Shown: positions 1-38,680 of the stretch, piece after piece | Position numbering within the stretch: the first letter of the stretch is position 1 | How the letters are laid out: every line of letters begins with the position of its first letter | Source of the DNA: Methylobacter sp. | Lineage (GTDB): Bacteria > Pseudomonadota > Gammaproteobacteria > Methylococcales > Methylomonadaceae | Assembly: GCA_002928495.1 (NCBI GenBank) | Contig: PERF01000008.1 | Span: 1 to 38,680 of the forward strand | Length of the DNA: 38,680 bases | Reading direction: 5' to 3' | Position numbers and translations under genes: made by a program | Notes under the pieces: generated by a model | Database searches by the model: none | What the model was told of the DNA's origin: nothing | Seen by the model: the letters and a program-made list of their open reading frames with translations, nothing else

Positions 1-1254
1 CCTTCATCTCCAAGCCCTCAATCTCCTGCAACGATTTCCCAGCGATTCCCTGCAAATCGCCATACATGCCGACGGTGGCGTTCATCACCCGTTCGATTTG
101 CGCTTCGCGTTTGGCCCATTGCTTCATGATGGCTTTGCGTTCTTTGTCCAGGTCTTCTTGCATGGTGGAGAAGGCTTCGACGATGGCTTCTACGCGTTGT
201 TTGAAGCGCGGGCCGGTGAGGTATTGGTAGATCATTTCAGTTTTGCCGTGCTGGCCTTCGGCGGCGAGGCGGGCGAGGCCGATTTGCAGCAGGGTATGGC
301 GCAGGATGGTGGCGACGGGAAGCGCGGCGCGGGGGCTGGTGACCCAAATGCCGTCGATTTCTTCGAAGTTTTCTAACCTTTGGGCAAAGCATGGCTGACC
401 AGCACGGCGATGTCGGCTTTGGCGTTGCGCTGGTCTTCGCGTAGTTTCACCAGCCAGCTATCGCTCCAGTTTTTGGTACGTTTGGTTTCCCATAAAATCA
501 TGCCGCTGATTTGTCCGGTGGCGCTGATGACGCGTTGCAGGGCATCGCCACCGAACTCGCCTTTGGCGACGGGTTCGATGGCATCAAACGGGAATTTTGC
601 CCGCAGCATGGCTTCTAGTTCTAGTTCTTGCACTTCGCCTTGCAATTGTTGCGAGCCTTGTTCGGCTTTGCGTTTGAGTTCTTCGATTTTTTGTTGCATG
701 GCGGCTATGGTCTGTTCGCGCTCCTGCACTTTTAAGTTGAGGTTGTCTTCGGCTTCGCGTTTGGCTTGGGCGCGGACTTCGGCGAGGCCGTCTTGGATGC
801 GTTTGGCGACGGTCAATTCCAGTTCGCGCTTGGCATCGTCGAGTTCGCGCTGTTTTTTGATGAGTTCGGCTTGGGCTTGTTGAGCTTCGGCAAGTTTGGC
901 TTCGCGGCTTTTGAGTACTTGGTTTAGGTCTTGTAGTTCCTGGCTTTTAGCTTCCAGCTCAGCAGCAACCGCTAGTTTTGCTTTTCTACTCTCTTCTTCA
1001 ATAAGCTGTTTACGAGCCGATTTAAGCTGAGCTTCTACTTGTTCTGTTACTTGGCGCTCTAAGGTTTTTTGGGCTTCTAACAATTGTTGTTGCTTAAGAA
1101 GCAGACCTTGCTCCCGCTCTAATATGTTGCGATCTTTTTCTCGTAGTTGTTCTTCGAATTGCTGGCGGGTAGCCGCTAAAAGCGGAGCCGCCAAGGATTC
1201 AGTCAACCGGATTTCAGTGGCGCAGTTGGGGCAAGTGATTGTTGGTTCGGTCAT
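1..1254 (-). pseudogene. DUF2130 domain protein, frameshifted, 3' end cut by window
   Basis: The N-terminal part (373-1254) begins MTEPTITCPNC, with one CxxC pair, followed by a long Glu/Lys/Gln-rich coiled coil (about residues 30-215) and the start of the conserved DUF2130 domain (AKFPFDAIEPV, GDALQRV, WETKRTKNWSDSWL). The frame stops at ALPKG-TAG, but the -1 frame of bases 1-366 continues without a stop as LENFEEIDGIWVTSPRAALP through GLARLAAEGQHGKTEMIYQY to IEGLEMK, which is the rest of the family domain. One missing base near 366 restores the gene. The family is widespread, and its molecular function is not settled. Only a few C-terminal residues should lie beyond base 1. An assembly indel is as likely as a real mutation. 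The start is the ATG at 1254, with only a weak SD. Confidence 0.8.
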
Positions 1255-1810
1255 AGCTTTTTATTCTTGAAATGTGATGATGTTGAACATTATCCTTAAT
1301 CCAGAGCTTAGTCGCTAACGATGGAGATCAAATAAAACCCTAAATTTGATGGGTGGGTTAACTCTCTAAACTGAATTCCAAACGTTACTTAAACAAAAAT
1401 GCCGGGCGCGCGCCGTCCGTTCTCACGCATAATTCGAAATATACAAAGTGGGCAAAATAACTTGCCTAGTCTACGCATCTAAAACCCCTAACCAGCCAAT
1501 TTATCCAACGTTGCAAAGCGTTTTTAGACTAGCCGCGTGGTTAGGTGGCGAGGAAGTGTGCTGGCATCTTCTTCCGCCAAGGCTTGCGTAGAAACTTCAA
1601 ATATCAGTTTATTCAGGCTAATGTTGCGCAGTCTGGCGGTTTGTTTCAGGCGTTCCGCCATGTTGTCCGGTAAGACCCATGGATAAAATGGTCATGATTT
1701 TAATAACCTCTTGAGCGAGTCGAGATTTCGCATCAACGCATCAATGTTTTGTAGCACCGTCAAACAGCAAAAATTTTTCGAAATGGCTGGCAAACCTTTT
1801 CCAGCCTATG
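1255..1810. other. Intergenic stretch with decayed antitoxin
   Basis: This 556-base gap between the DUF2130 gene and the BrnA-like gene contains no intact gene. Its only recognisable content is the ribbon-helix-helix remnant at 1524-1695, listed separately. I found no toxin partner downstream of it; the minus-strand sequence 1255-1520 is broken by stops in all frames. Confidence 0.6.
1524..1695 (-). pseudogene. Ribbon-helix-helix antitoxin remnant
   Basis: The minus strand from the ATG at 1695 reads MTILSMG and then, one base out of frame, LPDNMAERLKQTARLRNISL NKLIFEVSTQALAEEDA. That is the typical N-terminal strand and two helices of an Arc/CopG-type DNA-binding antitoxin. The frame meets TAA at 1524-1526, and the same frame continues past it as KRFATLDKLAG before the next stop, resembling the usual C-terminal tail of such proteins. 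There are therefore two lesions, a frame change near 1673 and a nonsense codon, which suggests true decay and not one indel. An alternative is a 45-residue protein starting at the internal ATG (1661). The ORF track missed it because it is short. Confidence 0.45.
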
Positions 1811-2032
1811 CTACGGATGCTTGATTTCTTCCTGCATGGCTTGCCTCAGCACCTCATTAATGCGCGTTTGATAGCCCCTGCCCTGACTTTTGTACCAGGC
1901 AATGACATCGGCATCTATGCGAAGGGTCAGTTGTTGTTTGACGGGGCGGGAAAATCGGCCTCGCTCGGCTTCGCGCCATTGTTCCGGGGTGGCGGCGGGT
2001 ATGTCTGAATAGTCTATTTGTTCGTCCGGCAT
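1811..2032 (-). CDS. BrnA/DUF4415-like antitoxin, orphan
   Basis: This 73-residue protein has an acidic N-terminus (DEQIDYSDIPAATPEQW) and a C-terminal ribbon-helix-helix domain: the strand QQLTLRIDADVIAWYKSQG, then GYQTRINEVLRQAM. That is the architecture of BrnA-type antitoxins, which bind their own promoter and neutralise the RNase BrnT. In the usual operon brnT lies immediately upstream, but here only about 30 bases separate the start from the PIN-like gene and no BrnT-like frame is present. It may be an orphan antitoxin, or it may work with the upstream PIN/NYN protein on the same strand. The family call is good; the partnership is inference. Confidence 0.75.
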   Translation of the reverse strand: MPDEQIDYSDIPAATPEQWREAERGRFSRPVKQQLTLRIDADVIAWYKSQGRGYQTRINEVLRQAMQEEIKHP

Positions 2033-2061
2033 CGCTGAAAGGTTTGCTAGGTTATTGAGTT

Positions 2062-2655
2062 CTAAAAGTTATAGTTAATTGTATTATTAGTTTCAGAAAT
2101 CATTTTGCGTGCAAAAAGTAAATCAATAATATGAACAATCTCGGTTTGGGCAATTTTTTTCTGAAACATTGAATGAATATGCTGGTTTAATGTTGTTAAC
2201 TTTCTGGGTCTGGATTTCTTTTCAATTTTACCGAGTAATTCTACTGCCCGTTTGAAATTGACATCTTCCTCGGCAGTAATTTCAGTGACTGATTTAGTAC
2301 CCAGCTCCAACATGCTGTTTACGCGTTTGCATTTCAGACCGTTTTTGTTTAAAAACTTAAGCAAAGGATCAAAGCCTTTGTCTTTAGATAATACGATGTA
2401 GTGAAATTTTGGGCTGTTTTCTGCCGCCCGGCCAAGGTAGAAAGCGATAAAGAAATCCAACGCATTGGGGCCGATGCCATCAACCTTTTGCCATTCTAAA
2501 CGGTTACCGAATGCCTGGGCGTTTGCCACTAGTTCAATAGGAACCGTTTTTTGATTTGCCCCTACAAAAATGACAATTTTGAAATTTTCATCCAGCATTG
2601 TTAAATCGATTTGCTGTACATTTTCAAAATCAACCAAGAGTAATTTTTGACTCAT
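2062..2655 (-). CDS. PIN/NYN-like domain protein
   Basis: This 197-residue protein appears to contain an N-terminal PIN/NYN-type nuclease fold (about residues 1-115), with acidic residues at the expected places: LLVDFENVQ, GPNALDFFIAFYLG and IVLSKDKGFDPLLKFL. These patterns match the metal-binding Asp cluster of the NYN/PIN superfamily, whose members cleave RNA. The C-terminal part (KSRPRKLTTLNQHIHSMFQK onward) is basic and may bind nucleic acid. I chose the ATG of MSQKLLLVD at 2655 over the upstream TTG. It lies just upstream of the BrnA-like gene on the same strand, so a toxin-antitoxin-like pairing is possible but unproven. Local AT content is higher than in the neighbouring housekeeping genes, which may mean acquisition. 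Confidence 0.65.
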   Translation of the reverse strand: MSQKLLLVDFENVQQIDLTMLDENFKIVIFVGANQKTVPIELVANAQAFGNRLEWQKVDGIGPNALDFFIAFYLGRAAENSPKFHYIVLSKDKGFDPLLKFLNKNGLKCKRVNSMLELGTKSVTEITAEEDVNFKRAVELLGKIEKKSRPRKLTTLNQHIHSMFQKKIAQTEIVHIIDLLFARKMISETNNTINYNF

Positions 2656-2811
2656 TATCAATTACCAATCCCTCAATCGGCCAGGATGAGTTGTCCATAG
2701 CCGAACTCTATTTATTCAACCGTAAATATTGGGACGCTAAAACTATAGCGGCCCAAAGCTATGCCTGCCACGCTAGGGTTTAAGTATAGTCGATAGTTTT
2801 TTTAATCAATC

Positions 2812-3683
2812 TCAACCCAATCCATAATCCAACGCAATGCCCGCAAAAACCGCGAAACCAAACCAATTATTGTTCAAAAACGCTTTAAAGCATTTGGCTT
2901 TTTCGCGGTGGAAAATCAATATCTGCTGGTAAATCGAGAGCCCGCCGGCGGCGGCTAAACCGGCGTAATAAAACCCACCCAGGTGCTTTATTAAGCCGAC
3001 GGCAACCAGCAAGCCGACAATCACCACTTGCAATGCAGCCATGATGTGGCGGTCGTAGTCGCCGAACAAGATGGCGGTGGACTTGACGCCGATTTTTAAA
3101 TCGTCGTCTTTATCGACCATGGCGTACATGGTGTCGTACACCAAGGCCCATAACATCACGGCGGCGTATAACACCCAGGCCACAGCCGGTATGCTGCCGG
3201 TTTGTGCGCTGAATGCCATGGGCACCGCCCAGCCGAAAGCCATGCCTAAATACGCCTGAGGTAGCTGGGTATAGCGTTTCATGAACGGGTAGCTGGCGGC
3301 CAGAAACGCGCCGGCAAACGACAAGGCAATGGTGAGGGTGTTGAGCAGCAACACCAGGGCAAATGCGGTCAAGCACAGCACAGCAAACAACACCAGCGCT
3401 TCTTTAGGGGCGACTTTGCCTGCGGCGATGGGCCGTAATTTTGTGCGCTCTACGTGAGGGTCGAAATCGCGGTCGGCGTAATCGTTAATCACGCAGCCGG
3501 CGGCGCGCATTAAAATCACGCCTAGAAAGAATACGCTGAACACCAACGCATCGGGCTTGCCGTCGGCAGCTATCCACAACGCCCACAGCGTAGGCCAAAG
3601 CAAGATCAAAATGCCTATGGGGCGGTCAAAACGGGCTAAGAGCCAGTATGTCTGGCGCGGTCTTTTAAGGTGGCGGTCAACAC
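2812..3683 (-). CDS. ubiA: 4-hydroxybenzoate polyprenyltransferase UbiA, apparent N-terminal frameshift
   Basis: UbiA attaches the polyprenyl tail to 4-hydroxybenzoate in ubiquinone synthesis, in the inner membrane. Both Asp-rich prenyl-diphosphate/Mg motifs are present: [19 protein letters not shown] and [17 protein letters not shown]. Several hydrophobic helices lie around them. The ORF track starts at a TTG (3609), giving only 265 aa and losing the conserved N-terminus. In the same frame upstream one reads [16 protein letters not shown], a typical UbiA start, with no start codon before it. A GTG at 3683 in the neighbouring frame reads [10 protein letters not shown] and joins it if one base is restored near 3650. 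The repaired length is about 290 aa, normal for the family. A single-base assembly deletion is the simplest explanation. Confidence 0.85.
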
Positions 3684-3770
3684 AAATTACCTGCGGCTAT
3701 TGGGCTTTAAATTAAGGGTTTTTCGAGTATGTTATTATAAATCCAATATTGAATGGAGCGGGGAGAGCGC

Positions 3771-5072
<1,302 letters not shown>

Positions 5073-5080
5073 ATGCGGCC

Positions 5081-5782
5081 ATGCAACAACTTCCCCTGCA
5101 ATTTGAGTTCAAAGGCAACGAAAATTTCGGCAATTTCTATCCTGAAAATAACCAGGAGTTGCTGGAACAGCTTAAAAATTGCAGTGCCGGTAACGGCCAG
5201 CCCTTCATTTTTCTGCACGGCCAAAGCGGACACGGCAAAACTCATCTTTTGCATGCCAGTTGCAAGCACGCTCAACAGCAGGGGCGCTCATCGTTTTATC
5301 TGGGCTTCACCGGGTCGCCGCTGGCCGAGCCCGAGATTGTAACCGGTTTGGAAAACTACGATCTGGTGTGCCTGGACGATATAGACCGTATTGCCGGAGA
5401 TTCCGTCTGGGAATTGGCGATTTTCAATCTGTATAACCAGTTACAGGGTTTAGGGCATGCCTTGATTGTCGCCTCCAGCCTGAAACCCAACAAAGCGCAA
5501 TTTAGCTTGCCGGACTTAAGAACCCGGCTCAACTGGGGGCTCACTTTAAGTGTTAACAGCTTAAGCGATACCGGCAAAATCGCCGCGTTAACCCTACGCG
5601 CCGGGCAAATGGGCCTGGAAATCCCGCCCGCCGCCGGGCAATTTTTGCTGACGCACTACCACCGCAATCTGGCTTCCCTGTGGACACTGCTGGAACAACT
5701 GGACCGCGCCACCCTGGCCGCGCAGCGCAAACTCACGGTACCGTTTTTAAAACAATTTCTCACCAACAACCATGACTTGTAA
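5081..5782 (+). CDS. hda: DnaA-homologous regulator Hda
   Basis: Hda, together with the DNA-loaded sliding clamp, stimulates ATP hydrolysis by DnaA and so prevents re-initiation of replication. The N-terminal QQLPLQFEF is a clamp-binding motif of the QL[SP]LxF type. The AAA+ domain follows, with Walker A HGQSGHGKTHLL and Walker B DLVCLDDIDRI. Further on are the DnaA-like SLKPNKAQFSLPDLRTRL with the box VII arginine, and the C-terminal lid with HYHRNLASLWTLLEQLD. The DNA-binding domain of DnaA is absent, as expected at 233 aa. Its stop overlaps the start of panE by 11 bases. Confidence 0.92.
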   Translation: MQQLPLQFEFKGNENFGNFYPENNQELLEQLKNCSAGNGQPFIFLHGQSGHGKTHLLHASCKHAQQQGRSSFYLGFTGSPLAEPEIVTGLENYDLVCLDDIDRIAGDSVWELAIFNLYNQLQGLGHALIVASSLKPNKAQFSLPDLRTRLNWGLTLSVNSLSDTGKIAALTLRAGQMGLEIPPAAGQFLLTHYHRNLASLWTLLEQLDRATLAAQRKLTVPFLKQFLTNNHDL

Positions 5783-6701
5783 GGTTCTGGTCGCCGGCGC
5801 AGGCGCCATCGGCGGGTTTTACGGCGCCTTGCTGGCCAAAGCCGGCTGCGAGGTCAGCGTGTTGTGCCGGTCGGGGTTTGATACCGTGAAACGACACGGT
5901 TTTCACATCGACAGCCACGACTTGGGACAATGGCAGTTCAAGCCGGCGCAAGTGCTGCAACACGCCGGCGATTACCAAGGCGATCCCGACTACATTCTGG
6001 TCTGCACCAAAGTTATTCCAAGCCTGGACCGAGCGGCACTGATACAGCCCGCGGTTAAAGCCAAAACCGCTATCGTGCTGATACAAAACGGCATTGCCAT
6101 CGAAAGCGAAATGCAAAGCGCTTTCCCCTGGCATGAAATTATCAGCGGCCTGGCGTTTATCTGCAGCAATCAAACCGCGCCCGGCGTTATCCGCCATCTG
6201 GCTTACGGCCGCCTGATTCTGGGCAACTGGCCGGTTTCGGTCAGCGACAAAACCTTGCAATTGAGCCAGCGCTTTAACCAAGCCGGTATCGAATGCCTAA
6301 CTACCGAAAACATCGTTGCCGGACGCTGGCAAAAATGCGTGTGGAATGCGCCGTTTAACCCCTTGTCCGTGCTTTCCGGCGGCTTGCCGACGCTGGCTAT
6401 TTTGCAAACCCAGGAAGCATTGGTGCGTGGCGTCATGCAGGAAGTATTCGATACCGCCAAGGCGCTGGGCTACCCCTTGCCCGACGACATCATAGACAAC
6501 AATATTGAGCGCACCTATAACATGCCACCCTACAAAACCAGCATGCTGCTGGATTTTGAACACGGGCGGCCCATGGAAACCGAAGCCATTTTAGGCAATA
6601 CCGTGCGCGCCGCCGAGCAACATGGCATTGCCTGCCCGCGCCTGCAATCGCTTTATGCCTTGATGCAACTACGGGAATTGCAAGTTAATTATTTACCGTA
6701 A
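5772..6701 (+). CDS. panE: 2-dehydropantoate 2-reductase (ketopantoate reductase)
   Basis: PanE reduces ketopantoate to pantoate with NADPH in pantothenate/CoA synthesis. The N-terminal Rossmann motif VAGAGAIGGFYGALLAKAG and the conserved LVCTKV lie in the nucleotide-binding half. ENIVAGRWQKCVWNAPFNPLS carries the catalytic Lys and Asn region. The C-terminal KTSMLLDFEHGRPMETEAI is the ApbA/PanE C-terminal signature, with the substrate-binding Ser. The length of 309 aa is normal. It overlaps hda by 11 bases. Its 3' end overlaps the convergent DUF3455 gene by 13 bases, so no terminator separates the two. Paralogues of PanE with other substrates exist, which limits certainty on substrate. Confidence 0.88.
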   Translation: MTCKVLVAGAGAIGGFYGALLAKAGCEVSVLCRSGFDTVKRHGFHIDSHDLGQWQFKPAQVLQHAGDYQGDPDYILVCTKVIPSLDRAALIQPAVKAKTAIVLIQNGIAIESEMQSAFPWHEIISGLAFICSNQTAPGVIRHLAYGRLILGNWPVSVSDKTLQLSQRFNQAGIECLTTENIVAGRWQKCVWNAPFNPLSVLSGGLPTLAILQTQEALVRGVMQEVFDTAKALGYPLPDDIIDNNIERTYNMPPYKTSMLLDFEHGRPMETEAILGNTVRAAEQHGIACPRLQSLYALMQLRELQVNYLP

Positions 6702-7206
6702 AAAACGTAATCGGCTTGGTAAGGCGAACGCTTTTCAGCGCCCGGATTGTTACTGCCGCAAGGCGTTGCCGGCGGCAAGCCCATTTGGGTATTAATACGG
6801 TTGATATAACTGACGTCGGCTAAAAAGCCTGCCCCGTTATGTTCAACCACTTCCAGCAACAACCAGGAAATCGCGCCTTCAGCTGACTTGTCGACCTTGG
6901 CCACAACGTTACCTCGCACCTTGCTGCCCGCTTTATACTCCCAAATCGGCCCGGCGTAATGATTGCCCACGATATTGCCGTTGTCGTCATAAAGCGCCGC
7001 ATCCGGCGCGGTCACTTTCCAGACGTATTGGCCTTGTCCAGCGTGCACTGGTAAATTTGATCGCCTTTGGCATGCACGGTTTGAAGTTGCCGGTAAGCTT
7101 CCGGCGGGCGAAGCGATTCCGGCAATTCGTCAATACCGGAAAAACAAGGTACAGACAAAACCACGGTCAAACAACCGGCCAGATATTTGTATTTACGCTT
7201 TACCAT
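6689..7206 (-). pseudogene. DUF3455 secreted protein, frameshifted
   Basis: Two overlapping minus-strand frames make one protein. The first (to about 7038) has a signal peptide (KYKYLAGCLTVVLSVPCFS), then LPESLRPPEAYRQLQTVHAK and GDQIYQCTL. The second (from about 7037) continues GQYVWKVTAPDAALYDDNGN, HYAGPIWEYKAGSKVRG, ISWLLLEV, INRIN and ends PYQADYVFYGK. This is the DUF3455 pattern, a family of unknown function. The span of 518 bases is two more than a multiple of three, so one restored base gives about 172 aa. The start codon overlaps the stop of the upstream SDR gene (ATGGTAA), so they are probably co-transcribed. The frameshift may be a sequencing indel. Confidence 0.8.
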
Positions 7207-7895
7207 GGCATCACCTTACCGTCATATTTTAAAAAGCTACCGGTTTGCGCCATGTTAAATTGCTCGATAACCGAGCGCATGCCGGTAATGCACTCATCCG
7301 CTTCGATTAAGGCGTTGGGGCCACCCATATCGGTTTTCACCCAGCCCGGATGAAAAATGATCACGCCGACATTGCGCGCTTTTAAATCCAGCGATAAAGC
7401 CTTTAATGCCGCGTTCAAAGCCGCCTTGCTGGAGCGGTAAAATACGCTGCCGCCGCTGGTATTGTCGGCCATGCTGCCCATTAAACTACTAATACCAACA
7501 ATCAGTTTCCGTTCACTGCGCGATACTTGCGGTAAAAACGCCTCCGCCATTTTCAACGGCGCTTGCGTGTTCACCCAAAACGACCGGCTCCAGGCCGGGT
7601 AATCGAAATGCCCGAAAGCGTTATCACGCTGGTCGGCATAAATCCCGGCATTGTTGATCAAAACATCGATGCCGGCATCGGCCAATTTGGCCGAAAGAGC
7701 GTCGATTTGTGCAAAATCAGCCACATCCAAGGCTTCTATCACAACATTGGAGTAATTTTGGCTCAGTAACTGCAATTCGCTAGCTTGCTGCGGCGACCGG
7801 CAACACGCAATAACTTGCCAGCCTTCCGCGCCGTACTGACGGCAAAACTCCAACCCTAAACCTCGGTTCGCACCGGTCACTAAAACGGTTGCCAT
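7200..7895 (-). CDS. Short-chain dehydrogenase/reductase
   Basis: This is a 231-residue classical SDR that should oxidise or reduce an alcohol/carbonyl with NAD(P)H. The Rossmann motif TGANRGLGLEF is near the N-terminus, ALDVADF marks the adenine contact and NNAGIYA the conserved NNAG. The catalytic Ser is in GISSLMGS and the catalytic Tyr-Lys in YRSSKAALN; HPGWVKTDMGG follows. It resembles the C-factor/carbonyl-reductase-like SDR group; the substrate is unknown. I use the ATG of MATVLVTGA at 7895 because GGGAGGAAGATT precedes it. The longer ORF-track start would lie inside the sodB terminator hairpin. Its stop overlaps the DUF3455 start. Confidence 0.88.
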   Translation of the reverse strand: MATVLVTGANRGLGLEFCRQYGAEGWQVIACCRSPQQASELQLLSQNYSNVVIEALDVADFAQIDALSAKLADAGIDVLINNAGIYADQRDNAFGHFDYPAWSRSFWVNTQAPLKMAEAFLPQVSRSERKLIVGISSLMGSMADNTSGGSVFYRSSKAALNAALKALSLDLKARNVGVIIFHPGWVKTDMGGPNALIEADECITGMRSVIEQFNMAQTGSFLKYDGKVMPW

Positions 7896-7910
7896 AATCT
7901 TCCTCCCATA

Positions 7911-7946
7911 AAAAAACCTCTGCATCTTACGATACAGAGGTTTTTT
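7911..7946 (-). terminator. Rho-independent terminator of sodB
   Basis: AAAAAACCTCTG (7911-7922) and CAGAGGTTTTTT (7935-7946) form a perfect hairpin with a 12-base loop and run into a T tract on either strand. It lies 16 bases after the sodB stop and just upstream of the SDR SD, so it most likely ends sodB transcription. The SDR gene would then need its own promoter or readthrough. Confidence 0.85.
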
Positions 7947-7962
7947 AGGTCACTGTTTTGAT

Positions 7963-8544
7963 TTAAGCAGCGAAATTTTTCGCGGCGAATTCCCAGTTAA
8001 CCAGATTCCAAAACGCTTCCAAATACGCCGGGCGAGCGTTGCGGTAATCGATGTAATAAGCATGTTCCCAGACATCGCAAGTCAACAACGGGGTTTGGCC
8101 GGAAGTCAACGGTGTTGCCGCATTGCTGGAGCTGACCAGGGCCAGGCTGCCGTCGGCGTCTTTCACCAGCCAAGCCCAGCCGGAACCGAACGTGGTGATT
8201 GCGGTTTTAGTGAATTCTTCTCTAAACGCGGCAAACGAACCGAATTTGGCGTATAAAGCATCGGCAAAGGCGCCGGTTGGCTGGCCGCCGCCGTTTGGCG
8301 ATAAGCTGTTCCAATAAAACGTGTGATTCCAAACTTGCGCGGCGTTGTTAAAAATACCGCCGGAGGATTTCATGACGATTTCTTCCAGTGAAAGACCTTC
8401 AAACTCAGTGCCTGGAACCAGATTGTTCAAATTGGTAACATAGGTTTGATGGTGTTTGCCGTAATGGTATTCCAGAGTCTCTTCTGAAATATGGGGGGCC
8501 AAAGCATTTTTTGCATAAGGTAACGCAGGAAGTTCGAAAGCCAT
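7963..8544 (-). CDS. sodB: Superoxide dismutase [Fe]
   Basis: This cytoplasmic enzyme converts superoxide to oxygen and peroxide. All four metal ligands are visible: His27 (YHYGKHH), His74 (VWNHTFYW), Asp157 and His161 ([14 protein letters not shown]). The iron-type signatures [14 protein letters not shown] and [13 protein letters not shown] favour Fe over Mn. The length of 193 aa is normal. The start is supported by an AATGGAGAACTAAA SD. A strong hairpin terminator follows the stop. Confidence 0.95.
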
Positions 8545-8714
8545 TTTAGTTCTCCATTTGTGAATTGTTTATACCCGTCAAAAAACAAATACCAATTAAT
8601 TTGATATAGTACAACTTTACCATGCCGGACTATGAAAACAAAGCCACAATCAAGGCTTGTAGGCCTGTTTCATGGACTGGGGCAACCTAAACTTCAACAC
8701 TTGAATCCTAAAAA

Positions 8715-8945
8715 ATGTCTGAGAAATCTCCTGTCCTCATTGATGTCATTGCCGGCACCACGTATTCCTGGTGCAGCTGCGGTTTAGCCGAAACCATGCC
8801 GATATGCGACGGCACCCACAAACAAAAATCCGATAAGCGGTCAGTCAAATTTACTCCGGAAGCAAACGGCCAGGTTTGGTTGTGCATGTGCACAAAAACG
8901 CAAAACCCGCCGTATTGCGACGGCAGCCACTCGCACGAAAATTAA
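8715..8945 (+). CDS. Tandem CDGSH iron-sulfur protein
   Basis: This 76-residue protein has two CDGSH-type [2Fe-2S] sites: CSCGLAETMPICDGTH (about residues 20-35) and CMCTKTQNPPYCDGSH (about 57-72). Each keeps the three Cys and one His ligands, so each half can hold a mitoNEET-like cluster. Tandem small CDGSH proteins are found in many bacteria, where roles in redox or cluster transfer are suspected but not fixed. It lies four bases before the CYTH gene and is probably co-transcribed with it. The SD before the start is weak. Confidence 0.9.
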   Translation: MSEKSPVLIDVIAGTTYSWCSCGLAETMPICDGTHKQKSDKRSVKFTPEANGQVWLCMCTKTQNPPYCDGSHSHEN

Positions 8946-8949
8946 CACC

Positions 8950-9426
8950 ATGGCGCTAGAAATCGAACATAAATTTCTGCTTGCCGACGACAGTTGGCGG
9001 CCGTTAGTCAGTCGCTCGGTTTATTTCAAACAAGGCTATCTCAGCTCGGCATCCACCAGTTCAATCCGCGTGCGTATTGGCGGCGGCCAGGCCTGGCTGA
9101 ACCTGAAAAGCGCCACCATCGGAAATAACCGCCTGGAATATGAATACGAAATCCCGCTGGCCGATGCCCAGGAGATCCTGGATAACCTATGCAAACGCCC
9201 CTTGGTGGAAAAACAACGGCATTATGTCGATTACCAGGGGCATATTTGGGAAATAGATGAATTTTTGGGCGACAATGCCGGTCTTATCGTCGCCGAGATC
9301 GAGCTTGACCGCATCGATCAAGATTTTCCCAAACCGTCCTGGATAGGCGAAGAAGTCACCCATGATTTGCGTTATTACAACAACAATCTGGCTAACAATC
9401 CGTACTCAAGTTGGAAAAAAAGCTAA
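8950..9426 (+). CDS. CYTH domain triphosphate tunnel protein
   Basis: This 158-residue protein begins MALEIEHKFLL, the ExExK signature of the CYTH (triphosphate tunnel) fold. The strands RVRIGGGQAWLNLKS, RLEYEYEIPLADA, YVDYQGHIWEIDEFLGDNAGL and VAEIELDRIDQDF carry the alternating acidic and basic residues that line the tunnel. Short single-domain bacterial members hydrolyse inorganic triphosphate or thiamine triphosphate; adenylate cyclase activity of the class IV type is less likely at this length. It follows the CDGSH gene closely. Confidence 0.88.
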   Translation: MALEIEHKFLLADDSWRPLVSRSVYFKQGYLSSASTSSIRVRIGGGQAWLNLKSATIGNNRLEYEYEIPLADAQEILDNLCKRPLVEKQRHYVDYQGHIWEIDEFLGDNAGLIVAEIELDRIDQDFPKPSWIGEEVTHDLRYYNNNLANNPYSSWKKS

Positions 9427-9478
9427 TTATTTCAAAAAGCCATTGAATGCAACGGCGATTTATTCTATATTTTGTTGT

Positions 9479-10165
9479 ATGAAAAAAATCGCATTTGTTG
9501 TTTTGTTGCTTTTTGCCAACTCACTGTGCATGGCAGCGAGTCTTAACGACTCCCTAAACCGCATCGAAAGCGCGTGGGCGGAGGTTTACTACAGTAACAA
9601 CAATAATAAACCCGAGGTTTATCTCAAGCTGCTGCAACAAGCCAAGGATTTATCTAGCCAATACCCGCAAGCGGCCGAGCCTTTGATCTGGCAAGCTATT
9701 TTGATCGCTACCAACGCTGATCACCAGGATGCGGTGTCCGCGCTGGACGCGATTTACGAGGCCCGTAAATTACTCAACCAAGCCATTGCCACCGACCCCA
9801 AAGCCTTAGGCGGCTCTGCCTACGTAACCTTGGGCACGCTTTACTACATGGCGCCCAAATGGCCATTAGCTTTTGGCGATACTGAAGAAGCCAAAAAACT
9901 GCTGGAAACTGCTTTGGAAATTAATCCGGACGGCATAGACAGCAACTATTTTTACGGCGACTTTCTGTTATCGCTGGACCAGCACGAGCAAGCCGCCCGG
10001 TATTTTGAAAAAGCCCTCAACGCCCCGATCAGAAAAGAGCAGACTTATGCCGACAGGCAACTGCAATCGGAGGCGCGTATAGCGTTAAAAAATGCCCAAC
10101 AACATAAAATCAGCAAAGGCCGGACTATTTTTCACTCTTTATTAAGCACGGTCAGCCTCAACTAG
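9479..10165 (+). CDS. Secreted TPR-repeat protein
   Basis: I start at the ATG at 9479 because it gives a clear signal peptide, MKKIAFVVLLLFANSLCMA, ending before ASLNDSLNRI. The ORF-track start lies inside the CYTH gene. The mature part (about 210 aa) is helical with TPR-like repeats: YLKLLQQAKDLSSQYPQAAEPLIWQA, ARKLLNQAIATDPKALGGSAYVTLGTLYY and AKKLLETALEINPDGIDSNYFYGDFLLSLDQ. The last pair contains the best TPR consensus. It is likely a periplasmic scaffold or assembly factor of unknown partner. No strong SD is visible. Confidence 0.75.
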   Translation: MKKIAFVVLLLFANSLCMAASLNDSLNRIESAWAEVYYSNNNNKPEVYLKLLQQAKDLSSQYPQAAEPLIWQAILIATNADHQDAVSALDAIYEARKLLNQAIATDPKALGGSAYVTLGTLYYMAPKWPLAFGDTEEAKKLLETALEINPDGIDSNYFYGDFLLSLDQHEQAARYFEKALNAPIRKEQTYADRQLQSEARIALKNAQQHKISKGRTIFHSLLSTVSLN

Positions 10166-10280
10166 CACAATAGTTAAATACCACAAACACAGCCTACCGG
10201 TTTTTAATCAGGGCTGAGTTTCTGTTAAACTATGCTGATAACACCAAATAATAATTAACTCTTAAACCCTGGTGATCGTT

Positions 10281-10604
10281 ATGACTTTTGTAGTCACAGA
10301 AAACTGTATTAAATGTAAATTTACTGATTGCGTGGATGTTTGCCCGGTCGATTGTTTTCATGAAGGCCCGAATTTTTTGGTTATAGACCCTGATGAGTGC
10401 ATCGATTGCACCTTATGCGAGCCTGAGTGCCCCGCCAATGCCATTTACGCGGAAGACGAGCTGCCGGAAGGTCAGGAAGTTTTTTTAACACTGAACGCAG
10501 AACTTTCAAAAACCTGGCCAACCATTACCGAAGTCAAATCGCCGCTAGCCGACGCCGAAGACTGGAACGGCAAACCCGGTAAACTTGATTTACTGCAAAA
10601 ATAA
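10281..10604 (+). CDS. fdxA: 7Fe ferredoxin FdxA
   Basis: This 107-residue ferredoxin carries one [3Fe-4S] and one [4Fe-4S] cluster. The cluster cysteines are in [20 protein letters not shown] and [18 protein letters not shown], and the FdI-type C-terminal extension is present ([29 protein letters not shown]). The ATG of MTFVVTENC (10281) is chosen over the GTG at 10272 because it gives the standard FdxA N-terminus and length. It stands alone between the TPR gene and zwf. Its electron partner cannot be read from the context. Confidence 0.93.
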
Positions 10605-10614
10605 TCCCCCCCTG

Positions 10615-10636
10615 GGCGCGGCCTGAACGCTGCGCC
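10615..10636 (+). terminator. Possible hairpin after fdxA
   Basis: GGCGCGGC and GCTGCGCC form a stem of 8 pairs with one mismatch and a 6-base loop, 11 bases after the fdxA stop. There is no T tract, so it may be a weak terminator or only a 3' stabilising structure. Confidence 0.35.
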
Positions 10637-10797
10637 AACCCAACCTAACGATCATCGCCGGCAGCGTTTATTTCGACCGGCCGTTACCCTACCCCTCTAA
10701 ATAGCATCCCACCGCCATTTCTGCGATAATGACGGTCATTTCGGCATGCGTTTTCAGCTGATAACGTCCCCTTGTTTAATAAATCCAATAATAACCA

Positions 10798-12267
10798 ATG
10801 ACAGATAAACAAACTTTCAAACCCTGCGATTTGGTGATTTTCGGCGGTCTTGGCGACTTGTCCCGCAGAAAACTGCTGGTGTCTTTATACCGTTTGGAAA
10901 ATTCCAATCTGCTGGAACCTGACACCCACATCATCGGAGTAGACCGGTTAGCCGAGACTAGCGAGAGCTTCGTTCAAATCGCCCACAACAGCCTGCAGGA
11001 ATTTGCCGGAGAACCGATTGACGACGCCGTCTGGCAAAAATTGTCCGCCCGGCTGGCCTATGTGCAAATCGATGTCACCCAGCCCGAGCAATTCAACCAG
11101 CTGCACGCCGTCACCGACACCAAAACCAGAGTACTGGTTAATTATTTCGCGGTCGCGCCGTTCTTGTTTAAAAACATCTGCCAAGGGCTGCATCACTCCG
11201 GCATTTTAAATGACGAATCGCGCATGGTCATGGAGAAACCCATAGGCCACGATCTTAAATCATCCCAAGAGATCAACGATGTCGTGGCCACGGTTTTTCA
11301 GGAAAAACAGGTTTACCGCATCGACCACTATCTAGGCAAAGAAACCGTACTGAATCTATTGGCTTTGCGTTTTGCCAATTCCATTTTCACCACCAACTGG
11401 AACCACAACACCATAGACCATATCCAGATTACCGTCGCTGAGGAAGTGGGTATTGAAGGCCGCTGGGGTTATTTTGACCACACCGGACAGCTGCGCGACA
11501 TGGTGCAAAATCATTTGTTGCAGATTCTGGCGTTAACCGCCATGGAACCGCCGGTCAGTCTGGAAGCCGACAGCATTCATAACGAAAAAATCAAAGTGCT
11601 TAAAGCCTTGCGGCCGATCACGCGCGACAATGTTGAAGCCAGAACCGTGCGCGGGCAATATGCCGCAGGAGCCATCAAAGGCAAAACCGTACCGGGCTAC
11701 CTGGAAGAGGAAGGCGCCAACACCGAAAGCACCGCCGAAACGTTTGTGGCTTTGCGCGTGGACATAGACAACTGGCGCTGGGCCGGCGTGCCGTTTTACA
11801 TGCGCACCGGCAAACGCATGTCGCACAAACGCACGGAAATCGTGGTTAATTTCAAACAGCAACCGCTGAATATCTTTAAAGAAAGTTATGCCGATCTGCC
11901 GCCCAACAAGTTGATTATCCATTTACAGCCGAATGAAGGCGTGGAAATCCAAATACTTAACAAAATCCCCGGCATAGACGAAAACATCAAGCTGCAAAAA
12001 ACCAAACTGGATTTGAGTTTTTCCGAAGCTTTTAAAAACAGCCGTATTTTCGGCGGTTATGAAAAACTGGTGCTGGAAGCCATGCGCGGCAACCCGACTT
12101 TATTCCTGAGCCGCGAAGAAATCGAACAAGCCTGGCGCTGGATCGATTCCATTCAGGATGCCTGGCACCAGCTTAACCAACCGCCAAAAACCTATGCCGC
12201 CGGCACCTGGGGCCCGGAAGCCGCTGACGAATTATTAAAATGCGACGGTAGAAGCTGGGAAGAGTAA
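10798..12267 (+). CDS. zwf: Glucose-6-phosphate 1-dehydrogenase
   Basis: Zwf oxidises glucose-6-phosphate to 6-phosphogluconolactone with NAD(P)+. The coenzyme motif IFGGLGDLSRRKL is at the N-terminus and the active-site signature YRIDHYLGKETV is near residue 175. EKPIGHDLKSS and PFYMRTGKRM are also typical. The length of 489 aa is normal. It opens a plus-strand run with edd, eda and gltA. No 6-phosphogluconolactonase gene is in the window. The start ATG has little SD. A longer upstream gap (193 bases) leaves room for a promoter. Confidence 0.96.
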   Translation: MTDKQTFKPCDLVIFGGLGDLSRRKLLVSLYRLENSNLLEPDTHIIGVDRLAETSESFVQIAHNSLQEFAGEPIDDAVWQKLSARLAYVQIDVTQPEQFNQLHAVTDTKTRVLVNYFAVAPFLFKNICQGLHHSGILNDESRMVMEKPIGHDLKSSQEINDVVATVFQEKQVYRIDHYLGKETVLNLLALRFANSIFTTNWNHNTIDHIQITVAEEVGIEGRWGYFDHTGQLRDMVQNHLLQILALTAMEPPVSLEADSIHNEKIKVLKALRPITRDNVEARTVRGQYAAGAIKGKTVPGYLEEEGANTESTAETFVALRVDIDNWRWAGVPFYMRTGKRMSHKRTEIVVNFKQQPLNIFKESYADLPPNKLIIHLQPNEGVEIQILNKIPGIDENIKLQKTKLDLSFSEAFKNSRIFGGYEKLVLEAMRGNPTLFLSREEIEQAWRWIDSIQDAWHQLNQPPKTYAAGTWGPEAADELLKCDGRSWEE

Positions 12268-12337
12268 CCCGCCTACCACGCTTGCCGGGCAGTATCGGTC
12301 TGCCCGGCCGTAATCCATTACCCTTGAGGATTTTCTT

Positions 12338-14158
12338 ATGCACCCTGTACTCGAACACGTTACCCAAGACATTATCGAACGCAGCCGGGAGCCGCGCCAA
12401 GCTTATCTCGCCCGCATCCAAGCGGCCATCGACAATGGCCCGCACCGTTCCACGCTCGCTTGCGGCAATCTGGCGCACGGTTTCGCGGCCTGCTCGTCCG
12501 CCGAAAAAGCCGATCTGGCCGGCAACCAAAAAGCCAATATCGCCATCGTCTCGGCTTACAACGACATGCTGTCGGCACACGAGCCCTACAAAGACTTCCC
12601 GGCCTTAATCAAGGCCGCCATAACTGAAGCCGGCGGTGTCGCCCAATTCGCCGGCGGCGTACCGGCCATGTGCGACGGCATTACCCAAGGCCAGCCGGGC
12701 ATGGAACTGTCGCTGTTCAGCCGCGACGTCATCGCCATGGCAACCGCGATCAGCTTAAGCCACAACATGTTCGACGGCGCCATGTACCTGGGCGTGTGCG
12801 ATAAAATCGTGCCGGGATTGTTGATTGGTGCGTTAAGTTTCGGTCACCTGCCTGCGGTTTTCGTACCGGCGGGCCCGATGACCACTGGCTTGTCCAACAA
12901 GGAAAAAGTCCGCATCCGCCAGCTTTACGCCGAAGGCAAAGTCGGCCGCGCAGAATTACTGGAATCGGAGTCCCAATCCTATCACAGCGCCGGCACCTGC
13001 ACATTCTACGGCACCGCCAACAGTAACCAGATGATGGTGGAAATCATGGGCTTGCACCTACCGGGCAGCTCTTTCATCAACCCCTATACGCCGTTGCGCG
13101 ACGAACTGACCAAAGCCGCCGCCAAACAAATACTTAAATTTACCGCGCTAGGCCAGGATTATCGACCTATCGGCCGAGTGATCGATGAAAAAGCCATCAT
13201 TAACGCCATTATCGGTTTGCTGGCGACCGGCGGCTCCACCAATCACACCATCCATTTAATTGCCATCGCGCGCGCAGCCGGCATTACTATTAACTGGTAC
13301 GACTTCGACCGCCTCTCCAAGATTATTCCATCGCTGACCCGCATTTATCCCAACGGCCAAGCCGACATCAACCACTTCCAAGCTGCCGGCGGCATGGGCG
13401 TGCTGATTGCCGAGCTGCTCAAAAACGGCTTGCTGCATGGCGATATTTTAACCATCGGCGACCGGCACGGCATGGAACAATACGGCCAGGAACCCAAACT
13501 GGTCGAAGGCAAACTGGTTTGGGAGCCATGCCCGGCGCATTCCCTGGACGACAGTGTGCTGTCATCAGTGGCCAAACCGTTCGCCGCCGGCGGCGGCTTG
13601 CACGTGATGCACGGCAACCTGGGCCGGGGCATCTCCAAAATCTCCGCCGTTGCCGAGGAGCACCAAGTTGTCGAAGCGCCTGCCGTAGTTTTTGACGACC
13701 AGGACGACGTGGTTGCAGCATTCAAGCGCGGCGAATTGGAAAAAGACTGTATCGTGGTATTGCGCTTTCAAGGCCCTAAAGCCAACGGCATGCCGGAGCT
13801 CCATAAACTGACACCGCCGTTGGGCGTTCTACAGGACAAAGGCTTTAAAGTGGCGCTGATAACCGACGGCCGCATGTCCGGCGCATCCGGTAAAGTGCCT
13901 TCAGCCATCCACATGTGCCCGGAATGCATAGAAGGCGGCCCGCTGGCTAAAGTTCGTACCGGCGACCGCATTTATCTCAACACCCAAACCGGCGAAGTCA
14001 ACGTACTGGTTGACGAGATCGAATTCGAATCCCGCGAACCCGAAGCCAACCATGCCAAAGGCCACCATGTGGGCATGGGGCGCGAGTTGTTCGGTGCTTT
14101 CCGCCAAGGCGCTTCATCGGCAGAAACCGGGGCTTGCAATCTATTTGTCGCCGATTAA
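12338..14158 (+). CDS. edd: Phosphogluconate dehydratase
   Basis: Edd dehydrates 6-phosphogluconate to 2-keto-3-deoxy-6-phosphogluconate using an iron-sulfur cluster. The IlvD/Edd family signatures are visible: [49 protein letters not shown], and [18 protein letters not shown] near the C-terminus. The cluster cysteines fall in these motifs. The length of 606 aa and [17 protein letters not shown] at the N-terminus fit Edd and not IlvD. An SD TTGAGGA precedes the start. It lies 70 bases after zwf and 68 before eda. Confidence 0.96.
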
Positions 14159-14169
14159 AAGAGTGTGCT

Positions 14170-14192
14170 ATCCTGACCATAAGGGTCGGGAT
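14170..14192 (+). promoter_or_regulatory. Small hairpin between edd and eda
   Basis: ATCCTGACC and GGTCGGGAT can pair over 9 positions (one G-T wobble) around a 5-base loop, 11 bases after the edd stop. No T tract follows, so this may tune mRNA stability between the two genes and not end transcription. Confidence 0.35.
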
Positions 14193-14226
14193 ATGCAATC
14201 CATAGCAATAAACTTAGAGAATTTTT

Positions 14227-14856
14227 ATGACTGCATTGATTAAAGACATCATGTATACCTCGCCCGTGATCCCCGTGATGGTGATCAATAAACTGGAGCA
14301 CGCAGTGCCGTTGGCCCGCGCTTTGGTTGAAGGGGGTTTAAAAGTGCTGGAAATTACCATGCGCACACCTATCGCTTTGGAGGCGATCAAAGCCATTAAA
14401 GCCAACGTGCCGGGCGCTATCGTGGGGGCCGGCACCGTTATTAGTCTGGAAACCTTGCAGCAGGCGCTGGATGTCGGCTCTGAATTTTTAGTCAGCCCCG
14501 GCGTTACCGAAACCTTAATCGACGCCGTGCTAGACTCCGGCGTACCGATTCTTCCCGGCGTGATTACGCCTAGCGAAGCTATGCGCCTAATGGAAAAAGG
14601 CATTACCGAAATGAAATTTTTTCCTGCCGAGGCCGCCGGTGGCGTGCCGATGCTGAAATCTTTCGCCGGCCCCTTGCCACAGATTACCTTCTGCCCGACC
14701 GGCGGCGTCAACCCCAAAAACGCCTTGGAGTATCTAAGCCTGAAAAATGTCGCCTGCGTGGGCGGCTCCTGGATGGCGCCGGCTGAATTGGTCGACGCGG
14801 AAGACTGGGATGAAATCAAACGCCGGGCGACCGAAGCCGCCGGGCTATCCAGCTGA
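14227..14856 (+). CDS. eda: KDPG aldolase (2-dehydro-3-deoxyphosphogluconate aldolase)
   Basis: Eda cleaves KDPG to pyruvate and glyceraldehyde-3-phosphate, completing the Entner-Doudoroff pathway begun by the two genes upstream. The conserved LEITMRTPIALEAI includes the catalytic Glu. FLVSPGVTETLI and GVITPSEAMRLMEKGI follow. The Schiff-base Lys is in EMKFFPAEAAGG, and CPTGGVNPKN binds phosphate. The length of 209 aa is normal. It is followed 35 bases later by gltA. Confidence 0.95.
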   Translation: MTALIKDIMYTSPVIPVMVINKLEHAVPLARALVEGGLKVLEITMRTPIALEAIKAIKANVPGAIVGAGTVISLETLQQALDVGSEFLVSPGVTETLIDAVLDSGVPILPGVITPSEAMRLMEKGITEMKFFPAEAAGGVPMLKSFAGPLPQITFCPTGGVNPKNALEYLSLKNVACVGGSWMAPAELVDAEDWDEIKRRATEAAGLSS

Positions 14857-14891
14857 ACCGTTACGAATCAACAATGTTATAGGGAGTAGCT

Positions 14892-16171
14892 ATGACTACA
14901 GAACGCAGTATGAAGCTAAGCGGAGATTCTCAAACAACATGCGATCTCCCAGTTCTTACCGGCACCACAGGTCCGGACGTCATTGATATACAGGAGCTCT
15001 ATAAGAATACCGGTATGTTCTCGTATGACCCCGGTTTTACTTCCACTGCCAGCTGCTGCTCCAAAATCACCTACATAGACGGAGAAGCAGGCATTTTGCT
15101 TTACCGCGGTTATCCCATAGAACAACTTGCCGAAAAATGCACGTTTCTGGAAGTCTGTTACTTGCTGCTGAACGGTGAGCTGGCTAACGAAGACGAGCAA
15201 AAAAGCTTTGATGATAAAATCACCATCCACACCATGGTGCACGACCAGCTCAACAACTTCTTCAAAGGCTTCCGACGAGATGCCCACCCCATGGCCATCA
15301 TGGTCGGCGTGGTAGGTGCGTTATCGGCGTTTTACCATGATGCCATGGATATTAAATCCAAAGACGACGCAACATGGTCGCCATCCGCCTGCTCGCCAAA
15401 GTGCCGACCATAGTCGCCATGTGCCACAAATACAGCAGCGGCATGCCGTTTATGTATCCGCAGAATAAACTGACTTATGTGGAAAGTTTTATGCGCATGA
15501 TGCTGGGCACTCCCTGCGACGAATACATTCCCAACCCGGTATTGGTTAACGCTCTGGAACGCATTTTGATTTTGCATGCCGATCACGAACAAAACGCCTC
15601 GACCTCCACCGTCCGGCTGGCCGGTTCCAGCGGCGCCAATCCTTACGCATGCATAACATCCGGCATTGCCTGTTTATGGGGCCCGGCGCACGGCGGCGCC
15701 AACGAAGCCGTCCTCAACATGCTTACCGAAATCGGCGATGCCTCGCGCATCCCGGAATACATCGCCAAAGCCAAGGACAAAAACGATCCGTTCCGATTGA
15801 TGGGATTCGGCCACCGGGTCTACAAAAACTACGACCCGCGCGCCAAACTCATGCGCGCCACCTGCCATGAAGTGCTCACCGAATTAGGTTTGCATGACGA
15901 TAAGGTTTTCAAGCTGGCCCTGGAACTGGAACGCATCGCACTGGAAGACGATTACTTCATAGCCAAAAAGCTTTACCCGAATGTCGATTTTTATTCCGGC
16001 ATTGTGCTACACGCCCTAGGCATTCCAACCAACATGTTTACCGCAATTTTTGCCATGGGCCGTACAGTCGGCTGGATTGCGCACTGGGACGAAATGATTT
16101 CCGACCCGCAACAACGCATAGGCCGCCCCCGCCAGCTTTATACCGGGGCTGCAAGGCGAGATGTGCCTTGA
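14892..16171 (+). CDS. gltA: Citrate synthase, with apparent one-base frameshift
   Basis: GltA condenses acetyl-CoA and oxaloacetate. The first frame (to 15413) holds the N-terminal domain: [48 protein letters not shown]. It goes out of frame after DIKSKDD. The other frame resumes as [17 protein letters not shown] and holds the catalytic His/Asp regions [25 protein letters not shown] and the [15 protein letters not shown] stretch, ending [15 protein letters not shown]. The coding span of 1280 bases lacks one base of a multiple of three. Inserting a base near 15369 (GAC GAC cGC AAC) restores the whole enzyme. SD ATAGGGAGTAGCT supports the start. Loss of this central enzyme is unlikely, so I read the shift as an assembly error. 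Confidence 0.9.
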
Positions 16172-16201
16172 AACTTCCCGCGAGCAAGATCGGGCAAGAA
16201 A

Positions 16202-16241
16202 ACCGGGTAAAGTTGGTTACAAAGTTCCGACTTTACCCGGT
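16202..16241 (+). terminator. Inverted repeat after gltA
   Basis: ACCGGGTAAAGT (16202-16213) and ACTTTACCCGGT (16230-16241) form a perfect 12-bp stem around a 16-base loop, about 30 bases after the gltA stop and before the convergent methyltransferase gene. The T tract is weak (GATTTTG follows), so it may act as a terminator for either strand with modest efficiency. Confidence 0.6.
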
Positions 16242-16272
16242 AAACCGATTTTGAAACCTGATAGATCAATGC

Positions 16273-17031
16273 TTATTTGGTAAATTTAGCATATATGTAA
16301 GGCACCATAACCGCCAATTTGCCATTGTCTGCTTGCTTTATATCAAAATAACGCTCAACGCCCTCGTAAGTTTCTTCCAACGGTAAATCTAAGGCAAAAA
16401 CTTTTTGAAAAAACTCGGCAATATCGTTTTTTGAGTCAAAGTTAAACGGCACATCGAAAACTTCTACATCCGTTTTTGCCGCTTGCGCGAAACGGCCGAT
16501 ATTAACCATTCTTGATTTTGACGCAAACAAGCCTTGGTGGCCGGTTACGGTAATATTATCTACGATTTCATCAAAATAACGCTGAATGCTGGAATCATCT
16601 GAAAAATCACCCACGCAGAATACGCCACCTTTTTTCAATTTGCTTAATGCTGATTTGGTAATGCTGATTTGATCTTCCATATGATGCCAGCCGCCCAAAG
16701 ATACGGCCTTATCGCAGGATTCATCTTTTATGGTGTTTAAATCAGTTATGTAATTGATATGTTCAAATGAACCGCATTTTTTACTGTTGATTTCTAGTGT
16801 TTTGGGAGCAATATCTTGTGCATACAACACGCCACCGGTGTTTTGCTTGGCAATTTTTTGCGTTAAAAAACCCGTTCCGGCTGAGATTTCCAAAATCACG
16901 TCACGGTCTTGCACATTAATATTATTGATTAACCACTCGCCGTCATTTCTAGCATCGGGATATTTGGCAATGGCGTACTCATAAGATGCCGCAATTACGT
17001 TAAATCGAGTGTCATCCAAATTTGTTTGCAT
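16273..17031 (-). CDS. Class I SAM-dependent methyltransferase
   Basis: This 252-residue protein has a SAM-binding Rossmann fold. Motif I is VILEISAGTGFLTQKIAKQN, and the acidic end of strand 2 is in LYAQDIAPKTLEI. DKAVSLGGWHHMEDQ follows at the motif IV position, and LKKGGVFCVGDFSDDSS is the post-methyl strand. The acceptor is unknown. I use the ATG of MQTNLDDTRF at 17031, preceded by CTGGAGAGAAATT; the ORF-track start is further upstream. It is the last gene of the minus-strand cluster led by the GST gene, 181 bases after the cupin gene. With the aminotransferase and cupin it suggests tailoring of a small molecule, but this is inference. Confidence 0.8.
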   Translation of the reverse strand: MQTNLDDTRFNVIAASYEYAIAKYPDARNDGEWLINNINVQDRDVILEISAGTGFLTQKIAKQNTGGVLYAQDIAPKTLEINSKKCGSFEHINYITDLNTIKDESCDKAVSLGGWHHMEDQISITKSALSKLKKGGVFCVGDFSDDSSIQRYFDEIVDNITVTGHQGLFASKSRMVNIGRFAQAAKTDVEVFDVPFNFDSKNDIAEFFQKVFALDLPLEETYEGVERYFDIKQADNGKLAVMVPYIYAKFTK

Positions 17032-17211
17032 AATTTCTCTCCAGGTTAGTTTTTTTAAAAAACTCATGGCAAAACCGGCAGAGTTAGCCAAGTTGCCATG
17101 AGTGCATAGCATTAATCAGTTCTTTACAAATACAGCTAACCTTTACCATAGTTAAGCTGTAATATTTTTTATAAGTTATATTGCTTAGCCTTAAACCAAT
17201 TACCCGCACTA

Positions 17212-17631
17212 TCAACCCACTAATCCTTTACGTCCATCCTCCACAAAATAAATATCCGCATCGTTTTGGTCATTGATAATTCCGGGGTGCTGAAAACCAT
17301 AAACAACCAATTCAACGTTACCGGCCTCAAGACCATGCTTAATTCCTGGCGGAACATTAATCACCGAGTTTTCTTTGAGCACATACCGACGCCCATCGAC
17401 AAAGGCAAAGCCTTCACCTCTGATAACCAAAATAATTGAATGGCTTTTTTCATGGATATGCGGCTCTAAAACTTTTCCCGGTTCCAATACCACATATTCA
17501 CAGCCCATGCCCTCAAAACCTGAACCATCTAAGATGCGAAACATCTTGAAGCCTTCAAGAAAAATTTGCGGGCAATTTTCCACTTGACGCACTGCCCAAG
17601 TAGGTAGCGTATTTTTAGAATCCGACAGCAT
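17212..17631 (-). CDS. Cupin domain protein
   Basis: This 139-residue protein has a single cupin barrel. Motif 1 is PHIHEKSHSIILVIRGEG, giving His-x-His and the downstream Glu-free variant, and motif 2 is NVPPGIKHGLEAG with the third metal His. Such small cupins are isomerases, dioxygenases or sugar-binding regulators; the function here is unknown. The ATG of MLSDSKNTLP at 17631 is preceded by TCGGGAGAGC and overlaps the 3' end of the aminotransferase gene by 17 bases, indicating translational coupling. The two proteins probably act on the same compound. Confidence 0.8.
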   Translation of the reverse strand: MLSDSKNTLPTWAVRQVENCPQIFLEGFKMFRILDGSGFEGMGCEYVVLEPGKVLEPHIHEKSHSIILVIRGEGFAFVDGRRYVLKENSVINVPPGIKHGLEAGNVELVVYGFQHPGIINDQNDADIYFVEDGRKGLVG

Positions 17632-18949
17632 AATTTTGCTCTCCCGAGAATCGTCCCAAACGTTTTGCCAATAAATTAATCTTTTGTTCATCAAGACGGC
17701 CAACACACGCCCTTACACCATCGTTTCTTAAACTGCTAAAGACAGTTAGCGGCAGGACGGCGACACCAATGCTGAGTAATCTTTTTAACAGCTCCAAACC
17801 TGATAAACCGGGGTAACCAAAACAAACATAAAAACCGTTTGCATTTTGATTGAACTCATGATCATAAACAGGATAGAAACCATTCTGATCCAACAGGCTT
17901 TTCAAGAACTCGGACCGTCTTGAATAAACTGACAAGGATTGATCCAAATTTGTCATGCCGTTATTAATGGCGGCAAACGCTTCCGCCACACCATATTGGG
18001 CGCTGTGCGGCGCTCCAGCCGTCAAATTGAAAATAAACGAACTACACGCGCGGCGTACAATCCCCGTGCTCATTGCTTGCTCCAAATTTGAACTTTTCCG
18101 GTTGAGTAATGCCGGTGAGCCAATCAGAAAGCCAATCCTTTCACCTGCATAACTGAGCATTTTTGAAGTACTCAATACTAAAAAATATTCATCGCTATAC
18201 TGGGCAATGCTTGGAAAATGTATACTATCGTTATTACTTTCCGCCCCACTCATGCCTAAATAAGTCAAATCTTCTATAGGCAAAACGCCATAACTCCGGC
18301 ACAACTTCGCCAAATTCTCAAGCTCATATGCGTCAAGCACGGACCAAGTCGGATTATTCGGGCTAGCCCAGCAAATAGCCGCCACATCGCCTTGCATAAA
18401 GTTCTCATGAATTTTGCTGATTAACCGCTCGCCCCTTAAGTCATCTAGTTCTAGCGTATCAACCTGCAGACCTAAAAATCGCGCTTGACTCATCATCGGC
18501 GGATATGTAGGCGTTAAAAACAAGATACGATGTTTATTTTCCACTAAATGCGCGCCAATAGCCTGCGCAGTAAAAAGCGCTTGCGTGCCGCCACAGGTCA
18601 CAAATACATCTTCACCTCGGCAGGCAATACCCAACCGATTTTGGATAAACACCGAAACTTCACAACATAGCTTGGGCAAACCGGAGTAGGGTGGATAGTG
18701 ATGCGGAATATCACCCTTTAGAAGTGCGTCCGAATGTTTGGATAGACATATATCCGAAGGCGTAAGGCCTGGCACGCCAAAATCCAAACGCACGTAGGGA
18801 ATGCCTAAAATACGCTCCATTTCATCAATCGCCGACCAAAAACCTTCGATGTTAAAACCGCCATTTGCCGATACAATTGAATCAAATAGTTTTTCTACAT
18901 AATCAATTGATGGCAATTTATTGGTTTGACTTGATAATGCTAACGACAT
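17615..18949 (-). CDS. PLP-dependent class I/II aminotransferase
   Basis: This 444-residue fold-type I aminotransferase keeps the PLP features. VTCGGTQALFTAQAIG binds the phosphate side, WASPNNPTWSVLDAYEL has the conserved Asn-Pro, PIEDLTYLGM holds the Asp that pairs with the pyridine N, and LSTSKMLSYAGERIGFLIG has the Schiff-base Lys and the phosphate-binding Arg. The C-terminal VRACVGR may supply the substrate carboxylate Arg. The sequence does not match a standard biosynthetic aminotransferase I can name; it may be a specialised-metabolism enzyme. SD TTGGGAGATAACA precedes the ATG. It overlaps the cupin gene and follows the two secreted-protein genes. Confidence 0.85.
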   Translation of the reverse strand: MSLALSSQTNKLPSIDYVEKLFDSIVSANGGFNIEGFWSAIDEMERILGIPYVRLDFGVPGLTPSDICLSKHSDALLKGDIPHHYPPYSGLPKLCCEVSVFIQNRLGIACRGEDVFVTCGGTQALFTAQAIGAHLVENKHRILFLTPTYPPMMSQARFLGLQVDTLELDDLRGERLISKIHENFMQGDVAAICWASPNNPTWSVLDAYELENLAKLCRSYGVLPIEDLTYLGMSGAESNNDSIHFPSIAQYSDEYFLVLSTSKMLSYAGERIGFLIGSPALLNRKSSNLEQAMSTGIVRRACSSFIFNLTAGAPHSAQYGVAEAFAAINNGMTNLDQSLSVYSRRSEFLKSLLDQNGFYPVYDHEFNQNANGFYVCFGYPGLSGLELLKRLLSIGVAVLPLTVFSSLRNDGVRACVGRLDEQKINLLAKRLGRFSGEQNYAVGF

Positions 18950-19049
18950 TGTTATCTCCCAATTAATCTGAAAATGACCGGAACTTACCGATGCTCCCGC
19001 ACCATTAGAATTTTCTTGCGCCTAAGAATTAATAACTATTAAGGCCGTA

Positions 19050-19964
19050 TCAATCATCTTGAAAGCCGACCAACGCTTGGCTTTCTCTAACGCTGTCTAG
19101 CTTGTTTCGGGCAATTGATAACGTAGTACCTTTAATCTCAAACTCATACTGTGTCTGATTAACAATGCCGGTGAACAGGTTGCTGAAGGGCAAATCAGGT
19201 ACAGCACCATAAAGCTGCTGATCCGAGTGCAAAACAATATCAATTACTACAAGCTCCGGATTACCGACATGACTTTGAAAAGGGCAAAAGTTAAGTACAC
19301 GTCTGTATTTAGCATTACCGACATGATCGGTTACAAATACGTTCGGCACACCTCCTAACGGTAACGCCGACAAGCCATTACCGCCTAAAACCGCCCAGAC
19401 ACTATACAGCCGGTTAGGTAAAAACTTTTTTAACGTTAGGCTTACTGTCGCGGTGTTGGCGTTTGAGCATTTGAAGACCGCTACACCCTCGGCACGAGCC
19501 CAACGAGCTAAGGTAATGTCCGGCACCGGGTCAGCAATGCTGGGTTGAGTTGGTAAAGATTGTGTAATTGGTGCTAAAGAAACTCGCGTTTGTCCGGCCG
19601 GATCCACATTCACCGGCACTTTCTTGAGTGAAACATTGAGCGTCCCAGCGTCAATATCAGCCTGGCTTTTGCCCACCAGCGCAAGAAAATCAGGGTCAAC
19701 ATAAGTTGCCAACAGGCTACCAACAGGCGTATCCGGCGTTAATTCATCAGGTTGATCACCTTGTGGATTAAAAGCCCCAACATTAGTAAAACCGGCTGTT
19801 CCTAATGCACCGCCAAAATCTGTCAACGGCTGTCCCAAAAAGCGGTTAGTACCTGTCACCACACGTCCATGAATCGTACGTTTGACGGCATCTGCCGATG
19901 AAGAAACGGGCATAACAATACTGGCAATCATAACGGGCATGAGAACTTTAATGAGCTTGTTCAT
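19050..19964 (-). CDS. Secreted protein of unknown function
   Basis: This 304-residue protein has a signal peptide, MNKLIKVLMPVMIASIVMPV, probably cut after SSA. I use the ATG at 19964 because the longer ORF-track frame adds a non-signal leader. The mature protein is Pro/Val-rich. Its C-terminal part has a repeated beta-strand look (TVSLTLKKFLPNRLYSVWAV, VFVTDHVGNAKYRRVLNF, LVVIDIVLHSDQQLYGAV) and only two Cys. This suggests a beta-sandwich resembling secreted proteins with a YTVW-type core, but I cannot name a family. It follows the ASPIC/FG-GAP gene with a 13-bp hairpin between them, so the two exported proteins may act together. Confidence 0.7.
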   Translation of the reverse strand: MNKLIKVLMPVMIASIVMPVSSSADAVKRTIHGRVVTGTNRFLGQPLTDFGGALGTAGFTNVGAFNPQGDQPDELTPDTPVGSLLATYVDPDFLALVGKSQADIDAGTLNVSLKKVPVNVDPAGQTRVSLAPITQSLPTQPSIADPVPDITLARWARAEGVAVFKCSNANTATVSLTLKKFLPNRLYSVWAVLGGNGLSALPLGGVPNVFVTDHVGNAKYRRVLNFCPFQSHVGNPELVVIDIVLHSDQQLYGAVPDLPFSNLFTGIVNQTQYEFEIKGTTLSIARNKLDSVRESQALVGFQDD

Positions 19965-19997
19965 CCTTTTTAGCCTCTTATAGACGAATTTATAAGC

Positions 19998-20027
19998 TAG
20001 CAAGCTTTAATTATTTAAAGCTTGCTA
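19998..20027 (-). promoter_or_regulatory. 13-bp perfect inverted repeat between two secreted-protein genes
   Basis: TAGCAAGCTTTAA and TTAAAGCTTGCTA pair perfectly around a 4-base TTAT loop. It sits after the ASPIC/FG-GAP stop and 34 bases upstream of the next start. With no T tract it looks more like an mRNA-processing or attenuating hairpin than a full terminator; a DNA-binding dyad is also possible. Confidence 0.55.
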
Positions 20028-20058
20028 AATTTTAGTTTTGAGCAATCGCGATAGTTAT

Positions 20059-21831
20059 TTACCGGATCTTTTTCAAACTCGCCTCATAAGCCGATTCGGA
20101 TAACAATTTGTTACGGCCTTCACGCAAAGTCAAAATTCGGTTCATGGCCACATCATCCAGCCATTGCGTGTTACCGTTGGGCCAGCGGACTTCAAGACTG
20201 GCAATTTTTTCCTTGCCAAGACCGAAATGCACAATTCTGCTAGAAGCACTATAAGTGGAAGTTCCACCGGCAATGGTTCTGATCATTTTTTTACCGCTAC
20301 GTGTAGTCAGCGTTAATTTCGCTCCTACTGCGTTTAGGTTGCTTTTAGGTGCATTACCTATTAAGCGCAACTCTACCCAATTTCCGTCAGTGCCTAGATT
20401 TTTAAAAAATTTTGGCGTTCCTTTGCCTGGGATTACAGTCCTGCCGAATGGGAATATTTCTTCGTACTGAGCCACGTTTTGCAAGAAAATATCCATTTGA
20501 CCATCTTTATTAAAATCGGCAATCGCTAAACCGCGCGCATCCAAGTAATTACCGTCATCACCGAAATTGGCGATATTCGAGGTAAAGCTTTCATCGCGAA
20601 AAGTGCCGTTGCCGTTATTAATTTGCAACCGGCTAGGACCAGCGCCTTCCCGCTCTCTTCCGATTACACCTACCGGTGCCAAATTCATTGCATAATATAA
20701 ATCCAGCCAGCCATCGTTGTTAAAATCAGCCATTGCGCAGCCCCAGGAAAACTGCTGATGCACTGAATCAGTCGCTTCTTTACCAACATCAGTAAAGGTG
20801 CCATCTCCGTTGTTACGGAACAAAGTCGGACGCGGGTTATCCCAAGTACTTGGCGGTGGCACCACTAAAGCGGGTAAAGAAGGATCACGGGTAATCCTTA
20901 GATCGCTGATATTAGTACTGAAAATATCTATCAAGCCATCATTGTTGTAATCACCAATAGTGATGCCCATCCATGCACCATATGCATTTAAATCACCCGA
21001 TTGGGCAGTTACTTTAGTAAACTTGCCCTGGCCTTCGTTACGGAAAACTTCAATAGGCCCGCGTTCTGTAGCAACAAATAAATCTATGTCGACATCGTTA
21101 TCGTAATCAAACCACACAATCGCCCAAGTGTTATAACCGGCAACCACATTGGCCTGTTCTGTAACATCGGTAAAAGTTAAATTGCCATTGTTACGGTAAA
21201 GACGACTGGGAGCGACCGGAATAATATCGCGGCCTGCCTCGGGCGGATTAAAGTCAAGATCTACCCAGCGACCCACCATAATGTCCAAATCGCCGTCATT
21301 ATCATAATCGGCCATGGCAATGCTGCTGTTATAACCATCTTCTGAAATGCCGGCCTGTTTGGTAATATCGCGGAAAGTGCCGTCGCCATTATTGATATAG
21401 AGCTTGTCTGGGCCGTCATTAGAGTCAATGCCGTCTCCTATGGTGGAACCATTTGCCACGTATAAATCGTCAAAACCATCGTTATTAAGGTCACCCACCG
21501 CGACACCGGTGCCTTGACCCAGATCAGCTACACCGGCTGCCGCGGCCACATCTGTAAAGGTACCGTTTTTATTATTACGAAATAAGGCATTGGGTTTACC
21601 TTTGCCATTCATAACATATAAATCTAAATGGCTATCGTTGTTGTAATCAATAAAACCGGCTCCGGGCATAAAGGTAAAACCGTCGGTTTGAAATGTGGGC
21701 GACAAGCTTGCCGCTATGTTTTCAAACTTAAGCTGTTTACGGGCAGAACTTTCTTTTGCATCTGCATTATGGGTTAATGCAATCAAGCCAGCTATAGGCA
21801 ATAAAACTATTCGGCTTATGATCAGTTTCAT
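20059..21831 (-). CDS. Secreted FG-GAP/VCBS repeat protein with ASPIC/UnbV domain (CRTAC1-like)
   Basis: This 590-residue protein has a signal peptide (ISRIVLLPIAGLIALTHNADA) and about seven FG-GAP/VCBS blades with calcium-binding DxNxDGxxD loops: FIDYNNDSHLDLYVMNG, VGDLNNDGFDDLYVANG, MADYDNDGDLDIMVGRW, WFDYDNDVDIDLFVATE, IGDYNNDGLIDIFSTN, MADFNNDGWLDLYYAM and IADFNKDGQMDIFLQN. These should form a beta-propeller. The C-terminal ASPIC/UnbV domain is seen in GNAPKSNLNAVGAKLTLTTR, VHFGLGKEKIASLEVRWPNG. Such proteins are extracellular, and their roles are mostly unknown. It is the first gene after the ECF sigma factor in the cluster. Confidence 0.9.
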   Translation of the reverse strand: MKLIISRIVLLPIAGLIALTHNADAKESSARKQLKFENIAASLSPTFQTDGFTFMPGAGFIDYNNDSHLDLYVMNGKGKPNALFRNNKNGTFTDVAAAAGVADLGQGTGVAVGDLNNDGFDDLYVANGSTIGDGIDSNDGPDKLYINNGDGTFRDITKQAGISEDGYNSSIAMADYDNDGDLDIMVGRWVDLDFNPPEAGRDIIPVAPSRLYRNNGNLTFTDVTEQANVVAGYNTWAIVWFDYDNDVDIDLFVATERGPIEVFRNEGQGKFTKVTAQSGDLNAYGAWMGITIGDYNNDGLIDIFSTNISDLRITRDPSLPALVVPPPSTWDNPRPTLFRNNGDGTFTDVGKEATDSVHQQFSWGCAMADFNNDGWLDLYYAMNLAPVGVIGREREGAGPSRLQINNGNGTFRDESFTSNIANFGDDGNYLDARGLAIADFNKDGQMDIFLQNVAQYEEIFPFGRTVIPGKGTPKFFKNLGTDGNWVELRLIGNAPKSNLNAVGAKLTLTTRSGKKMIRTIAGGTSTYSASSRIVHFGLGKEKIASLEVRWPNGNTQWLDDVAMNRILTLREGRNKLLSESAYEASLKKIR

Positions 21832-21946
21832 GATTATTTCCTCTTGTTATATTGGTTGTCTTAGTAAGGTCTACTTTGCATTTAATTTGGCTGCTACCGG
21901 CGTGTAACAACCTTGAATCCATTCTTTACTCCGCTCCTAAATTTGG

Positions 21947-22777
21947 TTAACTGTTTAATATTTTTACCGTGTTATTTTCCAAAAGACTTCTTATACCTTC
22001 AATTAACCGCTCCGGGGCTGCGTATTCTGGATGGTTGCGCATAACCGACGCGGTGTTGTTCAGCAAATCTACTTCTTCAACGTATTTTTTAAGATTTTTG
22101 GGATCGCTAAATACAAGCTGTTGCGGATTCACCCGCCCCACTCGGATAGCTTTTTGGACCTTTTTTTCACAGCGGCAAACGTTCTGGGGATTAACCACAC
22201 CGCAATAAGCTTCGGTAAAACTTTCAATCTCAATTCGGGCGCGCGACAGCCGCTGTCTGAACAAATCGTGTTTAGCACCGGCAATTTCTGCAGCAAGCCG
22301 GCCGGGTAAATCGAAAATCTCACCCAGCACGTAAGCAATTCGGTGCTCACGATCAAGACACGTTAGCATCGCCAGTGTGCAACCGTATTTCACTTCATCG
22401 GCAAGCAAAAAATCGCTCTCCGAAGGCTCGGATAAACCATCCATAAGATCTTTACCAAAGCTGTCAAAACTCAAATCCAGTGCTTCAACGCGCGATTTGC
22501 GCCGATCTAGAATATGGTTGACGGTTAAACGGTAAACCCAAGTTCTAGGTGATGCGTCACCACGAAATGTACTAAGTTTGGTAATCACCTTAATGAGAAC
22601 TTCTTGAGTGATATCTTCCGCGTCGTGGGGACAAGTCACCATTTTTAAAGCAATAGCAAAAACGCCGTCCTTGAGCGCCCTTAGCAATTTATCCAAGGCA
22701 TCCTTGTCACCTTGTTTTACTTCTTCAACGAGACCTAACAGGTTTATTCTGTCTTTTTCCGGATAAATCTTTATCAT
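21947..22777 (-). CDS. ECF-type RNA polymerase sigma factor with Cys-containing C-terminal extension
   Basis: This 276-residue protein has sigma region 2 at about residues 25-95 (ALKMVTCPHDAEDITQEVLIKV, RTWVYRLTVNHILDRRKSR). Region 4 lies at about 130-185 (LAMLTCLDREHRIAYVLGEI, LPGRLAAEIAGAKHDLFRQRLSRAR). The remaining 90 residues are an extension starting YCGVVNPQNVCRCEKK, a C-x7-C-x-C set that could bind a metal or sense redox state. No separate anti-sigma gene is nearby, so the extension may do that job, as in other ECF groups with fused C-terminal domains. SD AGAGGATGCTGCA supports the start. It lies inside the cluster it may control. Confidence 0.88.
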   Translation of the reverse strand: MIKIYPEKDRINLLGLVEEVKQGDKDALDKLLRALKDGVFAIALKMVTCPHDAEDITQEVLIKVITKLSTFRGDASPRTWVYRLTVNHILDRRKSRVEALDLSFDSFGKDLMDGLSEPSESDFLLADEVKYGCTLAMLTCLDREHRIAYVLGEIFDLPGRLAAEIAGAKHDLFRQRLSRARIEIESFTEAYCGVVNPQNVCRCEKKVQKAIRVGRVNPQQLVFSDPKNLKKYVEEVDLLNNTASVMRNHPEYAAPERLIEGIRSLLENNTVKILNS

Positions 22778-22862
22778 TGCAGCATCCTCTTTGCTTATGA
22801 AATGGGTCGTTTGAATAAAATCTCAGCACCTGGATACTGTGAGAGCTTGTTGCTTTCCATGC

Positions 22863-23819
22863 TCAGGCTGCCGGTAGTACTTTTATCGGAGGCAGAAAGT
22901 AATCCCGGTGCTCGTGAATCCAACTATTAAAAGCCTTAGGATTACGGCCCAATATATTTTTAACATGCGGGGTCAATTCAAATAGGTGGTCGTGCTGCAT
23001 TTCCCATTTAAAATAATTCATAAAATACTCGGGGGTGTCAGCACCCCATTTTTCGGAAAATACCGGTTGAATGGCGTTAAAAAATCGGGTTTCGTCACCG
23101 TCGTAACGAATCTCGACCCCTAAGACTTCGGTAAATAACTGTGCTGCCTCGCTCAGTTTGCACAAATCCTGGCCGGTAACATCGATCAACTTTCCAAAAT
23201 ATCCATTCGGCTCTTTAAGCAGCAACTCGGCAGCAACATGGGCTACATCGGTAGGGTCGATCCAGGCGAGTGTTCTATCGAATGCAATGCGGATAGCGCG
23301 GTCGTTGATGATGGGTTGAATAAACATACGGGTAAAATCATCCATATAGTAACCTGCCACATTAATGAAAGTAACTGGCAAACCTGCTCTTTGATAATTC
23401 TCCTTAGCGACTAAATGTTGCATGGCCGGTCCGTAACGGTATATTTTTAACACTTCGGGAATCATGGAAAAATCAGCCCCAGGTGGTGTGCCTAAAATAC
23501 GGATGATATGCTTGACTGAACCGGTTTGCCGGCACGCTTGCGCCAAATTTTGTACCAGATTATCCTCATTAAAAAAATCAGGAGATATCTGGAACACACC
23601 TTCTATTCCGTCCAAGGCGGCTATGAGTGAATTCAAATCAAAAAAATCCGCCACCACCGGCTCGGCATGCGGGAACATAGCTTTTAGCTGAGGCAAATTT
23701 TCGCTGCTATGCGTCGCAACTTTTAATCTCACTCCTGGAGCATGCTTATACACATAACGAGCTACAGCACTGCCGATGTGGTCTTTAGCACCAAAAACCA
23801 ATATTGACTTTACTTTCAT
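22863..23819 (-). CDS. NmrA-like NAD(P)-binding protein
   Basis: This 318-residue atypical SDR has the N-terminal nucleotide motif ILVFGAKDHIGSAVARYV, then VVADFFDLNSLIAALDGIEG and VFQISPDF. This is the NmrA/QOR2-like arrangement in which the protein reads or reduces using NADP(H) but lacks a clear YxxxK (the nearest is LVAKENYQRAGLPVTFINVA). WIDPTDVAHVAAELL is also typical. The ATG at 23819 follows AAAAAGGAGGATGT, better spaced than the GTG at 23822. It lies 35 bases after the GST gene and before the sigma gene. Genes encoding NAD-dependent epimerases/oxidoreductases are typical partners of ECF41-type sigma factors. Confidence 0.82.
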   Translation of the reverse strand: MKVKSILVFGAKDHIGSAVARYVYKHAPGVRLKVATHSSENLPQLKAMFPHAEPVVADFFDLNSLIAALDGIEGVFQISPDFFNEDNLVQNLAQACRQTGSVKHIIRILGTPPGADFSMIPEVLKIYRYGPAMQHLVAKENYQRAGLPVTFINVAGYYMDDFTRMFIQPIINDRAIRIAFDRTLAWIDPTDVAHVAAELLLKEPNGYFGKLIDVTGQDLCKLSEAAQLFTEVLGVEIRYDGDETRFFNAIQPVFSEKWGADTPEYFMNYFKWEMQHDHLFELTPHVKNILGRNPKAFNSWIHEHRDYFLPPIKVLPAA

Positions 23820-23854
23820 CACATCCTCCTTTTTATTTTCTATTTGCTTACCGT

Positions 23855-24463
23855 TTAAACTTTGGGTAATGCTTTTTGAAAACCCTCGATTTTACCAACG
23901 CGATCAAACCATGCAGTTATATTCGGTTGTTGCGGCGCAGCTTGTGCCAAGCTAAGTTGAAATATATTGGAGGCCACCGAAAGATCGGCAATAGTTGGAG
24001 TGTCTCCGGCAAGAAATTGGCGATTTTTCAAACCATCCGACAAAACTTCGGTAAGCGTGGTTAGTTTTTCCAAACCTCGAGCTATGGCTGCCTGATCCCC
24101 TTTATCACCCATAAAAACCTTATTAAGTACAATATCAACCACAACCTGCGCCAAACGGCATTGATTCCAGTCCAGCCATTGCTCTACCAAAGCACGGATG
24201 TTTAATTGACTGGGGAACCACGACTCCAACTCATGCTTAAGGCACAAATAGCGCAAAATGGCATTGGATTCATAAATTTTCACATCCCCGTCAAGTAAGG
24301 TTGGCACTTGGCAATTGGGATTAATCGCCCGGTATTCAGGTGTTAAATGCTCGCCGGCTTCCAGCGCCAAACTACGTGTTTCATACGGCAATTTGACCTC
24401 TTCCAACAATGCAACGACGCGTCTAACGTGCTGAGAATATGGATGATAATATAAAATGTACAT
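23855..24463 (-). CDS. Glutathione S-transferase family protein
   Basis: This 202-residue protein has an N-terminal thioredoxin-like domain (YYHPYSQHVRRVVALLEEVK, then the cis-Pro NPNCQVPTLLDGDVKIYESN with the Glu-Ser glutathione contact). The all-helical C-terminal domain contains FLAGDTPTIADLSVASNIFQ, the GST N-capping box. The first-helix SQHVRR offers a Ser as candidate catalytic residue. The substrate is unknown. It is the first gene of the ECF-sigma cluster and has the candidate ECF promoter 43 bases upstream of its ATG. Confidence 0.88.
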   Translation of the reverse strand: MYILYYHPYSQHVRRVVALLEEVKLPYETRSLALEAGEHLTPEYRAINPNCQVPTLLDGDVKIYESNAILRYLCLKHELESWFPSQLNIRALVEQWLDWNQCRLAQVVVDIVLNKVFMGDKGDQAAIARGLEKLTTLTEVLSDGLKNRQFLAGDTPTIADLSVASNIFQLSLAQAAPQQPNITAWFDRVGKIEGFQKALPKV

Positions 24464-24505
24464 ATTGGGTGCCCTAATAATTCAAGTTTTTATTCGTTCT
24501 TTTTC

Positions 24506-24535
24506 TTAGACGATTTTGGAAATAACTTTGTGACA
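24506..24535 (-). promoter_or_regulatory. Candidate ECF-sigma promoter (TGTCACA-N16-CGTC)
   Basis: On the minus strand the -35 like element TGTCACA (24535-24529) and the -10 like element CGTCTAA (24512-24506) are separated by exactly 16 bases, ending 43 bases upstream of the GST start. This equals the published ECF41-type consensus TGTCACA-N16-CGTC. The sigma factor three genes downstream is the obvious candidate to use it, giving positive autoregulation of the cluster. Its group is not ECF41 by its C-terminal domain, so the link is inferred from the match and position. Confidence 0.65.
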
Positions 24536-25069
24536 GACTTTGCAAAATTTTTGTAATTGTTCAGCTTCATTAAAGTTCGTGCCCTATTTTCATGGAGATG
24601 CTATAGAATAAACTTTGGCAATTTGAATTTGAAAAAGGAGAGGGCCTGAGTCGCCAGCACCTGTTTTACGGCAGGGCCAGGAACCCAAAGGTTACGGTCT
24701 AGTAGCTCAACAACCGCTCGGGTAGACCTTCGGGATTTGCTATATTTCGACCGACTTCGCCGACCCCGAGTTTTACTCGATTTTCCGGACTCCCAACTAA
24801 CGAATACTAGGCAACTTGTCTAGACTACCTAGCTCTGGTTATTCTGCTTTAATAAAACATGTAAGCCGCTTACTGTTCCTCAAAAAACCGCAACTTATGA
24901 GAAGATGGCGCTATGTCAAGCACAGCAAAAACAGTTCTCGCCGGAAGCCCCAACACCCCGTTCAGATGGTTCTTGAATCTCAACATGGACATGCAAGGTG
25001 CTGGCTGGCGAGTGGTTTGGACTGGGTTACAAAATTCATAAATTGCCATAAAAGATAACGCGTTTTCTT
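24536..25069. other. Intergenic region between divergent GST and asparagine synthase genes
   Basis: About 530 bases with no recognised gene. The plus strand contains pairable segments, for example GGTCTA with TAGACC (near 24698-24747) and CCTG with CAGG around TTTTACGG (near 24662-24677), so a structured leader for the downstream amidotransferase is possible. I do not recognise a known riboswitch. A short frame of 42 codons (24914 to about 25040, MSSTAKTVLAGSPN) and the ORF-track frame 24816-25058 overlap in different frames and neither shows family resemblance. Confidence 0.4.
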
Positions 25070-26872
25070 ATGTGCGGCCTATTTGGCATCATCGGCGAGT
25101 ACTCGCCCGAACAGGCCCGGACGGCCTTCGCAACCCTGGCGCACCGGGGGCGCGATCATAGCGGTGTCGTTGAACAGCCGGGGTTGTTTTTCGCACACCA
25201 CCGCTTGGCCATTACCGACAACCATCCTCGTGCCAACCAGCCTATGCGGCACGGCAATCTACTACTCAGTTTCAACGGCGAAATCTACAATCATCAAGCG
25301 CTACGCAAATTGCTAACAAACTTTGCCTGGCAAACCCAAAGCGATGCCGAGGTGATTTTGGCGGCTTATGCCGAATGGGGCATCGACTGCGTCAAACGGT
25401 TTGAAGGTATGTTCGCCTTCGCTTTGCAGGATGGTGAAAGGCTTTATCTGGTGCGCGACCGCTTTGGCGAGAAACCGTTGTTTTACCATCTGAACGGCCA
25501 AGGCCTGGTGTTTGCTTCGGAAATTAAGGCGATCAAGCCGTTTTTGGCTTCGGTGCGCCTGAACGAAGAGGCGCTGCAATCGTATCTTTCCTTTCTGGCT
25601 CCGGCACCACCGCATACGTTTTATCAAGGCATTGAAACGCTGCACAGCGGCGAATGGCTTTGTTACCAGCACGGGCAACTTAGTCGGCACAATTATTATC
25701 AGCCACTGGAATGCAGCGCTTCGGCCATCACCGAGCCGGACATTGCCTTGCGCACGCTAGAACAAAAACTGCACGATTCAATCCGCAGCCGTCTGGAAAC
25801 TGATGCGCCCGTTGCCGCCCTGCTTTCCGGCGGCTTGGACAGCGCGATGATTTGCGCGATAGCGGCCGCGCAAGGCAAAAAGCTGCCGGCATTCACCCTG
25901 GGCTATGACGAATACGGTGCTTACGATGAGCGCGCCAACGCCAAAGCCACGGCCGCCGAACTGGGTTTGGAGCATACCGAAATCGTCATCGGCCGTCGCG
26001 ATTTTGATGCGCATCTTGATAAACTGTTAACCCACATGGACGAGCCGCTTAATGATCCCGCCGCCTTGCCTTTGTTTATGCTGATGCAAGCCATCGCCGC
26101 TCAAGGTTATAAAGTAGTGCTTAGCGGTGAAGGCAGCGACGAGTTGTTTTTGGGTTACCGACAGTATTTTGAATATCTGGATATAGAACAAGCCGCGCTG
26201 CTAAAACATAAAAACTGGCTTAAACACTATTTCCACAGCCATTTTTCCATGCACCGCGAATGGGAATGGTATAAACGGGTATTTGAAGGCACGCTGCTGT
26301 TCCGCACCTCCGGCGAAAAATTTACCGATTTGCAGCAAAACCGCTTGCTACGCAAAAATGTTCAAGATGACGCCTCCCTGCGCTTTTTGGCGCCTTACCG
26401 GGAAGCCTTCGAACGTAGCGGCCACAGTCACCCCGCGCAATGGTACAGTTTTATCGATCTAAAACTTTTTGTGGGCGAACACTTCCTGACCAAGCTGGAC
26501 CGGGTTGCCATGGCACACACGCTGGAAGCGCGCACGCCTTTTTTAAACCACCCGCTGGCCGAAACCGCATTCTCGATAGAGCCCGGCCTGCGCATAGGCA
26601 GCCAAAGCAAAAGCCTGCTCAAGCAAGTGGCGCGCAATTATCTTAGCGATGACATTATCGGCCGCAAGAAAAAAGGCTTCGCCAACCCGTTCCTGGAATG
26701 GCTGACCGCCTCCAACCGCATCGATTTAATCCGGCAAGTTAACCTTAAAACCGGTTTGTTTAATCACGACGTGTTAGGCCAATATCTTGAATTCGGCCGC
26801 CGGGGCAAATTCAAGCAACACATCTGGGGCTTGTATGTGTTAAGCCATTGGTTTGAGCAAGAGATGCTTTGA
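25070..26872 (+). CDS. asnB: Asparagine synthase (glutamine-hydrolysing) family protein
   Basis: This 600-residue protein begins MCGLFGIIG, with Cys2 as glutaminase nucleophile. The N-terminal Ntn amidotransferase domain (about 1-190) has LAHRGRDHSG, HHRLAITD and SFNGEIYN. The C-terminal synthetase domain has the PP-loop ATP pyrophosphatase motif AALLSGGLDSAMICAIAA, LSGEGSDELFLGYRQYF, and the LTKLDRVAMAHTLEARTPFL signature. It should transfer the amide of glutamine to an ATP-activated carboxylate, either aspartate or, in amidotransferases of exopolysaccharide and peptide clusters, another acceptor. No biosynthesis cluster surrounds it, so asparagine synthesis is the default. The gene symbol is by family. 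Confidence 0.88.
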   Translation: MCGLFGIIGEYSPEQARTAFATLAHRGRDHSGVVEQPGLFFAHHRLAITDNHPRANQPMRHGNLLLSFNGEIYNHQALRKLLTNFAWQTQSDAEVILAAYAEWGIDCVKRFEGMFAFALQDGERLYLVRDRFGEKPLFYHLNGQGLVFASEIKAIKPFLASVRLNEEALQSYLSFLAPAPPHTFYQGIETLHSGEWLCYQHGQLSRHNYYQPLECSASAITEPDIALRTLEQKLHDSIRSRLETDAPVAALLSGGLDSAMICAIAAAQGKKLPAFTLGYDEYGAYDERANAKATAAELGLEHTEIVIGRRDFDAHLDKLLTHMDEPLNDPAALPLFMLMQAIAAQGYKVVLSGEGSDELFLGYRQYFEYLDIEQAALLKHKNWLKHYFHSHFSMHREWEWYKRVFEGTLLFRTSGEKFTDLQQNRLLRKNVQDDASLRFLAPYREAFERSGHSHPAQWYSFIDLKLFVGEHFLTKLDRVAMAHTLEARTPFLNHPLAETAFSIEPGLRIGSQSKSLLKQVARNYLSDDIIGRKKKGFANPFLEWLTASNRIDLIRQVNLKTGLFNHDVLGQYLEFGRRGKFKQHIWGLYVLSHWFEQEML

Positions 26873-27041
26873 GGCGATGGGAGAATTTGAGGCGTTAGCC
26901 CGGCCCTTAAATCCGCTGACGACAACTATTTTGACGGGGGGGGGTTACCTGATTAACCCTAGTCAGCTATTAGCTATGCTGAAAATCATAATGGAAGCGC
27001 GAGGCCACAGGGTGGGAAATTGCCGATCGAAGTAGTAGAAG

Positions 27042-27638
27042 TTAGTCGCTAGAAACACCTGATCGTTTGTTCCATTCACTACACAGCTTTCTGAACGAGC
27101 GACTACGATCAAACGCCAGCTGCAAGTCTATTAGCGCGGAAAACGCTGGTTGGTCGGTGGTTTCACCATACGAACGGTTGGTCATGCAAGCCTCAATCCA
27201 GCCCTTGGCATCGCGCGGTTGTTCTGGATTGACTGTCTTTGTAGGGTCAAAATTGAAGCCTCGGTTTCCCTGCAGCGATTCGGCGGCAGCGATAAACCAG
27301 GCTTCATATTCTCTGTTTGCCAACACAACAGAAATTCTACGGTGAGGGACGATATTTTGGGCTCGGCGCAATATCTTTTGTCCCAGTTCGGCGGGACAGT
27401 CATCGTCCGCATCGAATAGGATTAATATCCAACCTTCGTTGCCGCATTTATGGGCGGCAAGACTGAGGTGGCGACGAAATTCGTCATCCTTGCTTAGGAA
27501 GCGGTCTCGGCGCACACGAATCGGATAACCTACATCAACATATACTTCCGGGGTTAACCACTCGTTGAGTCGCCGTAATAGAACAGGTAAAGCGATGACT
27601 TCGCCATCACCTTCCACAATGGCAGTCACATTAATCAA
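27042..27638 (-). CDS. DUF4276/TOPRIM-like protein, partner of AAA ATPase
   Basis: This 198-residue protein matches the DUF4276 pattern, related to the TOPRIM nuclease fold. VTAIVEGDGEVIALPVLLRRL carries the first acidic residue, LILFDADDDCPAELGQ the DxDDD cluster, and SVVLANREYEAWFIAAAESL a conserved third block. These positions correspond to the Glu and Asp-x-Asp metal site of OLD-like nucleases. Its start overlaps the upstream ATPase stop by four bases, so the two are translated together. With the ATPase it forms a two-gene module of the OLD/PARIS-like kind seen in phage-defence islands. I infer that role and do not see it directly. Confidence 0.8.
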   Translation of the reverse strand: MINVTAIVEGDGEVIALPVLLRRLNEWLTPEVYVDVGYPIRVRRDRFLSKDDEFRRHLSLAAHKCGNEGWILILFDADDDCPAELGQKILRRAQNIVPHRRISVVLANREYEAWFIAAAESLQGNRGFNFDPTKTVNPEQPRDAKGWIEACMTNRSYGETTDQPAFSALIDLQLAFDRSRSFRKLCSEWNKRSGVSSD

Positions 27639-28837
27639 GGCTGGCTGTCTCCAAATATATCGGTTTGTTTTTGTTCTTGCGCTTCTAGTTGTTTGCGGTT
27701 AGGCGCCAGTTGATTTAGACGCAGCAATTCGCCGGCAGAGAACAGTGATTCTAGAATCGCTTGCCTAGAAGCTTCGTCAATGGTGCCGATCTTGGTTTCG
27801 CCTTTTTCGGAAACCACCGACAATAAAGAATCGGCGCTCAATTTCCGATCGTCGAGCAGATCAGGACTGTGACTGGTGACGATGATTTGAGTTTCTTGCG
27901 AAGCCCGATTCAAGGCTTCGCGCAAAGCTGAACTTGCCGCCGGATGTAACGCCGTCTCCGGCTCTTCGATGCCTATCAGGGTGGGAGCGTAATCGCGGTT
28001 ACCTTGAAACATTGCTGCCAATATTCCTAATGCCCTTAAGGTGCCGTCAGACATGTTTTGCGCCAGAAAACGCCAGGGATGCTTGGCCCCGGCCATTTCC
28101 TGGCGAAATTCGAGGGTTTCCATAGGGCCAATGGGCTTACGCTTTACACCATGAACCATAGGTACGACAGTTTGCAAATATTCCTGGATGATGTCCATGC
28201 GTTCTGGAGATACCCTTTCTAAATGCCCAATGACACTAGCGATGTTTTCACCAACCGACTTTAGTAACTTACCCTCCTGCGGTTTCTGCAGTTCCCGCAT
28301 TAATTTGGGATTTAAATTGTAAAATCCCATAGTTGAGAACAGATCGAAAACCGGGCGAAACCCGGGCAAGCCGGAAGCGGCTACCAAGGCCAAGCGGTCG
28401 GCGGTCACGGTGGGGAAAGTCGTCTCACTACTGTTGCGCAGTTTGCCTTTATCGATTCGGAAAAACTGACCTTTACCGATACCCCCCAACACGCATTCCT
28501 CGCCTTGTACTTCGTAACCTTGGCCGGAAAGCGCTCCAACATTGAATGCGTAATGTCCTTTTTGCCCATTAGTTAATGAGAATTCCAACCGAATGCCGAA
28601 ATGGTTTGGATGACCGCTGGAATATCTACGCACTTCCGACAAGCCGCCGCGTTCGTTTAATGCGTTGTCCAACGAACTGGTTAAGGCATCTCGTACCAAG
28701 TGCAAGGCATCAAGGAAATTGCTTTTACCGGAACCGTTTGCACCGACCAGATAGCTCAGTCGGCCAAGTTTTACATCACAATAACCAATGCTTTTGTAGT
28801 TTCGTAATACAACGCGGGTGATACTGGCATGGGCCAT
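27635..28837 (-). CDS. AAA_21-type ABC/SMC-like ATPase
   Basis: This 400-residue ATPase has Walker A LVGANGSGKSNFLDAL near residue 35, the ABC-type signature region QNMSDGTLRALGILAAMF, Walker B TLIGIEEPETALHPAA and the His switch IIVTSHSPDLLDD. The arrangement matches RecF/SMC-like AAA_21 proteins that act with a TOPRIM or other effector, such as OLD, RloA or AriA. The C-terminal tail is charged and has no nuclease domain, so the DUF4276 protein fused by overlap downstream probably supplies it. It lies at the edge of a decayed region, consistent with a mobile defence island. Confidence 0.85.
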   Translation of the reverse strand: MAHASITRVVLRNYKSIGYCDVKLGRLSYLVGANGSGKSNFLDALHLVRDALTSSLDNALNERGGLSEVRRYSSGHPNHFGIRLEFSLTNGQKGHYAFNVGALSGQGYEVQGEECVLGGIGKGQFFRIDKGKLRNSSETTFPTVTADRLALVAASGLPGFRPVFDLFSTMGFYNLNPKLMRELQKPQEGKLLKSVGENIASVIGHLERVSPERMDIIQEYLQTVVPMVHGVKRKPIGPMETLEFRQEMAGAKHPWRFLAQNMSDGTLRALGILAAMFQGNRDYAPTLIGIEEPETALHPAASSALREALNRASQETQIIVTSHSPDLLDDRKLSADSLLSVVSEKGETKIGTIDEASRQAILESLFSAGELLRLNQLAPNRKQLEAQEQKQTDIFGDSQP

Positions 28838-28867
28838 AGGTTTGAGCTCTCTATAATTTGATCTACG

Positions 28868-29089
28868 TTAACGGCAATCGAACTGCTTGGGCCGCTCTGG
28901 GTAATTGAACACTTTGCCTTCTCGGCGCCCGGTATCGACGACGTTCAAGTCTACATGAGCATAAACCCGTTGTGCCTTGTTGTATTCGCCTATCACCAGA
29001 ATACCGTAATGGGGAAAGCTCTATCCATCGGCTCTTAAATCGCCGAAGCCCATATAGCTTCGATTACCAATGGTGTATTCGGAGGAATG
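28868..29089 (-). pseudogene. Gene remnant with one in-frame stop
   Basis: The minus strand reads HSSEYTIGNRSYMGFGDLRA DG, a TAG at 29021-29023, then SFPHYGILVIGEYNKAQRVY, AHVDLNVVDTGRREG and ends FNYPERPKQFDCR-TAA at 28868. The frame looks protein-like on both sides of the stop. I do not recognise the family with confidence; the tail is vaguely like the end of a nitrilase-type fold. The ORF track missed it because no start lies in the frame. Further upstream the frame is closed by TAA. Confidence 0.45.
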
Positions 29090-29295
29090 TTGACTCGAAA
29101 TGAACAATTACTCAAGCTAATCGCAACTACGTTTTTTGAATGACAGCTTATTTGTCATTTCCGGTTCTTGCAAATTATTGCATATCGGTAGCAAAGGGGC
29201 GAAAACTCCCCTTCACAGCCGTGAATTTTATTATCAGCAATTTTCATACAGTAGTGCCTCATAAAATTTGTTCAGCGTCTGTGATAACGATTTTT

Positions 29296-29508
29296 CTACT
29301 TCCCGGATATTGAACGTCTTTCGTTTTTATAGTCCAGCCTTAATGCTCTACCAAACCCTAAATCACGACCCATGACATCAAATCCTCGTAGGTTAAGATC
29401 GCGATTAGGCTTAACTTTGGAATAGCGCATCTTGTCGTCAATGGTGTATGTGCCGGTTACAAGCTTAACCAGCGTTTGGAGCGTCTGTGTTGGTGTCTTA
29501 GATTTTGC
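29296..29508 (-). pseudogene. Small open frame or remnant, 70 codons
   Basis: Between the TAG at 29509-29511 and the TAG at 29296 the minus strand encodes AKSKTPTQTLQTLVKLVTGT, then TIDDKMRYSKVKPNRDLNLR, GFDVMGRDLGFGRALRLDYK and ends NERRSISGK. There is no proper start codon upstream except an ATG beyond the stop, inside the palindromic element. The composition looks like real coding sequence, so this may be the C-terminus of a gene cut by insertion of that element. No family recognised. Confidence 0.4.
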
Positions 29509-29513
29509 CTATT

Positions 29514-29620
29514 GATTCGGCCTCATGAAGTTTTAACGCCCGATCGCCTTGAGCTTATCGAAAGGTGCGTGTGCTTCGACAAGCTCAGCACGAGTGGTTC
29601 AGACGTTAAAAAGCCGAATC
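29514..29620. repeat. Nested palindromic (MITE/REP-like) element
   Basis: Three nested inverted repeats share one centre. The outer pair is GATTCGGC (29514-29521) with GCCGAATC (29613-29620), and the middle pair is TTTTAACG (29531-29538) with CGTTAAAA (29604-29611). The inner pair is TTGAGCTTATCGAA (29549-29562) with TTCGACAAGCTCAG (29575-29588), 12 of 14 matching. The inner motif resembles the TTCGACAAGCTCAG REP-type repeats found in many proteobacterial genomes. The 107-bp size and complete dyad fit a non-autonomous MITE or REP doublet (BIME). Confidence 0.7.
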
Positions 29621-29826
29621 TAGAAGTTGTCTAAACGGACTTTTTGAAAACAGGTACGCTTTAGTTGCTTGAGTGTATTTGCAAACGCTAGGCGGTGTTT
29701 AAATCTTGGTTCCGGGTTGATAGGCAGAAACCGCCAAAACAAGAAATCGGCATCCGGAAGCACTGCCAGAAGCAAACAGGCTACCGGTAAACCCTGGGCG
29801 GACCACCGCCCGTTGAGCCCATGCAC
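29620..29826 (-). pseudogene. Fragment resembling membrane-bound metal-dependent hydrolase (DUF457/YdjM-like)
   Basis: This 68-residue frame contains GLPVACLLLAVLPDADFLFW, like the LLPDxD motif and membrane helix of the YdjM/DUF457 family. It lacks the HRGxTHS motif and the rest of the protein. The neighbouring frame upstream reads FSVIAHLAAIATPF, so the start may be frameshifted too. Its 3' end runs into the palindromic element. I take it as a truncated remnant. Confidence 0.4.
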
Positions 29827-29916
29827 CCGAAAGGGGTGGCAATGGCGGCGAGATGGGCGATGACTGAAAACCTAATAAACGGCTATGGGTTAAAGACTAC
29901 TTCCTGCTTTATTCAA

Positions 29917-30995
29917 TCAATACGGATCGAAAATCCAGTTAGTGTTACGCGGCTTATTGACGCCGGTGATGGCATCGATGCCGGTGCGAGCATAAAACCG
30001 CACGATGCCGTGGGTATCGTCGAACAGTTGGCTGCAATTTGCGCCGGGATGCACGCGGATGCGCTTGGCAATGGCAATGTCTGTAGTTGTTGCATCGGAA
30101 CCGAGACGGCCGCAGGCTTTGGTTACCCGCTTGCATTGGCTCATTGGGGTGTCATCGTCGGCTCTGGGCCTGCCGTCGCAATTCATTACCAAGCCGTTTT
30201 TAACGGCAACCACCGCTTCGTCTATGATTTCCATGCCCGCCGAGGGGATAAGCTGCAGTTGCACAAAGGCTTGGTTCCTGCCGGGCGGGGATTTTCTCAG
30301 GCGCTTTAAGGCATGATCCAGACAGACTTCCAAGCCGAAGGTCAGGCCGCACTCGTCGAAAATGCCCAAGCCGGAATACTTGGTGAGACCTTGACTTTCT
30401 TTGCCACTGCCGGTTTTAGCGTTGTTTCCCCAAAACCGGCCGGGTTTACCGGCAAGCGGATGCCGGACATCGGCAATGGTAAAATCGCTACGTTTGATTT
30501 TATCGTTAACTTTGATGAAATCGATGCCCGACATGTGTTCTTTGATTACAACGCGCGGTTCTTCATCAACACCGCCTTTGATCACCGGCACTATATTTTG
30601 CACCAAGGTGGCGTTGCCGGCTTTCTTGGTGGATGCCATGTCGCCCAACCAGCGCACAATCACCGACCCGCAAACAAACAACCAGCCCTCGAACATAACA
30701 TCTTTGAGGATGTCTTTAAGACCGGCCATCACCACACCGTGGTTCTCAATGGGGTAAGCCCCACGAGTGCCGCGAAAGTAAAACTCGGGCGCCATAAAAA
30801 TCTTCAAGGTATTTTTGTTGCGATCCCAAGCGCTATCGGCATGGGCAGCCAATAACGCATCTTCAAAGAGTTGACCCGAGCTTTAGCGTCGGTAGCGGGA
30901 TCGGGAAGGCCTTTATACAAGCAGCCGCCAGTGATTAACTCAATGGGGAAGGTGTTGATTTCATATGCTATAAACTGCACTTTATTTATCGCCAT
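29917..30995 (-). pseudogene. Carbon-nitrogen hydrolase (nitrilase) superfamily protein, frameshifted
   Basis: Two frames join. The first (from ATG 30995) reads MAINKVQFIAYEINTFPIEL, then PDPATDAKARVN. The second reads FEDALLAAHADSAWDRNKNT and continues to the stop at 29917. Restoring one base near 30868 gives about 359 aa; the span is two more than a multiple of three. The nitrilase Glu-Lys-Cys triad can be proposed as LKIFMAPEFYFRG (Glu), RVVIKEHMSGIDF (Lys) and ECGLTFGLEVCLDHALKRL (Cys), in the right order. The substrate, an amide or nitrile, is unknown. The signal SD is weak (TAGGTATAGAA). It may be intact in the real genome. Confidence 0.7.
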
Positions 30996-31215
30996 TTCTA
31001 TACCTAACTCATTATTGATTATGATGAATGCCGCCTTGATTTCGATTAAAAGGCAGTACCGGCAGCGTATTGCGACTAAAGATTTTGGGCAGAACTAAGT
31101 ATAGAGCAAAATTCGGTTATGCGTTGTGCCCGGCCCAAGCTCTGAAGCACCGTAGAGGGTATAAACCCTTTGCTTTGCCGATTCAGTAGTAGCTTTAACC
31201 GTATCCGGCTAACCG

Positions 31216-31797
31216 TCAGCCGGCAAGCTGCTGCCGCCTGATGGCAACCAGCAGTATCAAAAACAAACAAGCTGCGGCAATGGCAGCAGGAAATAGCACC
31301 GTGGTCACCGAATAGTTTTCCAGCGCCAAAATCACCAGGCTATTACGGGCGGCAAACATGCCGAAAAACACTACGGATTCTGAATACGGAAAACTATAGG
31401 CTTTGCTGATGGTGGGCCCGAACCCGAGTAAATCGACTAGTGTTAAAATAGCCACAGCCCATACCGGGTCAGCGGTAAAGTGCCAAAACGGCAGCGACGA
31501 CAGGGCTACCATAAAAAATACCCAGTCCAGCCGGGTAATGGTGATATCCGTGCGTTTTAAGTAAGCCAAAACCGCGATTGTGGTACTGATGCAACCGGAC
31601 ACCCCAATCGGCCAAGCCCCTACGCCGCCCTGCCCTTTAAGCTGGGCAAAGAAAACCACCACGGTAGTCAAAGCCCAAACCACCCATGAAAACATATGCG
31701 GCTTGATGTTGCCCGTTATTATGCCGCGGATATAGGGAATAAAGGCGGTAAACGTAAGCGCAATGGCAATAGCGCTTAAAACTTCTTTATAGAACAC
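31216..31797 (-). CDS. Polytopic membrane protein (PQ-loop/SemiSWEET-like)
   Basis: This 193-residue protein is mostly hydrophobic, with about six or seven predicted helices. The N-terminal half VLSAIAIALTFTAFIPYIRGI followed by IKPHMFSWVVWALTTVVVFF is like PQ-loop transporters, although the exact Pro-Gln is not present. Family assignment is tentative and the substrate unknown. The start is the GTG at 31797, with AAGGAAG as SD. It is flanked by genes on the same strand at distances above 100 bases, so it is probably a separate unit. Confidence 0.6.
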   Translation of the reverse strand: MFYKEVLSAIAIALTFTAFIPYIRGIITGNIKPHMFSWVVWALTTVVVFFAQLKGQGGVGAWPIGVSGCISTTIAVLAYLKRTDITITRLDWVFFMVALSSLPFWHFTADPVWAVAILTLVDLLGFGPTISKAYSFPYSESVVFFGMFAARNSLVILALENYSVTTVLFPAAIAAACLFLILLVAIRRQQLAG

Positions 31798-31923
31798 GAC
31801 TTCCTTGGCTTTTTTAAGATAGTTTCAAATTTTACCATTATTTAAACGGCTACGGATTGAACGCATACCGGCCGAATCATTGTTCCACCTGGCATTTGAA
31901 AGCTGTGAAAACTGTTGATCGGA

Positions 31924-32409
31924 TTAGCCAGCCGGCGCTATGTCCAGCTCAAGTGTACGGGCGGAAACCGATTGCCCGCAAATCAGCAGCTCGCCAACCG
32001 CTATCGGCAACTTAAAGCGCCGGGGCCCGCAGCTGCCCGGATTAACGAAGAAGACACCGTCACGCTCGCGGACGGATGGCGAGTGCGAATGTCCGGAAAC
32101 TACCACGCGAACCCCTGCGGCCTTAGGATCGATCACCATATCAGCCAGGTCGTGGATAACGTAGAGAAAAACCTCTCCAACCTGCAAAAACTCATCGCCG
32201 GCTAATTGCCCGGCCCAATCGCCTTTGTCGTTGTTACCGCGCACCGCCGTTACCGGCGCAATTGCACCCAGCTCTTCCAAAATAGCCGAATCGCAAATAT
32301 CGCCGGCATGGACGATATAATCACTGCCTAGCAGAAATGCTTTAGCCTCCGGTCTTAACAGACTATGGGTATCGGAAATCAGGCCTACGCGAAATTTTGC
32401 ATCATTCAT
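31924..32409 (-). CDS. YfcE/MJ0936-type metallophosphoesterase
   Basis: This 161-residue calcineurin-like phosphodiesterase has all metal-binding blocks: VGLISDTHSLL (DxH), IVHAGDICDSA (GDxxD), VRGNNDKGDW (GNND), VIHDL and VVSGHSHSPSV (GHSH), then VNPGSCGPRR. These match the YfcE subgroup of two-metal phosphodiesterases acting on small phosphodiesters. I start at MNDAKFRVG (32409); the ORF track adds five residues from a GTG. It is in the same direction as the methyltransferase upstream. Confidence 0.88.
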   Translation of the reverse strand: MNDAKFRVGLISDTHSLLRPEAKAFLLGSDYIVHAGDICDSAILEELGAIAPVTAVRGNNDKGDWAGQLAGDEFLQVGEVFLYVIHDLADMVIDPKAAGVRVVVSGHSHSPSVRERDGVFFVNPGSCGPRRFKLPIAVGELLICGQSVSARTLELDIAPAG

Positions 32410-32529
32410 TTTCAAGTTGAGCACCGGTATTCAAAAATTTAATATTCGCTAGTTTTTGGTTTCTTTTGCGGCATTTAACTGCGTTGCTTTTGGCCGGGCC
32501 AATGCAGGTAATTTTAAGGCTAAAATATT

Positions 32530-33294
32530 TCACCCCACCCTTCCCAAATACAATTGGGTTTCATAATTAAAACTCACCCAACCATTCTCACAAAAGTCCT
32601 GAAAAGCGTGGCTTAGTTCTTCTCTAAGGCTTTTGAATTCAGGGGTTCCGGGTTTAGGGGAGTAAGACGAAGAATCAAGCCTGCCCAGCACACCTGCAAA
32701 ATCAAACCGCTGAACATTGTTAAATGTATGCAGCCGGTACCCACCTTGAAAGAATCGGTTGAATTGATCGGCCGTTAAATTTTGGTGGTTGACTTCATGG
32801 TAATCGGTAGCATAACGGCTCAGCAGCTGAGCGTAGCGTTTCAAAAACGCCGTGTTGGTTAACCGGTTGTTCCAGATTAAGGCAACCCAACCGTCGCCGG
32901 TCAGAATTCTGCGGCATTCGTTTTGGAAAGCGTCTTGATCAAACCAATGGAAAGCCTGGGCTGCCGTTATCAAGTCCACACTGCCCGGCGCCAAGCCGGA
33001 ATGTTCGGCGGTTGCGTTCAGGCTGAAAAAATTAGCTCTGTGTTGAAGGTTTTGTTCGCCTGCGCTGCGCATTTCCGGATTGGGTTCTATCCCATAAACC
33101 GCCTTGAAATGTTCAGCCAAAGAGTTAGCAAAAATGCCGGTGCCGGAACCGAAATCGGCACAGGTTTTATCGCACGGTGAGGACATTTGCGAAACCAGAA
33201 ATGCCACCATCTCAACCGGGTAGCCGGGCCGGTATTTAATGTAGTTTGCCACCCGGTCGGAAAATCTTTCGGTTGGTTTTATTATTTTATCCAT
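32530..33294 (-). CDS. Class I SAM-dependent methyltransferase
   Basis: This 254-residue protein begins MDKIIKPTERFSDRVANYIK YRPGYP, typical of a broad Tam/UbiE-like methyltransferase group. SAM motif I is CADFGSGTGIFANSLAEHF, followed by the acidic YGIEPNPEMR. DLITAAQAFHWFDQDAFQNE is the motif IV stretch with the conserved FHWF seen in trans-aconitate methyltransferase relatives. WVALIWNNRL follows. The acceptor is unknown. SD TTTAAGAGAAC precedes the ATG. Confidence 0.85.
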   Translation of the reverse strand: MDKIIKPTERFSDRVANYIKYRPGYPVEMVAFLVSQMSSPCDKTCADFGSGTGIFANSLAEHFKAVYGIEPNPEMRSAGEQNLQHRANFFSLNATAEHSGLAPGSVDLITAAQAFHWFDQDAFQNECRRILTGDGWVALIWNNRLTNTAFLKRYAQLLSRYATDYHEVNHQNLTADQFNRFFQGGYRLHTFNNVQRFDFAGVLGRLDSSSYSPKPGTPEFKSLREELSHAFQDFCENGWVSFNYETQLYLGRVG

Positions 33295-33333
33295 GTTCTC
33301 TTAAATATTGAGTCAATTTTGTGATGCGATAAT

Positions 33334-33864
33334 TTAATCGATTTCAATTGCCCATAGACTCCATAAACCAACAACAAGCAGAGTCATCAACCCTAACATA
33401 CCAAGTACAACGCACAGTAAATATAACCAAGCCACCGGTATGCAATGCAACATTCCATTAGCATGGACAAAAGGCCAAAACGGGTGCATATCGGCGTGCA
33501 TGATGCTGTCGAGAAAAACATGTGAAACTGTGCCTATCAATGCACCTGTAGAAGCGGCAAGCCAAGAAATATCCGGATTAACTTGTAGCCGGCGTAAATA
33601 TTTGAAATTCAATAACCTATTCCAGGTTTTAAGCAACTGCCGGCAAACTAATTTGCCTAAAAAAAGTGCCAATAATCCAATCGCTAATGCGCCTAAATAT
33701 GTGTGTGTAAATCCATGCAAGACCTTATCATGCCGCAAAATCCGTATTAATGGCTCAAGATCAATCAGCACTTGGGCAAAGCCGAATACCGTCAAGCTAA
33801 AAAACCGCCCGGCAACAGCTTTGATTGCGGCTCCAGGCCCCAGGTGAAACGGCGTAAATGGCAT
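33334..33864 (-). CDS. DUF4184-like membrane protein
   Basis: I use the ATG of MPFTPFHLGPGAAIKAVAGR at 33864, as this N-terminus is the conserved start of the family; the upstream ORF-track residues look non-coding. The 176-aa protein has the block FGFAQVLIDLEPLIRILRHD and KVLHGFTHTYLGALAIGLLA, a GFTH-type metal motif. SHVFLDSIMHADMHPFWPF gives another His/Asp site. Four membrane helices are likely. Related DUF457 proteins are predicted membrane-bound metal hydrolases. It is divergent from the DyP operon by 215 bases. Confidence 0.72.
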   Translation of the reverse strand: MPFTPFHLGPGAAIKAVAGRFFSLTVFGFAQVLIDLEPLIRILRHDKVLHGFTHTYLGALAIGLLALFLGKLVCRQLLKTWNRLLNFKYLRRLQVNPDISWLAASTGALIGTVSHVFLDSIMHADMHPFWPFVHANGMLHCIPVAWLYLLCVVLGMLGLMTLLVVGLWSLWAIEID

Positions 33865-34078
33865 ATCTTTAAAACTTATCGTATAGAAATCAATTAACCT
33901 AGAATTCTCAATAAATTGCATTTCAAACAGTTTAATGCAATGCTGGCGGCCTGTTTGCAGCCGGTTTAGGCAAACAGATAGACCGAGTGTACGGGTCGTG
34001 CAAGTCAAGCCGGGTAAGCATTTTCTCAAACAAAGCTGCCGGCAATTCCTTCATAAACAATAATAAGGGAGGTACCGT

Positions 34079-34753
34079 ATGTCAAATATAGCAGGCAAAG
34101 CGTATGCGATGAACGTGATCACACCGATCAAATCGTATTGGGCTTGGATCAATAAATTAATTTTTTGGGCGGCAATAAAATTTCCCGGCGCGCTGACCGG
34201 ATTGATAACTTTGTCATTAATCCACTACGCCCGCTGGGTAATCCTTAAGGACTCTGAATTTCCGCATTTGGCAAAGGAGCAGCCCAAAGAAAAACTTCAT
34301 TACACTTACATGCTGTTTTTCAGCAATTTCAACGGCAGTTGGGATCAATACGTGGATTCTTTCACCTTCGCTATCCCCGGCGGTCTGGATTTATTTTGGA
34401 AGTGGAATATACGTTATCCCAAGTCGGTGACGCTGACGCCATTTCACAAATACATCCGTTATAACCAAATAGAAACCATCCATTACTACAGCGCTTATCC
34501 TTTGGCGGCCGCCAACGATGTCAAAGCTGCCAAGCAAGTTAAAACCGCACTGACACAATTCCACCAAGACAGCCAAACCCTTTCCGACGATGAGTTTATG
34601 GCTGGGTACAAAACCTTGCTACGCGGTTTGCAGCATGATTTAGGCGATATGTACCCAACCCCCATCGTAACCATGGCGGCTTATGAAGTGCAGGAACGCA
34701 AATACAAACACGAACGTGAGCAAGCGGCTTTGGCAGGAGGTGAAAATGGCTAA
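34079..34753 (+). CDS. Unknown protein, paralogue of next gene, first gene of DyP operon
   Basis: This 224-residue protein starts MSNIAGKAYAMNVITPIK, similar to NISGNAYALTILAPIK in the next gene. Further on, YMLFFSNFNGSWDQYVDSF matches YLVFSCNFHGGPEGDLDGYL there, so the two are paralogues. It carries an extra hydrophobic stretch (about residues 27-52, INKLIFWAAIKFPGALTGLI) that may anchor it to the membrane. The C-terminus is charged. The function is unknown; conserved linkage to DyP peroxidases suggests a heme, lipid or substrate-delivery role. SD AAGGGAGGTACCGT is strong. It overlaps the next gene by eight bases. Confidence 0.82.
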   Translation: MSNIAGKAYAMNVITPIKSYWAWINKLIFWAAIKFPGALTGLITLSLIHYARWVILKDSEFPHLAKEQPKEKLHYTYMLFFSNFNGSWDQYVDSFTFAIPGGLDLFWKWNIRYPKSVTLTPFHKYIRYNQIETIHYYSAYPLAAANDVKAAKQVKTALTQFHQDSQTLSDDEFMAGYKTLLRGLQHDLGDMYPTPIVTMAAYEVQERKYKHEREQAALAGGENG

Positions 34754-35471
34754 GCGCAATCCCAACATCAGTGGCAACGCGTATGCGCTGACCATTTTAG
34801 CGCCGATAAAAAACGGCTATACCGAAGAACAAATTGCTTATGCCGACATAGTGAGATGCCGGCTGCAAGATTGGAATAATCAGGACTATAGCCCGATGAC
34901 ACAGGTGCCGCAAACTTATCTCTGCCGTTATTACGTGCTAGACGATGTTTACACCGAATCCTTACCGGGTGCGGATCCGCGCAGCCGGTGGCTGGATTTG
35001 CTGACCGCCTTGCCTTTCGGCGGAATCGGCAACAAACTCCGGGTCGGCATGTTGCCTAAGGAAGACCATCTGCAATCGCGCTATCTGGTATTTTCCTGCA
35101 ATTTTCACGGCGGCCCCGAAGGCGATTTGGACGGCTATTTACGCGGCATGTGGCAAGCCATCAGCGGACAAATCAAAGACATCTGGGGCTTTTGTTACGG
35201 CTTTGAGGAGGTCGATAATGCCGATAAATTTATCGCCTACATGAAAAAATGCCAGCTGCCTGCCGCGCTGTTCTTCGTCGGCTCGAATGACGACCCCTTA
35301 CCGGAACAGTTGAAAGCTTTATACCTAAAACAAGAATTCGCCAACTTTGCAGTCGCCAATCAAGGCCTGGATGCCGCCGCGTTACGCGCGAATTTCAAGG
35401 CGTTTATTGAACGCGTACAACCGAATGATGTTAACGGGCCAACCTGGCCGGCCGGCAAATATACCGTTTAG
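34746..35471 (+). CDS. Unknown protein, paralogue of the preceding gene, DyP operon
   Basis: This 241-residue protein begins MAKRNPNISGNAYALTILAP. The ATG at 34746 follows a near-perfect AGGAGGTGAAA SD that lies inside the end of the previous gene, so translation is coupled; the ORF-track start at 34683 is upstream of the SD. It has the shared domain (QSRYLVFSCNFHGGPEGDLD) and a C-terminal part GFCYGFEEVDNADKFIAYMK, ALFFVGSNDDPLPEQLKAL. No signal peptide and no obvious cofactor motif. The function is unknown. It lies 11 bases before the DyP gene. Confidence 0.82.
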   Translation: MAKRNPNISGNAYALTILAPIKNGYTEEQIAYADIVRCRLQDWNNQDYSPMTQVPQTYLCRYYVLDDVYTESLPGADPRSRWLDLLTALPFGGIGNKLRVGMLPKEDHLQSRYLVFSCNFHGGPEGDLDGYLRGMWQAISGQIKDIWGFCYGFEEVDNADKFIAYMKKCQLPAALFFVGSNDDPLPEQLKALYLKQEFANFAVANQGLDAAALRANFKAFIERVQPNDVNGPTWPAGKYTV

Positions 35472-35482
35472 GGGAGGCGAAG

Positions 35483-37045
35483 ATGACACAAAAATTAGAA
35501 CTAACCGACATCCAGGGCAATGTGCTGCGCGCCTATGGCCGTTTCGGCTATCCGGTTGCCCGCTATGTATTTTTTAATATCCGCGATGACCGCAAAGGCC
35601 GCGCGTTTGTTGACGCCATCAGCAAACGGGTGACCACGGCCGTGGAATGGGGCGACGGCCCCGGCCAAATCAAACAGCCGGATTGGACACTCAATATTGC
35701 CTTTGCTTACCAAGCCTTGAAAGAGCTTGGCGTGCCAAGATCATCGCTGATTGGCTTCTCGCCTGAATTTATCAGCGGCATGAAAGACCGCCGAGACATC
35801 TTGGGAGACGACGGTCCGAGCTCGCCCGAGCATTGGGATCCCATCTGGTGCAGCAACCGGGTGGAGCGTGACAAGGACATCCATATTTTTATTTCGTTGA
35901 ATGCCCGCTTGCCGCAATTTCTGCTGGAAGCTTATCAATGGCTGCTGGGCGAAGTTGACAAAACCGGGGGCGGCGTCGTGCAGTTGGACGGCCACCGCGG
36001 CGACAACGGTGAAATCCTGCCTTATCAGGACAGCCACATCGTAATGGAAAACGGCCAGCCCACGGCGAAAGAGCATTTCGGCTACACCGACGGAATCAGC
36101 GATCCGGTGTTTGAAGGCGTGCCTTACGACGAAGCCCGTTTACCGGGGCGCGGCAAACAAATGCCGAACGGCAAATGGGCGCCGTTGGCGACCGGTGAAT
36201 TCATCTTGGGCCATGTCGATGAAGCTCACGAATACCCGCCGGCGCCGGAACCGGTTTTGCTGTCCCGCAACGGCACCTACATGATTTACCGCAAGCTGCA
36301 TGAAAATGTCGGCACCTTTGAAGCTTACCTGGAAGAGCATGGCAGTAAATTCCCCGGCGGCAAAGAACTGTTGGCAGCCAAATTCGTCGGTCGCTGGCGC
36401 GACAACGGCGCACCGTTGGTCAGCGCGCCGGATACGGCCGCCAAAGCCAAGTTCGATGCCGATTTTGCCGCCGCCGATGCCAAAACCAAAGACAAAATGC
36501 TCAGCGACTTCACCTACGACAACGACATGAGCGGCGGCAAATGTCCGTTTAGCGCCCACATCCGCCGGATTAACCCGCGCGCATCCTTGGAAATGGTGCG
36601 CGGCGACAAGCCCGGCGCCATGAAAATCAGCACCGATGCCTTCGACACACCGGGCGCCTTAACCAACCGCCGCCGCCTGCTCCGGCGCGGCCTGCCTTAC
36701 GGCGAAGTGAAAGACCGCACACGCGACGACGGCAATCACGGTATTGTTATCATGATGCTGAATGCCGACATCAACCGTCAGTTCGAATTCGTCCAGCAAC
36801 AATGGGTCAATTACGGCAACGACTTTATCGCCGCTAACGACAAGGAAATCATCCTGGGCAATCACAGCGTTGATGATAAATTACCCAGCAAAGCCGTGTT
36901 GCAAGTTGAACCCGACAGCAACGAAGCGCCTTACATCCTGCCTAAAATCCCGCGCTTTGTGGAAACGCGCGGCGGCGAGTATTTCTTTGTACCCAGCATG
37001 ACCGCACTAAGAATGATCGCCAAAGGCGTGGTTGACCCAACGTAA
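35483..37045 (+). CDS. DyP-type heme peroxidase
   Basis: This 520-residue dye-decolorising-type peroxidase oxidises organic substrates with hydrogen peroxide. The GxxDG motif with the catalytic Asp is in HFGYTDGISDP (Asp203). The proximal heme His is in FSAHIRRINPR (His359), and the distal Arg in LTNRRRLLRRGLPYGE. The N-terminal LELTDIQGNVLRAYGRFGYP is typical of the longer C/D-type DyPs. There is no signal peptide. SD AGGGGAGGCGAAG is strong. It ends an operon with two paralogous unknown genes, and the catalase-like gene faces it from the other side. Confidence 0.92.
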   Translation: MTQKLELTDIQGNVLRAYGRFGYPVARYVFFNIRDDRKGRAFVDAISKRVTTAVEWGDGPGQIKQPDWTLNIAFAYQALKELGVPRSSLIGFSPEFISGMKDRRDILGDDGPSSPEHWDPIWCSNRVERDKDIHIFISLNARLPQFLLEAYQWLLGEVDKTGGGVVQLDGHRGDNGEILPYQDSHIVMENGQPTAKEHFGYTDGISDPVFEGVPYDEARLPGRGKQMPNGKWAPLATGEFILGHVDEAHEYPPAPEPVLLSRNGTYMIYRKLHENVGTFEAYLEEHGSKFPGGKELLAAKFVGRWRDNGAPLVSAPDTAAKAKFDADFAAADAKTKDKMLSDFTYDNDMSGGKCPFSAHIRRINPRASLEMVRGDKPGAMKISTDAFDTPGALTNRRRLLRRGLPYGEVKDRTRDDGNHGIVIMMLNADINRQFEFVQQQWVNYGNDFIAANDKEIILGNHSVDDKLPSKAVLQVEPDSNEAPYILPKIPRFVETRGGEYFFVPSMTALRMIAKGVVDPT

Positions 37046-37066
37046 TACCACCTTGCATCCAACCCG

Positions 37067-37100
37067 GCCCAAGCCCCGCGTTTGCGCGCGGGGCTTGGGC
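37067..37100. terminator. Long GC-rich hairpin between convergent genes
   Basis: GCCCAAGCCCCGCG and CGCGGGGCTTGGGC form a perfect 14-bp stem with a 6-base loop between the DyP stop (37045) and the catalase-like stop (37104). It is a likely bidirectional terminator; T tracts are weak on both sides, so it may rely on the stem strength. Confidence 0.8.
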
Positions 37101-37103
37101 ATT

Positions 37104-38114
37104 CTAAATGTCCCAGCCGGTAGGTTCTTGCCTGGGCACTTTATTGTATTCATGGCGAAACGCCGAAATCGTTTCATAAACCACGCGCCGGGCTCGGTTA
37201 ATGCCGCCTAGCGGACGGTGTTCCGGCAACGCCCGCCATGGCGTGTACGATAAATTTTCGCCGAAAACCTTGTGTGCTTCGGTATCGAAGTCTTGCTGAA
37301 AAATCCTGATCGTCGCCACTTTGCGGAACGGCGACAACGCCTCCGGCCACTCTACGCCGGGGTCTTCAATGGGCATGGCGACGGCATCGGTTTGCAGCTG
37401 GACGGCAAAATCAAACACTGCATCGCCCTCTTGCAACTGCTTGACCATGGCTAAGCGCAAATAATCATGGTCGGGATTGTCCGGAATTGGATAAGCCTTG
37501 GTAAGCTGCGGAATGGCGGAATATTTGACGGCGGACTCGCCCAGCAAATACGGCGTGGTGCTGAAATAGCGGATTTGCAAAGGGTTGGCGAACTTGAGCA
37601 TGGAGCGCAATAGATTAATGGCTACACGTAAATGACCCAGGAAAAACACGATTTTTGCCCAAAGTCCACCGGTAACCGAAGCAATCAGCTGATCAAATTC
37701 CTCTACATTTTTGGTGACAAAGCGGCTAGTGCTGATCAAAATAAAATCGTGGGTTTGGCAATTTTTGTCCGACTCCAACAATTTTTCGCCGGGCACACCC
37801 ATCAATTTAATTGCCATGCCGCGAATGTCGCGGTCTTTATCGGGATTTATCGAGCCGTCCTGGTTGGAAAACCGAATCCACGCTGGATAGCTTTTAGGCT
37901 CGCTGAAAACCCCGATTTTCAGCTCCGGCGGCAAATCGGCTTCGACAATAAACTCCGCTTTTACCAGGCCGTGCATTTTTGGGTGGGCATCGCGGCGCAT
38001 GATGCCCGTCGGATTGTCGCGGATGATTTTGGCTTTCAGCCGGGCGGCAAGGTCGGCAGTAAACTGCGCTTCGTTGGACGGGATGATTTCTTGTGCTAGC
38101 GGTGGTGTTGCCAT
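37104..38114 (-). CDS. Catalase-family heme protein (small, possibly lipid-hydroperoxide acting)
   Basis: This 336-residue protein is much shorter than true catalases (about 480 or more) and fits the small catalase-like group related to SrpA and coral allene oxide synthase. The distal His region is RRDAHPKMHGLVKAEF (His44 likely). The RxRG-like INPDKDRDIRGMAIKLMG, the Asn region ESDKNCQTHDFILIS and the proximal Tyr in RYFSTTPYLLG follow. I use the ATG of MATPPLAQEI at 38114, preceded by CAGGGGGAATCACT; the ORF-track upstream part has no signal sequence. It may act on organic peroxides; whether it dismutates hydrogen peroxide is unknown. It converges with the DyP operon. Confidence 0.82.
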   Translation of the reverse strand: MATPPLAQEIIPSNEAQFTADLAARLKAKIIRDNPTGIMRRDAHPKMHGLVKAEFIVEADLPPELKIGVFSEPKSYPAWIRFSNQDGSINPDKDRDIRGMAIKLMGVPGEKLLESDKNCQTHDFILISTSRFVTKNVEEFDQLIASVTGGLWAKIVFFLGHLRVAINLLRSMLKFANPLQIRYFSTTPYLLGESAVKYSAIPQLTKAYPIPDNPDHDYLRLAMVKQLQEGDAVFDFAVQLQTDAVAMPIEDPGVEWPEALSPFRKVATIRIFQQDFDTEAHKVFGENLSYTPWRALPEHRPLGGINRARRVVYETISAFRHEYNKVPRQEPTGWDI

Positions 38115-38576
38115 AGTGATTCCCCCTGATTTTAATTTTATGGAAGACTTGCACCGGCAAGTTATCATGTTGCCGGCCCTATGGCAAAAGTCATCCACGT
38201 ATCCCCGCGCTTCCAATTGACTTCCGATCCGAACGCACTCGCAGGCCAAGCTGCTGTAAACGAAAAAAACCGCACCCTAGCGTGAATGCGGTTGTTTTGC
38301 AGCCGGCTGGTTTCCCGTACGACTCCCGTTTGCGCCGGCTTTGGAATAATGCGCGTTACCCGGATTAAGCAATCTCAGCTTAGCCGCTTTACTGTCCTCG
38401 CCGCGATTAACTCATTGTTTTCGCCTTGGTTAGAAATTAAAAAACGCTGTCGGTTGTGCTGCAACTAAAGTTTAATTTCCGAGACGGAAAATCGGGTAAG
38501 CGTCGCCTAAAACTATGTTAATTTTTAAAAGCTTAGCTTCGTAAACACCTTAGCGCCGAGTCTCTAACCGCATGAA
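38115..38576. other. Intergenic region with terminator
   Basis: A 462-base gap between the catalase-like start and the histidine kinase stop. It contains the hairpin at 38268-38293, listed separately. I see no coding frame with family resemblance; the 60-codon frame at 38286-38468 looks random. Confidence 0.5.
38268..38293 (-). terminator. Rho-independent terminator on minus strand
   Basis: AACCGCA and TGCGGTT pair around a 12-base loop; on the minus strand the stem is followed by a run of T (TTTTTTT). It probably ends the transcript that includes the sensor kinase gene at the window's right edge, 284 bases after its stop. Confidence 0.7.
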
Positions 38577-38680
38577 TTAACTGGTTTTACGCAAGTTGCC
38601 GAATGGGATTTCAATCTGCATCCTAAGCCCACTTTGCGGTAAATTACTGGCCTTGATGCTTCCACCATGGGCAACGATGG
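38577..38680 (-). CDS. Sensor histidine kinase, C-terminal fragment cut by window edge
   Basis: The minus strand from the edge reads IVAHGGSIKASNLPQSGLRM, then QIEIPFGNLRKTS and TAA. This is the end of the HATPase domain (G2 box and last strands; IVxAHGGxI, then GxxFxIxLP) of a two-component sensor kinase. Only 34 codons are in the window, so the sensor type is unknown. The ORF track missed it because it has no start. Confidence 0.8.
   Translation of the reverse strand, partial: IVAHGGSIKASNLPQSGLRMQIEIPFGNLRKTS

Follow-up and report, generated by a model that had tools for sequence, protein, structure and literature searches.

An ECF41-like promoter in Methylobacter sp. probably serves the autoregulation of an ECF sigma factor from a separate family

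The minus-strand element at positions 24506–24535 of the window, as we call the whole 38,680-nt stretch of Methylobacter sp. DNA analyzed here, is in our judgment likely to be an autoregulatory promoter, read by an ECF sigma factor from a family other than ECF41, with one operon as its target and with a cysteine-bearing extension of the sigma factor and/or a co-encoded partner gating its activity. Comparison of related sequences underlies the pairing of sigma factor and promoter, the one-operon regulon, the distinctness from ECF41, the invariance of the cysteines and the identification of the partner genes. The core of the locus comprises:

24529–24535, minus strand: predicted −35 element TGTCACA, with the family core GTCACA at 24529–24534 (near-)invariant in 24 related loci
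24506–24512, minus strand: predicted −10 element CGTCTAA, 16 nt from TGTCACA, with the family core GTCTAA at 24506–24511
23855–24463, minus strand: GST-family protein, 202 aa, encoded by the gene closest to the promoter, in the slot of the relatives' START-fold or SnoaL_2 genes
22863–23819, minus strand: NmrA-like NAD(P)-binding protein, 318 aa, encoded next, with its ATG 35 bases past the GST stop codon
21947–22777, minus strand: ECF sigma factor, 276 aa, with regions 2 and 4, a C-terminal extension of ~85 aa and invariant C133, C192, C201 and C203

Promoter element and its conservation among relatives

On the minus strand, TGTCACA (24535–24529) is followed by the 16-nt spacer AAGTTATTTCCAAAAT and by CGTCTAA (24512–24506), with 42 bases between the final A of the latter and the GST ATG at 24463. 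The original prediction, which had described an ECF41-type promoter before the GST gene, was thus right about the position and letters of the motif, and it quoted the published ECF41 pattern TGTCACA-n16-CGTC correctly (TGTCACA, 16 ± 1 bases, CGTC; PMC3426412), so that this feature of ECF41 membership is present in the window. Its claim of a real promoter stands as well, but the assignment to ECF41 does not, since the sigma factor belongs elsewhere. In the assembly (2.67 Mb in 202 contigs, 77% complete), a scan for TGTCACA-N16/17-CGTC revealed a single copy, that of the window; its reversed control occurs twice, and the ECF41 pattern by itself is therefore genome-wide no better than chance. The family pattern GTCACA-N16..18-GTCTAA also matches once in the assembly, at the window promoter, and its control not at all. 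The significance of the motif lies in its position and its conservation among relatives, not in its number of copies. An Rfam scan of the window for structured RNA gave no match.

Relatives of the sigma factor were drawn from two sources, a named collection of genomes, which gave 30 loci, and 399 genomes of the phylum; a scan of the collection with the single sequence returned nothing, and an alignment query found them. The family is present in 7 of the 399 phylum genomes (the window's own counted) and in 5 of 201 genomes of the window's family, a patchy distribution from which horizontal transfer is likely. At 24 of 36 loci (35 plus the window), the sigma operon is preceded by GTCACA-N17-GTCTAA with no more than one mismatch, versus 0.05 expected from dinucleotide shuffling. 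At these loci, where the sigma factors are 35–47% identical, the motif sits before the partner–sigma operon or before the sigma gene itself at mostly equal spacing. Further copies at the equivalent place carry two mismatches or a 16-base spacer, and a perfect copy, its spacer shortened by one base, stands directly before the Enterococcus relative. The SnoaL_2 and sigma genes of Methylocucumis oryzae are not adjacent, yet the motif still precedes the SnoaL_2 gene. No good copy was found near the sigma gene in L011, L020, L033, L038, L044 and the contig-edge locus L017, while the alphaproteobacterial pair L036/L037 retains just the −35 half.

The logo of the 24 loci, with the window left out, reads GTCACA ... 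GTC[T/C]AA; the loci were picked by likeness to this core, which makes its counts partly circular, but not the shuffle test or the flanking bases. These flanks are also biased, with C two bases before GTCACA in 18 loci and directly after it in 17, and the base preceding GTCACA is G in 11, T in 7, A in 5 and C in 1. Compared with ECF41, conservation is lacking at the initial T of TGTCACA and at the leading C of CGTC, whereas the −10 element continues as a conserved TAA. Because the logo differs from ECF41 in this way, the window's exact match to ECF41 reads as one version of a family-specific promoter, GTCACA-N17-GTCTAA. Collectively, these comparisons identify the element as a genuine promoter that is almost certainly autoregulatory. 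Autoregulation of the cluster by its own sigma factor, as originally proposed, is strongly supported by promoter conservation at 24 of the 36 sigma operons.

Exact GTCACA-N17-GTCYAA was found at 34 sites in the 28 genomes bearing the sigma factor (mean 1.2), most of them at the sigma operon, and the reversed control at 16 sites in the same genomes. We considered and rejected a wider regulon, given that the extra sites amount to about one per genome and are near control numbers; the regulon, as predicted from these counts, is essentially one operon, a picture that resembles ECF41. In the Methylovulum genomes G024 and G049, an identical exact GTCACA-N17-GTCTAA stands 22 bases upstream of the recA start (L062, 1501–1529, and L064), which makes recA a possible second target in Methylovulum or else a chance match kept by kinship. 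The Bosea vaviloviae genome encodes a second, divergent member of this sigma family, directly preceded by the promoter (L053, 206–234), the other paralog being L037.

A sigma factor family separate from ECF41

Pfam recognized only Sigma70_r2 in the window's sigma factor, with no SnoaL domain, and the general ECF model TIGR02937 scored it above cut-off. Regions 2 and 4, and no other sigma regions, were recognized by fold (AlphaFold/Foldseek), the Foldseek matches spanning about 180 columns that correspond to regions 2–4. The AlphaFold model has a mean pLDDT of 80.7, with regions 2 and 4 good and the extension poor from about residue 221. C133, at the start of region 4, and C192, C201 and C203, in the C-terminal extension, are invariant in the 29 aligned sequences, and the Leptospira, Runella and Enterococcus relatives share all four. 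Two family marks, EVK-I/Y-GCT and CG-(5-7)-C-x-C, open region 4 and the C-terminal extension, respectively. As stated in the original prediction, the sigma gene is the third of its run and has no visible anti-sigma neighbour. One relative, in Leptospira interrogans (L101, 3384–4274), is 41% identical and resides on non-mobilizable plasmids; a one-mismatch promoter with a spacer of 16 lies before the small gene that precedes it.

These comparisons delineate a little-described family, separate from ECF41 and represented in at least six bacterial phyla. A search of openly accessible literature returned no description of the family, of START- or SnoaL-linked sigma pairs, or of GTCACA/GTCTAA; the family may well carry a group number in the 2021 ECF classification.

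The promoter could have been taken for an ordinary ECF41 promoter read by an ECF41 member whose extension was lost or altered, since it matches the ECF41 consensus exactly, the regulon comprises a single operon with a partner gene upstream of the sigma gene, as in ECF41, and the NmrA-like partner resembles the enzyme partners of that group. Nonetheless, architecture and phylogeny together rule out the ECF41 membership that had been predicted. Pfam and NCBIfam scans revealed no fused SnoaL-like C-terminal domain, the WLPEP motif of the region 2/4 linker is absent from all 29 family rows of the alignment, and the ECF41-type models TIGR02957 and PRK09636 gave 43 and 42 bits against cut-offs of 323 and 271. 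By contrast, bona fide ECF41 proteins of the same class (L085–L087) carry WLPEP, DGGGK (DGGGV in one) and NPDK/NPEK. In the tree, the 29 relatives including the window split from ECF41 with 98% SH-aLRT, as judged against three ECF41 rows on long branches. The promoters also diverge: the family conserves GTC[T/C]AA and has T before GTCACA in just 7 of 24 loci, whereas the mapped ECF41 promoter of S. meliloti is TGTCACA-N16-CGTCATGG, without TAA (PMC6180224). For the linked decarboxylase, oxidoreductase or epimerase gene typical of ECF41, the NmrA-like gene of the window is a possible counterpart, START or SnoaL_2 genes occurring in the relatives instead. We hold ECF41 membership to be hardly credible. 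A chance match, with the GST gene transcribed from a sigma-70 or other promoter, fares little better and is in our view very improbable: the genome-wide count of the ECF41 pattern (one versus two in the reversed control) would agree with it, but two thirds of the related loci conserve the motif at the equivalent position, and no sigma-70-type site was reported on the minus strand between 23041 and 25100.

A separate ECF41 sigma factor reading the promoter was likewise considered and rejected. The genome of the window, which is 77% complete, contains nine region-2 matches; among those read, five are of primary, stationary-phase, heat-shock or RpoE type, one is FecI-like beside a FecR-like gene and one is a short ECF, while the central frame of another match (L079) reads as a cupin-type protein. 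Neither these matches nor TIGR02957, which had no match at its limit, disclosed an ECF41 sigma factor in the assembly, from which another reader could be missing at this level of completeness.

The two families nevertheless have much in common, namely a nearly identical promoter, the lack of an anti-sigma factor, a partner gene upstream of the sigma gene that bears the promoter, and a one-operon regulon (Wecke et al. 2012, PMC3426412). They differ in that ECF41 has a fused SnoaL domain and the WLPEP linker, whereas the family of the window has a cysteine-bearing extension and, where SnoaL_2 is present, encodes it separately. Cysteines in a C-terminal extension and the absence of an anti-sigma factor are also shared with ECF238/CorE-like sigma factors (PMC8999054); these, however, have a CXC in the region 2–4 linker, in which (about residues 92–121) the window's sigma factor has no cysteine. 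They also have a cysteine-rich C-terminal domain; the extension of the window's protein carries three invariant cysteines, C192, C201 and C203, and matched no known domain. ECF sigma factors with TPR or SnoaL C-terminal domains similarly have a regulatory extension (PMC8999054), but neither domain was found in the window's protein.

Operon, partner genes and proposed gating

Downstream of the sigma gene, the minus strand continues with:

20059–21831, minus strand: FG-GAP/ASPIC secreted protein, 590 aa, 115 bases past the sigma gene, putative operon member
19998–20027, minus strand: AT-rich inverted repeat (13 bp) in the gap that follows ASPIC, without a minus-strand T run
19050–19964, minus strand: secreted protein, 304 aa, no Pfam match
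17615–18949, minus strand: class I/II aminotransferase-fold enzyme, 444 aa
17212–17631, minus strand: cupin, 139 aa, its start overlapping the aminotransferase end
17062–17103, minus strand: hairpin resembling an intrinsic terminator, with TTTTTT after it, in the cupin–methyltransferase gap
16273–17031, minus strand: SAM methyltransferase, 252 aa from the ATG at 17031, behind the terminator

The original prediction had all eight genes under one promoter as a single regulon, conceivably a small-molecule pathway. All lie on one strand with gaps of about 35–115 bases or overlaps (35 bases between GST and NmrA, 85 between NmrA and sigma), and no clear terminator precedes the cupin end, none being recognizable between sigma and ASPIC in particular. 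Against this arrangement, the hairpin at 17062–17103 is strong (−22.8 kcal/mol, z −5.2 over a 65-nt stretch), and because it stands with its six T before the methyltransferase gene, the latter is probably a separate unit outside the operon. In addition, the 13-bp hairpin follows ASPIC, regulons in related genomes comprise one operon, and at the loci compared, no gene from downstream of the window's sigma gene was seen again next to a related sigma gene. We accordingly found no support for the eight-gene regulon and regard it as improbable. A core unit of promoter, GST, NmrA and sigma, possibly with ASPIC, is supported, its limits being drawn from sequence features. The aminotransferase-fold enzyme, whose gene overlaps that of the cupin (17212–18949), may take part in a small-molecule pathway; its highest-scoring NCBIfam model, for a (S)-gamma-hydroxy-arginine cyclodehydratase, is matched far below cut-off. 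Elsewhere in the window (27042–28837), adjoining AAA ATPase-like and DUF4276/TOPRIM-like genes are, judged by eye, possibly a defence pair.

In the relatives, the place next to the sigma gene is mostly taken by small proteins. A START-fold gene occurs in 19 loci (17 by clustering and 2 later), mostly adjoining the sigma gene on its upstream side or overlapping it; the fold was assigned by AlphaFold and Foldseek, Pfam giving no match. A free-standing SnoaL_2 protein is encoded in seven loci (Pfam). Two relatives lie on plasmids: in Runella, the sigma gene follows one that matches ydhR monooxygenase marginally, and in Enterococcus the sigma gene precedes a DUF2461 gene. GST and NmrA occupy the partner slot in no other locus examined, and a START or SnoaL_2 partner acting in trans was not found elsewhere in the window's genome. 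Since its partner slot differs from that of every relative examined, the window locus could be rewired. The NmrA protein was discarded as an anchor for relatives, its best relative having no sigma gene beside it.

We infer from this organization that the active sigma factor (21947–22777) would direct RNA polymerase to 24506–24535, resulting in transcription of GST, NmrA, the sigma gene itself and possibly ASPIC, that is, in positive feedback on essentially one operon in which no anti-sigma factor would take part. Its activity would most likely be gated by the C-terminal extension and/or a co-encoded small ligand-binding protein. The invariance of the cysteines suggests that C192, C201 and C203 could, with C133, bind metal or form disulfides connecting region 4 to the extension. 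On the other hand, the co-encoded START-fold or SnoaL_2 protein of most relatives suggests a ligand-binding partner, which may act jointly with the cysteines and whose place the GST and NmrA proteins would fill in the window. Given these two occupants, a reactive, thiol-active or redox-related small molecule may be what is sensed.

How sigma activity is controlled admits another reading, which leaves the pairing of sigma factor and promoter untouched: the START and SnoaL_2 proteins, here GST and NmrA, could be mere detoxifying targets, with the cysteine extension alone as the sensor. Partner identity varies while the cysteines stay constant, and partner enzymes are targets in ECF41; opposed to this, in most of its 19 loci the START-fold gene runs into or directly adjoins the start of the sigma gene, which suggests a stoichiometric START–sigma pair. 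We give this reading somewhat less than an even chance. More tentative still, and on balance rather doubtful, is the specific proposal that the four-cysteine site senses together with an exchangeable in-trans partner (START, SnoaL_2, monooxygenase-like or GST/NmrA) across at least six phyla, making the family a split counterpart of ECF41 with nearly the same promoter and a distantly related sigma factor.

The assignment to a non-ECF41 family implies that the ECF41 motif alone cannot serve to name ECF41 regulons. A START fold as a sigma regulator, or a free-standing SnoaL_2 in place of the fused domain of ECF41, would, if true, bear on how sensing proceeds without an anti-sigma factor. Matched to its promoter across phyla by comparison alone, this ECF sigma family offers a possible orthogonal sigma/promoter pair with a directly testable regulon.

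Follow-up and report, generated by a model that had tools for sequence, protein, structure and literature searches.

Two paralogous proteins and a DyP-type peroxidase with an exchangeable second heme enzyme point to an undescribed bacterial enzyme system

In a 38,680-nucleotide stretch of Methylobacter sp. DNA (contig PERF01000008.1; the window), two paralogous genes, here called A and B, precede a gene for a DyP-type peroxidase, and a gene for a short catalase-like heme protein (CatL) faces them. Comparison across genomes showed that the second heme enzyme of this module is interchangeable: it is either a CatL or a P450, and almost never both. Together, the trio and its second heme enzyme point to a bacterial enzyme system not yet described, which may process lipid peroxides. 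The reading that we prefer, with a probability of about 0.45, is that A, B and DyP are central to a conserved two-heme-enzyme module, probably one associated with the membrane, in which DyP and its partner act on a membrane-derived hydroperoxide.

Organization of the locus

The features of the locus are as follows (positions in the window).

34067-34073, + strand: Shine-Dalgarno sequence GGGAGGT of gene A
34079-34753, + strand: gene A, 224 aa, paralogous protein without a named family, with a hydrophobic first helix (residues ~19-48); conserved in 80 loci
34735-34742, + strand: Shine-Dalgarno sequence AGGAGGTG of gene B, within the 3' end of A
34746-35471, + strand: gene B, 241 aa, paralogue of A with a predicted ferredoxin-like core
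35471-35477, + strand: Shine-Dalgarno sequence GGGGAGG of the DyP gene
35483-37045, + strand: DyP-type peroxidase gene, 520 aa
36080-36094, + strand: DyP distal motif GYTDG, residues 200-204, with the catalytic Asp203
36557-36559, + strand: DyP His359, proximal heme ligand
37067-37100, strand-neutral: 15-bp hairpin between the convergent DyP and CatL genes, a probable bidirectional terminator
37104-38114, - strand: CatL gene, 336 aa, short catalase-like heme protein; partner enzyme in this genome
37176-37178, - strand: CatL proximal Tyr313 of RxxxY (Arg309-x3-Tyr313)
37983-37985, - strand: CatL distal His44

A, B and DyP form a tight operon (34079-37045), in which B starts 8 nt inside A and the DyP gene starts 11 nt downstream of B. 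Both paralogue genes carry the strong Shine-Dalgarno sequences that the initial annotation had ascribed to them, GGGAGGT for A and AGGAGGTG for B, and GGGGAGG precedes the DyP gene. The hairpin that follows DyP is a perfect 15-bp stem (-35 kcal/mol, z -4.7) common to both converging genes, and it probably acts as a terminator in both directions. Since CatL is convergent behind this hairpin, it lies outside the A-B-DyP transcript in the window; in other genomes (e.g., loci L019, L070 and L071), CatL lies downstream of DyP on the same strand. Elsewhere in the window, a gene for a YdjM/DUF4184-type inner membrane protein (33334-34029, - strand) is divergent from gene A, and an FG-GAP repeat protein with an UnbV_ASPIC domain is encoded at 20059-21831 (- strand).

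The A-B-DyP module across genomes

The A-B-DyP module itself is well supported. A scan of a genome collection with A as the query returned 80 loci, from Methylococcaceae, Nitrosomonas, Undibacterium and other Oxalobacteraceae, Burkholderia, Thalassolituus, Acidobacteriota and other groups, and every untruncated locus holds A, B and DyP in that order on one strand. Because these loci had been selected by A, an unbiased test was run on genome sets. In 229 genomes of Gammaproteobacteria, the DyP family profile matches four and A matches the same four. In 399 genomes of Pseudomonadota, the DyP family is present in 29 and A in 18, and in all 18 of the latter A is adjacent or fused to DyP; the dedicated linkage of the paralogues to DyP, which had been put forward beforehand as a refutable claim, was thus upheld. 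With iterated A/B profiles, 27 of the 29 DyP genomes of this set show an A/B-type domain next to DyP; the E-values are optimistic, the profiles having been built over fetched loci that are partly the same. Four DyPs with neither A nor B nearby cluster together on the DyP tree, separate from the module DyPs. The distribution of the module is patchy, with 2 of 41 close relatives carrying it.

Natural fusions also tie the parts of the module together. Proteins of 1400-1630 aa encoded in Rhizobiales, Rhodobacterales and some Gammaproteobacteria combine a P450, a B-like domain (sometimes undetectable), transmembrane spans, an A-like domain and DyP. Shorter combinations include A-DyP in Sinorhizobium (562 aa), B-transmembrane-A in Skermanella (558 aa), A-A proteins of ~430 aa and, at locus L165, a DyP-CatL protein of 900 aa. 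Separately, locus L152 (G369:C105, 392-5155) encodes a 1587-aa protein with B-like and DyP-like domains and ~770 further residues without module domains.

The peroxidase of the window scores above the cut-off of PF21105 (33.0 against 27.5 bits) and below those of PF20628 (18.5 against 20) and TIGR01413 (83.1 against 100.5; E 2e-23). Judged by sequence, the catalytic residues are intact across the module: the catalytic Asp of GXXDG is kept in 115 of 115 module DyPs (GYTDG in the window), the proximal His359 in 117 of 117 and the distal Arg of the RRG motif in 114 of 115. No signal peptide is evident in the DyP sequence, and the enzyme would be cytoplasmic. In these conserved residues and in having no evident signal peptide, it resembles class C/V DyPs such as DrDyP of D. 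radiodurans (PDB 8re3); in contrast to them, the module DyP is longer (520 vs. 445 aa; E about 1e-45 to DrDyP) and is near-obligately associated with the A/B proteins and a second heme enzyme. The DyP-encapsulin and EfeUOB systems are other conserved gene associations of DyPs, but neither an encapsulin nor an EfeU/EfeO-like cluster was found among the recurring module neighbors scanned. We know of no established dioxygenase activity for DyPs. For DyP peroxidases in general, little is known of what they do in nature or which substrates they use there (PMC10820274).

The A and B proteins

The initial annotation had derived A and B from a gene duplication, and their paralogy is borne out by profile comparison. 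As single sequences, the two proteins match with a BLASTP E of 5e-5 at 19% identity, and their family profiles align over 191 columns with 99% hhalign probability and an E of 3e-18. The two sequence blocks described as shared needed some correction, in that the first is present but reads NI(A/S)GxAYAxxxxxPIK, and the second, FSxNF(N/H)G, is exact in B (FSCNFHG) and a near-fit in A (FFSNFNG). For neither protein did a Pfam or NCBIfam profile score above its cut-off. Descent of A and B from a DyP half-domain was also considered and ruled out, as profile comparison with DyP shows no similarity.

The predicted structure of B (pLDDT 88) has a beta-alpha-beta-beta-alpha order and additional C-terminal helices. 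Its top PDB structures are mostly dimeric ferredoxin-like alpha+beta barrels, matched weakly at E 0.04-0.7, and these barrel-type neighbors include methylmuconolactone isomerase, SP1 and EthD-type proteins. The same search of the PDB returned no fold match at E<=0.001, and a sequence search of the PDB with the B family returned nothing significant. For A, the model is of low confidence (pLDDT 71), and its fold search was set aside as meaningless because the model is too weak. The proposal of a common fold is therefore based on the sequence profiles, and that of the fold class on the weak structural match of B, by which A and B are probably ferredoxin-like proteins of the dimeric alpha+beta-barrel type.

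It had further been suggested that one paralogue, having gained a hydrophobic segment, might hold the complex at the membrane. The segment is the first helix of A, whose best 19-residue hydropathy of 1.64 is borderline for a membrane span, and among 65 A orthologues only 13 attain 1.6. On its own, this helix is thus unsupported as a definite transmembrane anchor. Clear spans are seen only in the fused relatives, where they lie between the B-like and A-like domains, and their position between two A/B-type domains supports a membrane location, so that the suggestion survives through the fusions and not through the helix of A itself.

Exchange of the second heme enzyme

A search within 4.5 kb of 117 DyP genes found a P450 at 41, a CatL at 27, both at none and neither at 35, with 14 more at a contig edge. 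The mutual exclusion of P450 and CatL at the locus has a Fisher p of 6e-8, uncorrected for shared ancestry, and partner type changes at least 11 times on the DyP tree. Such changes occur even among the near relatives of the window, where loci L014-L017 have a P450 and L018, L019 and the window have CatL. A partner absent from the locus may be encoded elsewhere in the genome, and whole-genome searches showed the exclusion rule still followed: both types occur in 3 genomes, CatL only in 22, P450 only in 23 and neither in 9 (Fisher 1e-5, likewise uncorrected for shared ancestry and with several incomplete MAGs in the count). For example, the P450 is present and CatL absent in four Undibacterium genomes, and the reverse holds for U. 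nitidum and several Thalassolituus, where CatL occurs without such a P450. A tree-paired test of the exclusion gave the expected direction in every informative pair and was underpowered, the pairs being too few. In the genome of L052 (G682:C117), a Nitrosomonas MAG of the P450 type, a close CatL lies on another contig, which may reflect contamination or a true double.

CatL scores 19.6 bits against PF00199, below the Pfam gathering score of 25. The window protein keeps both the catalase distal His44 and the proximal RxxxY; nearly all CatL relatives retain the latter and most the former. In a four-member clade that includes the DyP-CatL fusion, the distal His is replaced by Asn, so that, from this substitution, plain catalase activity by the usual mechanism is unlikely for that clade. 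At the fusion locus, a second, separate catalase-like gene (L165, 1179-2420) has Gln at the distal His position. The nearest solved structure to CatL is MAP2744c of Mycobacterium avium subsp. paratuberculosis (PDB 3e4w; profile E 1e-10), a catalase-like protein of similar length and low identity, for which we know of no DyP context. The CatL profile also reaches the coral allene oxide synthase (AOS; 1u5u) weakly, at E 3e-4. Where the coral enzyme has the distal pair Thr66-His67, the window CatL has Ala43-His44. According to a reference quoted in PMC5617202, a T66V change gives cAOS catalase activity; given Ala43 at the Thr66 position, the window CatL may have more in common with peroxidases or catalases. 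The papers found on y4iL-type catalases gave no functional information.

The I-helix acid of the P450 acid-alcohol pair is Pro in 36 of 39 partner P450s (GAIPTT and similar), the three exceptions being Asp (L068), Ala (L160) and His (L161). The acid of the ordinary O2-activating signature (A/G)Gx(D/E)T is thus missing, most partner P450s keep its Thr, and essentially all have the heme-ligand Cys motif FGxGxHxCxG or variants of it. In 14 loci (L014, L044, L052-L054 and others), a GST-like gene (~265 aa) adjoins the P450, which would suit an electrophilic product. In another genome of the same family (G009; L007, 291-8771), the module has a P450 of 624 aa and a short membrane protein before it and a GMC oxidoreductase and an alpha/beta hydrolase after it. 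The recurring neighbors across loci include no lipid-metabolism gene, nor did a lipoxygenase or a known dioxygenase turn up alongside the module.

Proposed function and alternatives

Two unrelated heme families swap beside one peroxidase, and the known chemistry that they share is the rearrangement or cleavage of fatty-acid hydroperoxides, which argues for a hydroperoxide-processing module. Catalase-related allene oxide synthase and hydroperoxide lyase process fatty-acid hydroperoxides (PMC5617202; for a Nostoc enzyme, PMC13049297), as do self-sufficient P450s such as CYP74 and those that partner fungal dioxygenases (PMC13049297). In the mechanism that we propose, A and B would be paralogous adaptors, likely working as a pair at the membrane, that retain or supply the cytoplasmic DyP and present a hydrophobic substrate to DyP and the partner. 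A membrane-derived hydroperoxide would be handled by the two enzymes in turn: DyP would consume or form a peroxide-level intermediate, and the partner, CatL or P450, would rearrange or cleave it with no outside electrons, in a chemistry modeled on the coral and cyanobacterial catalase-related enzymes, CYP74 and the DOX-linked P450s. The adaptor role, the reaction order and the lipid substrate are what we infer here. Several observations weigh against this reading: lipid-metabolism genes do not recur near the module and neither a lipoxygenase nor a known dioxygenase accompanies it, the window CatL has Ala43 at the Thr66 position of coral AOS, most partner P450s keep the Thr of the acid-alcohol pair, dioxygenase activity is not established for DyPs, and the structural evidence for an adaptor role is weak. 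Only tentatively do we consider a widespread and so far undescribed bacterial system of the oxylipin (hydroperoxide-metabolizing) type, in which a membrane-anchored A/B adaptor serves a DyP acting first and either of the unrelated heme proteins acts as hydroperoxide isomerase or lyase; such a system would have been invented independently of LOX-cAOS and DOX-CYP, as the third of its kind.

Among the other explanations, one in which the substrate is a non-lipid (or an isoprenoid or aromatic) small molecule is rather doubtful. DyP with H2O2 would yield a radical or oxidized intermediate that the partner finishes, in a short biosynthetic or degradative pathway. DyPs do take aromatics, Mn2+ and beta-carotene (PMC10820274), the oxidoreductase and hydrolase genes that adjoin the module in G009 would fit such a pathway, and so would the occurrence of the module in methanotrophs, ammonia oxidizers and hydrocarbon-associated bacteria; however, biosynthetic neighbors do not recur across loci, and two unrelated, repeatedly swapped partners would need one substrate-specific reaction in common. 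Simple peroxide defense, with DyP and CatL clearing H2O2 or organic peroxides while A and B hold both at the membrane, appears unlikely. Both enzyme families act on peroxides and the window CatL has its catalase residues, distal His and proximal Tyr, in place, but this explanation is weakened by the alternation with the P450, which is the commoner partner and nearly exclusive with CatL, and by the loss of the distal His in a clade still linked, even fused, to DyP. The patchy distribution is likewise unlike that of a housekeeping defense.

The presence of CatL beside the DyP operon of the window could also be incidental, a common gene being a neighbor by chance. CatL there is convergent behind its own hairpin, and it is widespread, occurring in 28 module-free genomes of the 399-genome set, by which its candidacy as a module-exclusive protein was rejected. 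Chance is nevertheless highly improbable: 27 loci have CatL, on either strand, no more than 4.5 kb from DyP, one has it fused to DyP, and CatL is enriched with the module (9 of 29 module genomes vs. 28 of 370 others, p 5e-4). Its proximity and the L165 fusion support CatL as part of the system, as the initial annotation had held; what that annotation lacked is the alternative partner, a P450 missing the I-helix acid, with which CatL is interchangeable.

Relation to known systems and significance

The hydroperoxide-processing module that we favor has counterparts in known two-enzyme systems. In the fungal DOX-CYP fusions and the COX-CYP cascade (linoleate diol synthases, allene oxide synthases), a peroxide-handling heme enzyme is likewise joined, by fusion or pairing, to a P450 whose acid-alcohol pair differs from the ordinary one; in the module, however, the first enzyme is a DyP and not a COX-like dioxygenase, and it is separated from the P450 by A/B domains and membrane spans. 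The coral AOS-LOX and the cyanobacterial catalase-related hydroperoxide lyase with 10S-DOX similarly join a short catalase-like heme protein to a partner, sometimes by fusion, whereas in the module the partner is a DyP and there is no lipoxygenase, and the residue preceding the distal His of CatL is Ala and not Thr66. Each enzyme of the module belongs to a known superfamily. A search of the open-access literature, with most subscription journals outside its scope, found no relevant paper on DyP-P450 or DyP-catalase fusions or operons. Within that literature, the A/B family, its near-obligate tie to a single clade of DyPs and the alternation of P450 with CatL have no prior description, and an earlier one elsewhere is possible.

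A DyP clade with near-obligate partners and a second heme enzyme makes the role of a DyP testable. The repeated replacement of CatL by P450 and the reverse, each also found fused to the module, offers a rare natural experiment, in which the reaction that both enzymes can perform is the likely function of the module. If that shared reaction is hydroperoxide rearrangement, the module would represent a new bacterial oxylipin route.
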